Assembly (NCBI RefSeq): GCF_921293095.1
Contig: NC_060257.1
Span: 60,052,968-60,116,967, forward strand
From: Ischnura elegans
Lineage: Eukaryota > Arthropoda > Insecta > Odonata > Coenagrionidae
Length of the DNA: 64,000 bases
Direction: 5' to 3'
Under the pieces are notes generated by a model. The model was given only the letters and a program-made list of their open reading frames with translations, did no database searches and was not told where the DNA came from. A program made the translations under genes and the position numbers. Shown in pieces: positions 1 through 64,000 of this stretch (position 1 is its first letter; every line of letters starts with the position of its first letter).

Positions 1-671
1 CTTTGATTCCGCATCAAGAGATTCTCTTGAGGGACGGCATCTAACTGCAGAACACTCGCGTAAGGCCTAAATACCTTTATGTACTTACCACATACATGGG
101 AGGGTGACATTTATATCCTGCCTCGTAAATTTTCAGAGATACGCTCTTAGCAATTTGGGACAACCGGAATATACAGCCACAACGATGCTAGACTGAGTAA
201 AGATATTTCTCAGAATGTTCTACTCGAACCAAATACCCAGCATAGTGGTCTAAAAACTAGATCAATGGCGTTAGGAAGGAGGTGAGTGTTGAAAGTCGTT
301 TACCTTCAATAGATGAGACATTTAAAAAAATAATAATTGCCTTCATTTTTATATATAACTTGGTCCTTCTAAGTCACAAGGCTTGTCAAAATTTTCCTAT
401 GGATCGATGGCTACGTTCTAACAGCACGGATCTCAAATTCGGCCGGTTTGAGACAAGTATCTTAAAATAAGTGTAATAATATTAAAAAATAAAATACAAT
501 CATAGAAAAACTCTTTGTTTGCAAATGAATGTATCTTTTTTAGTTTTATGAACTTCTTGTTTTAAATTTCAGTGTGCAAGTAAAAGAAATTAACCGGTTT
601 TTTGTTCTCCTGAAAAGTTGCTTTTTTTGAGATACGTGTTGTTAGAACTTAGCCATCGATATTTAACCTTA

Positions 672-1122
672 ACATTTATATTACATTTAAAAGTTTAATT
701 TTATACATAAATCAATGAAACTAAAATAATCCTAAAATTTCAAAGGAATATTAAAATCAAAATAGGATAATTAAATATAACTTATAAATGCCATGTCAAT
801 TAAATACGTTACTTGTCAGGTTATGATCACGTAATAACTTTAAATGACCTGATACGTTTAAAATATACCGGGACTAGCCGCGGTGACAGCTTTTACAGGA
901 GTCACCCGCAATGCACAATCGTGCGTAAGATTCACAGAGAAAAAATCATCCCGGTCAAGGCGGATGATTTTTTCTCTATGAATCTTCGCACGACCTGATA
1001 CGTATTTATAAGTAACATTAAATTCTCCTATTTTGATTTCAAAATTCCTTAAAATGTTTATTATCATATTATAATTATTAAATTAATTTATGAAATTAAA
1101 ATTTTAAATGTAATATAAATGT
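672..1122. repeat. Large AT-rich foldback (MITE-like)
   Basis: Outer arms begin ACATTTATATTACATTT and return as the complement ending at 1122; a middle pair shares CAAAATAGGA. The centre is a GC-richer hairpin at 919-993 (GATTCACAGAGAAAAAATC against its complement). No coding frame. Target duplication not identified. Confidence 0.65.
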
Positions 1123-2555
1123 CATGCTCGCAATACGCCACTGCTTTAAGAACTGTTAAATATGACTTGTTCCCTGACCTATTTCATTATATATCGCGTT
1201 TTTCATCGAAATAAATGATCTAAAATGATGAGACTGTCAAGAAAGTTCTGCTTAGCAGGTGCCCTCTTGATAGAGATGGCGACTTCGTTTTTGAATCAGG
1301 AAAACTGAATGCATAGCAACGCAACTGCTTCTCTGAAGCAATTCTTGACGTAGCACCATTTATCAATACTCGGACCAGTTTTATCCAAGAATCCATCGTC
1401 AAAAGGAAATTGCTCCTTAACGTTACCAATGTCCCAATAAATCATAAATAACCGAAAAATGGCTACATCCTTTAACCTTTTATCATTTTCAAAGTTACAA
1501 TATTTCTTTCACTTCTAGGGAGGTTTGGTCGGAAGCCAAGAAAGGTCTGTATCAGTACCGGGAATGCTAAAAACTTAATGGGTGAAGAGGTAAGGTTCCT
1601 GTTCCCATAACAACACGATATCGGCCGTAATCGTAAATAAATACTGTTCAAGCAGCAGTACGGATATACAGGTTGTTTCAGAAGGAACCTTCAATATTTA
1701 AAGGGGCTTTAGGGGAGATATTTTTCAGCATATTTTTGTCAATAAAAATAGGGTAACAATTCCTTAGTTACTGAGCTATGGCAACGAAAACTTTTTTACA
1801 TGCACTCTGCAGTTACCATGCAAACGATTTTTCTAATGTACCAAGCCTTTTCAACATTTTATTAAATGCTTTGCATTTTGAAGGCCATTAAATAATTAGG
1901 GTTGGACGAAATTTTCGTTTATAATTGTCTAAAACAATTCACCTTTGAGCTTAATTAAAACGATGGCTTTGAGCGAATATCAACAATACCATTGCGCACC
2001 GAATTTTAAATTAATTGTTTTGAACAGTTATATTAATCGCACATCGACACGGATCGGAGTCAAGTTCTGATACTACGGCAACGCGAGTTAAACAGCGTGC
2101 TAGTTCGCCAGAAATTTACTCCTGAGGTGCTGTGAAAATATACAGGTTACATGTACTGATATTTATTTGCACGCATCCTAAAGCTGTGAATTTCAATAAG
2201 TCAGCTATATATTTCGTTTGCATATTCCTGAAAATGCTTGATTTTTCGTAAAATAATTAGGTTTGGACGAAATTGTGCGATTATAATTGTCCGAAATAAT
2301 TAATTTCAAAATGGGAAAGATTGCACAATCGTATTTTTAATGCTCGTTCAAAGATTTCGTTTAATTAGCTCAGAGGTTAAAAAATATCACACATTTATAA
2401 TGATCATTTTTTCCGACCATAAGAGTTATTCTTCAAGCGACAGGTTTTCTAACACCAAAAGAGTGTTCCCTCGCCCCATCATTTTCTAAGTGCTACGGTC
2501 ATTTCCACCGTCACTTTTTCCATGGCTTTCCACGTCACTTTCTGTATTTACATCT

Positions 2556-3700
2556 GTAATAGGGTAGTTTCCTTCATCAAAGAAAACGAAAGGCATTGAT
2601 TGCGATTCGTTACCCACCATTAGTGTATTCATAATATACAAATTATTTGGTTTTAGAAATACCGGTTTAGACGAATGGCAAGGGTCAATTTTATCCTCAT
2701 TTGAAAAAGGCCAGATTGGCGGCCATGCGATGCCACTCCACGTGACGTCACAGGGACCAAGTTTCTATACGAGTAGATAGGAGTTTTACATCGTCTGAGG
2801 TTACCAATGCATCCATGAGGCACAGAGCTCAGGGAAACATGTCTTAATAATCACCTATTAAAACTGGCTAAGGTCGGAAAGTTATTTAAGCCATGCGCTA
2901 CCAGCTAGCATGGTACTCTGCTACCTGCTAGTATCTTGCGTCGTATCAGCGCTCAGGGCCTCGCCCCAAGGTCACCTCACTTGCGGCAGCGGGAACCAGA
3001 ACGACGTCACACGGGAGTTTTCCTGGCATTTATACTTAGCCGTAGCGTTTTCGCGCGCTTGAAAATTTTCACTTTTCATTAAATCGCGAAAAATAGATAT
3101 CGTCATTATAAAATCTAAAAGCGTGAAATACGTACTCCAGGAGTAATAATCTTTCGATTTAGGCAATAAAAAAATAATAGGAAACCCCCCTATTTAATTA
3201 AAAACCAAACGCTGATTTCTGTTGCCACTTCCGTCGCATTTTAATCTATTTCCAAAAATGCCCGCGGCGCGGAGATGAGTGCAAAGAGATCCACTTTTTT
3301 CCGATGCTTTGCCGTACAATGATTGTAATTGTAACGGATGGTATTGGGGTTTTATGCATTTCATATAACACACCGTTATGTACATAAATTTCTATTAAAA
3401 CCGCTGATTAAACCTTCCCTGTAAGATTAAACCTTAAGATTTCCCCGTGAAACAAGGATCAAGTTGCTCGTCAGAGACGCGAGTGGCGACTTTTGTAAAC
3501 CCATTTAAATGCACTGTGATTGACAACACATTTATTGGCCGACTTGAGGATCCCCTTTTGCAATATTCGTGCCTTTTTCAATCACTCTCCAAGTCCATTA
3601 TACCGTCGCTGGCACCGCCCTTAAGCCAATCAGAACACAGGGCCGCTATAAGCGATTGCAACGCCACGCTTGGCTTTTAATTGAATGACAGTTGCAATAG
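2556..3700 (+). repeat. Interspersed repeat, two-block copy A-B
   Basis: Block A (about 2556-3190) and block B (about 3205-3540) both recur at 43150-43820 and 41915-42510 in the same orientation but in the opposite order. Shared phrases include GGTAGTTTCCTTCATC and GTGACGTCACAGGGAC (A), and GATTTCTGTTG and CGAGTGGCGA (B). No protein evidence. Confidence 0.7.
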
Positions 3701-5011
3701 AGTATTTGCACCCGGGAGGAATACGATTGAAATTCAGTTGATTCGATGAAGTGTATCATAAATACCATTAATTTCGATTAACAGCATTAATTGTCGCTTA
3801 GTTTGCGTGATAATTAATATTTTACGTGCATTGTTTTCGCATCGATATTGAGCAGACGAAAACGCTCATCTAATGGCTCCTCGGTATGTGACGTCATTCT
3901 GTTTTATCTCATCAGTATGCAAGGCAAGGTGTTTATGATACTATGAACTACGTGTGCTTTGGAAAACGTTGGTGGATCTGATCTGTGTAAAGGGAAATAC
4001 GTTTAAGTGCATATCATGTAATAGGGTTTCGTGAAGGTTTCTTCAAATAATATCCCGCAGGTGAATACTTCAATGATTGGCCATGCTGATTATGTTGGAC
4101 TATACCTACATGCCAGGGCACGAAGTTTTAATGTTGCACTGGAGCTTTTCGGTTGTGTTGTTCCATTAATAATAAATATCAATATACTGGAAACCTGATC
4201 AGGAATTAGGACAAAGTGAATTAAGTAACAGTGTTTGTAACAGTAGGTAATAGGCCAAAAATTTATAAGCACGATTCGAAGGTTTGCAGAGGTAAAAGAG
4301 CCATAGCGTAGATAGCTATTGATGCATTGGCGTACCCAGAGAGGGGCAGGAGGGGGCAGCTTCCCCCCCTAGAAGCAAAAATCGCAAATTTCTTTAAGGA
4401 AAATAGTATTTTTTCAAGGAAATAATTGTAAAAACTAATAAAAAGCTGTTACAGTTTCCTTAAAATGTTGCTTTCATTCACCTTATCCATGCTTATATCT
4501 TACCTACAACTTGAACAACCATGGCTTCCCCCCCACCCCCATACGCTGTAGAGTGGCTCACTCTAAAGAACAAGGTATGCCTGAAAACACTTAAAACAAA
4601 ATGACGTCACAGCTCTGAGAACATGGCCGCCTGGTGTTACAGCGCATCAATAATTTTGCAAATTTTTATAATTAATATCTCACTTAAAAAGTACCTCACT
4701 ATTCTCAGACTCGGAATTTAGCCTAATTGAGGTTTAATTTTTTTTAAGTTCACTTCCCAAAAACGTGAAAATACTCGATTGTGGAAAATGACGGAATAAG
4801 CGATGGAAAAGGGACGGTGGGATTGACCATGTGATTCAGTTAGAAAATGATGAGTCTGATTAATTTCAAATGTGTCATAATTGAATATTATATTGTCACT
4901 AAAAGCATGAATGTGTGCAAAATTCCAAGCCGATTCGACATTCGACAAGTGGGTTAAAAATGATTAACAGGATTACTAATAAAAATATTGATTGAGCGCG
5001 AAAGATGTTTC

Positions 5012-5272
5012 CAGTGGTGCCGACTCCATGGGGCCTGAGTGGACCCAAGCCCCCTAAAAAATTCGTAATGGGAGTGAGGAAAAAATTTGTCAGGCTTGTC
5101 GATTTTCCCCGGAGTGTCCAGATATCGAGATATGAGTTATCAAGGTTCTATTGTTGTTCATATGACTCTTCTAAAATGCTTAAAAAACTTAAAACTCACT
5201 ACTTATAAAATTTCCTGGGGCAAGATCCCCTGTTCGGGCCCCCCCAATATTTTTTGTAAGTCGGCACCCCTG
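5012..5272. mobile_element. hAT-like MITE
   Basis: Ends CAGTGGTGCCGACTCC and the complement GTCGGCACCCCTG. Flanks GATGTTTC (5004-5011) and AATGTTTC (5273-5280) match at seven of eight positions. Confidence 0.75.
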
Positions 5273-6186
5273 AATGTTTCATTTAAATTGACTCTATCGA
5301 CAAAATCAAGAGCATTGCATTTCGCTTGCATTGTTACGGATCAACTTGCGATTGGCGCTATTGCTCCGTCTGCTGTTTTCTCGGAGAAGATTGTGAGTTG
5401 TATCTCAAAGGCAATATTCCATAAGTAAGTCAGGAAAGTAAAAGAACTCTTTAATTTTGAATTTATGATCTTTCCTTAATAATAAGCGATAGAAAAAGGT
5501 AAAAAAAAAGATGTCTTTATTCGGGCGAGAATAAGAAGTCCCCTCTTCCATATAACCCCTCGTTAACGTCAATGCAAACGTATTTAAAAATGGTAGATAA
5601 ACGTTTACAATACGAATGTTATGCAATTTACACTATTTGTGAAATGTCCAAAAAGATAAACAAATATACGTGAAAATTTTGTGTAAAAAATGATTTCTGT
5701 TTGTGGGAAAAAAATACGAGGATTACGGTGTAGTACCTTTCAGCGAAAAAAACCAGAGCAAATGATTGTGTGAATTCAGAAAATGATGTGTCCAGCGATT
5801 ACTCTTTTGGTCCCTGAAAACCCATCGCTTCAGCTATCATTCTGAGGGATGGAAAAAATGATCATGTGATTCATGCTTAAGCTTACCCAGCCGTTCATTA
5901 ACACCACACTTCGCTCAAAAATAAGCGGGCCCACGCCCGAAGCACGAAATAAATGGACCGTGGTCTTTCCTACTCGCCTTCGCAGATGACGAACTTTCTG
6001 TCCGGAAATAACGCTTACGCGGCTGCTTGGTTTCAAGGGCTGGCTTAATTACCCATCCACGAGCAATGTGTTCCTTTGCGCCTGACTCCAACGCATACGA
6101 AGGTTTTAGCCAAGAAAAATAACTAATTCGAATTCACTGATGAGATTTGCAGTTGGACTGCCACAGTTTTAGCCATAGAATAATAC

Positions 6187-6350
6187 TAATAATCTTTATT
6201 TTTCAAGCGAATTTAGGACAGCATTATCCTCTCGTATTAATTAACTTGATTGACAATCACAAACGTCCATGCCCTGGATGGTGATCAATCCACCCAGGCG
6301 GGATTCGAACCCGCGACCTCTAGGTTAGCAGTCGGTCAGCAGATTTTAGA
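6187..6350 (-). mobile_element. tRNA-derived SINE fragment
   Basis: The minus strand carries box B GGTTCGAATCC (complement at 6301-6311) in a T-arm context GCGGGTTCGAATCCCGC. Box A is missing or decayed. The tail to the left is AT-rich with AATAAAGATT. No acceptor stem can be folded, so this is not a tRNA gene. Confidence 0.62.
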
Positions 6351-6727
6351 GGGAGGCAACATGCTAGGATTGGATTGCTAGAGCAACAAAGAACGGATTG
6401 CTTTAAGCGTAAAAAAGAAAAAATAATCTACATTTTAAGATGCCACGTTTTACGGGTCAGACAGTAACGAAAAAATAAAAGCGATATTTTACCGAACAAA
6501 TAGACATTGCCATTTATTCTTCCCCGAAATATCAGTATCAGAGGCCTTATATAAATACTAGGAAGAAGTCAGACAGTCAAATTTCCCTCGAAGAGCACCT
6601 GTATTTCTTTTGTAACGAATTGAGATGATGACACTTATCTACAAATACAAGCCACTACTGAAACATGAGATTTAAAAAACTGACTCATCATTATAAGTCA
6701 ATAACTTCGTTTGTTATTACTTAATTC

Positions 6728-7070
6728 TCTTATCCGCCATCCTTTTCGTAACGACCTATTTCTCCTCTTTTACGTCCTTAATTACATGTCCTATGTAACT
6801 CATTCGGGTCCTCCCTTACCCTTCTTCCCTGACACCTGTCATTAGATTGTTTTCATCAGGCTATCATGCTTCATAATGTGGCCATCTCAGCTGCCTTATC
6901 TTCTCCAAGGTTTTTACAAAACTTCTCTTTCATTCCACTCTTCTTAACACTTCCTCATTACTTCCTCGGTCGAACCATTTTATCCTCATCATTCTTCGGT
7001 GGCGCCATATTTTTAATCCACTCTTCTTTGCTACTGCCAACGTCCAAGCCTCGTTCTCGTAGAGAAACAT
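6728..7070 (-). mobile_element. Second LINE family, C-terminal fragment (minus)
   Basis: The reverse complement resembles 47794-48130: the [11 protein letters not shown] and [10 protein letters not shown] region of an endonuclease/reverse-transcriptase type LINE ORF. Frames are broken. On the right it abuts a G-rich MITE. Confidence 0.6.
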
Positions 7071-7249
7071 TTGGGGGGGCGGGGGCACGTGTCCCCCCAA
7101 AAACCAATTGATTTTAGCATAAATTATTCACCTATAAAAAATATTTTATATTTCTGGGGGTTTCCGGACCCCCAGGACCTTCCCCTAGCCATGTCGCTGG
7201 TTCCAACCGCTGACCCCCCAACACATCGTCCTGGCAACGCCCCTGGAAA

Positions 7250-7790
7250 GTAATTCAGACTGAAGTCAGTTCTTCAATGCAATTCGACCTTTCCCCGGCG
7301 TTGTTCTCCGTGCAGCAGCAGCGCCGTAGAAGGAAAGTAGGTGAGCTTCGCCGTACCTCGCGGGGGAAGTGTTCAAAGTCGTTCCGCCGGAAAACGTTCT
7401 CTAAACCCATTATTAGAGCCCGTTCCTGCGGCCATTTCCCAATTAACGACCCCTCGACTTGCGAAGAACAATCCGTCTCTCTCGTGGATGGAAGCCGTTT
7501 GGAGAGTGAACTGCTTGCACTTTTTAAACTCCGTTCCTTTCGCCGTGTTTTTGAACTCCGAACGCCACGGTGGGCGCGGGTCTGCCTTTATATCGCCCCA
7601 CTGCGGACCGACCTGCCGTCTGGCGACTGAAATCCCTACCAATCTCTCAACTCTCTCTCTCTGCAGCGAAGCCCATTGTTCTGCGTCTCCGTTTCAGGTC
7701 GCACGGAATTCGAATCATTCAGGCGGGGTGCAGTTGGGTTTGCATTCCTTCCGAAAATAGTCGACTCTCGACTCTTTGAGAGACGAATGG
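7250..7790. other. GC- and CpG-rich segment without recognised gene
   Basis: Richer in C, G and CpG than its surroundings, with overlapping open frames on both strands (for example 7277-7630 and 7341-7760 plus, 7373-7642 minus) that match no family I know. A CTCTCTCTCTGCAG acceptor-like site lies near 7665. It could be a CpG island with a first exon, or another repeat. Confidence 0.3.
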
Positions 7791-7807
7791 TAGTCAAAAT
7801 CAGTCAA

Positions 7808-8235
7808 CTTCATCTACATCCACATACTACCCCGAAAGCCGCTTAAAAAGACGTAAGGCAGGGGGCGTTAAGACACCAGCCGTTTAATAAAAAAGGCAAA
7901 GGCTGAAAAAAATTACATCTAGCATTTATTAAAATGCTTTATGGTTAGGGAGAAAACCGAATTCAAATGTCTATCCGTTCGGCAAAATAACTCTCTTTAT
8001 TTAATGCTTCTGTAAGTCCTGTAAATATAGTGGGGCTCTAATATGATGTTCTCCGTGTCGCTCTTAAGATATCCATTCTCAATTGTTCAAGCCTATCTAA
8101 GCCTATCGCGCGGCCTCCGAGTCTCCAGCGGCTCCCAGCCTTTCGCTTAACATCTGAATAAAGCTTTCTTTACCCTTTGTAGTGGGTTTTTGGCGAATCG
8201 CGCAGCCATCCTTTGCATTTTACTTAGATAGCCCG
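7808..8235 (-). mobile_element. LINE 3' end, copy 1 (jockey/CR1-type ORF2 tail)
   Basis: The minus strand carries the degraded C-terminus of a non-LTR retrotransposon ORF2. It has NxIQREAAR-like and LGAAGD-like remnants, SDTENIILEPHYI and CRTDR, followed by a 3' UTR rich in CTAACACC and GGGGTAGTATG, with a tail of imperfect ATGTAG repeats. It is truncated at the 5' side and frameshifted. Confidence 0.7.
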
Positions 8236-8630
8236 AAAGCCTTTGCCAATATGAACTTACACTTTGTTTTTCCACGGATTTTTTTATTAAATCACGACCA
8301 CGATTTCCACCGTTAACGTGATCTTTTTGTGAGGAATACGTTGGTGTGCCATCTTAATCTCTACTTTTCTCAGAATCTACATCTACAGAATACCCCGCAA
8401 GCCACCTAAAAGACGTGTGGCGGGGGGTGTTAGGACAGCAGCCGTTTACAGATAAAAAAAGGAAGTGCTCTAATGAAGTTGGGACTAGCGTTTATTAAAT
8501 TCCTGGTTCGGCGGAAAAACAAATTTCCATATCTATCCGTTCGGCAAAACATCTCTCTTAATGTATCGCTTCTATCGGACCTGGAAATATAGTGTGGCTC
8601 TAATATTATGTTCTCTGTGTCGCTCTTAAA

Positions 8631-8758
8631 GATACAATGATAAATGAAGAGCAAACTTAGTGCATGTCCACAGTAATTTTATTTGGTACGACGCGTTTCA
8701 GCGACCTTACTTCGCTATCATCAGGTACAAAATGCCATATTTTCGTCAAGAAGTCATA
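8631..8758. repeat. Left inverted repeat of Penelope-like element 1
   Basis: This 128-bp segment is the reverse complement of 9754-9881 with a single mismatch noticed by eye. The first four bases overlap the target duplication. It corresponds to the Penelope terminal repeat and includes a hammerhead motif on the minus strand. Confidence 0.9.
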
Positions 8759-9719
8759 CCTTTTAAACTCGTGCCATAAAAACATTAATTTCACCATGGA
8801 GAAAGATACAGATGGAAGTTTAAGTTTTTTAGATTTACAAATATCTATATTTGGGGAAAAACATATATTTGACATCTTTAGAAAGCCGACATCTACAGAT
8901 ATGGTCATTCCATCTGATTCGTGCCATGCCTTCAGTCACAAAATGGCAGCATTCCACTCTATGATTAATAGACTCATGAATATTCCACTTTCACGGGAGT
9001 CCTTTGCCAAAGAACTAAACCACATTCATCACATTGCTTATGTTAACGGCTACGATGGGTGTCTAATTGAGAGGATATTGCAGAATTCACGCAGGAAAAA
9101 AGCCATTAAAGAAATCACAGACCTTAAGCAGACCTCAAACACAAAGAAGTGGGTGAAGCTACCATACGTAGGTAAAGAGTCATACTAACTTTCCAAGTGC
9201 TTCCCGAGAGACCGTTTTAAATTCTGCTTTTATTCCCTAGTGACGCTTAAAAAATTATTTGACAAATCATTAGATAAATTTGACCCTCTTTTAAGATCCA
9301 GCATTTATGCAATCAGCTGCGACTCATGTGATTCAACATATGTAGGACAAACTGGTCGGAATTTCAAAGTGAGGACAGCAGAGCAAAAAAGATGCTTTGA
9401 TAAGAAAGACACCAAATCCCAGCTAGCCACTCACCTTATCAACGAGAACCATTCATGCAGTTTCCAACCTAAAATACTGGCCTTCGAAGGAAAAGGACGT
9501 CGGCTCGACGCACTCGAGCAATGGGAAATCACCAGGAGGAGAAAACGCAAGGAAAATCTTTTGAATGACATTGAGTTCCTGAGTCATTCCCCGTTGTTAG
9601 CCCTCCCCCCTCTCAAACCTTCAACCGAACCCCAAATCCTTACGTATCCCAACCACCTCCCCACCCCCTTCCCCCATCCTTTACCCCCCAACCCCTCTCC
9701 CACTTCCACCGACTCATAA
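8664..9719 (+). pseudogene. Penelope-like RT C-terminus plus GIY-YIG endonuclease
   Basis: One reading frame with a single in-frame TAA at 9186-9188. The first part, up to 9188, holds a SFLDLQI segment and a FRKPTSTD segment typical of the region after the Penelope reverse transcriptase catalytic core. The second part (from about 9240) contains IYAISCDSC, STYVGQTGR, the following basic arginine-rich stretch and LEQWE. These match the GIY and YIG strands, catalytic arginine and metal-binding glutamate of the GIY-YIG nuclease, with a cysteine pair before YVG as in Penelope endonucleases. The first 95 bases lie within the terminal repeat, so the real protein start has been lost. The tail is proline and serine rich. 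The element cannot make a full reverse transcriptase. Confidence 0.82.
8686..8728 (-). ncRNA. Hammerhead ribozyme motif (type I), PLE 1 left repeat
   Basis: Exact inverted copy of the motif at 9784-9826, with the same CTGATGA and GAAA cores, stem II and GTC cleavage triplet, read on the minus strand. Confidence 0.8.
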
Positions 9720-9753
9720 CTATACCCCTCCCATTTGCATGATTGTATATATA

Positions 9754-9881
9754 TATGACTTCTTGACGAAAATATGTCATTTTGTACCTGATGATAGCGA
9801 AGTAAGGTCGCTGAAACGCGTCGTACCAAATAAAATTACTGTGGACATGCACTAAGTTTGCTCTTCATTTATCATTGTATC
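9754..9881. repeat. Right inverted repeat of Penelope-like element 1
   Basis: Reverse complement of 8631-8758. It is followed by about 40 bp of unique element sequence before the target duplication. It holds the plus-strand hammerhead motif. Confidence 0.9.
9784..9826 (+). ncRNA. Hammerhead ribozyme motif (type I), PLE 1 right repeat
   Basis: In order: stem I strand GTAC (9784-9787), core CTGATGA (9788-9794), stem II AGCG/CGCT (9796-9799 with 9809-9812), core GAAA (9813-9816), the self-complementary ACGCGT (9816-9821), cleavage-site C at 9822 after GT, and the second stem I strand GTAC (9823-9826). All conserved core bases are present. Stem III is a tiny palindrome, which suggests cleavage as a dimer, as described for ribozymes of Penelope-like elements. 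Activity is inferred. Confidence 0.83.
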
Positions 9882-10129
9882 ATAATGTTCCACAACGTCT
9901 CGCCGAGCACCGTTGAATACAGCTCTTAAAGATATCCATTCTCAATGCATTGGTTAATTATACGAACATTGTCAGTAGAGACTACTTTCTGTTCGTTAAC
10001 ATATTACTGCCATTTGGTTTTAGTGACTACTCGGAACTCAGAATAACGGTAGTTTTGAGGCCAGCACATTTCGAAACCACCAAGTTGACGTACTGGTGAA
10101 AAGAAAACAGTAATTTTTCTATACCTTAA

Positions 10130-10718
10130 CCCTTAACCGGTGACGTGCGGTCTGAGAGACCGCTGCGTTTCTAAAATTATGAATATTTTCAAAGTTAATA
10201 TTTCAAAATACCTATAATTCTCGTTAGCTTCATATTTTTGCATAACAAGGACATCCCACTCTTAAAAATGAATGTTCCTTCTATTGAATTTTGTAAATTT
10301 GAATTTCAATTCCATTAGCGGTCTGTGAGACCGTGCGTCACTAGCATAAGCATCAAGAAAGGAATAAGCTGGATAAATTTCATAGCTACTTACTACTTAG
10401 CCTTCCAACTTTAACATTTAAGGCTTTTTTTTTTAATCTGGCGACATATTGATGCATAAATAGAATAATTATAACTCAAGTGTTTTGAGCATCAGTTTTT
10501 TGAGCCTGCTTCAAATCACATTTTTTAATGACAAATTGGTTCGTATTGGGAGTGTAAAAATTTTAATATAAGTTTAAGAATATTTAAGCATTCAAACAAA
10601 AATTAAACAAAACAATAACAATGGCGTTGCAACATTTTATGAAGTTTTGATTTATTGCGGTCTCTAAGACCGCACGTCACTGGTAGTGTAACAAATATTT
10701 CACGTCACTGGTTGAGGG
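10130..10718. mobile_element. piggyBac-like MITE
   Basis: Flanked by TTAA on both sides (10126-10129 and 10719-10722). The ends are CCCTTAACCGGTGACGTG and its imperfect complement ending CACTGGTTGAGGG. The motif GCGGTCT-AGACCGC recurs near both ends and once inside. It is AT-rich with no coding frame. TTAA duplication with CCC ends is the piggyBac pattern. Confidence 0.8.
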
Positions 10719-10722
10719 TTAA

Positions 10723-13151
10723 TTACTTTAAGGAAAACACTACACGTACATCAATGGAGTTGATGGTGCAGTACCTATATTGAATTACGAGGCTAATGCA
10801 GTTCCTGAGCTATATCTAAGAAAAATTAGTTAATTAATTCTAAGGACAACTAAATTCTTGGTAAAAAAAGGAATCATGTATAAAAATTATTGTTTAATGT
10901 CAATTAAGAATATGTATTTATCATTCAAATGGTAAGCAAAAATATTTTTTGACAATTTAAAGCTATTATTTTACACGAAATCACGAATGTCACATGGATA
11001 TGCTTTGGTTCCATGCTTCTATTTTAGAACAACCATTTCAATCATCATTTTACATGCCAAGTTTGATGACTACACTCTGCTTCTATTAAAATAATGGGTA
11101 GCTGACCTTAGCAAAAGCCGAGATTAAAATAATTAATGCAAGTACGAGTGCATTTGATTCGAAAAAAAAAGATTCCAGTAGAAAAATCTCTTTGCATTTT
11201 ATTTAAAAATACTCTTTATTTGATAATCTTTTGATTTGGTAACATCACATCTCAATCACTGGCACCAAATCCCATAGGTTATACCTACCAACCATTTTTC
11301 ACGCAAAATAGTTTTTTCAATTATAATTAAAGGAAATTACTTTTATTTTGCGACGCGGATTTATGAAATGATTCAAAACACGTAGAGTGAATGCATAGGG
11401 TTAAATTTAATAACGCCAGAATAATCCCAGAAATAATGAAAACCGGTAGATTATAATTTTGTCTGAAACACCCAGATTTAAGAACCTATAAAAGCCTTCA
11501 TATTTGCTCGCAGATACAGCGTAGTTACCTTAATTATATCATTTGTCTAGCTCTCAAATATTCTCCAGGGTTAAAACTTGGAAATCCAACCTCGCGAAGA
11601 GTAAAAAAGCCCACATTTTTTTCAATTCAGCACATAATTATGGTTATATTTAGGCCGAACGGAATTTTGGTCAGTCACATACATTACGATAATCGTTTCC
11701 ATATATCACCTAATTTCCTGGCCCCCAGCCAAGGAACAGATTTCACAGGTTTATCTCACCGATAAATTGTACAATTGGAAGAAACGGTTATGAGCAATGA
11801 CGTAATACAACGAAGAAAAAATAATCGAATTACTCTAACGATTTTATCTTCGGTAATTATTACTTGAAATCGATACATTTAAAAGTAATATTTCCTTGTA
11901 TTTTCATCCAAAGCTCCTGCGAGTTATCGTTACTTTTGAGCAACTATTGATCAATATTGCATTCAAATATATTACTCATTGCAGTCCTGTTTACAATATA
12001 AATCACTAAGCACTTCAATTTGAGCATAAAATATTTCAACATCATATGATTTCTGTTTACACCTGAAGTTTTACGCATGCATGAATTGAATTTTTTTGTT
12101 AATCATTCTATTGATGACAATGGCGTTTACCTTTTGATAATAAGATAAAGCACTATAGTTCACGAGGAAACGTACTGAACTGTTATACCAACGTAATTGA
12201 AATTGATTTACGATAGTAATAATATTCTGAGGAAAAATGCGTGATAATATAAACTTCCTTACAGAAAAAACAAACATATAGTGATTTGGAAAGTAAAACT
12301 GCGGTGAACTCCGGTGTTTTTTAATATTATTTTTGCCATTCCTCTCATAGAAAAGCAAGTTTTCTTTAACTTTTGTAAGGAAAATTTCTTCTTGTTCCTT
12401 TGCCTTCGCCATTAATCCAGCTAAATGAATCATTAATGCCACGTTTTCATGCTCTTAAATTATGTCTTTAAATCGTCAATTTAGATATTGGGAATAATTA
12501 AAAGCATTGTTTATTCATTGAGCACGTGGGGCGATCCGAAAAATGTGAAAATGGAAAGTGAGCAAGGACATTTGAATAATAATTTCATTTGGGTATTCGT
12601 TATAGTATCATAACCGCTAAAGAAATGAGAGAGAGAGGTAGATTAACCGTTTACATTATAGAAACACATATCAGTAATCGTTAGTGAAACCTTTGGATTC
12701 CACGCGCGCTGGTCGAAAAACAATCCCAGCTAGATTACCTCATAGAAAGGAGGAAAATTTGGTAGAACATATTTATATATAAAATAAGTGCATTAATCAA
12801 ACAATTTCATTTTTTTTGGAATAACATCAAATTATAATTAAAATGCAGGCTTGCATGTAATTAACCCGTTTTTCAGAAAATATTGTGAGGGATTTCTTAT
12901 GCATAGGAAAAAAATTAATAGTAATTATAATCCAACAGATTAATATTTCAAAGAGTAACTTTTAGTTGCAATTTACATATTATTTACGTAAAATTAGACA
13001 GTGTAATTGTAGTTGAGCCCGATTATATATTTTTGCTGTACATCATTACAAAAATGTGCTTATACATAATAAAAAGTATTAAAAAGAGATTTTTTTCACT
13101 TGAAAACAAGTTCACAAATGCGATCCCCTCCAGATACTCGAGCGATATCAA
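10723..13151. other. AT-rich stretch, no gene seen
   Basis: No recognised protein, RNA or element. The longest open frame is 12071-12442 on the minus strand (123 codons). It has no recognised domain and AT-biased composition like its surroundings, so I do not call it a gene. Confidence 0.5.
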
Positions 13152-13159
13152 CCAGATAC

Positions 13160-13624
13160 TAGGGATGGTCCGATCGGATACCTCGGATCCAAATATTCGC
13201 GGATGCCCTTCATCGGATACATCGGATCCTAAGTCGCGGAAGACATCGGATCTGGATCCGAATTTTTTTTAAATAATAGCTTCAGTGAATGCAACGTGCA
13301 ATAAGGTTGGAAAGAGTTCCGATTTTATCTTCAAATGCGCCGTCGCATGCGATTCTTGTCCTAGTCATGAACCGTTTTGCTTGAAAGCTCTCGCAGAGGT
13401 TACGTAGGAGAATTTCAACCGTGGAAAATAAAAATAGCAAAATACGACTGGCACATAGTGTGACTCTTCCCAAGAGATTGAACAATCATCGGGGGAATCT
13501 CAGCGACAGGAATTTGAAAACGCATTTGGATACGAAAATATCCGATCCGAAAGATCCGGCTCCGAAAATGAAGGATCCGATCCGAATCCGGACCCGAAAA
13601 AAATCCTGGATCCGTCCATCCCTA
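13160..13624. mobile_element. hAT-like MITE, GGATCC-rich family, copy 1
   Basis: Terminal TAGGGATGG and CCATCCCTA, flanked by the perfect duplication CCAGATAC (13152-13159 and 13625-13632). Both ends are packed with repeats of the ATCGGAT and GGATCCGA kind. Same family as 16239-16771. Confidence 0.82.
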
Positions 13625-13718
13625 CCAGATACTCAAACCTCTTCCACACTCCCAAATCAGGCGTGACAGTTTGGATAGCTGTTGTTATATCTTGCTTCAG
13701 ATCATCAATAACACTGGA

Positions 13719-14100
13719 CGGCATGAAAATCGGCCCTGACACCATTCCTGCTGATTCTTCGTTAAAATGACCTCCTTAATCCGAATATGAACTCCGTTTT
13801 TCCCCATCACCCACCATTTTCGGGGGAGATCCCCCCCTCCAATTTTTAGCACTTTTCGATCATTTGGAGGAATTTAAAGGATTATTTTAGCATTTAAATT
13901 TTTTCTAGGGGTTTTGAGGGGAGCAAAATCCTAAAAAATTAATATTTATGGTAAAGAGGTAGATTTGGGGGGAATTAGTCTCCGTAAATTGTGTAAAAAC
14001 GCATTAAAAGTGATCAATTTTGCATTTTTTTCGCAACTTTTCACATATTTAAAAAATTTTCCATTATCCATTTCACATCATCCTCCCCCGAATAATAAAA
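13719..14100 (-). repeat. Interspersed repeat, copy inverted relative to 15715
   Basis: Contains CACCATTTTCGGGGG and TCAGGGCC/CACCATTCCTGCTGATTCT blocks that recur in inverted orientation at 15715-16085. AT-rich with C/G runs, no coding frame. Together with the other copy it forms an inverted pair around the pseudogene at 14797-15563. Confidence 0.65.
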
Positions 14101-14796
14101 ATATATAACAACAAGAAACTTCAGTAATAATAAAAATGTTTTGCTGCATAGCATAGCAACAATAATTAAAATATGTAGCATAGCTCGGAAGATTCACTTT
14201 ACTACGCTGGCCTCTCCCGCCTGTCCCGCTCAGGCTTGGGCGGCAGTTCTCTTGCTTTCGCAGCTAAAAAAAGGAAAAGTAATACTTTCTAATTATACGA
14301 ATAATATAAGATTGAGATGTTTATATTCTCATTTGAGTTAAAAAGTATTCTTTCTCTTTAATCATGGAGTTCGACAAAGTATCAGCCTCTCAAATCAATT
14401 ACGTCTATTGAAGTTGTCGTCACCTTCCCTCGGTTTACCTCTTATGATCACAGAGTCAACTTTTTCCGTGTTCTGGACAAGGATCCTTTATTCAAAGTAG
14501 TTTCAATTGTGCAAAACAGTAAAAGTTGTTTCACTCCGGTTTTTTTCCAAGTGAATGTCAGTATGTGGGCTTGAGTTGTGATTATTACCATGATTTAATG
14601 TGTAATTATGTTACGCGTGTGTAAAAATCATCCTCATCGCTTCAGCTATGTTTGCGGTGAATTGACTTAAACATCGCAACAATAACCTCTTTCTTTAATT
14701 CTTAAAACTGCATATAAATTTTACCCTGGCTGCCAAATTGGCGTTCAGGGCTAGGATTAAGCTCCAAGTGTTTGCTGAACCACTTGTTACAGTAAT

Positions 14797-15563
14797 TTGA
14801 CGAAATACTTGGTCGAACTACTATTGCTGCTTCTGAACTGCTTCCTTTGTGAATACAACAGCCGCGCCCGAGAAAAACATTATATCTTACGGAACTGGCC
14901 TGTGCGAGAAAGTTTCACACATGGTTATAAAAATGTCGCTCATGTTTCCCTGGTTCCGACAGAAAATATTCACTTGCCACCATTGCACATCAAACTAGGA
15001 CAGATGAAATATTTTGTGAAAGTTATTGACAAGACAGGAGCTGAATTTCAATTTTTAACTTAAAGCCTTCGTTTTGGTAAGGCTAAAACCAAGTGAGAAA
15101 TTCGTGGGCCCCTAGAATAGGAAACTTTTCCAAGATTCGACGTTTATGAAACACCTGGGTCATAAAGAAAATTAGCTTGTCTTGGATTCTGAAACGTGTA
15201 TTAGAACTTTTTGGGTGACAAAGAAGTGATGATTATGTCGCCCATGTTAAGGAATTGCTGTCAGCGTATTAGGTCATGGGGTGTAACATATCACTAAAAA
15301 TGCATTTCCTACATTCACACCTAGACCTTTTCATAGAATATTTTGGAGCAGTTTCAAATTTACATTGGGAACGGTTCCATGAAAATATCACCAAAGGAGA
15401 GGAGATTTTCAGAGAAGTTGAATGCGGGTATGTTGGTATGTATATTAGGCCTACTGCTGGTTTTTTTATGAGAAATTCTACCTCAGTGTATAAAGGGAAA
15501 TCAAATGCTAAATTACTTATGTTATTCATCGTTCTTCACATTTTTTATTTTTCTCTTTGTTGA
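14797..15563 (+). pseudogene. Decayed gene of an arthropod repeat-associated protein family
   Basis: Two frames are separated by stops and a frameshift. The first (to 15063) contains ILRNWPVRESFTHGYKNVAH and HLPPLHIKLGQMKYFVKVID. The second (15276-15563) contains MGCNISLKMHFLHSHLDLF and a GAVSN-x-x-WERFHENI segment. I recognise this pairing, LPPLHIKLGLMKxFVKA followed by GCNMSxKxHFLxSHLD and ERFHQDI, from many uncharacterised, high-copy proteins in arthropod genomes. The biochemical role is unknown to me; high copy number suggests a mobile element. Several stops show this copy is dead. Confidence 0.6.
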
Positions 15564-15714
15564 TGCGCGTGTCGTATTGAGGGCGCCAGCGTGGTAGCGT
15601 ACCTTCTGAACTGTTGGCACACATTTTCATTATTTTTTCCATGCCGTGTTCTAAAATATTTTTATTATTGCTAATATGAGCTGTTGATATATTTTTCCAT
15701 CATTCTGGGATATT

Positions 15715-16085
15715 TCGGGTAGGGGAAGATGAAATGGGAGCAGTGAAAAATGAAGAAAATAAGTGAAAAAATTGCAAAAAAAAGAAAAGGTTGATAATTT
15801 TTAATGCGTTTTTTTAATCATTAACGGAAACTAATCCCCCCCAAATCTACATTCTTACCACTAATTATCATGTTTTACAACTTTTAAAACAAAAACGTAA
15901 TAAAAAAATATAAATGCTGATATAATCCTTATCATACCTCCAAATTATTGTAAAAGTGATGAAAATTAGAGGGGGGCTTCCCCCCGAAAATGGTGAGTGA
16001 TGGAGGAAAACGGATGTCATATTCGGATTCAGAAGGTCATTTCACATAAGAATCAGCAGGAATGGTACCAGGGCTCGAGAAAAAA
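15715..16085 (+). repeat. Interspersed repeat, inverted partner of 13719
   Basis: Reverse-complement relative of 13719-14100, sharing the G-run, GAAAATGGTG and AGAATCAGCAGGAATGGT segments. Confidence 0.65.
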
Positions 16086-16238
16086 TTATTTTTTGTCGTC
16101 CGTGTAATTAATGGTAGAGGTGGTCGAAACACAATATCCTTAACCCCTTCCACTTTAATTTATTTTCTGAATGCCGTGCTGCTATCCTCTATTTATTTAT
16201 TCTGCGGTTCTTTTTAAATAGAATGGTAGGGAAATGAT

Positions 16239-16771
16239 TAGTGATGGGATATCCGCGGATATTGCCCTTCATCGGATAAATCGGATCCAAAGTCGCGGAA
16301 GAATTCGGATCGGGATCCGAAATTTTAAATGATAGCTTCAGTGAATGCAACTCCCTATAAGGGTGGAAAGAGTTCCGATTTTCTCTTCAAATTTGCCGTC
16401 GCATGCGATTCTTGTCCTACGCCACTGGTCAGTGGTTTATCCGAAGATTTTTCCTATTTTCATTTCCAAACCCAAGCGTAACAGTGATGGTAACAGTCCT
16501 GAGCATGTAAAATGTTAAAAAAAAACAACTTGTAAGCCTATAAAAATGACTTTAATTTATAAAAATATTAAAATGTGCATGAAAATCCAAAAAGCATTCC
16601 TTCGATTGTACGTACCCAGAATAAACTTGAATAATTTCTTCGTTCAATAACAGGAATTGCAGGAAAATGCACTTGACTCCGAAAATATCCGATCCGAAAG
16701 ATCCGGCTCCGAAAATCAAGGATCCGATCCGAATCCGGATCCTAAAAAAATCCTGGATCCGTCCATCCCTA
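16239..16771. mobile_element. hAT-like MITE, GGATCC-rich family, copy 2
   Basis: Begins TAGTGATGG and ends CCATCCCTA, with flanks GAAATGAT and AAAATGAT (seven of eight match). It shares both GGATCC-rich ends and about 130 bp of interior with 13160-13624, in the same orientation. Confidence 0.8.
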
Positions 16772-17171
16772 AAAATGATATTTTATAGTTTTTAATCAAC
16801 TTATAACAGTGAAATACAAAGTGATTATTATTTCATATTGTCAAGTAATTAGTTAAATAAATCGATTTCACAGCTATTGCCACTCGTATAAAATAATTTC
16901 ATTACTTCAAAATATTTATATTGTTCCAATAAGTAGTGCCAAAATGATGAAGTTTTGATGACGCGCTTCACTTGTCATTGCGCGATTTGGCTCCGGAAGT
17001 TCATGATGAGCTGAACTCGTCGTTTCAGCGCAAGGGGTTGACCAGAAACGGATACAGAAATAAATCAAGGGGGAGTGCAACTGATATTTTGAGCTACCCA
17101 TACTTTTATCGTAATGAAAAATAATCAAGTTTCATGCAAAATTTAAGATAGTTTTATTTAAACTGATTATA

Positions 17172-17385
17172 ATCATCAGAGTCATCTGGATTGTTGATAA
17201 CACACTACAAAGACCCTATGAGGGAGTAGTGTAGAGAACTGCCATCCAGAGGACTCTGATAATCATATACAATACAATGCCATCTATAATATAAAAAAGT
17301 TACAATTGTGGTCCTCAATTGTTCGACAATGCGGGCAGCCCCGCAATGGCGGGGTCGTCCCTATATGTATCCGCCACTGTTCTCA
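17172..17385. repeat. Repeat fragments: short hairpin and 58.1-kb related segment
   Basis: ATCAGAGTCATCTGGAT at the start pairs with ATCCAGAGGACTCTGAT to 17267. The following 17297-17385 matches 58076-58160 in reverse orientation (GTTACAATTGTGGT, TGTTCGACA and ATATGTATC phrases). Part of the hairpin also matches about 56715-56760. Confidence 0.55.
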
Positions 17386-17464
17386 ACATAACCTCGTAAG
17401 TAAAAATCACAAGGGACGAGGTAGGGCCTTCTTCAGGGTCAGAGAAGAAGTGCATTGTCATAAG

Positions 17465-17490
17465 CATAGAGCATCTGGAGAGGGCGTTAG
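17465..17490 (+). repeat. Left 26-bp inverted repeat around THAP region
   Basis: Exact reverse complement of 21981-22006; starts CATAGAGCATCTGG. A second shared stretch follows in both copies: 17542-17563 and 21906-21927 (one mismatch seen), containing CCGCCATATTCC. Confidence 0.8.
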
Positions 17491-17749
17491 GTGAAAAAAG
17501 TGAAGCCAGCAGAAACCTGTTTACCCGATGCGCTTTTGTTCGTCCGCCATATTCCTTTACCCCGCTCGCTCGTTTTCTCATAAAGGTACGTGTTAAGAAA
17601 ATCACCTAATTTTCAGTAATCCGATGCTGCTGAAGCATTCTGAACGTATGCTGATATTCTAGAATTCATCTTAATACTGATATATTATTTTCTCCGTTAA
17701 AAAGTGAGTATTTAACCTTGAAAACGACATTTTTATTCAACCTTCGCAG

Positions 17750-17820
17750 ATGGTTTGCTGCGCGGCTTACGGGTGCAGTAATTGCCCCGATAAAAGGATA
17801 CCAGGAATTACATTCCACCG
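17750..17820 (+). CDS. Orphan first coding exon of a THAP-domain protein
   Basis: The exon follows a pyrimidine-rich stretch ending TTCGCAG and begins with ATG. It reads MVCCAAYGCSNCPDKRIPG then ITFHR, and stops two bases into a codon at the strong donor GTAAGT. THAP domains start M-x-x-x-C-x(2,4)-C, continue with a conserved FH before FP and are DNA-binding C2CH zinc modules found in host transcription regulators and P-type transposases. Here two cysteines and the FH fit; the next exon, with tryptophan and the CH pair, was not found in the window. A promoter-like CCGCCATATT (YY1-type) lies near 17545 and a possible upstream donor near 17584. It may be a lone exon of a transposon or of a host gene. 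Confidence 0.68.
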
Positions 17821-18798
17821 GTAAGTTACAAAATAGTCAATTATTAGTAATATCTGTAGCATTTGCTTGAAGTGCATGGTGAACCTTGTTAATTGTCTAT
17901 GTATGTGCCACGTGCAGCAGGTGGACTCCTGTGCGGCAGTTTACAGGTTAATTGCTACTTAATACTTATCAGTGCTAAAATTATATTATTCTATGTTGGA
18001 TTTTGTCATGAGCGATAATGCTTATCATAATGAAGTAAGAAATTTAAAAAAATATCAGTTCGTTTTTGGAACTCTTTTCATCTCTGCCTACCTTCGCTGG
18101 TGAACATTTTGGTGTATTAACATAATGGTAAAAAAGGTACCAATTCGCTGTGCAAGTTGTGAGATGTGAGTGAATACTGTGCATCATTGAACACTTAATG
18201 TTCAGATATTAGGTCTATTTAGAGCGGAGATACGCATGGCACTCTAAGGCACCAAAATTCGACGTCTGTTAAAAACATAACATATGTTCAGGTGGTTCTC
18301 AACCAAGCATTGGCAAATTTATTTTGGTTTCCACAAATTGTGGAAATAAGATCTAAAATGCAAAATTAATAAGTTATTATACTGGCCTTACAATTGCGTC
18401 TCATGTTTTGATAGGAATGCCAGGCAATATTACAATTATCGACCGAAAAGTTGTTATGATCATTAGCGATGACCGGTAACATCACTTACTCAGCAACAAA
18501 AGAGCATGAAATTCTTCCTCTGTTGATAGGTTTATATACACCTTAATTGATCTCATTGAGAAATAAAATGCTCAGTCTTAAAAACATCGTTGTGAAAGCA
18601 TAATTTGACAGTATTATTGAATCTTGACCACTTAACATGCCCTGAATGTGTTTTGTCTTGTTCCATAGCCCATTCATGTCCCCATATCTCTTAGAAAGCG
18701 GAGGCCACATGTTGTAATTAGTTTTTGCTGCTAGTTACTGCAATGTTTGGTTAATATCATTTTTCATTTAGCTCTTGTTCATCTTTTTTTGCTCGTAG

Positions 18799-20982
18799 GT
18801 GTTGTTTATATTTGTTTTTGTGGTAACAACTTTGACTGGAGGCTGACCAAATGATATCAACATGAAGTCTAAAATGAACTGTATTCTGGATTCGAAACGA
18901 CTTCTTTTTAATTGATGGTATTCTTTTCCTATCGGTAAGTTTATTTCTGTTTAGATAATATTATCAGGCATGCTCGGATTCCTTTTTAAGAGGTAATTTC
19001 TTTTCAGAGTGTTTTCTGCATTCATTCAGCTGGTTAAACATGTGTTGCTGCATTGGATGTTAAACCACAGGGATATGTGCTGCATGTTCCATGACTAAGC
19101 TGAATCATAATTACCTGGCTTTCATCTCCTTGAAGGGTGTCTGTAACTGGAGGCTGACCTAATGATATCTACATGAAGTCTAAAATGAACTGTATTCTGG
19201 ATTCGAAACGACTTCTTTTTAATTGATGGCATTCTTTTCCTATCGGTAAGGTAATTTTTATTTACATAATATTCACAGCCATTTTTCGTGTTGTGTTCAA
19301 GAGTGAAAGTACTTTTCAGGAATGTTTTTGGAGTCCATTCTACTTGGTGTAATGCTATGTTGGATTTTGTACCTGAGGAATGTTTATGGCACGCTCCACA
19401 CCGATGTGAAACATGAGATATAAACTCTATTCTGGATTTGAGATCACTTCTTAAGAAATGGGGGTGTCACTTCGTATTGGTAAGTTTTCCATTTGCTTTG
19501 ATAATATTCACAGAAATTCCGAGTTCCAGTTTAAAAGTTACATACTTTTCAGAAATGTGATCGTCTTCAACGTGCTTGGAGTGATGCTGTGTTAAATTAA
19601 GTTCCTTAAGAATTTTTATGTTTAAGAGAATATGTATGACATATTCCGCTTGTATGTTGAGTATGAAATATGAAATGATGGGGGTCACTAAGTGGGGGAA
19701 TGACATTATGCTGTACTTGAACTGTAGTCTGGATTTGAAATCACGTCTTAAAAATTGATGGCATCTCTTTCTGGTGGTAAGTGTTTCATTTTGTTTAGAT
19801 AATATTCACAGCCATTGTTAGAGTACTGTTCAAGAGTTACTTACTTTTCAGGAATGTTTTTGAGTCCATTCTACTTGGTGTAATGCTATGTTGGATTTTT
19901 TACCTGAGGAATGGTTATGGCACGTTCCACGGTGATGTGGAACATTAGATATAAACTGTATTCTGGATTTGAGATCACTTCTTAAGAAATGGGAGTGTCA
20001 CTTCCTATTCGTAAGTTTTCCATTTGTTTTGATAATATTCTCAGCCATTTTTCAGCTGATATTCTTCTTCAAAATTTACTGCCTTTTCAGAAATGGCTGG
20101 AAGTCATCCTGCTGCTTGTAATGCTGTGTTGGATATTGTACGTGAGGAACATTTATCATGTGTTCCATAACGGTCTTGTGTCAGATATATGAATGATTTG
20201 TCATCGTATTGAAAAATATGTAAAGGATAATAGCCAGATATCACCTGAAGATCAATAAAAACAAGACTAAGAAGCTAGTATGCAGTGGAGCAGAGGAGAC
20301 TAAGACGAACATTAACCCATAAAAGCATAAGCTAGAATGGGTGAAAGAGTTTCCTTACCTGGGAAACCCAATTATCAAGGATGGACAATGCAGGATGTAA
20401 ATAGTCAGTAGATTAGCTCATTGAAAGAAGGCTTTCTGCAAAAAGGAAGGTCAGATGGGAGGGAAGAAGGGCAGAGGAAGGTCCCGAATTAATGAGGGAA
20501 ATGTGACAGGTTATAAGGGATGTGAAAGAGAAGAAATCCATTGCTGTGAAAAGGTTAGCGGACAGGAGAGAGGAATGGAGAGCTGTGTTAAACCAATCTT
20601 AGCATTGGTGGCTAATGATGATGATGAATGAGTGATTAAGATTGACTTGAGGTCTTTGCTGAATTGCAATATTTGTTCGAAATATCCTATTCATGGTGAA
20701 AATGTTTTTTTCCAATAGGTTAGGTTTTTTACCAGCATAAATTCACTGCCTATATTAAATGACTCTAAATTTTCTTTGTTTTCCAGAAATGTTACTGTTT
20801 TATGCTACCTTGAAAGTTAAGATTGTTTGATGAGTGATGGAAGTGCATCTACAAAACATTCCATGAAAGTACTTTGTATGTATGTTAGGTTTCCTTTTCC
20901 TAATGGTGAGAAGCATTAATATGGAGGACATGGTTGGAAATGCCTATTTTATATGAAATTCAATCACCAATCCTGCTGTTTG
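18799..20982 (+). repeat. Tandem array of exon-like units with splice signals
   Basis: Seven related units, each entered by a pyrimidine-rich acceptor (usually TTTTCAG) and most left by GTAAG. Exon-like segments: 18799-18934, 19008-19245, 19320-19479, 19553-19776, 19852-20010, 20091 to about 20211 (donor lost) and 20787-20982. The first five spacers (a to f) are 73-80 bp with a shared GATAATATTCACAG-like middle; units f and g are separated by about 575 bp holding a LINE fragment. Units c and e are nearly identical and d and f are related. All frames hit stops early, so they do not look coding. They lie downstream of the THAP exon on the same strand. Confidence 0.7.
20290..20625 (+). mobile_element. 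Second LINE family, internally deleted fragment
   Basis: Contains a degenerate VKEFPYLG segment of the reverse transcriptase C-terminal region and then jumps to the GRGRSRIN and REEWRAVLNQS-like end, followed by a (GAT)n-type tail. It sits inside the exon-like tandem array after unit f. Confidence 0.6.
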
Positions 20983-21980
20983 GTAAGTGGTTAATTTTAA
21001 GACGTGAGTTAGCTTGAATAGTCAGAAGGCATACTATAGTGGTCATTAAACAATGGAATATTTTATTATTATTGTAGTTATTTAATGAAATTATAAATGC
21101 AGATATTTTGGTAAATGATGAAATGTATTTTTCAAGGAGTGATAGTGTTGTGGAATGGTGATTTCATATTGTTCTGTTTTATAGTTTCCCAGTGGACCTT
21201 TAACTTTTTAACGGAATTCTTGAATTACTGCATTTCAGCTCCTTAGCAGAGGAGGGGGGGGGAAGTCCAGCAGAAAGACAGTGCTAGTAGGAAGATCACC
21301 CTCTCGACATAAGAATTATTTTGCAGAAAGTTGTATGCAAATTGCAATTGATCATTCATTGTTCTACTGATGAAATAGAAACTTAAGTGATAGCATTTTT
21401 CATAAACATCCAGAGGTTTACCTTATTGGTGATACTAAGAATTTGATATATCACACAGACTCTGTCCATAGAAATTGTCAAATATATCCTATTTAGGTTT
21501 AATACAGCTGAATTGTTTTTACATATTTTTCATTGCAGGTTCAGCTAATCCAGTAGCCAATGTAATTGAGGGTGTATGAACATACAGAAATTGGAAATAA
21601 TCCTGGGTGTGTGGCAGCCTTATCGTGTATTCATAGTTCTCTTGTTAATCTGAATACATTATAATGGAATGTTACATCATGTCTGCCTAAGATTTATTGT
21701 TAATCGTGCGTGCGTCATATTTTTAATTTGCTACACCGTGGTTGAATCGTTTATTTCATCCAAAAGATGCATTTTTTCCGGTTTTATATTCAACAGATAA
21801 CCTTCCCTCATCGGTGGGAACGGCTTTTTCCGGCTGTCAATAGGTAAAATATTGAGTTTCCTTTGACGAATTCCCCATAAGGAACCATGTATTTCTGCTC
21901 CACCCGGGGTAATGGAATATGGCGGACCGGCTAAAGTGCCACGCCCCCCTGGCTTCACTTTCCTACCGTAGGAGGGGTAG

Positions 21981-22006
21981 CTAACGCCCTCTCCAGATGC
22001 TCTATG
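21981..22006 (-). repeat. Right 26-bp inverted repeat around THAP region
   Basis: Reverse complement of 17465-17490. The minus strand from here reads into a 75-codon open frame (21731-21958) starting with a GTG, of no recognised family. Confidence 0.8.
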
Positions 22007-22921
22007 GTCATAAGGTTGACGTCAAAAGCGCCTCAAGCGAACAAATGAGCAACTAAATGTAACTTAAGTGTTTTAGAACTTTAGAGCTTTCTAAATTCGA
22101 CGAAAGGTAGTAATTAGCTCTCCTTTCTTCTTAGCAAAGTTATAAATTTTTAACACTTTGCGTGCTATGGACGTAATATTACGTCTTGTTAATAAAAAAA
22201 GCGTTTAATTAATGTCTTGAGGACGAAAAGTCCTCTGTAGCTACCGGCAACCTTATCTTAGCCCACTTTGCGTGAAAATCTATTGAGGAAAGAACTGTTC
22301 GTTGAGGGAGTTACCCTTTTTTCATCCGGGATATAGAATGCTTTGATTGGAACAATGATTTTTCATGATTTCCTTGGCTTAAATAGGTCAAATTGGGCGT
22401 AATAAAAAATTATAATGCATTTTATGGCTGTACATCATTTGTTGCAACTTTTTTATTTTTCAAAAACAGTAGGTTTTCATTGTTAAACTATATATTTAAA
22501 AATTAGCAAAACATTTTATTCGAATCATTTATAAATAAGAGTAAAGTTTATTTTTATTGGAATACACATCGTTATAAACATAGTTTTGGTGCTAACGTTT
22601 AAAAAAGTGTAAAAGTGGTGGAAGTCTTTTTGAATCACCCTCTATTTGCAAACATTTCACAGCAAAAAGGATTTCGGGTTTTCTTCACGAGCCTTATGTG
22701 CAGAGAAAGGTACGATATAGCCATACAGCTACGGTTGGCTGAAATGGGTTTAAGTCCAAGACTTATAAAAGAAACATATTTATCGCCAATCATATCCTGG
22801 AGAAATACCATCAAATGCGTGAACACTCTTGAAAAATTATGGAGCCCAGGTGGTCATCAGTATGTTTTCAGAACTGAGGTTAGGTTTTCTTTGAGTATGC
22901 AATGATGACGATTGGCTTGAG

Positions 22922-23710
22922 TTGGTAAATATCGGTTACCTTAAGGGCCACTCAAGGTTACTCTAACCACCAGTTAAGTAGCCCTGGCATGGCCCAGACA
23001 AACGCAGTTAAATTGGAGACTCTTTCTTGATACCTTGAGAATAGCCTTATACTTCGCGGGAATATTACCAACCGATAATCTACTAAAATCAATAAGGTCC
23101 AGTTAAGTTAAGGTTAATTTAACCACCAGTTAAGTTAACCTGGGACGGCCCAAACAAACACGTTTTTAATTGGAGTTACTTTCTTGACACCTTGACAATA
23201 GTAAAAAGCTTTTAACTTTGTGTGATTAGTAGCTTTGTTTGAGTTGGAAAAAAACCGTTACCTTAAGGGCGAGTTAAGTCAAGGTACTCAAATCACCAGT
23301 GGAGTTGCTCGTCCCAGACAAACACGTTTTAAATTGGAGAGTTTTTCTTGGCACCTTGAGATTAGCTTTGTACTTCGTGGAATTATTACCAACCGATGAT
23401 CTATTAAAATTAATAAGGGCCAGTTAAGTCAAGTTAAGTTGCCCTGGAACGGCCCAAACAAACGCGTTTTTAATTGGAGTTACTTTCTTGATACTTTGAC
23501 AATAGTAAAAAGCTTTGAAATTCGTGTGATTAGTAGCTTTGCTTAAGTTGGAAAAAGTTACCTTAAGGGTCAGTTAAGTCAGGATACTCAAATCACCAGT
23601 GGAGTTGCTCGTCCCAGACAAACACGTTTTAATTGGATACTATTTCTTGGCACCTTGAGAATAGCTTTGTACTTCGTGGGATTATTACCTACCGATGATG
23701 TATTAAAAGC
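22922..23710. repeat. Tandem repeat, five monomers with alternating variants
   Basis: The landmark CA(G/A)ACAAACxCG-TTAATTGGA occurs near 22996, 23152, 23316, 23454 and 23615, a spacing of roughly 140-165 bp. Odd and even monomers resemble each other more than their neighbours (CAGACA against CAAACA type), giving a dimer of roughly 310 bp. It is also rich in CCAGTTAAGT words. Confidence 0.78.
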
Positions 23711-25184
23711 ATAAATTTCAACCTCCGGAACGAAAATAAATATTAACACCAAGGCGAACAAATCTTTAATAAAAGTGTCGGACTAAATGTGGGTCTTGGG
23801 TCATAGTGGTAGCATATTGCAACCCAGATGCTTTGAGAAGTCAGCCAATAATGCTGAACATCAGCGACGCGGAGAGGAGTGAATTTTTTACAAAGGCTCT
23901 TTTTACGGCTTGCCACCACGTGTCGTCGTCACGTGCAAGGGGTTCGGGAAAGCATAAATTCACGCTTGTATCTTTTTTTTGCAGATCCGTCGGATTTCAT
24001 GCGAAGGCATTTTGATTGCAATCGATGGAGTTTATTTTTCAACTGAATTTTTTATCGAGGCCTGAGGCCAACGGGAGCATAAAAAAGAGATGAAAATTAA
24101 TATTCATGAAACGACTGACCTCGTAAAACGCCACGAAGCAAAATTGCTGAAAAGAAAAGTCATGAAAAAATCATTAATTATCAAAGTTCATGAATCAAAA
24201 CACTCGGGCAATGGTATTCCAATTAATATCTTTCATTGTGACAATTACCAGGATCACTTCTTTCGTGTAGAATAGAGAGAGATGTAATAAATTCGTACTG
24301 AAATCAGGATTTATGTCTGATACGCTTATTTTCTAGAGAATCTTTTCGCTGAATAAATATTCATAAATGTGTATACGTATATGCACGCAAAATAAATATT
24401 TATGAAATCATTGAACTCTGAAATTCTATGAAGCAAAAAATCTGAACAGAAAAGTCATCAAAAAATCATTAATTATGTAAATTCATAAAGCAACACTTAA
24501 ACAATGGTATTCCAATTAATTTTTTTCATTGTGACATTTATTAGGACTACCTCTTTCATGTAGAATACTTAAGAGGAGAGATGTAACAAAAACCGTTGTG
24601 AATTGTGGATTTATGTCTGATAGGCTTATTTTCTGGATAGCCATCTCGCAACTTCTTTTCACATTTTCCCAGATCGACGTCAAAAGTGTCTAATGGCATA
24701 CCTATTTGGTATTTTTTTTAGTTTCTATTAAGTTGAATTCATGAATACGGCAGTTCATCAATACGTTTGATTTTTTAATGAAGTGTATAGACCATCGAAA
24801 AAATAAAATATAAATAAATATTCATGACACCACTAAACTCTGAAATTCTATGATGCAAAAAATCATAACCGAAAAGTTTTGCATTAATTATAATTAATCT
24901 AAGCTCTAACAGCAACACTCAGGCGTCGGTCATTTATATTTATGCCTTTTTCATAAATATATAATAGAAGAACGTCCACCAGGTAATGCCCATCAGAAGA
25001 GCAAATATACAAGTCCTACTGAATTGTAGATTAATGTCCAATAGGCTTATTTTCAGGAGACTATTTTCGCTAAATAAATATTCATTAATGTGTATACGTA
25101 TATATATGTAAATAAATATACATGAAAATAAATATTTATAATATGGTATTTCCTGGAGTATAGGTCATTTATACAAAAGTTAGC

Positions 25185-25226
25185 AGCCAACGTTTCGATT
25201 TATTTTCTTAAATCATCTTCAGGGCT
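25185..25226 (-). ncRNA. Hammerhead ribozyme motif, left arm of foldback
   Basis: Inverted copy of the motif at 25512-25553, read on the minus strand, with the same cores and stems. Confidence 0.78.
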
Positions 25227-25511
25227 ATGTTAGAAAAAGTGTGAAACAATATAAAATACAGAGAATAAGACGATACACAATATTTATACATGAAGAAGGA
25301 ACAATTGGTTTTTTTATATAATACAATATAATTTAAAGAAATATGTATAAATATACATAAATATGTATAAATATGTATATGTTTATATATACATATTTCT
25401 TTAAATTATGTTGTATTATATAAAAAAACCCTATTGTTCCTTCTTTATGTATAAATATTGTGTATCGTCTTATTCTCTGTATTTTATATTGTTTCACACT
25501 TTTTCTAACAT

Positions 25512-25553
25512 AGCCCTGAAGATGATTTAAGAAAATAAATCGAAACGTTGGCT
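25512..25553 (+). ncRNA. Hammerhead ribozyme motif, right arm of foldback
   Basis: Stem I AGCC/GGCT (25512-25515 with 25550-25553), core CTGAAGA (25516-25522), perfect 6-bp stem II GATTTA/TAAATC (25524-25529 with 25536-25541), core GAAA (25542-25545), palindromic ACGT for a dimeric stem III, cleavage after GTT (25549). Every element of a type I hammerhead is present. Confidence 0.8.
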
Positions 25554-26840
25554 GCTAACTTTTGTATAAATTACCTATACTCCAGGAAATACCATATTAT
25601 ATATTAAATAAGGTCAAGAAAAGGAAAAAAAATAATAATAATAAATATTCATGAAATAACTGAACTTTAAATTCCTATGAAGCAAAAAATCTGGCCGGAA
25701 AAGACAAGAAAAAAATCATAAATTCTCTAAGTTCATAGAGCAACACTCAGGCTATGGTATTCCAACTAATTTTGTTCGAATGGTATTTTAACTAATTGCG
25801 TTCGTTATGGAATATATCATGATCACTTCTGTTACGTATAACTCTCAAGAAGAGAGGTTCAATAAAAATGTTACTGAATTGTGGATTAATGTCTGATTGG
25901 CTAATTGTCTGAATAGTCCTCCGCGTTTCTTTACATTTTCCTGGACCAATCTCAAAAGCTTTTAATGGCATACCTATTTTGTTTTTACCAAGTTAAATTC
26001 ATGAATAATACGGTCACTCAATAAGTTTGAATTTTTCAATAGAGTGAAAAGGCCATCGAGAGAATAGAAGAGATATGACAATAAATATTCATGATATGAA
26101 TGAAATCTGTAATTCCATGATGCAAAAATTATGAACGATAAAGTCATGCAAAAATTAGAGTTTAAGCTCGAACGGCAACACTCAGGAATTAGTATAGTAC
26201 TAAATGCATTATGCTAAATTTTTAATAGTAGCACAACTGCCAGATAATATGCATAATAAAAGGTGACATACAAATCCTACTGAATTGTGGATTAATGTCT
26301 AATAGTAGATTAATGTCTACTTATTTTCAGGTGACTGTTTTCTCTATTTTTACAGTCCTCCAGGTTAACCTGTAAACCCAAAAACAATAAATTAAGACAG
26401 ATATTTTGCAAACCGGAAAGGTATAACAATTTCTCTTTCCCCCCCGAACAATCGAGGACATAAATAAATGCTGTGGAGAACTTCGTTAGCGCATTTCTTT
26501 TTTTTTTGGTATACGCCTGCAGCCCGCCGCCATACGCCTATAGAAGCGACTTGCGGCGTTGTATGCAGATAGGTGATGTAGATTTGTACATCGGATACCT
26601 ATTCAATATTCAAACTTTCTATCTTCCGAATTAAAATCATGAACATAGCCAATCAACAGCGAAAAGATCGTCCGAAACCAACGACAATTAGGCTAAATTC
26701 TAACGATTAATTTTTGAAGAACTTTAAAAATTCGGTAAAACCAGGGACACACTACCAATATTTACAGTTATATCAACGCACCAATTAAAATGACCGTACA
26801 AAGTAAGATAGAAAACTCGTGAAATATTTTTTTTACACTA

Positions 26841-27400
26841 TTGAGGCCGGAGTATGAACAAAAAATTGCGCCGATGGAGAAATACAACTATTCGGGCAGC
26901 ACGTTAGAGGAAAACGGATACATCAGTAAGGAAATCAGGAGGAGATTTGCTTTAGAAAAGATGGCGTTCATGATTAGGAAGGAGCTTGTGAGGGGATCTT
27001 TACGTAAGAAGTCAAAGAAAAGACTAGTGAAGAGTCTTACCTGGATTGTAGCTCTTTACGGTGCGGAGTCGTGTACACTTATGAAGGAGGACGAGAGAAG
27101 ACTGGAGGCATTCGAGATGTGAGTGTGAAGAGAAATGAAGAAGGTAAAGTGGAAGGAGAGAAAGAAACGACGAAGTGCTGGACATGGTGGGTGAGGAGAG
27201 GCAGCTTCTAGGTGAGATACGGATGAGACTGAAGGTATGGATGGAGCGAGTACTTAGCGGAGAGGGGATGATAGTATTAGAGGGTAGAAGGTCAGACAAA
27301 CGAGGGAGAGGAAGGAAAAGAATTTAGATAGATATTTAGATAGAATGAAATGGAGTAGGCCTCATTGTGATTGGAGAGGGAAGCTCAAGAAGATAATACC
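26841..27400 (+). mobile_element. LINE fragment, RT C-terminal region
   Basis: The frame 26841-27122 reads YNYSGSTLEENGYISKEI, RFALEKMAFM and LYGAESCTLMKEDERRLEAFEM, which matches the YLGS, KEIKRRI, LYGCETWTL and RLEAFEMW motifs at the C-terminal end of such LINE reverse transcriptases. It ends in a stop, and sequence to about 27400 has further decayed remnants. Confidence 0.72.
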
Positions 27401-27705
27401 AGAATACTTCTTAAATACTCCAAGGGACCAACCTTAATCGGTAACGTTGGTAACACTGGGGAACAGCCATTTCGTTGTCTTAGATGCATGTGATTTGTTT
27501 TAAGAAATGAGATAATTGATAAATAAATAACCACGGTTTTTATCTATCACGCCAACTTTTTGAGGTAGAGGATACCTTCTTTTTGTCTTTCAGTGCCATT
27601 CAAAATTTACAAAGAAAGTAATTTAAAAGGAAATGCCATTTTTCATGCTATCCATACAGAATGTTTTAAATTATACAAAGGTTATATACAAAATATATAG
27701 CTGCT

Positions 27706-28798
27706 CCCTTTTAGTGCGGCGGGCCGATATATTGGTTATTGCCACTCGGGCGAAAAGTGCCGATATATCGGTTGTTACGTAGTCCATTATTTAATTTGCT
27801 ATGACTTATTACATTGCTATTACTTATTTCAGTAAACGTAAAAATATTTTGTCAAAATTAACCATTTTAACCTATTCAATTTTTTAAAAACGCATATGAA
27901 ACGCATAAGCGTACGAGGGGCGTTTTTTTTTAACCTCCGATGGGTCATGAACAGAAGACCAAGTGATTGATGAAAAATTATTTAATTTCTAAATTTTGAG
28001 CTCACTTGTGGTGTCCTTTCGACATAATTGCCTCGGCGATTGAGGAATTGTTGAGGTTGATTGAGGACCTTCTTCATAGGATGTTGCCGCCGATGACTTC
28101 CCTACGAAATTTGCCTTTGCCCTGAAGCTCATCGCCCGTTTGAAAACGCTTCCCTCCTAGCCACATCTTCATTTCAGTGTGAAAATGGAAGTCACACGGC
28201 ACTGCATATGTCGGCATTGGACGGAGGGTGATCGAAAATGTCCCATTGAAATTGTTCAAGGAGCAGTTGGGCTGCATCAGCGCTGAGATGACGGTCGTTG
28301 CCATGGATCAGAACCATCAGAACACTTCCTGAAGCCAGCACACGTCTCCTCTTTTGTTTTTCATGGGAATGGACGTAATGTTTGACACTCTAGCCACATT
28401 GCATTGAAGAAAAATTCTCTTTTATCGGCATAAAGACCAATGCATGTCAATGCTTAAGTCATTCGGCGAGTTTTCTGGGTGTCTCTCCGCAGTGCACCCT
28501 TGGCGGGAGAATCAATTGAGGCAGTGTAGTTAATGAGATTGCTGCTAACCTTAAACTAAAAACTTACGGTCGTAAATGTGTGTGGTGGTCGTGTGATCGT
28601 GTGGTGCGGAGAATGTGCAGTTGCCCTATGCGCGCAGTACCCGCCTATCGCTTGTATTTTGTTTTTGCTTAGCTATCGCGGGTTGAAAAAAAACGTCCCT
28701 CGTAGTAAAATAACTTCATTTTGTTTTTTTTCTTAGTTATGAAAATACTCTCCGCGTTTATCGCCACTACCCCAGGAAGAATAATAGCACTATGAGAG
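27706..28798. mobile_element. piggyBac-like element carrying a nested mariner
   Basis: Starts CCCTTTTAGTGCGG and ends at TTAA (28799-28802); the left TTAA has decayed. It shares with the element at 62139 the subrepeat GCCGATATAT(C/T)GG near its left end. A mariner inserted at 27914-28702 accounts for most of its length. Confidence 0.65.
27914..28702 (-). mobile_element. Deleted mariner-like transposon nested in piggyBac-like element
   Basis: Flanked by TA on both sides (27912-27913 and 28703-28704), with imperfect terminal inverted repeats beginning CGAGGGGCGTTTTTTTTT on the left and CGAGGGACGTTTTTTTTC on the right. A minus-strand frame within 28074-28304 includes CDFHFHTEMKMWLGGKRFQT, matching the SDFHLF and LxGKRF motifs near the C-terminus of mariner transposases. 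The rest of the transposase is missing or scrambled. Confidence 0.78.
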
Positions 28799-29032
28799 TT
28801 AATAAAAGGTACGGTCTCTGAATGCGTGAAAACTAACAGCAAAGTAGGTAAGGTGTATACAACCCGATTATCACGTGAGCTCTCTGCGTAACTATACCGC
28901 GATCTACCTTTGACTGGTCTCCTACGGCGTTAGTCAGGGAGATTTCATGTCATCCAATCGGAGAGCAACGATGCCTCCTGTGATACGCACTCAATTTAAA
29001 CGAGAGTGGTCACAAGTCATAAGGTGTGGAGA

Positions 29033-29218
29033 CAGGGGCGGATCCAGGATTTCTTTCTAGGGGGGGGGCGTATCCAGGATTTTGTTCTGAGGGGGGGCAC
29101 AAGGATACCTAGTGATACAAAGCGAGCGCAATGATAATGGGACCGCATTAAAAATCTTGCATATTTTTAAGGGTCTGGGGGGGCACGTGCCCCCGTCCCC
29201 CCCGCCGATCCGCCTATG
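29033..29218 (+). mobile_element. hAT-like MITE, 186 bp
   Basis: Flanked by the perfect 8-bp direct repeat TGTGGAGA (29025-29032 and 29219-29226). Ends are CAGGGGCGGATCCAGG and a complement beginning CATAGGCGGATC. G/C-homopolymer runs near both ends. Same family as 40519-40706. Confidence 0.85.
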
Positions 29219-30015
29219 TGTGGAGATAAAACTTGACATGGTAGAAAAAAGCTAATTACATTTGCAGACTTCGGAATGAGCTCGAAAATCGAAATCAACA
29301 AAAAATATGTTAAATATTGTTCCCCAGTTTAATAATAATTAATCTGCTTAATAGTTTTTCGAGACTTAGCAACTTATTTTTTTGGGAAGCCTTCGTAATC
29401 CTTAAAAACAACGTGTTCTTGAAGGAGTTTAGATAGTTAACGAGCCCAAACGCTACCACGGTAAGAAGCAGGTAATGGAAAAGAGGTGTTAAGCGCGCGG
29501 GAACTATTGACCCGTGCCGCTGCAAGCGCGCGAAGCCATTGGGCAATCTAATTCCTTGCGACCTTAATGACCTCGGAAGCCATTACGAAGGCTCATCTCC
29601 GGAGAAAAATCTTTTTACTCTCTACTCGCGAGCGGAGGTTCTATTTTGTTTTTTTTTTTGCATCGAAAAGTTCGGACCCTGAAACTTTTCGCCTCATACA
29701 CCACGGCAAGCGATTGATTAAAATCGTTAAGTACACACTTATTTGTCCGGTGGATCGAAGCTTCGGAGATGGCTGGAAAGTTTTGAGGGGAGAAGAAATA
29801 AGAGTTTTTTTTGCCTCTCTCAAATATTAAAAAACTTGGGTGATCGGCAAGTCATAAGTTTTTGTTTTCTGTAGTGCTCATCGATATCCAGTCCCATCAA
29901 GGGTACTCGTAATTCGAGACTCAACTCACAGATGGCGGCGCTGGAGGCGCTGACGTCATTTCCTAATATGGCCGACGTATCGATGACATGTTTGTTTTTA
30001 TTTTATAGCTGTAAT

Positions 30016-30472
30016 CAGGGCCGGATTTACCGTTAGGCGAAATAGGCACGTGCCCACGGGCGTCGCAGTCAAAGGGGCACCTTCAAAGGGCGGCAGTTCA
30101 TTCAGTTACAGCAGTACGTAATGTTTCTATTTTTGAAGTTACTCTTCTTTTTCTGTAGTATGAATTAAGGCTAGACATTACTTTTGGAAAGGGTATTCAT
30201 TAAGTGTTTTAATTGCATTAAAGTCAAACTGTTTCATTTAGTTTTTCTCCAAGCTGTTTTTCTTTAATTTAATTTCCCATGTTTTCCCTGCGCAAAAATT
30301 CAAGCATAAACGTATGCTGTCAGCCATATCTGTTTATCCCTTTTTTTCTAACCTTACCTCATGCGAGTGGCTATGCTTTATCATAAAAATCGGGGAGGGG
30401 GTGGGGCTCAAGTGAGGAGGGGCCCTCCATAGAGAGGTGCCTAGAGCGTAAATTTGGGTAAATCCGGCCCTG
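30016..30472. mobile_element. hAT-like MITE with 16-bp terminal inverted repeats
   Basis: Flanked by GCTGTAAT (30008-30015 and 30473-30480). Perfect 16-bp ends CAGGGCCGGATTTACC. No coding frame. Confidence 0.87.
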
Positions 30473-31633
30473 GCTGTAATAGCATGAATCTTATCACATC
30501 CAGCACCATCTAAGTTCTTGGAGCAAGCCATCCACTGTGTCACAGGATGCAATATCATGTAATCTATGCGTTCTGATTGGCTGATATGGGGTTTTAGTGA
30601 CGGTTTCAGCGATAGAAAAAGCGACCAGGCGAGTGACGAAAAAAGTGATGGAAATCTCCATCATTGTAGTGATCGCGAAAAACAATTGACGGCGACGATC
30701 ATTTGCGAGTGATCACTCAGAAATGACGGATAAAATGATCGTTTGATTCAGGCTATATATTAAAAACTTTCAAACTAAAATAAAGAGAAAATTTCGTACA
30801 CTAATTATTGTATGTTGTTTTTAATCTCAATTATGATAAGACAGTTTGCCTGTCAGACCCTTGTGTCCCCCCCCCCAGAAAAAATTCTGGATCCGCCCCT
30901 GGTTCTAACCTCAACTATCCTACTATACCTCCATATTTGAGTCTCGGCGTGGGTGATGGTAAAGTTTTTGGAGGCGGCGACCGACAGGTGAACTCATTTT
31001 CGTGGCGAATTCCATCCTTGATGCTTATGATTTTGCACCTTTTCTCGCGACTGCGTACAAAGTCACTTGTTCTATGCAGTGCTTTGAAAACCGTCCGTCC
31101 TGGTAAAGCGACAAAGACGGGTTTATTCTCCGTCAGTGGTTTAGTAAGCACGATCTCCATCTCCTGTGCCACAGTGTGAACAAGAAAAGGACATGTTCGG
31201 TCAGCCCAGTCTGAGATTCGCCTTGCAAAAAATAATGGTGGTGTGGTTGCTAGGATACCTGACCGGCAATCTGGGGTTTTGATATAATATCCGGGTTCCA
31301 TTCTTAGAAAAGTCAATTGATTTTTTTCATGGCAAATTTTATCCTTGGTGTATGTGAGCTCATTTTTGTCCTCAAAAACTCATCAAACTCAAAAAAATCG
31401 TCAAAACTCATCTGCTCTGCTGTGTTAGCTATTGGTACATTCATCCTATGTAAAAAAATTATAGTCTGAATCGACCTAATTGGATGAAAATATTCTTTCT
31501 TGCTTATATGGATTTCACCGAAAATACCTAGGTATTTACCATCCGACGGGCCTCGTAAACCAATCGTGAGTGGTCAATGTTCATTACGATTCCTGGGTGT
31601 CTGAATCTGTAGTGTTAAATGTAACATGTCTGC

Positions 31634-31888
31634 CACTGGCGTAACCAGAGAATTTCGTTCGGGGGGGGGGGGGGGGCAAGACCATGGGGGAAAATGTTTG
31701 AAAAACAGGGTTAAATGTAATGGTTTTTACACTAATTTTAACACTTTTAACAATGGGAAAAAATTATTTGTTAAACAAACATTTTTTAAATTCATGATTT
31801 TTCAACACCTCGTTTTTATTATGAAGGAAAATAGATGTGTTTTTATATTTCGGGGGAGGTCCGGACTCCCCACCTTGCTAGGCCACTG
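31634..31888. mobile_element. hAT-like MITE with long G run
   Basis: Ends CACTGGCGTAACCAG and the complement CTAGGCCACTG, followed inside by a run of sixteen or more G. Flanking octamers match poorly, so the insertion is old. Interior matches the copy at about 45590-45825. Confidence 0.6.
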
Positions 31889-32718
31889 ATCTACGCAAAA
31901 GTTGAGAATATCCATGGGATTTCATTGAAATATTCGGTTTTGTGAACCGAATTTCCAAAATAAAACATAAAATGCATGAGCCATTAACTTCACAATTTTT
32001 TGTAGAAGTAATGAATTTCAAAAACATATTCATACACTATCAAGAAATTAAGCTGGTACAATCAATTGAGCAAAGTGAATTTTGAGCAATTTATTTGAAA
32101 AAATAGTAATCTTTTACCATCTCAAGTAGCTAAACGTTTTTAAAAACCTGGAACACGATCAATGTATCCGTAAAAGATGATGACCTACGAAAATCAGAAC
32201 GAGGAAATTTTCGAGAATAGAATTCAATCGGATTCCTTCGTAAAATTATTTATATTGCCTCTCTCCTACCATTTGAATTCCCTCTTGCATTCCGCGCCCT
32301 GAATTTCCGCAATTCGAACGGAAAATCAGCATTCATAACTGGTAGAATATGGATCGCTTCCGATTTTTTCCATAATGCAAGGGAAGTGGATGTGGGAGGC
32401 AAAAATGTTAGGCGGAGCGTGGTAAGGGAAGGATAAAACAGCTGAGCTCATATCATGCGTGAGAAGGCGAATCGTGCACAAAATTGCTTCCGCTAAAAAG
32501 TTCCTTACGCTCCGCTGAAGACGGCGTCGTCAGAAATTCTCAATGAAAATTTCTTTGCACCGCGTTGCGACGGCCATGTAAGCGATTCAGACATTTCAGA
32601 ACTTTCCGAGGGAGAAAATCCCATTCCTTTGGCGCCTCGGTGCAACGTCATATCCACGCCGCTGAGTGCGAAATAATAGAATTGTGAAGATGAGGGGTCG
32701 TGTGCAATAAATTTATCT

Positions 32719-33263
32719 TTTTTCCCTTATTTTGACCTCATTTAATTGATGATTAAATAATTCCTGTAGTATAGGTCATATATAATGCAAAAAGTTGTTA
32801 GCCAACGTCTCGGTTTATTGTAAAACATACATCAGAAATGTGAATGAAAAAAATGATAATACAATAAAGCACAATAATATACAATATTGATGCATAAATA
32901 AAGGTTAAAAAACAGTCTTTTTTATAATAGTTCACATATCTAAATCAATTAACAGCTGTAGTAAAAAAAAGAGCCGCCGAAAATAATGGTAACTAGGTTT
33001 GGTAAAAGCTTAGTTACCTACTGTCAATAAACAAATATGTGCAAAACTAAGATAATATGCCAAAATTCTTATGTATTCCCTTCTCATTTTTTAATTATTT
33101 TGTTGCAAAAAAAGACTGTTTTGTAACCTTTATTCATGTATCAATATTGTATATTATTGCATTCTCATTTTTTCATTCTAGGCCCTGATGAATTTTAAAA
33201 AAACGTTGGCTAACAACTTTTTGCATTATATATGACATCTGCTCCAGGAATTATTTTACCATT
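32719..33263. mobile_element. Decayed foldback related to hammerhead elements
   Basis: A 545-bp insertion between two copies of AATAAATTTATCT (32706-32718 and 33264-33276), with inverted ends that share the phrase TAGCCAACGT with the foldback at 25137. The right arm keeps CTGATGA and CGTTGGC but lacks the G of the GAAA core, and the left arm is also degenerate. It interrupts the 32.6-36.1 kb tandem array. No coding frame. Confidence 0.62.
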
Positions 33264-34986
33264 AATAAATTTATCTGAATTTTTTATGTCTGAGGCTTAA
33301 AAATTTTGCAATCAGGAAAAAAATGAAAATATTTAATAACGCTTAATATTTCAAAAATTTAACCAATTAAAGCTTAGTTTCAAATTGCATCTTTAGTTCA
33401 AAAATAGTGAGAAGAAGAAGACGAGATGTTATGTTTGAAAACTTCCCTGCTATTTATAAGGCTTTGTTAAAAAACCTCCAAAATAATTTACGATATCATT
33501 TTTACCTTCTGCCTGCCTTTTTAGCTTCACATTTATCTCCATTTCTAATATCTGAGGCTAAAAGATTCTGCAATAAATTATAAATTCAAAAATTTTTGGC
33601 AAAGTGAAATTTCTCAAAACGGCAACTCCTTAAAATTTATTTTCAAATTGCATTCTAAGTTTTAAAGAAGTCAGCATAAGAGCATTAAAGAAGAGACATA
33701 ATGTCAGAAAATTTCACCGCACTTTATAAGGCTACGTTATTAAAGCCTCCAAAATAATTTACGAATACATTTTTAGCTCCTGCCCATTCATGGGTTTCAA
33801 TCATTAATCAACGATGTACAGAAAAACTCAATATAGACCAATATTTATACCTATTGTAGTTGACAGCCTGTTGCGAAGAAAATTATAGTTTGAAGGTTAA
33901 ATTGCTTTTAAAATTAACTTAACATTGTAATGTTTCATTGCCAAGTCAAATTAACGACAAGTTAAAAAAAAATTTCAAGCATTAAAAATCAATTAGACCT
34001 ATCCTAGAGGGAAAATCCCATTCTTCGGGCCCTCAGTGCAACGTCATATCCACGCCATTGAGTGAAAAATGATAGAATTGTGAAGATGAGGGGCATAGAC
34101 AATAAATGTATCTGAATCTTTAATATATTAGGCTTTAAAATTCTGCAATCAGTAATAAAATCCCAAATTTTAAAAACGTTTAATGTCTCAAATTTAGCGA
34201 CTCCTTAAAATTTATATTCCAATTGCTTCTTTAGTTTAAAAAAGTGAAGCACGAGTTAATGAAAGAAGATATATAATGTTAGATAATTTCTCTGTTCTTC
34301 ACTAGGTTGCGAAAAAAACATCTAAAATTATTTTTGCGCGTACACTTTTTACAATTCCGATGGTAGCTTTGTTGATGAAACATAGGTTTCTATCTGTATC
34401 TAGGATTAATATCAAATACCAAACTCAAATATATTCCCATTAAAGAAAACAGGCTATTGAGAAGAAAATTATGGTTTGAAGAGTATTAAGGTTAAATCGC
34501 TTTAAAAGTAACTTAACATTGTAATGTTTCATTGCCATATCAAATTCACGGCTTGTTAAAAAAGGTAAAATCTCAAAAATGGCTTCTGCTTACGTTAAGG
34601 TCGCTTCCAGCATCCAGCACAGCAAGGCAAGAAAAATGAAAAATAAAAGTTTAGACATCAAAAATCAACTGGAACTATCCGACAGACAAAAAACTATTCC
34701 TTAGGCCCACAGTGGAACGTCATATCCACGCCACTTGTGTGCGAAATGATTGAATTGGGAAGATGAGGGCTAAAAGATCTATACATTTATCTTTATTTCT
34801 AATATCTGAGGCAAAAAGACTCTACAATAAGTTATAAAATCAATTTTTTTTGACAAAGTATGATTTCTGAAAACAACTCTTTAAAATTCATTTTCAAATT
34901 TCATTCAAAGTTTAAAAATTTTTCACATAAGATCATTAAAGAAGAGACATAATGTTAGAAAATTTCACCAGTCTTTATAAGGCTAC

Positions 34987-35054
34987 GAGTTCAGCATTCT
35001 TTCGGGCTGCATCCGCGTCCGTTGTCGAAGAACCACAACAGTTTCGCCAGCTCT
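34987..35054. repeat. Left inverted repeat of Penelope-like element 2
   Basis: Sixty-eight bases that are the reverse complement of 35708-35775. It holds only the 3' half of the hammerhead motif on the minus strand, because the CTGAGGA half is missing here. Confidence 0.88.
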
Positions 35055-35058
35055 TCTT

Positions 35059-35586
35059 CCAGAAAACAGAGCACAAGTGCCCGCGACGCCTGACCCGGAA
35101 GGTGCCACCAGGCCGGATCCGAAGGCTTATGTCACCATCCCCTTCATCGCAGGGACGTCTGAGAAAATCGCGAGAGTATTGAGGAAGCATGATGTAGTGA
35201 CCAGGTTCAACTGCGTCACTAAGATAGCTGACATCCTACCCGGGCCCAAGGACAGAATTTCACCACTACTCTCCAAAGGCGTGTACCAAGTGCCATGCTC
35301 TTGCGGTAAATGGTACATTGGTGAAACATGCAGAGCGCTGAACACCCGTATGAGCGAACACCGAAGAGCGACCAGAAACAAACAGTTCAAAGCCTCTGCC
35401 ATCGCGGAGCACGCCTGGAGTGAATCCGGACATTCAATTTTATTTGACGACGCCAAAATAATTGCGAGAGAAGACAAGTACTTCCCGAGAATAATAAGAG
35501 AGGCCATTGAGATAGTCAAAAGACCAGCGAACTTTAACAGAGAGGATGGCTATCCTTTGCACAGCGCGTGGAAAAGATATATATGA
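35059..35586 (+). pseudogene. Penelope-like GIY-YIG endonuclease fragment
   Basis: An open frame to TGA at 35584-35586. It starts without a natural start codon in the post-RT linker (YVTIPFIAGTSEKIARVLRK), followed by GVYQVPCSCGKWYIGET, which has the GVY and YIG strands with a cysteine pair between them. TRMSEHR gives the catalytic arginine, a histidine-containing AEHAWSESGH follows, and REAIEI gives the metal-binding glutamate. The nuclease half is intact by eye, but the whole reverse transcriptase is absent, so this is a fragment. Confidence 0.8.
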
Positions 35587-35687
35587 CGCAAATACGAGGA
35601 CGTTCCCTGATTGGTCGAAAGAAATCCACCGAATTGGCGCCAAAAGTTGACTATATAAGAGAGGACTAAAAGCTTCACTTCATCCTT

Positions 35688-35728
35688 CACCTGAGGACGC
35701 TGGCAGGAGAGCTGGCGAAACTGTTGTG
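35688..35728 (+). ncRNA. Hammerhead ribozyme motif, PLE 2 right repeat
   Basis: Stem I CAC/GTG (35688-35690 with 35726-35728), core CTGAGGA (35691-35697), stem II GCTGGC/GCTGGC with two G-U pairs (35699-35704 with 35711-35716), core GAAA (35717-35720), a very short stem III and cleavage triplet GTT. The core is complete; stem I is short. Confidence 0.68.
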
Positions 35729-36130
35729 GTTCTTCGACAACGGACGCGGATGCAGCCCGAAAGAATGCTGAACTCAAGTAATCACCGCGGAAACCTGCGT
35801 ACGAACATTTATAAGGCTACGTTATAAATAACTCCAAAATAATTTACGAATTCACTTTTAGCTTCTGCCGATACATGGGTTTCAATCATTATCTACGATT
35901 TTAAGAATAACTCAATATAAACCAATATATATACTCTTTAAAGATGACAGCCTATTGTGAGTTTAAGTTATTTTTAAAAGCGATTAAACCTTTATACCAT
36001 AATCCTCCTCACAATAGGCTGTCATGGGTATATTTCTAGTTTTTTAAATGTTTCATAGCCACGAAAAAGTCAGAGCAATTCAAAAAGTTTGCATCTCAAA
36101 ATGGCATCTGCTTGTGTAGAGCCCGCTTCT

Positions 36131-38652
36131 AGGATCCATTGAATAACAACAAAAAAATAAATAATTTGATGGTATTCATAAAATTTTTATGCTGCATGGC
36201 AACCAAAACCAGATTTTTATGTGGAGAGTTTAAAAAATATCTTCTTCCTTTTTTCATGATTTTACATGATTGATGAGTGCAAAATTTAATTATGCCGAAA
36301 ACTGTAACGTAATTTTGTGACTAAAGAAGAATAAATAGGCCGGCAAAATCTGGAAAATTACGATTTCTCACTTCTTATTCCACACATCACAGCTTTTTCT
36401 ATCATTTCAAAATGCATCCATGCTTTTTAAAAACAAAAAAATTTAAGGGTAGGAAAAAAGAGTGAAAAAATATTAGGAAATTTTTCTAACCGTCCAATTG
36501 CCAACATGGATTTTTAAATTAAAGAAAAAAGTAAAATTTATATAAATTTATTTTTTTAAGTTCCATATAAACTTTAGCAATAAATGAGTAACATTGCTAA
36601 CCCACGATTTTTAAATACTCATAACAACACCACAAAATTATAAAGATGAAAGTAAGGGCGAACAATAATTGAGATCGAAATATGATATTTTATAAACTAA
36701 TTATTCATCGTGCCGATAAGAGGTAGACAAATAAGTTTCATTAATTTAGTTACTCATTCATGAAATTTTGTATCAATAATACTAATTTTATGACTATACG
36801 AATAAAATAACTTTATCACTATATTATTCAATATATATCCACTAATTGTAAGACAGATTCACTCCGTACTCGGCGCAATGACATTAAAATTAACAGCCGT
36901 ATTATTTTCCTCCTCAATTTCTTTTTTCAACTTGATATGCAGCAGCGTGCATCAAGATATAATTCACCCCGTCCCCAGAAATACGAGAAGAGAGTATATA
37001 GGTATTAATTATTACATGCATTTAAATTAATAAAAGACCCTATGAGAATCGTATCCACGGAATGAACAGCGATGCCAGAGACCATCCGTATGGGAATTAG
37101 AACTGAAGCTTTAGCGGAAGAAAAACGATCTCCTCGAAATATTTATTAAATATTTTGATGTTGGATTAAAATCCAGAGGCAGAAAGTGTCCGTCCTCGAT
37201 ATTAATTGGTGCGGAAGTGCAGACTATTCCCTCGTGGACGAAATAGTTCAGCCAAGTTCTCGAAATCGCTCGTTCTTTTTTCTCGATATGATTCATATCG
37301 AGGGTGTTGGCGTTGAAGCGAGAGAATTGTGGATATCTTGAGAGAAAAAGGAGATGAAAGAAGGCTCATTAAAAGTTTTGGAAGTTCGATCGACCGGAAG
37401 CGATTAAAAACATGCACGGGGTAAGGCCAAGCATTGAAAAATTTATAAATCGATTTCTTTCTTTTTTCTTACCCTCAAATATTTAATGTTGATTAATGTC
37501 TCAGAGTTATTATCGGAGGAAACGAGTTCAATCCCAGCTCATTTTTTTTTTTTGAATCGATACTTTTTTACATTCTAAAATCGGTTATTAGTAATAATAA
37601 ATAAAAGTAAAGTCAAGCTCACTCCGAAACTTTTTCTTTGAATTGCTACTTTTTTTAATTTCTGCAATCGGTTATTAGTATCTAATAATAAAGAAAAATA
37701 AAGAAGTTTTGTTAACACACACTTTAAAAAAGCAATATTTAATGCACTAAACAGTACAAAATAAAGCTATTCATCACACGGAGAATAAAGCTTGGTTGCT
37801 GCTAAGGTTTAGATATTAATATTGCGTGTCAATCCTATCTCAACAAACAGGCTCTTATACAATCATTATTTAATACACCTAATGAGCACCCAGGGACACA
37901 GCTAGAAATTAAGGCAGGGGGGTTTTAGGCGGAACTAATACTGGGGACTAGGGAGTATGGAATACCCCCCAGGGTAAGAGGGAGGTTCGGGCGCCCTTCC
38001 CTAGAAAATGTTTAAAATAAATACTTCAAAATGGTGAGTTTTACGGCTTTTTGGGGGATATTTTATTAATCCTTACGCTATTCTATAAGTAATATCAATC
38101 CAATTAAGTAAAATGGATTTAACTTAAAATTTCCATGAGCTCTGAGGTGGTGGGTTATGTCCCCCATGTCCCCCCCTCGCTGCACCACTAGCCTCACATA
38201 CCCTTGATTATCCGAGTGACGACAAGCTCTTATATTTTCACTTTTTAGTGCATTTGAAACTGTTTTTTAAGAGCGTGCTTTGAATTAATATGAATATAAT
38301 GTTGACTAACGTCACGTAGTCTAGGTCTAAGAATGCGAAATTAATTGCCGTTTGAATATATATTTTTAGGCGTATTTTTTCAGGGCTATGAATTAATATG
38401 GTTACATGAAGGCATGAAGGATAATTAAAGTGTTTTTTAAATAATAAAATTAAAAAATAAAAATAATTCAATTGTACATGCACACTTGAATTTATTATAT
38501 TTCATAACTGTAAAATAATGAATAATATACACCATTGGATCCCAAGTTAAAATCTCAGTTGACTCCTTTCGATGCTAAAAAAAAACAGCCTCGGAGTACA
38601 AGGAGGCACAGGGAGAAAAGAAACTGTAATTTGATGCTTTCCCGACGATTGA
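36131..38652. other. AT-rich stretch, no gene seen
   Basis: Only short open frames and a G-rich MITE remnant near 37890-38190 that shares TTAAGTAAAATGGATTT with the element at 41976 in reverse orientation. Confidence 0.45.
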
Positions 38653-38835
38653 TGTGGGTAAACTATTCTCGGGATTCCTACCGGGGTAATTTTTCCATAA
38701 TGGTCAACTTTTCAAGCTCCGACTCGGGCTCATGTCAACATTTAGCCCTGAGGATAAGCCCCAAGTCGGAGCTTGAAGCGTTGGGCATTATGGAAAAATT
38801 AACCCGGTGGGAATCCCGAGAAGAGTTTACCCACA
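38653..38835. repeat. Foldback, probably a decayed pair of Penelope-type terminal repeats
   Basis: A 183-bp near palindrome whose outer ends are TGTGGGTAAAC and its complement. The right arm contains CTGAGGA (38748-38754), a stem AAGC/GCTT, then GAAG where a hammerhead would have GAAA, and CGTTGGGC. The similarity to the hammerheads elsewhere in the window is partial. Confidence 0.5.
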
Positions 38836-39147
38836 AAAAAGAAACTGTCCAGCAACAATCAATGTATGTTACTGCGTTATTCACATACTTTCGGATTCAT
38901 CAGGGGTAATCTCAACCCTCACCAATTGTGAAATACACCTGACCTATCCACGCCAATCTTCACCCAACCGTAAAGCAAAACTAATTTCTTGTAATAAGCA
39001 TAGTGTAGATGTTTCCAGTTATAGTGGTTCGGTTGTGGATAGAGTGCTTGGCTGCATACCAAAATTCAAAGACTAATAACTGAAAGAAAACACCTAATAA
39101 TTAGAGGGTCAATTAGATAGGAATTTTGAGCAGAAAGGATATTGTTT

Positions 39148-39169
39148 ACACACACACACACACACACAC
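39148..39169. repeat. (AC)n microsatellite
   Basis: Eleven uninterrupted AC repeats. Confidence 0.95.
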
Positions 39170-39220
39170 CTTAGGATCACATTCTCTCAAAAAAGCCTCT
39201 AAGGAGTGCAGTGATTTAAG

Positions 39221-39441
39221 ACCGTTTTACACTGGGAACGTACTTACACAATCTGACGTGTGTACGAAGGCACAGTCATAATTGCGTCGTATAAAGCGGT
39301 GAATTGCTAGAGAATGCATGGACGTGAGATGGCTAAATGGCCCCTGTTCTAATTTCGTTCATGCATTCGCGCAATCCCACGCCATTTCAGAAATTAATGC
39401 AGTTCTAACTTGCGCAATTCCGTGCCCCGTGTAAAACGCCC
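39221..39441. mobile_element. MITE with GTTTTACAC ends, copy 1
   Basis: Ends ACCGTTTTACACTGGGAACG and the complement CGTGCCCCGTGTAAAACG. The interior contains GTACGAAGGCAC and GCATTCGCGCAAT. A copy in reverse orientation lies at 44150-44360. Confidence 0.65.
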
Positions 39442-39461
39442 TTCAGCAGGTAGAGCTTCAT

Positions 39462-39965
39462 CTAAATCTACATACTACCCCGCAAGCCGCCTAAAAGGCG
39501 TGTGGCAGGGGGTGTTAGGGCACCAGCCGTTTACACATATAAGGAAATTCTCAAATAAAATTACGACTAGCATTTATTAAAGTCCTTTATGCTTCGGGGA
39601 GAAAACGAAGGCCCATATCTATCCGCTCGGCAAAATATCTCTTTTAATTTATCGCTTCTGTCGGACCTGGAAATATATTGGGGCTCTAATATTATGTTCT
39701 CCGTGTTGCTCTTAAAGATATCCATTCTCAATTGTTCAAACAATCTAAGCCTAGCGCGCAGCCTCTGAGTCTCCAGCGGCTCCCAGCCTAATTCGCTTAA
39801 CATTTGGGTAACGCTGTCTGTACGCCCGTACCGGTTTTGACGAACCGCGCAGCCTCTCTTTGTATTTTATTCAGTTCCGACCACCTCTGGACACTCCAAC
39901 CAAAGACCCTCAAAATACGAGGTGGGTTGGGATAAGGAACTGACCCCTATACCCTGAACGTGCGA
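39462..39965 (-). mobile_element. LINE 3' end, copy 3
   Basis: The best preserved copy. The minus-strand frame 39567-39803 reads MLSELGWEPLETQRLRARL, ENIILEPQYISRSDRSD and YGPSFSPRSIKDFNKC. This is the typical end of jockey/CR1-like ORF2 proteins, which often finish with SFFPRTIKxxN. The 3' UTR and ATGTAG-like tail follow to the left. It is 5'-truncated, with an upstream remnant to about 39965. Confidence 0.78.
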
Positions 39966-40518
39966 ATTTCATATTTATACCTTTGAATTAGTGCGAGAAG
40001 GGCTCTACCCTCACCTAATCAAAACAACCTCTGGGTTGATTCGCTGAGTGAGGGTGTGCAATGGCGTAACTTTGGGGGGATGGAGGGATAGATTGACACT
40101 CTCCATACCCTCAGAGAAATAAAAAAATATTTAATTTATTATACTTCAAAACTATTGTCTAGTTTTGGCGTATGATAACTGCATCTGCTTGATGTTGAAG
40201 ATCATTTATTAATATCATGGCTGTGAGACGAGTCGCTGAATACCGACCGGTGACTAACCTCTGCAATCTCCGTTGCATTTAGGGGTCGACCTCCCCCCAG
40301 GCCCTTCCATCTTCCCCCTCCCCCTAAGATTATTCCTAGTTACGCCACTGAGTGTGTGGAATTCATTTTTTGAAAATACTACCCCTTAATTCAGATAGGC
40401 GGAGTCATAATACAGAAAAGGGTTCAACTGGTGGCATCAACATCTTGCCACAGATAGAAATCTCCGATATCATCACAAAAATTACTGGTGCTAAATCCTT
40501 AATACATATATTCCAATG

Positions 40519-40706
40519 CATAGGCGGATCTAGAGGGGGGCACGTGCCCCCCAGACCCTTAAATATAGGCATGATTTTTAATACGGTCCCGCTATCATTA
40601 CGCTCGTTTTGTATTGCGGGGTATCCTTGTGCCCCCCCCAGAACAAAATCCTGGATACGGCCTTGCTTGTGCCCCTCCCCAGAAAGAAATCCTGGATCCA
40701 CCCCTG
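40519..40706 (-). mobile_element. hAT-like MITE, 188 bp, inverted copy of 29033 family
   Basis: Flanked by the perfect 8-bp direct repeat TTCCAATG (40511-40518 and 40707-40714). It begins CATAGGCGGATC and ends GGATCCACCCCTG, the reverse orientation of the copy at 29033. Its translations look protein-like in both copies but are only repeat sequence. Confidence 0.85.
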
Positions 40707-41975
40707 TTCCAATGCTCCAAAAGTTGATTAGAATTGTCAATGAAACTCAGCTATTGACATAGCATTGACAACAGCGATAGTGGCATAATTCATTAATGCA
40801 CATTGATGTTAATATTCTCTACGTTCTCCACGTAAAACAAGAGGGGTTACTATATATGGCATGAATATACGCGTGTATGGCATACTGTACATATGTTACT
40901 AGTTACTTATTAGACTATAATATTTGGTGTTTTACTCTTTATCGCCGATATTTATGGTCAATAGGACCAGAAGGTCGACTCGATAACAAATCTCAAACAA
41001 AAAAATCAATTGTAAACAGGTTTTTAACCATTTCGACTTAAAGATGATCGGTGACCCAAGCATAGCCGTGTATATGTCAATCGTATTGTAACGATAAGGC
41101 AACACGCGACGTAAACAGCATTAGCACATGTAATAATGATGAAATATTCAGATGACACAAACTAACCTCATGAAACAATTCTTACACGCAAAGCTCATAT
41201 GAAAAACTTAGCAAGCCAAAATGTCGTGAAGTTGCCCACAAAACTGCTCACTTCCGACTTGTAGCAATTGTGACCATAATAAACTATATATTCACAGCGT
41301 TTGGCTATTATATAATGCTACGCATTGGCCTATAATTACTTAATACTCCTTATATCCTCTTATATCATCTTACCTCCGTGCGACCGCTGTAGATTGGTAA
41401 ATATAGTTAATCACTTCCACTCTCTTTCGACGATTCACGGCAATTGCACTTCCACAAGAAGCAATGAAGCGTCTTCTGAGTTTTTGGAGTAGTACAGTAC
41501 GAGAACATGTAGCTATAAATAATTGTCGTTATTTCTCTCCCGTACGAAACGTACAACCATGCACGATTACTTTTCAGGCGCACACGTAGGCACACCCAAA
41601 GACAACAAAAAACAAGTGAGACAGGTGACGTGCATCATGGGAGCATAGCATTCTCACAAATTATCAGTACACTGTTTGGTGAATAATATTGTGACGAAAT
41701 GTTAACACTGAATAGCTGATGCCGGCAGGAACCAAAAATAACCAATGATGTTAAGCTCGAAAATATACCGTTTTTACTCTACAGAAACTTTGAACAAAGC
41801 GCTCCGATTGACCGCGAGTTTGCCCTGTTGCCGGATGCCATTGATGCATGGCGATATCCGGCAGGCAAATCCAAGGAAACTGCACAGAGGAGGCCGAATT
41901 CCATTCCATTGAAGCCTGATTTCTGTTGTCATTTCGGTCGCATTTTAATCCGTTTTCAAAAATGCCCTAGGAGAG

Positions 41976-42263
41976 CAGTGGCGCAGCGAGGGGGGGGGGG
42001 TTAAAACCCCCCCAGAGAAATATTTAAGTTAAATCCATTTTACTAAATTGGATTGATGTTACTAATAGAAAAGTGTAAGGATTGATAAAATATCCCTCAG
42101 AAAGCCGTAAACCTCACCATTTTGAACCGTTTATGTTTAAATTCCCCAATTTATTAATCTCGCACCTACCGCTTATCCTGGTGGGTATTCCATACCTCCA
42201 CACACCCCGGTATTAGTTGCACATAAACTCCCCACCCAGTCTTACTTCCTGGCTGCGCCCCTG
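41976..42263. mobile_element. hAT-like MITE inside a larger repeat
   Basis: Ends CAGTGGCGCAGCGAG and the complement GGCTGCGCCCCTG. Flanks TAGGAGAG and ACGGAGAG match at six of eight. It interrupts a repeat that is continuous near 3260 in this window. Confidence 0.72.
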
Positions 42264-42859
42264 ACGGAGAGGATATGAGTGCAATGCGATCCACTTATTT
42301 CCCATATATTTTGCAGTTTACTGCATGTAATTGCGAGGAATAGCATCGAAAAGTTATGAATTTGATAGATCACAATCACCTTACATGATATTTTCGGTTA
42401 ACACTCTTAATTACACCTTATTTCACCGTGAAACTCGGATCACTTTGCCTGTCAGCGACACGAGTGGCGAGATTTGTAAACATATTGAAATGCACGGGGT
42501 GTGACAGCTCAAATGGAGACCTACCGTAAAATGGGCTAACTTCGGCCGCTTTTTAAGGTTTTCTATGAATATGAAGGTGATATTTATAAGAAACCACCAC
42601 GATAAAATTAGAGATTATTCTCCCTAGCTTTATATAGAGAATCCCATGAATGGATAACTGTCATATTACTTATTGTTTACTATATTAAATTATTAATCAT
42701 GGCCGAAGTTGCCCCAGAAATGGGGCAACTTCGGCCATGGGGAAATGGGGAATGAAATTTCACTATTGGACGAAGTTACACATACCAGGCACTTGTGGAT
42801 CGTCTTATGCAATATTCGCGGGAAAAGCATTGGAAGTAAAAAGTTTCCAGAGAATCAGG

Positions 42860-43123
42860 CAGTGGCGTAGCCAAGGGGGGGGGGGGGGGTCCGAAATAAA
42901 AAAACACAATTATTTTCCTTCATAAAAGAAAGCAAAATACTGAAAAATCATGAATGTACTTAATATTTCCTAAACAAATCAAGTTTTTTCGAGTATGAAA
43001 AGTGTTAAAATTAAAGTTGTTATTAATTCTTAGTTTAAAACCCATTACTCCGTGTTTCAAAAAATTTCCTCCCTGGTTTCGGATCACCTCCCCCCCCCTA
43101 CGAAATTCCTGGCTACACCACTA
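42860..43123. mobile_element. hAT-like MITE
   Basis: Begins CAGTGGCGTAGCCA and ends GGCTACACCACTA, with flanks GAATCAGG and GCATCAGG (seven of eight). G- and C-runs inside each end. Confidence 0.75.
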
Positions 43124-44149
43124 GCATCAGGCAACAGGGCAAACTCACTGCCAATAGGGTAGTTTCCTTCATCAAAGAAAACGAAAGGGATTGATTGCGA
43201 TTCGTTACCCACCATTAGTGTATTCATACTACACAAATTATTTGGTTTTTGAAATACCGGTTTTGACGAATGGCAAGGGTCAAATTTTATCCTCATTTGA
43301 AAAAGGCCAGATTGGCGCCCATGCGATTCCACTCCACGTGACGTCACAGGGACCTAGTTTCTACACGAGAGGATAGGAGTTATACATCGTCTGAGGTTAC
43401 CAATGCATGCATGAGGCACAGAGCTCAGGGAAACATGTCTGAATAATCACCTATTAAAACTGGCTTAGGTCGGAAAGTTTTCTTCGTTTGATAAGGTATT
43501 AATAAACCTTTTTTAAGCCAAGCGCTACCAGCCAGCAAGGTACTCAGCTACCCGCTAGCATCCTGCGTCCTATCAGCGCTCAGAGCCTCGATCAAGGTCA
43601 CCTCACAGGGCGGGAGGGGGAACCAGAAATGCATCGCATGGACTATTTCCCATCATTCCTACTTACGCGTCGCGTTTTTGCACTCTTGAAAATTTTCACT
43701 TTTCATTTAATCGTGAAAAATAGATATCGTCATTTAAAAATCTGAAAGCGTGAAATTCGTACTCCAGGAGTAATAATCTTTCGATTTAGGCAATATAAAA
43801 ATAATAGGAAATTGGATCGCTTGGCTAAAAGTTTTTGCAGTTTAAAAATGATGTGCTTTCGACCTAAACATCATTTGTGAGTTTGATTCCCTCTGGCATC
43901 AGGTATCCAGGGTAAAAATTTTGTGGCAATTTTTCTCCACCTCATATCAATAGGTTCCAGTATTACCCGATATTAATTTTGTGGGAAGTTATATTCGATT
44001 TTCTGAATTTAAGAAATACATATACTGTCATTATGGCCAGACAAATAAATCTTTTCATGAGGCAGGAAAGGTTTGGAGAGAAAGTTTCATTTGGTATGGA
44101 GGAAAGGAAGGGTGCATAAAACTTTCTGCTGGGGTTTGAACCCCCATTA

Positions 44150-44360
44150 GGCCATTTTAAACGGGGCACATTATTACACAGGTTAGAACTGCATTAATTT
44201 CTCGTCGTGGCACACAATTGCACGAATGCATTAACGAAATTAGATCAAGTGCTAATTTACCATCTCTCGTCCATGCATTCTCGCAATTCAACACTTTACA
44301 TGGAGCAATATTGTCTGCGCCTTCGTACACATGTCAGATTGTGCCTGCTCACGCTACTGT
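44150..44360. mobile_element. MITE with TTTTA(C/A)AC ends, copy 2
   Basis: Reverse-orientation relative of 39221-39441, sharing GTTAGAACTGCATTAATTTC and GTCCATGCATTCTC. The ends are less well kept. Confidence 0.6.
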
Positions 44361-45589
44361 TGAGACTTAGATTTTATAAAGATGCCATATCTTATAGTAT
44401 TGTAAAGCTGTGATCTTGTTTTTTTCCAACATATTTTTTTGAAAATTTTGCAGTAAATTTTAGCATTGAAACTTTCCTGATATTTCTTAAGACTAAAAAT
44501 AGTTTTATAAGACATTTCAACTGAAAACAAATGAGCAGGGGAATGAGTCTGGCCAGGTCTGCGACAAGGGACCGAAGTATTATTAGCAATTATCAAATTC
44601 TATGTTTTCTTTAATTTGCTTCGTTTACAACATATCCTGTGTAAAAAGATCATATGAAAAATAAATAATAATAAGGTGACATAAGAATGAAGAAAACCTG
44701 ATGCATTACGGAAGGGGTCATTCAAAAAGGTTATTTAGAGTTTCATTTTTTAGATTTCAGTGCATTTTGAAGGGAAGAATTCACAAAATATATATTGGAA
44801 ACATAATGAATAATTAAATTTTGTAAGCTGTGTAATTCTCACTTTGCACAGCATTTTTCTTACAATATTTCTATTTACGAATTGAAAGCGTTCGTGAATT
44901 GTTTTTCAGAGTGAACTTGGGCAGATTCGCCCGGAAAATCTCTGAATTCGCGTGGCATTGTCGAAAAATTGGTGTGCCCTAAGATTTTGCAGGGTAAAAA
45001 TTCGATCGAAACGTACTCAAGCGTCGAAGTTTCTGGATTTCGGTGAGGTGTTCTGCGATTTGGAGTGAAAATTTATTTACGTACGTTTTGGCTCAAAGAT
45101 TTAGCTCTTGGGATACGAATTTTCAGTGACTTTTTGCCGAATTGAATTTTTTCGAATTTTAGCCCAATTTCTGAGTTTTTTTATGTAGTTTTTCAAGAGA
45201 TAGTATAGCATCAAGATCCATTTCTTAAAATTTCCGTGGCCACCCCCCTCCCCCCTGAAACCCATGGTAAGGAGGGCCCTATCATGAACTCTGCCAACGG
45301 CCCCCAACTACCCCAGACTGCCCGTACAAATGAGTAATTGTACTTGAAGGATGTAAAAATGACCAGTAGTCATGCCAATTATTAAGGCTTGGCAGGTCCA
45401 AAATTGGATTTTATTATACTATAGTAAAATAATATAGAAAGAAATAACGAATACCTCATATAGCATGAGTGGCCATCAGAGGTTTGTTTGCTGAGCGAAG
45501 AGATAGTTTCAGATAGTGGAATTTTGCAAAAGATTGTATGAAATGAATTAGTTCACAAAACTCACAAAATGCAATGTTGAACCTGAAAT

Positions 45590-45825
45590 TTTGTTTGTGG
45601 GTGGGGGTCCAAAACCAGGGGGGAGAATTTTTGAAAAACAGGGTACTAAGTAGTGGAAGTAGTGGATTTTAATCTAATTTTAACCCTTTTCATAATAAAA
45701 AAAAGCTTCATTTGTCAAAGAAATCTTTTGTTAATTCATGATTTTTCAATATTTGGTTTTGATTTGTGATGCAAAGTTAGCGTACTTTCATATTTCGGGT
45801 TAAACTTGCTATGCCACTGTGTTGA
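45590..45825. mobile_element. MITE fragment related to 31634
   Basis: Shares GAAAAACAGGGT and the following AT-rich interior with the element at 31634. The right end reads TATGCCACTG. The left end is not clear. Confidence 0.5.
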
Positions 45826-46384
45826 GCCAATGTCAAAGAGATAACACTAAGGTACATGCCTTTCACTTCAACAGCAAATGAAGATAAAGCAGGGATAAAA
45901 ACATTTGCAACCTTAACTGCTGCCTTCGAAACATAAAACCAACGGGATATAAATGCTACCAAGAAATATAAAAACATTCAAGAAATTGAGAGAAATATTT
46001 AAACATTATTATTTTCGCTCAAATTTTGCTCATCAAGGAGTTCATTCACACAATCAAAACCAACTATACACAATGCATTCAATAAATTTTCATCTTTTGT
46101 ATGATAACATACACAATGGTCGATGGATCTTTTAAATCCACACATGACCTACCATAAAGATAGAGGAATTTACAATTTCTTTCTAAAATTTCAACTCAGC
46201 TCTTCAAAGTAAAGCATGTGAATAATCAGTCAACATTGTATTTAAGTGAAACGTTGATTGATTATTCACAATATATACATATGAATACTATATTTTCATT
46301 CATACACCTTTAAAAATCTAAAACATTAACAACATAGCAATATTCGAAACATTACTCTACACACTCAAAACACCATTCAATTCA

Positions 46385-47592
46385 TTTATTTGACACGCAT
46401 TCCTTTTTAAATGTTCTCACTAATGTATCAACCACACAATTCAAAATTTGAATCTTTTAATTATGCATATATATATATCCATATTTTTCCCTCAAAATTT
46501 AAAGTTCACCTTTTGAAGAGCCTCCAGTAATGGATGTAAAGGCCTCAATAATTGAGTCAGTAACCACGAAATCTACATCACAGTCACAAACATAAATCAC
46601 ACAGGGCCATCTTTTGAGGGTATTTTTTTTAGGCCCATGGTTTTTCAATTTACAACTTTTTTCGTCTGCCAATACAACCACCGATAAAAAAAGATGACTG
46701 CTTCAAAATACATACACAAAAATTCTTACGCACCTGCAATTGTACGCGCAAGTCACGCATACAAATACACATACGCAGACAAGAGTGCGGCGTGGTGGGA
46801 TAGAAGAGACCCATGTAGAACCACATGATAAATTCCGGCAGAACCTTTTCTTTTAACACAGTAACGTATTTACATACTCACGGCTTACATTTGAACTATA
46901 GAAAAGTACAATTCATTCAACTTCTTAGCACCAAATGACAAAAAAAAACTCAAAACTTTTCTTCACTGCAATGTACAACATGAAGAAGAAGAAGTCGCGC
47001 GTCCTGCAGATTCTGACAGGGAAATACGAGAGATTTAAGAGCAACAAGTACATGGAAGAAACATTCGAGAAAGGATCCGTCATTTTATCTAATTATTCCC
47101 ATGAATTGAAATTGCTATCTCTCATTACAATAAGTTAACAAATGCAATATGCACCACATTCAGGTGTGCACATACATAGTATCATACAGTTAACATGATT
47201 ATGAACAATTCGATCGAAAAAATAAATATAAACACAAATCAACAATAAACATTCAGATAATGGGCACACGTATATCACATTAGGAAAACATTGATTTCAA
47301 AAAAAAACAAAAGATAAGAAAAGTAAAAATACGTACACAGAACTTAATGAGAATGCATACAATGATATGAGGGGCATTTTCAGCCTATTATAGAGACAGT
47401 CATATTCCTTTAACTGCCTTCTTGAAACAACGCAAGAATTTGCACTGCTGCATCACACGCAGCACGCCCGGACCACAATGGTGCGAGGAGTCCAAACGAA
47501 CAAGGAAAACTGTGATCCTCGGGACACAGGAGCCTTTGAGAGCTCAGGAAGCAACTAACGATGTGGAATAACGCAACCGAGACATCATTGTG
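46385..47592 (-). other. Probable RSK 3' UTR
   Basis: AT-rich sequence directly downstream of the RSK stop, with no convincing reading frame on either strand. A canonical AATAAA on the minus strand lies at 46385-46390 and an ATTAAA at 46456-46461, either of which could direct polyadenylation. The true end cannot be set without transcript data. Confidence 0.4.
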
Positions 47593-47721
47593 TCACACAT
47601 CAGTCGAAGATTTTGGCCGCGACTTCCTCCTCCTTCGCGCAAGATCTGACATGACGACAGGACCCAGGTTGGGAGCCCTTGGCGTTTGAAGGATTGCTCT
47701 GAAAGTTGCGTCCATGGCACC
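47593..47721 (-). CDS. RSK: RSK last coding exon with ERK-docking tail
   Basis: Forty-two codons and a TGA. It starts [11 protein letters not shown], the autoinhibitory helix region, and ends with [16 protein letters not shown]. The LARRRRK cluster matches the basic D-type docking site by which ERK binds RSKs. The stop is followed on the minus strand by AT-rich sequence without further coding potential, taken as 3' UTR. Confidence 0.95.
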   Translation of the reverse strand, partial: GAMDATFRAILQTPRAPNLGPVVMSDLARRRRKSRPKSSTDV

Positions 47722-50700
47722 CTGAAAGAAATTCAACACATAATTGAGGATGGAGAGTGAATAGATAGACACATTGATTCATTTCCCAGTGTTGGTGTTT
47801 GGGCGTTTGGAGTATGTTTCTCTATGGAAGCGAGGCTTGGACGTTGACAGTAACAGAGAAGTCAAGAGTGGAAGCATTCGAAATGTGGTGCTACCGAAGA
47901 ATGATGAAGATAAAATGGATTGACCGTGTGAGTAACGAGGAAGTGTTAAGAAGAGTGGGAGAAAAGAGAAACCTTCTAAAAACCTTATGCAGAAGTAGGG
48001 ACAACTTAGTTGGCCACATTTTAAGGCACGATGGTCTGATGAAGACAATCGTTGAAGGACTAGTGGAAGGGAAAATGGGCAAGGGACGGCCCCGAATGAG
48101 TTATATAGGACAGGTTATAAAGGATGTAAAAGAGAAGAAATATGTAGCTATGAAAAGATTAGTGGATAGGAGAGAGAAATGGAGAGCTGCGTCAAACCAA
48201 TCTTAGGATTGTTGACTAATGATGATGATGATTGCCGTTGATGAAGAATAATATCTTTAAGAGCTCTGAATCTTGGCTGATGGACAACACATACGGCATT
48301 CATGTGATTTTCTGGTGTGGGAAAAACAGCTATAATTGAAAAATTAAAAAAAACTACAAAATGAAGATATCATAATTGCATGACTTTCACGCAAAGCAAT
48401 GATTGGGACCATTTTATTTCCCTTTGCTTCCCATAAATTATCAAAAAAGATTGAGTAGAAAAAGTCGCCATACTTAGGTTTTGAAAGACAGGTAGGAGCC
48501 CAGGGTATTAGATGGGCATTGAACCAGGTACTTCCTGGGTCAAAATCCAGCACTTCATTTACCAAACTAGCCTCTTGCTGATTATATGGCATACAAAACA
48601 CAAAAGAGCCCATGGGTAAGAGAAAAAGCAGAAAATAGCACGAAAACAAGTTGTGGGTCAAATGACCCCCAGCCGTCATTCTAGATACATACAACCTCTC
48701 ACAAAAATTAAAAACAAAATATCATTGTGAAATTCATGCTAATTTATCAAATTTCAGACCAACATAAAGTAAGTGAAAAAGTTTCAAAATATAAAAAAAT
48801 ATTTCTATAAGAGAAAAATTAGTTTGAATTCTGAAAATGGGACAAATGACCCCTGCCATCCTTATAGTGTTAAACATATTTATGTGTGGAAGAGAGCCTA
48901 AAAACCATGATGAAAATAGTCAAATATATTTGCTGAGATCAATAAACTATATATTAACACAACTAAACAATATACATTCAGATAATGGGCACATACATAT
49001 TTGTCCATCACAATAGTAAAACATTGATTTCAAGAAAAAAAAAAAGATCATACCCAAATTTAAGTCACTGATAGCCTTTGATTATGAAGCAATGAAAATT
49101 ACTTTTGATTTAGAATTGGAACAAAGAACTTATGTCAAGAACCACACCAGAGTTCAAATAGGCAATCAAATCAAACTTGGAACAGCCCATCCTGAATATG
49201 CAATGGTAAACACTTTCCTAAAATCATTGGGAGCATTCTTAGTCTAACAGAAAACCCATTTATATCACAAATTGGCCTTTACCAAAAGAGACATACCTTG
49301 ATGACTGTGGGATCATGAGAGTCCATCTGTAGTCGCTGGGCCGACAAGAGTGCCCTCTGGTTAAGCCATGGATGATGCAAGGCTTGTGCTGCTGTTATCC
49401 TTCTGCCAGGATCAATGTGAAGCATCTTTTGGACAAGATCCTGCACCAAAGAGACATCATTGAGACCATTAACACTTGGACAGAAGTTTCTATTTCGTTT
49501 ATGTACAACACAAATATGTTGATATGTTCATTACTTGGTGGCATAGGCAGATTTGGGGGGGCATGGGGCTACGTACCCTCCCCCAGATGCTCTCATTTAA
49601 ACTCATGATTGTGATGAACTGATCTAGCTTGCAAATTAGCTGGAGCAAAAAAAAAAAAAAAAAAAAAAAATCGCTGTCCGCGGGAAGAAAGAATGCTGAA
49701 CCGTTCCAGACTTCAAAGCGGATTAAATGATATTTTGTTCAGATTATGCTCAAAGTGTGAGATACTCTACGCCACGTCGTGTCGCATCGGCAAACTCCAA
49801 AGGTGCCAAATTTGAAATTTTGGGCACACATGAATTTTTTGAATGTTCGTATCTCTGAAAGTTCATTTATAGAATGTGCGTAGGAAGAGGACTAATTGTA
49901 TGTTCAATTTACGAGCGCTAATGAGTGGGTCTCCACAGAAATAAAGCTTATTATATGATGTTGCATGCATATTGAAGTATCTCCTACTGAAGAAAGAACC
50001 AAAATTGATGTTCTTGGGCATAGTACAAGAAGAGAACTTAAACGTAGATCAATGATGATAAAGTAGCGTAGTGTATATCCACCTAAATACCATTACTTTT
50101 TCGTGTGACTGCGTAATGAAGTTCATTTTGTAACCCCCGGGACCGGGACTGAGGTTCGTAATTTCATAATAACATTTCTTTTACTATAGATTGGACAGGC
50201 CTTTTCGTCGGGACCAACGAATTGCTTCATAATAATGAGAACTTTGTAATAACGTTGTTCGCATTAACGAGGGTCTACGGTATAAATAATTTTGCACCAA
50301 TATCATTTATATTTAATTGAAAATTTTAATACCACATTAAATACAGAAATGACAAAAATTATACACTCATTCTTACCTTTGCATTAGATGAAACTGATAA
50401 CCAGTTTCCGCTGTCCAAATCAAACTTTCCCTCCTCTATGCGACGCAGGATGTCATTTGGTGCATCAGAAGCCGCATGGGCAAATGGTGTGCGCCTGAAA
50501 TGATTTCAAACAAATTTTTGTAAAATTAATCATTACAATTCAGTCTACTCTCAATAACCTGTCTCCAGAGAAATCCAGTTTGTGGACTATCTGGGCTCTT
50601 TTATCCTCCCTACACATAAAATTTTGAAGAATATTCTGAAGGCAACAATATTTAAACTATCATTTACTATCATCATCATACATAAACATTTAAACTATAT

Positions 50701-53700
50701 AAAGTAAAAATATTTAAACTATCTATGTATCTCTATAAATTTCATCTAAATACATTAGTAAATGTGAGTATACTTATGAAACATGGCACTTATTTTGTTA
50801 ACTTAGTGGTTTTACCAAATCATGAAGGAAGTATTAGCCACTCCAAAGGAAAACGAATGAAAACTCTGCCGCATATTATTACATTACATTCCATTATTCA
50901 CCATTGCATTTGTACACTTCATTGGGTTCTTGCAGATTCTGGTGAGGGATGCCAGTTTGCTAAATATTTTCCACTTTACAAAGTAAAATGTTCACATATA
51001 TTTTAACCACATTACCTAATTAATTTATTGATTGTCTGTATTTTTTTGATTATCAGAGCCTTTCCTTTCATCCTTTCAACAAGAGGAGATGGCATAGTTA
51101 CAATGTTTGCACCAGACCTACGCCTTCTCCCTCTCCCCCAACACTTTGATCCTCTCCCACATACCTCCCTTCTTTAACACCAAAATATCTCCCCAACTTG
51201 TTTTCCTTTCATGGTATTTGAAAAAAAAGTTTTAAGAAAAAGTCACCTCAAGATAATACGTAATGTATTGAAATCAGTCGCGAAGAAAAATTGAAGCACA
51301 GCGGAACATGGTAAATATTTTTCTTTTTAGCATGGCAATTTCTCTCTTTCCCGGTACCATCCAAAAATAATACGGGAAAAACTATTTCGTTATTAGGTTT
51401 GAAATGGTGGTGCTTTCCTGGGTAGTACGCTCAATTATTTGCCACAAAGCATCCTGCTAGTCGTTTCCAACAACATATCTTCCAAAGGTATGTAAACCTT
51501 TGAATTTATAAATTATTTTATCATTATCAGCCGCTGACCTCGTTACCTTCAACCCACATATCTTTCTATGACCCTGATACATGCAAATTCATATCTCAAC
51601 GCAAGGAGTATGTGCGTCATTACTTGACAAGTGTTGAGGGAGCAGACGATGCTTTGGATCTCCACGCGAAGCTTAATGCAAAAATACTTGAATTCGGCAC
51701 ATGAAATAGAAAGCTGACTACATAGGACAAATTTTATAAGAGAATTTTAACTGTAAAATATAAAAATGATCCTCGTGCAGTGCTTGTGATAATCTTTAAG
51801 TGTTATTAATCGACATTTAAATATCAATGCAACAATAGATATGGTTTCATTCTAAGAAGGAATATGTGTGGCGGTTCTTGGGATTTATTGTAAATAAAAT
51901 TTTGCCAATTTTTATGGCGTATTAAAACAACCAATTGATATACTCAGCATTATTGTCAAATTCTCCAAGTGAGTTGTGAAAAAGAAGAAATGACCCAGCT
52001 TAACTTGTCCTCTTTATGCATATGTATATATGACAAATCACAGGAGAATGACACCGTTTTTATGTAATTGTCTCAGAGAAATCTATGAAACATTATGATT
52101 TTCAGTCACATGGTATATTTTTTGCAATGTAGAGCTCATTTTCTTGATGTTAACAATGAGAAGAGTTCAGGAAAGTGATCCTATGAGAACTTCTAAGAGT
52201 AATTGTAATTATGATGACTCTTTCATGGACTGCAATTACCCCAATTGCTATTTTTTACTTCCTTGGTTAGCATGATTTCCTGGATAGCACGTTCATATTT
52301 TGTGGCCCCTTCAGAAACATACTAAACAAGTTCTACTGCATTAGCAGAAAATTTTCAATAACTTAACTTACCAATATATTATATGAGCAAATGCCGTCCT
52401 CCCAAAACAAGATGTGTATCATACATGAGAATGTGAAAATTCCCATTTAACTCCCAGAGAAATTAGAGAAAATCTTATACAGGGTGGGTATTGTACACAG
52501 AAAATGACAAAACTTAAGATAAACTTAAGATGCAATAAAATTAAAACATACCCTGCAAGCATTGTAAAAAGAATGACTCCTAAACTCCAGATATCACACG
52601 CTGCATCATAACCCTGCCGACGTAGGACTTCTGGAGCCACAAAGGTGGCGGTGTAGCAAGGCGTCATCAGCAGGCCATTCTCAGCACGCAACTGCTTCGC
52701 AAAGCCAAAATCCACCAAGCGCAAAGACTCAGGTTCACCCGACCCATCAGCATACAACACATTTGAAGGTTTTAGATCTCTATGAACGACCTGAAAGGAT
52801 GTGGAAATGAAACAAGCATGAAATATATGTTAAAGCATAACTTTCCATACTTTGTATTAAAGGGTCATTCCACTTGAATTAAGTGCATATATCACTCAGC
52901 AAGAGCCTCTTCAATTCCTTTCAAATTTCGCATAATTAGTATCCATTCCAAGTCACAAAAGACACCATTTTGAAGAGTTATACATTTTACAAGACTGCAT
53001 GACAAAGTTGACAGGGGTATTGTGAAATTTGAATATGTCTATCAATATATAAAAAATGATAAGCCAATATTGATACACCAATTACACACACATTTTTGAA
53101 AAGAAAGCTTTGAATTGTTTTGCAACATGGCCTGTAATCATTCGCTTACAAACCAAGGGTCATTGATAAAAACGTTGATCTTGAATATCTAAAAACATCC
53201 CACTTCAATTCTATTTTAAATATGCATATTTTATGTCTCCAGGGTATTGCTCTAACACCTGAAAATATCAGAAGCAAATAGGAGGAACCACCTTTATTTA
53301 CAGTTGAAAATGTAATTTTTTTTTCCATTGAGTTCATTTAGAATAAGTGAGAGTAGTCACAAAACATAGGTATGATGAAAAAATGCCCTGTAACTTACAG
53401 CCATCTATGCCCACATGGAAGGAAATTGATACATAAGGTTCAGTTAGTTTTGCTTAAAATTAATAAAACACAATTATCCAGGGATATAAGAGATAATTAC
53501 ATCAGCTTAAACACAACAAGCCCTGTATAGAGTAAAAATGCATCGATCTTCACTGTGATTGCAGTAAATAAATAGCAAATTTCTTCATATTTTGAGATCA
53601 CTCGTTGAATTTACATTTTAACCAGAAACAAAAAATCATTTTTACCATCCCTTTTTGAGGAACTGCTTGAATGATTGTATAAAAATGACCAATTGAAATG

Positions 53701-56700
53701 TACTATTATGGGTATAAGAGTTCTCATCACTTTTCTCATAATTGAACACATCTCTTTTTATCCAAGAAAAATTAACCCAGTAAGACACTAAGATCTCGGA
53801 AAGGCATGAGCGTTGCCAGTCATCCAATATTTTACAGAACCTCCTATATTCATAATATTATTTCCTTAGCACACCAATGGCTTTAGCGCCTTTCATGCTA
53901 CAAGTTTAAATTTTGTTGTGGTGCATATTTATCATTACATATGTAAAGGCATGCAGAGTGTTTAACCCTTTCGCGCCGGACCTTCGTTGAGGGATATTCT
54001 TCCTCAATACGAGTCTCTTAAAAGTTTTCTTTACTCCCCTGTACGAAGCTTTTTCGCGTCGACCGAAGGCAGCGGTTCCCTCCCTAACCATTTTTGGACC
54101 CAACTCAGTGGGGCGCCGATCCCTTTCCTCGGCCTCTGTCCCAGACCCTAGAGGGATTAAAAGCCCCTTCCTAGGACGAGTCCACGGTCAACTGGCTAAA
54201 ATATTAATGCAAAATATATGCAAATATTTGTTGTTCGCATCGAATTTTAACATTCAAAATGAATTTTGTGTTTTTTTACTGAGCGTGCAGAAATTTTAAA
54301 CGAAGTTCTAACGTTGATACAGACGGATTTAGTATATTTACTAGTTGGTCTATAACTCCGTTGATATTAACGTTAGAATTTTGTTTGAAATTTCCATGTG
54401 GTCAGCAAAAAAAGATGAATTCATTAATAGCAATAGATATCAAAAGTAAGCAACAAATATATTTTTGGAAAACACCCTGCAAATATCAGTAGTTGACCGC
54501 GTGGAGAGGATAAGAAAGGGTCGACCTGAGCGGCCGAAGGAGGGACTGGGCTCGCGCTAAGGCGGATCACGAGGTGCGACCGCGTCCGTGGGTCTATTGT
54601 GTCCACCACGGTCACTTTTTTCGACCTGTGCCGCACAGGCGCGGCATTCGTTGCTTAGGTTAGGAAAATTAACGCCGCACAGGTGTGGCATTCGTTGTTT
54701 ATGGAAGAAAATCCTCGCCGCACAGGTGCGGCATTCGGCGCGAAAGGGTTAAAGGTCTAAAAGGTCAGCGTGTCCTCATAAAAACTTGTAATATTATTAC
54801 TAATGCAATTCAGGCTCAATGCATGAGAAATCGTAATATCCAAAATAGCAATAGCATTCTTAGAAATAAAAAAAAAATGCTCACCCCATTCTGATGAAGG
54901 TAGTGAATAGTATGGAGAAGGACATCCATCACATCACAAGCTTCACGTTCCGAAAAAGACCGCAACCTCAGGATTCGATCAAAGAGTTCTCCTCCCCTTA
55001 ATAGTTCCATAACCAAGTACACACACCTTTCGTCCTCATAAACCTGAAATGACAAAGAGAATAAGATTTCAATTAATGAAAGAAGCAAAACAGTTTACAA
55101 AGTTATAAAACAATCAAAACCAGAATGTAATCTTAAAGAATATCTACTAAATCTCTCCATTTCAAATTAAACTGGCTTGTGTTTTAGAGGTTTTAACTCA
55201 GCAAAATAAAGTTCACTAATGCAAAACACGCATCAAGAGAGAGTATGTTTTGTTTTACTTCAGATAACTAAAATAAAGTTTTTGTAATCTAAAGCTATGT
55301 CTCTCCATTAAAATTGAGAGAAAGGGGCCCCCTCGGAAGAAGTGATTTTTAGGAGGAAAATTAATTTACTGGCCATCATAGAAAAGCTTAGGAATATTAT
55401 CCACCTCTTAAGTTTTCACTTACATAAGGGCTAAACGGGAAGGAAAGAATATGGAAAATATACAATACATGTATGTAACACACCCTGACTGTTTGTCGAG
55501 AACAAATATTTAGAACACTTCCTATTGCAGAACAGGATGAAAATGAACAGTTTAATCCACCCCTACCAAATAGAGGTAGTAATTTCATTAGTATCCTTGA
55601 AATTGGTAATTGTATACTCACATCTCTGAGAGTTGCAATGTTGGGATGATGGCCGTAACGCAAGAGAATCTCCACCTCTTCCTGGCAATCGCCTCGCTTG
55701 GCCTTGTCGATGACCTTCACCGCATACTCCATCTTCGTGATGCGATGCACACACAGTCTCACAACCGAGAAGCTGCCACGACCTATCTCGCCACGAAGTT
55801 CGTACTCATCTGTCACTGAATTGGGCTTCGTGAATGACATCTGAAAGGGAAAGCAAATGTTTTCATCAAAGATATCACCACATGAATCACCTTCTTGTGG
55901 ATTTAAGCAATGAAAATGAAAATTCATGGTGTACATTCCACATTGATACTGTGCGTTTCAAAACAAATAGCAGGGTTATAACGCTTTATAATATTTGTTA
56001 CACTTAACTCACAGCTATAAATGATGCATTAAGTGAAAGAGCAACTCAAGCAGTTGTTTTTTTTGTGTCGGCAACAATGCTCATACACACCCAGTATTTT
56101 CCTTGCCATTAAAAAGTGCTTGTAGCAAAGATGGCGACTTGTAAAAAGAAAGTTTTTTTTTGTTTCACAGTTTGCTAATACAGAATCTGTAGTTACTCTG
56201 CAACGAGCATTCTATTGTGATCCTCAACGTGACAATAACATCTGTGCCTCCACTACCAGCTGACCTTTCAGAATTAAGAAACAGGATTGAACCTTTTCCA
56301 TTCGATGCAGTGGCGGCACGTGCGTATACGCATGTTAGCAAGTGCACACCCAAAGATGAATGAATTATAAAAGAAAACTATTCCTTTGCAGCGAGAAGGA
56401 TAAAAATCTTGTCTGCATTTGCTAGAAACATGAACGCTACAGCTTTTCGAATTCACCGCTCTACAAGTGTGCGATCCAGTGGCATCGCGCCGGGCCAAAG
56501 GCATTGGCCGGGCGCATTTTCGGTCTATGCGATCGCTTGAGGGTGCTCTGGCGGGACGAAGTATGCGGGGGGGTATATGCAGTTCAAATGGGTGATGGGA
56601 GCAGAGTCAAAACGATGCGAGTGCGCACGTGCATGTTTTTGGTGAGTGACTCGCAGGTAGTCTAGTGGTGTAGCCGCCACGTACACTACCTGCACCCAGG

Positions 56701-59700
56701 ATCCTAGTCCGTCTACAGAGTCATCTGTATGGCTGTTTTCTACACTACTTCCTCATAGGGTGTAAGGAAAGGAGAATGAATTTCGCCTACCGTCACTTGT
56801 AAAGGTGTGTTGAGAATAATTATTTTCATGCAGGCTAATATTATTTCTGTTCATGCAATTTTAAGGTTAGAATATGCCAGTGATATGTTTTGCTTGCTAT
56901 GTATTCTATTACGATGAAATATGACGCTCATGGATTAGGATTAACATAATATAATTAAATCATCCTATATCTGCTCTAATGCACACCCTAGATAAATTAC
57001 CACCAGCCGCCACTGATTCGATGTACAATTAATAGCTCTGTAAGTTTAGTGAAATAAATATTAGAAAGCCTTAAAACCATGCTATTCATTTTGAGACACT
57101 CTGTACTACAAGCAATGTTAAGGAATGTTTAGGAAGAAATAGCATATCGTCTTGATTAGTGCCGTGTGATGAATGGTGCTCACAAGGAACGTTGAAATGT
57201 ACAAGGAAATAATTAATAGAAGTGGGCGTAACTTGGTGGAAATCCATAATCATGGGAATAAAGGGAACAGCAACTTTGTTATTTCCACATAGTAATTTAT
57301 TGAGACCAACCATGGTTTCGTTACAGCATAACATTATCAAGGTCTAGATATCAAGATAATGTTACGCTGTAACAAAACCATGGTCGGTCTCAATAATTTA
57401 TCATGTGGAAATAGCAAAGTTGTAGTTCCTTCTATTCCTACGTACAAGGAAATGTTAGAAGCATCAAGACAGGACCACATGTGGGCTTTCATCTAAAACT
57501 GTTTAAGTTGCTTTTCCATTCGATGTACAATTAATAGCTCTGTAAGTTTAGTGAAATAAATATTAGAAAGCCTTAAAACCATGCTATTCATTTTGAGACA
57601 CTCTGTACTACAAGCAATGTTAAGGTTTCGACTAGAGATGGGTTGAATAGCATTTTTCTCGAATTCGAATATCAAATACATATTTTTTCCGAATATCTCT
57701 CTTGAATATACAATATTTCATCGCATACTGAATATGCATCATGATTGACATATATAATGATTACCTTAGATAAAGAATCATTCGTATGACGCTCCGCAGA
57801 CGAAGCTCCACCGACTGCATTCTGGTGATTGTGATGCGCTGCGTTTTGGTGTTGTTGCTGATCTTGCTCCAGGAGACATGGGGCGATGAAACTAAACCCA
57901 CGGAAGAGCTCGTGGGCATTGGCACTAGGGGGAACACCAGGGGAATCTGTAAAGAGACATGAAGTGGAGATAAAGCAACATGAACTACAGTAAGGCTTTA
58001 CTCTGGATATGTACTCTGTACTAAGGCTTTACTACCTGATACCCTTCAAACAGCAGCCCAATTCTCTATCCACTCTGCCAGAATGGCAGATACATATGGG
58101 GGGTGCGGGCCACCCGTGCTGTCGAACATTGCAAAACCACAATTGTAACTTTTTTATATCATGATATGGCATCATATCATAAGATGGTCTTGTATGTACA
58201 GTGAGTCCTCGTTCTACGTCACCCCGTTTAACATCATTTCGCGATAACGTCACGAAAATTTTGAGACCGTCATTCGTTTATCGCACCTACGCTTCGCGAT
58301 AACGTCAACAACGGCGAAGCGGCGGGCGTTACAGGTTGTTCGTTTTGTGGGCGGTAATACAGTCAGTCTAAGCAAAGTGTAAAACGGTGTGTTTATTCTT
58401 AATTGCGATTACGGTTTTAGCAAATATTTCTGAAAAATGAATTCTTACGTAGGTGCGCAAGGTTTTACTTGACATAATGGTTTTCAGGAATCTAAAAAGT
58501 GATTTCAAGGCATTTTTCCGTGTAGAACTTGGATATTTTGTCGTCACTTTTTTGCCGAGTTCACAATAATTTTGGTTCCTGTAACTGCGACGATGTTTCA
58601 GCGATGATGATGCCCTGGCGACGCTTGCCTGGGCGACCACCATAGCGAAGCCGAAAAGCAAATGCTGGAAGATACAAAAATGGAGAAGGATTTACGTCAC
58701 TGCTGCTATTGTCGTCGATGAAGACAGTAACTCGTATTTATGCAATAGTTTGGCATTCCCACCGTAAAAAATGCCCCAGATATGATACGCTAACATTTTT
58801 TTCGCGTAGGAATTGTGAGGTCTAGGAGCCGATATTCACTTTTTACATTGTTTCTTATGGGATATTATGCTTCCATTAACGTCATTTCGTTTATCGTCAC
58901 ATTTTTCAGGAACGGTAAGTGACGTTAAACGAGGACTCACTGTATATATATATATGTCATCAGTTTAAATAAGACTTTTTAAAACTTTGCATATGACTTG
59001 ATTATTTTTTTATTTCGATAAAAGTAGAAGTACCTCAAGATATCTTTTGCGCCCCCCCTTAAATTTTTTCTGACTGACATGTGCTGACAATGATCAGACA
59101 CTGCATCGATTACACAAGTTAAAGACCACCTTCACTCTATGTAAGAAGAGTAGGTATTACAATTCATCAGCTATCAGATTTCAAAATAAATGTTTTAAGT
59201 CAATGCCCTTGTTTCCAATGAACTCATAAATCACTAAGCATTCAACTTACCTTTAGGGGATTTGGAGGTGAACTCGGAATCAAAATAGAAAGCATCATCT
59301 GCTTTTGAAACAGCTGGCTTAAAAGGGGGCTGGATCTCTTTCCTTAGCAATTTCTCCCAGTCAATTGTGGCAAAAAATGAATGAGACTTGATTTCTTCTA
59401 CTCCATTAGGACCTACAAGGAAGCATAAAAAAGATAGCAACATAGCATAAAAATGTAAAACCAGACAGTAAGAAGAATCAAAATGAATGAAAGCATAGTA
59501 ATATATGTTGTTAAATGCATATGGCCAGGAATAAACATCCACAACTAAAATAAACCACGGTCCATTGCAATAAACATAATCCAGTTATTACATATTTTGC
59601 CATGTGCTCTTCATGAAAAATTACTTTGAAGAAAAAATTCTATGCCCACTGAAAGCCTAGTTAGCCAATTAAAAAAAAATTGTCAACTACAAAAAACTAT

Positions 59701-62655
59701 TTTTTTTAAACAAATCGAGTAAATTCAAGGTTAAGGATAGGAAGTAAATTTTATAATGTCTCTCAACATTTACTTACATTTTTCTGAGTACACAGGTTCA
59801 AAACACATTGAAATACACTTTACGATATCAAAAATCACTCCATTTTGAAGTAATATTTCATTTCTTACCATAATGCACCCTACCTTTTGCTCTCCATTGC
59901 ACTGTTTTAACACAAAGTTTATTACGCTCAATGCCTCAATCCATCAATACTCTACAATTTTAAATTTTCCTTGAGTTCACACTTTTTCACAAAGTCATTC
60001 ACATGTGCAAAACTAAGTAATTATCACATGGCTAATAAATATTGGCTGGTAATAAATGAAACATAGTTGAATTTCCATTGTTGGATCCTTTTAGCATCAC
60101 ATGGGTAAACATTAAGGCTTTGGAAATTGACATTTTTGTTCTTAAACTCACCCTTCGTTCCTGACTAGAAATCTATCATACCTTTTGAGGACCAATGGAG
60201 GACTGTACTATACCAACCTTAGGAGTATGACTTAATAAAAACACAATTGCAACAATTAGTGTTATTGAATTACACTTGGGGCAACGCACATACAATTTTT
60301 GAGGAAGAAATTTCGCCCCACAATCACAAAGGCAAAATATTATGATTACATTCAATAAACAATTATAATTATTCTCTTATTCTATACACTTTTAATGCAA
60401 AGGCAAATAATTTACCAGCTCCAAGGCGGTTGGCAGGAATACGCTTGAACAGGACACGAAGCAAAGCTTGTGCCTCAGGAGAAAGGAAGTCAGGCATTCC
60501 AAGTTTTGCCTTCAAAATCAGTGTCATCGTTTCCTTACGATTAAGGCCTTGGAATGGCAAGGAACCAGTCAGCATCTCAAACTGCAATTTGTAAAAGAAA
60601 TTTGGAAGTATTTAAAAGAAATGTATGATGTCAGTGGCGGATCCAGGTTAGGTGAGGGATTTGGAGGGTAACCTCCCAGCAGTAGAGAGGGTTAAACACT
60701 TAACGGTTTAATCATTGCTGATTTTCCAAAGAATTAAGTTTCTAAAAAGCATAATGCTTTATTCCACATTATAGAAGTTTAACGTTTAACATCCAATAAT
60801 ATTACATCTAGTGTAAATTGGATACCACAGGGGAGGAAGGGGGCAATAGCACACTCTAGCCCCAATCTGGATCCGCCTTTGTAAGATACCTCTTATGCAT
60901 ACAAAACAAAAAATAGTGCGTCTGAAAGTAGTCTCCGATGAATTTGTACACATAAACAAGAGAGATTTTCTCCTTATATACAAGTGACCAAGATTGACTT
61001 TAGCCCTGCAGATGTGTATACTGCCAATCATGAAATAAATTTATTATTATTATTATTATTGAAATAGCATACTCCATGATCACAGGATGTACTTCAACAT
61101 AAGACAATGCATGGAAAGCAATATTAATAAAAGTACATATTTTTGTAAATGTGGAGGATCTGTTTTATCCTCTGCTGTTGAATAAAATGCAATTTTCCAC
61201 TTTTTTTATAACTATGAATTTAATGAGATGACCAGTATTAATGCACAGAGACTAGAAAACGATACAATGTAATGAAACAAGACTCTTATTACAGGGTTAA
61301 TAAAACGTAACTTTGGATTTCATTCAACATTTCATCATGGATAAGAAAGCTACCCAAAATTATTAAGTATCAAGTGTCACTCCTAAAACATGCTATTTTT
61401 TCAAAATTTTCAATGCTATTTGATGCAAGCTGTACTTAATGTAAACGATTGAAAAGAGAAACATCTTCAAGATATCGGTATGGTATGGTATTTGGAGGAG
61501 GCGACCGACAGCTGAGGTCATTTGCGCCATGAGGGATGGCGTAGGTAAGGAAGGGTGGAGAGAAACCCGGTGTCGGCACTAGCCTGCTCTTAACGAAAGG
61601 CGCCAAGGGGACCACAGCTTAACGTCCCATCCGACGGACCGAGTGTTACGCTTGAAATGTCCTCCACACAACACTCAAGCAGGGATCAGGCAGTGTCTGA
61701 AAATTCTCTGCCACTGCCGGGATTCGAACCCGAGCCCACCGGGTGGGAAGCCAACACTCTAGCCACCACACCAACCCGATCCCCTTCAAGATTTCTAATG
61801 AGAAATTGCTCTGAATTTTACCATGTTTCATTGACAAAAAAATTCAAATTTCAATGGTTACGAGAATACAGATTTTGGTTTTTATGATTCTTTGGATGTT
61901 CAGCACGTAATATATCAGTGAATGTTGTTAAACTTGAAATTTAAGAGATATTTGGAATAGCCAAAGGTAGACCTGCATATTATTAAGAGTACTTGTTATA
62001 CTTTGGAGTAAGGCACACTTATTTTAAGCTACCTTTCTAAGGGACATAAAATAAATAGATAATAAAGTGAACATGAAATAAAACATCTTGCTGATTCAGT
62101 TATTTTGGATATCCTCAGGCTCCTTGGATGACCATTAACCCTTTTAGTGTGGCACACCGATATATCGGCTTTTACCGCTCGGCTGAAAAGTGCGGCACGC
62201 CGATATATCGGCTTTTACGTTATTGTTGTTAAATTTGAGGACATTGAAATAAATAAACTTATACATCAGAAAACGTATAAAAATGTTGTGGTTATTGTAC
62301 AATTTAATCTCATTAATTAAAAAAAACCGCTTAAAGATATCTAAAAAATTAACTGTAAAATGTTTATTTTTCCTAGTTGCTACATTTTGTTAAAATACCC
62401 TCTGCATTTTTCAACTGTACCCTGGGAAGAAGGATAGCACCAAAAGGGTTAAGCTTCGTCAACTGAGGGCAACTCACCATCAGAACACCAAATGACCACC
62501 AGTCAGCCGCAAACGAGTGTCCTCTCCTGTTGACAACTTCAGGCGCCATGTACTCTACAGTTCCACAGAATGAATAAGCCTTTTGATCTTCAAGAGGCAG
62601 CTTGCTCAGCCCAAAATCCGTGAGTGATATGTGGCCATCAGCATCCAAAAGAATG
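47593..62655 (-). CDS. RSK: p90 ribosomal S6 kinase (RSK), ten 3' coding exons; 5' end beyond window
   Basis: RSK is a serine/threonine kinase activated by ERK and PDK1 in the Ras-MAPK pathway and acts in cytoplasm and nucleus. Ten exons (62478-62655, 60416-60581, 59251-59412, 57765-57946, 55622-55840, 54885-55043, 52552-52790, 50377-50494, 49297-49440, 47593-47721) join in phase to 564 residues plus a stop. Visible parts are the N-terminal kinase DFG at 13-15 and APE at 37-39, the AGC tail with its turn and hydrophobic motifs (166-188), the C-terminal kinase with glycine loop near 249, lysine 271, HRD 358-360, DFG 382-384, ERK-site threonine 398 and APE 407-409, and a basic docking tail at 549-555. 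Two kinase domains of AGC then CaMK type make RSK clear; MSK is less likely because the linker and tail follow the RSK pattern. Upstream exons (glycine loop and HRD of the first domain) are not in the window. No exon has a frameshift or stop. Confidence 0.97.
47794..48235 (+). mobile_element. LINE C-terminal fragment in last RSK intron
   Basis: The frame ends at 48206 and includes [48 protein letters not shown] and [11 protein letters not shown]. It is followed by a (GAT)n tail, the usual 3' end of a 5'-truncated LINE insertion. It lies antisense to RSK, 72 bp upstream of the last coding exon. Confidence 0.78.
49297..49440 (-). CDS. RSK: RSK exon: last C-lobe helices of C-terminal kinase
   Basis: Forty-eight codons in phase 0: [24 protein letters not shown] and a tail ending SHDPTVIK. 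The DPxxR and HPW motifs close the kinase fold. The donor is GTATGT. Confidence 0.96.
49647..49670. repeat. A24 homopolymer in RSK intron
   Basis: Run of 24 A between 49646 and 49671. It could be the tail of an old retroinsertion, but no element body is recognisable to its left except a fragment of the 29033-type MITE. Confidence 0.9.
50377..50494 (-). CDS. RSK: RSK exon: C-lobe of C-terminal kinase
   Basis: After completing the glycine codon the exon reads [19 protein letters not shown], then [10 protein letters not shown] and VSSNAK, matching the family's GYTPF, EEIL and GKF-GNW positions. The arginine in place of the usual tyrosine after glycine is a mild departure. The donor is GTAAGA. 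Confidence 0.95.
52552..52790 (-). CDS. RSK: RSK exon: catalytic and activation loops of C-terminal kinase
   Basis: The exon carries [10 protein letters not shown] (catalytic loop), [10 protein letters not shown] (magnesium-binding DFG), the ERK-target threonine in [17 protein letters not shown] and [13 protein letters not shown]. All catalytic residues expected of an active kinase are present. It ends two bases into a glycine codon at GTATGT; the third base comes from the next exon. Confidence 0.97.
53966..54748. mobile_element. piggyBac-like MITE in RSK intron
   Basis: TTAA at 53962-53965 and 54749-54752, ends CCCTTTCGCGCCGG and CGGCGCGAAAGGG. Near the right end the palindromic phrase GCCGCACAGGTGCGGC occurs three times with variation (about 54629-54735). 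No coding frame is convincing. It lies in the intron between 52790 and 54885. Confidence 0.82.
54885..55043 (-). CDS. RSK: RSK exon: C-terminal kinase hinge and helix D/E
   Basis: Fifty-three codons in phase 0, starting [15 protein letters not shown] (hinge) and GGELFDRIL, then FSEREA and [11 protein letters not shown]. It joins to [10 protein letters not shown] in the next exon, completing the usual [14 protein letters not shown] order of the family. The donor is GTGAGC. Confidence 0.96.
55622..55840 (-). CDS. RSK: RSK exon: start of C-terminal kinase domain
   Basis: The exon is 73 codons in phase 0 with canonical acceptor and donor (GTGAGT). It encodes a short lead-in and then the N-lobe of the CaMK-like domain: [15 protein letters not shown] (glycine loop), YAVKVIDK (ATP-binding lysine), the CQEEVEIL helix and [10 protein letters not shown]. 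It starts with methionine, but that codon directly follows a splice acceptor and joins in frame to the preceding exon, so it is read as internal. Confidence 0.96.
56308..57015. mobile_element. hAT-like element in RSK intron
   Basis: Flanked by the perfect duplication ATTCGATG (56300-56307 and 57016-57023). Ends CAGTGGCGGC and GCCGCCACTG. No transposase frame. At about 56650-56720 it includes a tRNA-like box A phrase (TAGTCTAGTGG) and a mutated box B, so a SINE may be embedded. The pre-insertion site survives at 57511-57525. Confidence 0.85.
57016..57123. repeat. 108-bp direct repeat, left copy
   Basis: Identical by eye to 57518-57625. Its first eight bases, ATTCGATG, also serve as the right target duplication of the hAT-like element at 56308-57015. 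Confidence 0.92.
57124..57510. mobile_element. Foldback insertion in RSK intron flanked by a 115-bp direct repeat
   Basis: The insert lies between two copies of a segment of about 115 bp. It contains inverted arms at about 57253-57441 with a short centre. Both arms keep a stem II-like GTTA/TAAC, a GAAA or AAAA core and the palindrome ACCATGGT followed by T or C and GG. This is the 3' half of a hammerhead, while the CTGATGA half has decayed. It has no coding frame and lies in the intron between the RSK linker exon and the first C-terminal kinase exon. Confidence 0.55.
57518..57625. repeat. 108-bp direct repeat, right copy (hAT empty site)
   Basis: Identical by eye to 57016-57123. Here the sequence CTTTTCCATTCGATG (57511-57525) runs without interruption into the repeat, which shows the target site as it was before the hAT-like insertion in the left copy. 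Confidence 0.9.
57765..57946 (-). CDS. RSK: RSK exon: linker with hydrophobic motif and Q/H-rich insert
   Basis: The exon begins [12 protein letters not shown], followed by [10 protein letters not shown], the hydrophobic motif whose serine becomes the PDK1 docking phosphosite in RSKs. It then runs into a low-complexity stretch with QDQQQHQ and AAHHNHQN, and ends NDSLSK before GTAATC. The low-complexity stretch is not conserved in the vertebrate proteins as I know them and probably lengthens the flexible linker between the two kinase domains. Confidence 0.94.
58201..58942. mobile_element. pogo/Tigger-like MITE in RSK intron
   Basis: Flanked by TA on both sides. Terminal inverted repeats begin CAGTGAGTCCTCGTTTAACG (right end) and differ by a base or two on the left. 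TA target and CAGT ends fit the Tc1/mariner superfamily, pogo branch. No transposase frame recognised. Confidence 0.75.
59251..59412 (-). CDS. RSK: RSK exon: end of N-terminal kinase and AGC tail
   Basis: The exon completes the split glycine and encodes [21 protein letters not shown], the PPFKP motif and the FYFDSEFT segment. This is the AGC-kinase C-terminal tail that wraps the N-lobe. It ends SKSPK with one base of the next aspartate codon before GTAAGT. The serine-proline pair here corresponds to the family's turn-motif region. Confidence 0.96.
60416..60581 (-). CDS. RSK: RSK exon: N-terminal kinase C-lobe
   Basis: The exon follows TTGCAG and starts [12 protein letters not shown] in phase 0. 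It encodes the C-lobe helices of the first kinase domain ([15 protein letters not shown], then NRLGAG) and stops one base into a glycine codon at GTAAAT. The frame joins exactly to the preceding FGVLM and the following GPNG. A hAT-like MITE ends 50 bp upstream of its acceptor but leaves the pyrimidine tract intact. Confidence 0.96.
60632..60881. mobile_element. hAT-like MITE in RSK intron
   Basis: Begins CAGTGGCGGATCCAGG and ends CTGGATCCGCCTTTG. Flanking octamers match at five of eight. Its left end is 50 bp from an RSK exon. Confidence 0.72.
61494..61795 (-). mobile_element. tRNA-derived SINE in RSK intron
   Basis: The minus strand begins with a tRNA-like head containing box A (TGGCTAGAGTGT, complement at 61754-61765) and box B (GGTTCGAATCC, complement at 61720-61730). 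An unrelated body and a 3' tail of ATACC-like repeats (about 61477-61500) follow. A body fragment near 30960-30990 shares GGCGACCGACAG. Confidence 0.78.
62139..62448. mobile_element. piggyBac-like MITE next to RSK exon
   Basis: TTAA at 62135-62138 and 62449-62452, ends CCCTTTTAGTG and CACCAAAAGGG. Two direct copies of GCCGATATATCGGCTTTTA-type sequence lie near the left end. It ends about 25 bp from the donor site of the RSK activation-segment exon. Confidence 0.82.
62478..62655 (-). CDS. RSK: RSK exon: N-terminal kinase activation segment
   Basis: First RSK exon visible in the window. It follows an AG acceptor, begins with the last base of a split asparagine codon (the family has KPEN here) and ends in ATG before GTGAGT. 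It encodes LLDADGH, then LTDFGLSK, the PDK1-site serine in AYSFCGT, YMAPEV and DWWSFGVLM, which is the core of the AGC kinase activation loop. A piggyBac-like insertion ends only about 25 bp downstream of its donor site. Confidence 0.96.
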
Positions 62656-64000
62656 CTACCATAAAAAAAGAGGAAAAATTCACAATCAAAACTTAATGCT
62701 ATTACACATCATTGAAAAATGTAATTAAAAAAAAATAGGAAACTAATTTCAGGATGCACATGTTGCAAAGGTTAACAAAATTACCAGCTAACAAACATTT
62801 CATAAGCCCGTTTTGTTTCAAGGAGTGAATTTTTATTTATTATTTTATAAATTATGAATTCACAAAAGATTTCTTTAAAAAAATGAAGTTTTTTTCAGAA
62901 AATTAAAAGTGTTAAAATTAATTTACTTGGTACCATGTTTTTTTTTTAATTTTTCCACCCTGGTTTTTGACCCCACCTGGACAAAATTCCTGGCTAAACC
63001 ACTCCTTCAGCTGATAATAAAATACTGCTCTTTGCATGACAAACAAGATATCCACTCAGTCAATTGTAGCATTCTTAAAATCTGGTGTTTAGTCAGGCAA
63101 TACATCTATGAATGACTTACTCCTTCATTCTCTGATAAAGTATGCTGGTTTATTAATAGCGGAACTTGACTCATGGAGATCCAATATATATCCTGGTTAA
63201 GAACTGAATGAAGTATCCATAGCATGATTGCAGTCGGATCACAATGAATGGTGCAAACTAGATAAGTACCAACTCCTGCCACATATATGTGCGTGCTAAC
63301 GTGGTACATATTTTCAGTTAAATATAACACAAAGTGAAACATGATTGAAAACATACAGTTGATATGAGTAGATTTAGATGAACTAATTTTTCATGGGTTC
63401 ACCTTGAAGGAATCATTGCCATTATGGCTGAGCTACCCAATAAACTCCTCGAGGAGAGCTACTTCAAAATGTCTGGTAAAAAAATTGGTCAAGTTGAATA
63501 TTCTGAGTAGTATTTCCTACATAAAGTTCCAAAACACATTTCTTAAGCCTGTTTTGTTTCAAGGAGTGAATTTTTTGGAAGGGGAAGACATACAGCATTT
63601 TAGCTGGATAACATTACTCTGCAATTGGATTTAGTCCACTGTCTTACTGTATATTTTAAACAAAACGACAGCTCATGTCACACAGTAGAGGAAATATGAA
63701 GAAAATCTTATAAAAATCTAACTTTGAATTACTCATTGACAGAAATTTAATATAATCAGTAAATGCTTTTGTCCTGTAGCTCTTGGTAGTGCATACTTAC
63801 TGAGAAAAAGTAATATTATTTTGAAAAATGTCTTTATAAGAATTAAATTTTCTTAAATCTCAAAATTATAAGCACTTTCTTGACACCCTCATAGTTATTA
63901 GGAATCAAATTTATGCCAAGTGCAGGAGAAAATTTGAGATTTCACTGCTCTTATGCCTAAATTTTGCTTCCATAAATAAACATTTTGACTGATAATGAAA
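62656..64000 (-). other. RSK intron, upstream exons not reached
   Basis: Searched on the minus strand for the expected preceding motif (YRDLKPEN) and for the glycine loop of the first kinase domain; neither is present. The sequence is intronic, with the MITE fragment at 62840 and small repeats. Confidence 0.6.
62840..63005. mobile_element. hAT-like MITE fragment in RSK intron
   Basis: The right part, CCTGGTTTTTGACC to TTCCTGGCTAAACCACT, matches the right end of the element at 42860. The left end is unclear. The sequence just left of it (TTTTGTTTCAAGGAGTGAATTTTT) returns at 63552-63575. Confidence 0.5.

Follow-up and report, generated by a model that had tools for sequence, protein, structure and literature searches.

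The window analysed here, a 64-kb stretch of Ischnura elegans DNA, contains a near-perfect foldback at positions 25134-25604, referred to below as the 25k element. Alignment of the two arms (25134-25359 and 25378-25604) gave 219 identical bases out of 226 aligned, with 7 mismatches and one 1-nt gap, and the arms are separated by an AT-rich loop of 18 nt. The sense arm was read in three frames and contained no long reading frame, while the transcript of the foldback was predicted to fold into a single long hairpin with an energy of -335 kcal/mol. These results agree with a preliminary description of the locus, which had reported near-perfect inverted arms of about 464 bp that lacked a frame and would form one very long hairpin. 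The bounds given at that time, 25137..25600, require revision: the foldback is real, but the actual insert occupies 25140-25639 (500 bp) and is flanked by a 13-bp target-site duplication (TSD), of which the outermost 6 nt of the left foldback arm form a part.

Units of a divergent local repeat lie on both sides of the insert. One sister unit, at 24.3-24.5k, continues through the target position uninterrupted and represents the empty site (76.8% identity), which defines both the limits of the insert and the duplicated target sequences listed in Table 1. The two copies of the TSD are identical at 12 of 13 bp. Beyond the right arm is a tail of 41 nt with no counterpart on the left side. Two automatic finders ranked other direct repeats above this TSD: an exact-word search placed a 13-bp match at 25073 first, with 25127 giving 10 exact bp, and a second finder favoured an overlapping 17-bp alternative with 1 mismatch that ended at 25127. 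These rankings are attributed to the AT-rich host array, in which similar words are repeated, and the TSD at 25127-25139 was preferred on two grounds, the alignment to the empty site and the short ends of the arms in the other copies.

Table 1. Coordinates of the 25k element, its parts and the related insertions within the window
Position	Strand	Feature	Basis or details
8622..9934	+	Second insert of a Penelope-like element (PLE)	TSD GCTCTTAAAGATA, 13/13; one hammerhead in each of the two arms (inverted and sense); between them an ORF region truncated at its 5' side and including a GIY-YIG part; tail of 44 nt
25127..25139	.	Left TSD, AATAAATATTTAT	Direct repeat of 25640-25652 with 1 mismatch; single copy in the sister unit at 24.3-24.5k
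25140..25359	-	Inverted pseudo-LTR arm whose outer end is the untailed ("short") one	Complementary to right arm; outer end within the short-end group of other copies
25184..25227	- (catalytic polarity)	Minimal type I hammerhead core with the palindrome ACGT at stem III	Descriptor scan and direct reading
25360..25377	.	AT-rich loop, arm-arm junction	Arm alignment
25378..25598	+	Sense pseudo-LTR arm	Starts about 97 nt 3' of the stop codon of the coding relative L031
25511..25554	+	Hammerhead core, predicted cut 25549/25550	Descriptor scan
25599..25639	+	Tail, 41 nt, element sequence on one arm only	Homologous tail on the 32.7k copy; one arm tailed in each of 20 other inverted pairs
25640..25652	.	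Right TSD, AATAAATATTCAT	Direct repeat of left TSD; empty-site alignment
32706..33276	-	Older relative of the 25k element	TSD AATAAATTTATCT, 13/13; foldback arms; one tailed arm; 146-nt middle without long frame
34974..35821	+	Third PLE insert	TSD TTTATAAGGCTACG, 14/14; GIY-YIG type ORF at 35077-35586 between a truncated inverted arm and a sense arm, the latter containing a hammerhead-like core; tail of 33 nt

Related insertions within the window

Three further inserts in the window, at 8k, 32k and 35k, were built to the same plan of TSD, arm, middle, arm, tail and TSD (Table 1). The inverted arms of the 8k insert are identical at 127 of 128 positions, and a spanning empty site for this insert was not found. 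The 32k insert has two degraded hammerhead cores and an empty site at 33995-34333; its arm shares 172 identical positions with the 25k arm against 55 mismatched ones, and since both copies have the same tail, the tail is element sequence. The hammerhead-like core of the 35k insert has an imperfect stem III palindrome, and the corresponding empty site is 33529-33876. Spanning empty sites were therefore obtained for three of the four window elements (25k, 32k and 35k). An exact word of at least 13 bp was present at the boundaries of three of the four (13, 13 and 14 bp, with 12/13 at 25k), compared with 14 of 3000 random placements. The divergent local repeat arrays at 24090-26350 and 32600-36000 host the PLE inserts.

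The GIY-YIG type fragments of the 8k and 35k inserts matched each other with an E value of 4e-11 for that single comparison. Against the Pfam GIY-YIG model the 8k fragment fell below the cut-off (E 0.05) and the 35k fragment gave no match. The Pfam matches of the first 8k ORF piece were all below the cut-off and were taken as chance. A PDB sequence search with the 8k endonuclease piece returned 6 matches, the best with an E value of 0.4 and none credible, and a scan of viral contigs with the 35k endonuclease pattern gave 2 pattern matches with no relative among them.

Genomic copies and coding relatives

A search of the 1.72-Gb genome with the 25k arm listed at least 48 matches, mostly 97-99% identical, the best 40 of 1129 candidates being scored. 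The genome search proposed in the preliminary description therefore found a multi-copy arm and not a single-copy locus. Of the two origins it suggested, recent origin or gene conversion, the former fits both the 97% identity of the arms and that of the listed copies; gene conversion is not needed.

In total 39 loci, drawn from the best-scored 40 of the 1129 candidates, were studied: 29 from L001-L030, where L018 was left out as the same place as L004, together with L035-L044. Fourteen were also available as longer stretches. The following were counted once as the same place: L003/L032, L012/L031, L020/L034, L022/L033, L005/L045, L006/L046, L008/L047, L009/L048, L013/L049, L014/L050, L021/L051, L024/L052, L029/L053 and L030/L054. 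The 39 loci consisted of 21 inverted pairs and 18 single arms, where single means that no partner was seen in the flanking DNA, which extended about 2 kb for L035, L036 and L040-L044 and further for the rest. L021/L051 and L043 were scored as single, their inverted piece comprising only the inner 42 nt, and L052 was scored as a pair, its 14-bp TSD enclosing an unrelated interior of 1.67 kb. This foldback copy occupies L052:3645-6043; its interior has inverted ends (GCAGGGCTATTCTGT and ACAGAATAGCCCTGC) and could be a DNA transposon nested there or a piece of captured host DNA.

A tblastn search against 30 loci revealed a GIY-YIG ORF 5' of the arm in four of them (L003, L012, L020 and L022; E 1.1e-6 to 1.4e-9). 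L031, which is the extended form of L012, contains a frame of 276 amino acids that matched the Pfam GIY-YIG model with 23.1 bits against a cut-off of 22.6, and its stop codon lies about 97 nt before the point at which the 25k arm starts. Because the arm is 3' of the GIY-YIG ORF in L031, the 25k element corresponds to the 3' end of a PLE, present twice and head to head. The ORF itself is missing from the 25k copy, though present in its relatives. In L031 Pfam identified GIY-YIG alone, with no reverse transcriptase domain there or in the window pieces. The start of the 276-amino-acid frame presumably resembles the C-terminal part of a PLE reverse transcriptase. The preliminary description had proposed a repeat element linked to Penelope enzymes, and was right in both respects.

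A TSD score of at least 9 was obtained for 16 of the first 17 pairs, compared with 26 of 1700 random placements. All four added pairs also reached this score, in slightly wider windows and without a control of their own, giving 20 of 21 pairs overall; L027 was the one pair without a convincing TSD. For single arms, scored in wide windows with L032, L035 and L044 left out, the value was 6 of 15.

Hammerhead motifs

Each 25k core is made up of stem I (AGCC/GGCT plus a U-G wobble), CTGAAGA, one unpaired T, a stem II of 6 bp (GATTTA/TAAATC), GAAA, the palindromic ACGT and U17. Direct reading of the 25k, 8k and 35k hammerheads revealed one unpaired base between CTGANGA and stem II in each case. A strict descriptor, specifying the core, a stem II of at least 4 bp, a palindromic stem III and a stem I of at least 3 bp, gave 4 matches in the window, two in the 25k element and two in another element, while 1000 dinucleotide shuffles averaged 0.001 matches and never gave more than 1. 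The hammerhead previously described in each arm (4-bp stem I, 6-bp stem II, CTGAAGA, GAAA and ACGT) is thus supported by the descriptor against the shuffled control, and the cut site then given, 25549/25550, is the predicted cut of the plus-strand core. The descriptor also matched 28 of 29 genomic loci, a share that is biased upward as the genome query contained the motif; L022 had no match and L011 matched only through a diverged second copy.

The Rfam search gave no match at the gathering threshold and no hammerhead among 11 matches up to an E value of 5, which may be explained by the open stem III and the one unpaired base. Viral contigs scanned with the hammerhead pattern gave 0 matches. 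When the hammerhead stretch was folded alone, stems I and II were predicted to form and stem III was not. Co-folding of the two arm hammerheads as RNA gave no double-hammerhead pairing, the 12 intermolecular pairs being located in GUUGGC/GCUAAC, so that folding lends no support to dimer action.

The two 25k hammerheads are on opposite strands, so that each transcript, as read from the DNA, would carry a single hammerhead of catalytic polarity lying opposite its own complement. For a lone hammerhead paired in this way the release of RNA circles appears unlikely, and cleavage is predicted to be probably weak at most. The same expectation of at most weak cleavage and no circles follows from the behaviour of the hammerhead of PAc, a Poseidon PLE from Anolis, which requires protein for cleavage, is dispensable for insertion in vitro and gave no reads at the cut site (PMC11167929).

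Arm ends and junctions

The 60 arm ends fell into two groups, at q223-236 and q254-262 (the query ends at 262), with none of the 60 between them. All 21 inverted pairs had one tailed and one untailed end; this count includes 25k, which defined the query, and 20 pairs are independent of it. With 7 of 18 single arms tailed, approximately 47.5% mixed pairs would be expected from independent ends, giving a probability of 1.6e-7 for 21 out of 21. This pattern suggests that reverse transcription was primed from each end of the target break, with two RNA sites in use.

Exact end coordinates are a weak test of whether junctions are distinct, as some differ by only a few bases, and the junction sequences were therefore compared. 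When the junction regions of the 21 pairs were aligned all against all, 11 alignments crossed both junctions, with 71-86% identity and 6-41 gap positions. The arms of these pairs are about 97% alike, whereas the best match of the 25k junction was 76% (L025). None of the sampled pairs closely matched another across the junction, and consequently none of these foldbacks was recently copied from another. The 5' truncation points recur near reference positions 935-959, just before the ORF stop, and 1035; loci at these points include L005, L006, L007, L009, L013, L016, L017, L024, L026, L027 and L036, among others, and the points may mark a favoured stop or an end of the RNA. A coding-less family with a common interior was considered and rejected for now, since of 12 upstream sequences only L031-L044 shared short exact stretches, and these stretches are read as part of the PLE itself.

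Discussion

The 25k foldback is best described as an insertion, 5'-truncated and without coding sequence, that derives from an abundant Penelope-like retrotransposon and has been reduced to two head-to-head pseudo-LTRs, a reading to which we assign a probability of about 0.92. The features of endonuclease-bearing (EN+) PLEs are present, namely inverted pseudo-LTRs with a tail on one of them, a short TSD at an AT-rich target and a minimal hammerhead in the pseudo-LTR. The element is therefore ordinary in kind, and the suspected ribozyme novelty becomes an element of a known type.

Among the closest parallels are Pen2a, Pen5 and Pen6 of Adineta vaga. As outlined in PMC3846280, these have inverted pseudo-LTRs, one of which may carry an optional tail of 31 bp, TSDs of 8-10 bp, palindromes at the inverted junctions and truncated copies. 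The 25k element shares the inverted pair, the tail on one arm, the short TSD, the junction palindrome and the truncation, and differs in that its interior is gone and its pseudo-LTR has an obvious hammerhead, a word absent from the main text of PMC3846280. A rule of one tail per inverted pair is not described in the titles or abstracts of the PLE literature found, and the pattern may nevertheless be known in kind because the tail is given in PMC3846280 as optional on one inverted pseudo-LTR. PAc resembles the 25k family in its pseudo-LTR hammerhead, its tail between two reverse transcription start sites, its AT-rich targets and its GIY-YIG endonuclease (PMC11167929). In contrast, PAc is tandem and its ORF begins at stem II, while in 25k the ATG at stem II is separated from a stop by one codon.

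Minimal type I hammerheads occur by the thousand in many animal genomes, some of them in PLE pseudo-LTRs, according to the account in PMC7761336. Those of PLEs are there described as having no regular helix III and are thought to work as dimers (Cervera and de la Pena 2014; Lunse et al. 2017, via PMC7761336). The 25k hammerheads likewise have no regular helix III, but the two copies face each other, and the arm-arm duplex competes with hammerhead folding.

The preliminary description had called the element a candidate retrozyme-like one, which would make it a non-autonomous element spreading through hammerhead-released circular RNA with the help of Penelope enzymes. The core is well formed, the arm is multi-copy (at least 48 matches listed), and PLEs and Terminons are named in PMC7761336 as likely helpers of animal retrozymes. 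Metazoan retrozymes are similarly short, multi-copy and equipped with a hammerhead. However, PMC7229834 and PMC7761336 describe them as direct repeats in tandem, which bear hammerheads of the classical type I and give rise to circular RNA, whereas 25k is an inverted PLE remnant whose stem III has no loop, whose arm is part of a coding PLE, and whose TSD and tail are of the PLE type. The tandem copies for which the preliminary description had proposed a search were also missing: in 28 of 29 loci (about 3.2 kb each) the roughly 1.5 kb to either side contained no second same-strand arm, the exception, L011, having a same-strand relative of only 75% identity about 1.1 kb away. The retrozyme label is accordingly abandoned as highly improbable. 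Still less can be said for a MITE or foldback DNA transposon with long terminal inverted repeats, which would account for the TSD and the long inverted arms and has next to no chance of being correct given the tail of 33-44 nt between one arm and the TSD in the three elements measured, the different arm lengths of the copies and the linkage of the arms to a GIY-YIG ORF.

How the foldback arose is a separate question. Copying of the foldback as a unit, as a replicating non-autonomous PLE derivative, would be in keeping with the two related coding-less foldbacks (25k and 32k) found in one 64-kb window, with the presence of about 40 nt or less of the reference ORF in 16 of 21 pairs, and with the recurrent truncation points. 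A shared junction should then match at about 97% as the arms do, in place of the 71-86% found in the 11 alignments, and 25k has no middle where 32k has an unrelated one of 146 nt, so that we consider such copying very unlikely. An inverted arm made by self-priming, or snap-back, on an antisense template instead of by priming from both target ends is the mechanism proposed in PMC3846280, and the tight junctions of 25k, L004, L015, L016, L022 and others would suit it. In its simple form it predicts equal outer ends, against the one tailed and one untailed end of every pair, and the inner truncation points are often hundreds of bases apart; it is judged rather unlikely here.

For the alternative of two-ended priming, biochemical work on the Anolis PLE protein offers a framework. 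Cutting and extension by this protein involve both strands, and synthesis begins internally, at two neighbouring sites on the RNA; AT-rich DNA is favoured for cleavage, and the tail is the stretch between the two start sites; in vitro the strands showed no difference in start site, and the steps past first-strand synthesis are yet to be validated (PMC11167929). At 25k, the PLE protein would have made a staggered cut at the AT-rich site, and both DNA ends may have primed reverse transcription on pseudo-LTR RNA. Priming by one end at the distal start site would have left the tail, and the other end would have primed about 41 nt upstream, after which the two short cDNAs would have joined at an AT-rich stretch, the hammerheads presumably being carried along as a component of the pseudo-LTR. 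We tentatively propose, at slightly less than even odds, a rule for this PLE family whereby each end of the target break always primes on its own fixed RNA start site, different from that of the other end, and either cDNA may extend further. If true, the foldback would be a fossil of ordered two-ended priming, which a protein dimer positioned on two RNA sites could for instance carry out, and snap-back self-priming would have had no part in it. The large set of similar insertions records how PLEs build inverted pseudo-LTRs and makes the mechanism of PLE insertion testable.

Other features of the window

Other strong short hairpins of MITE-like appearance are located at 46217-46270, 54274-54410 and 38653-38835, the first two giving weak matches to microRNA families that are probably due to chance. 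Inverted repeats at 38011-38128 and 42023-42140 are 88% alike and 3.9 kb apart, and are perhaps the ends of a DNA transposon. On the minus strand, 55397-55936 contains an ORF in which Pfam recognised a protein kinase domain (E 3.7e-10); it may be an exon or a retrocopy.
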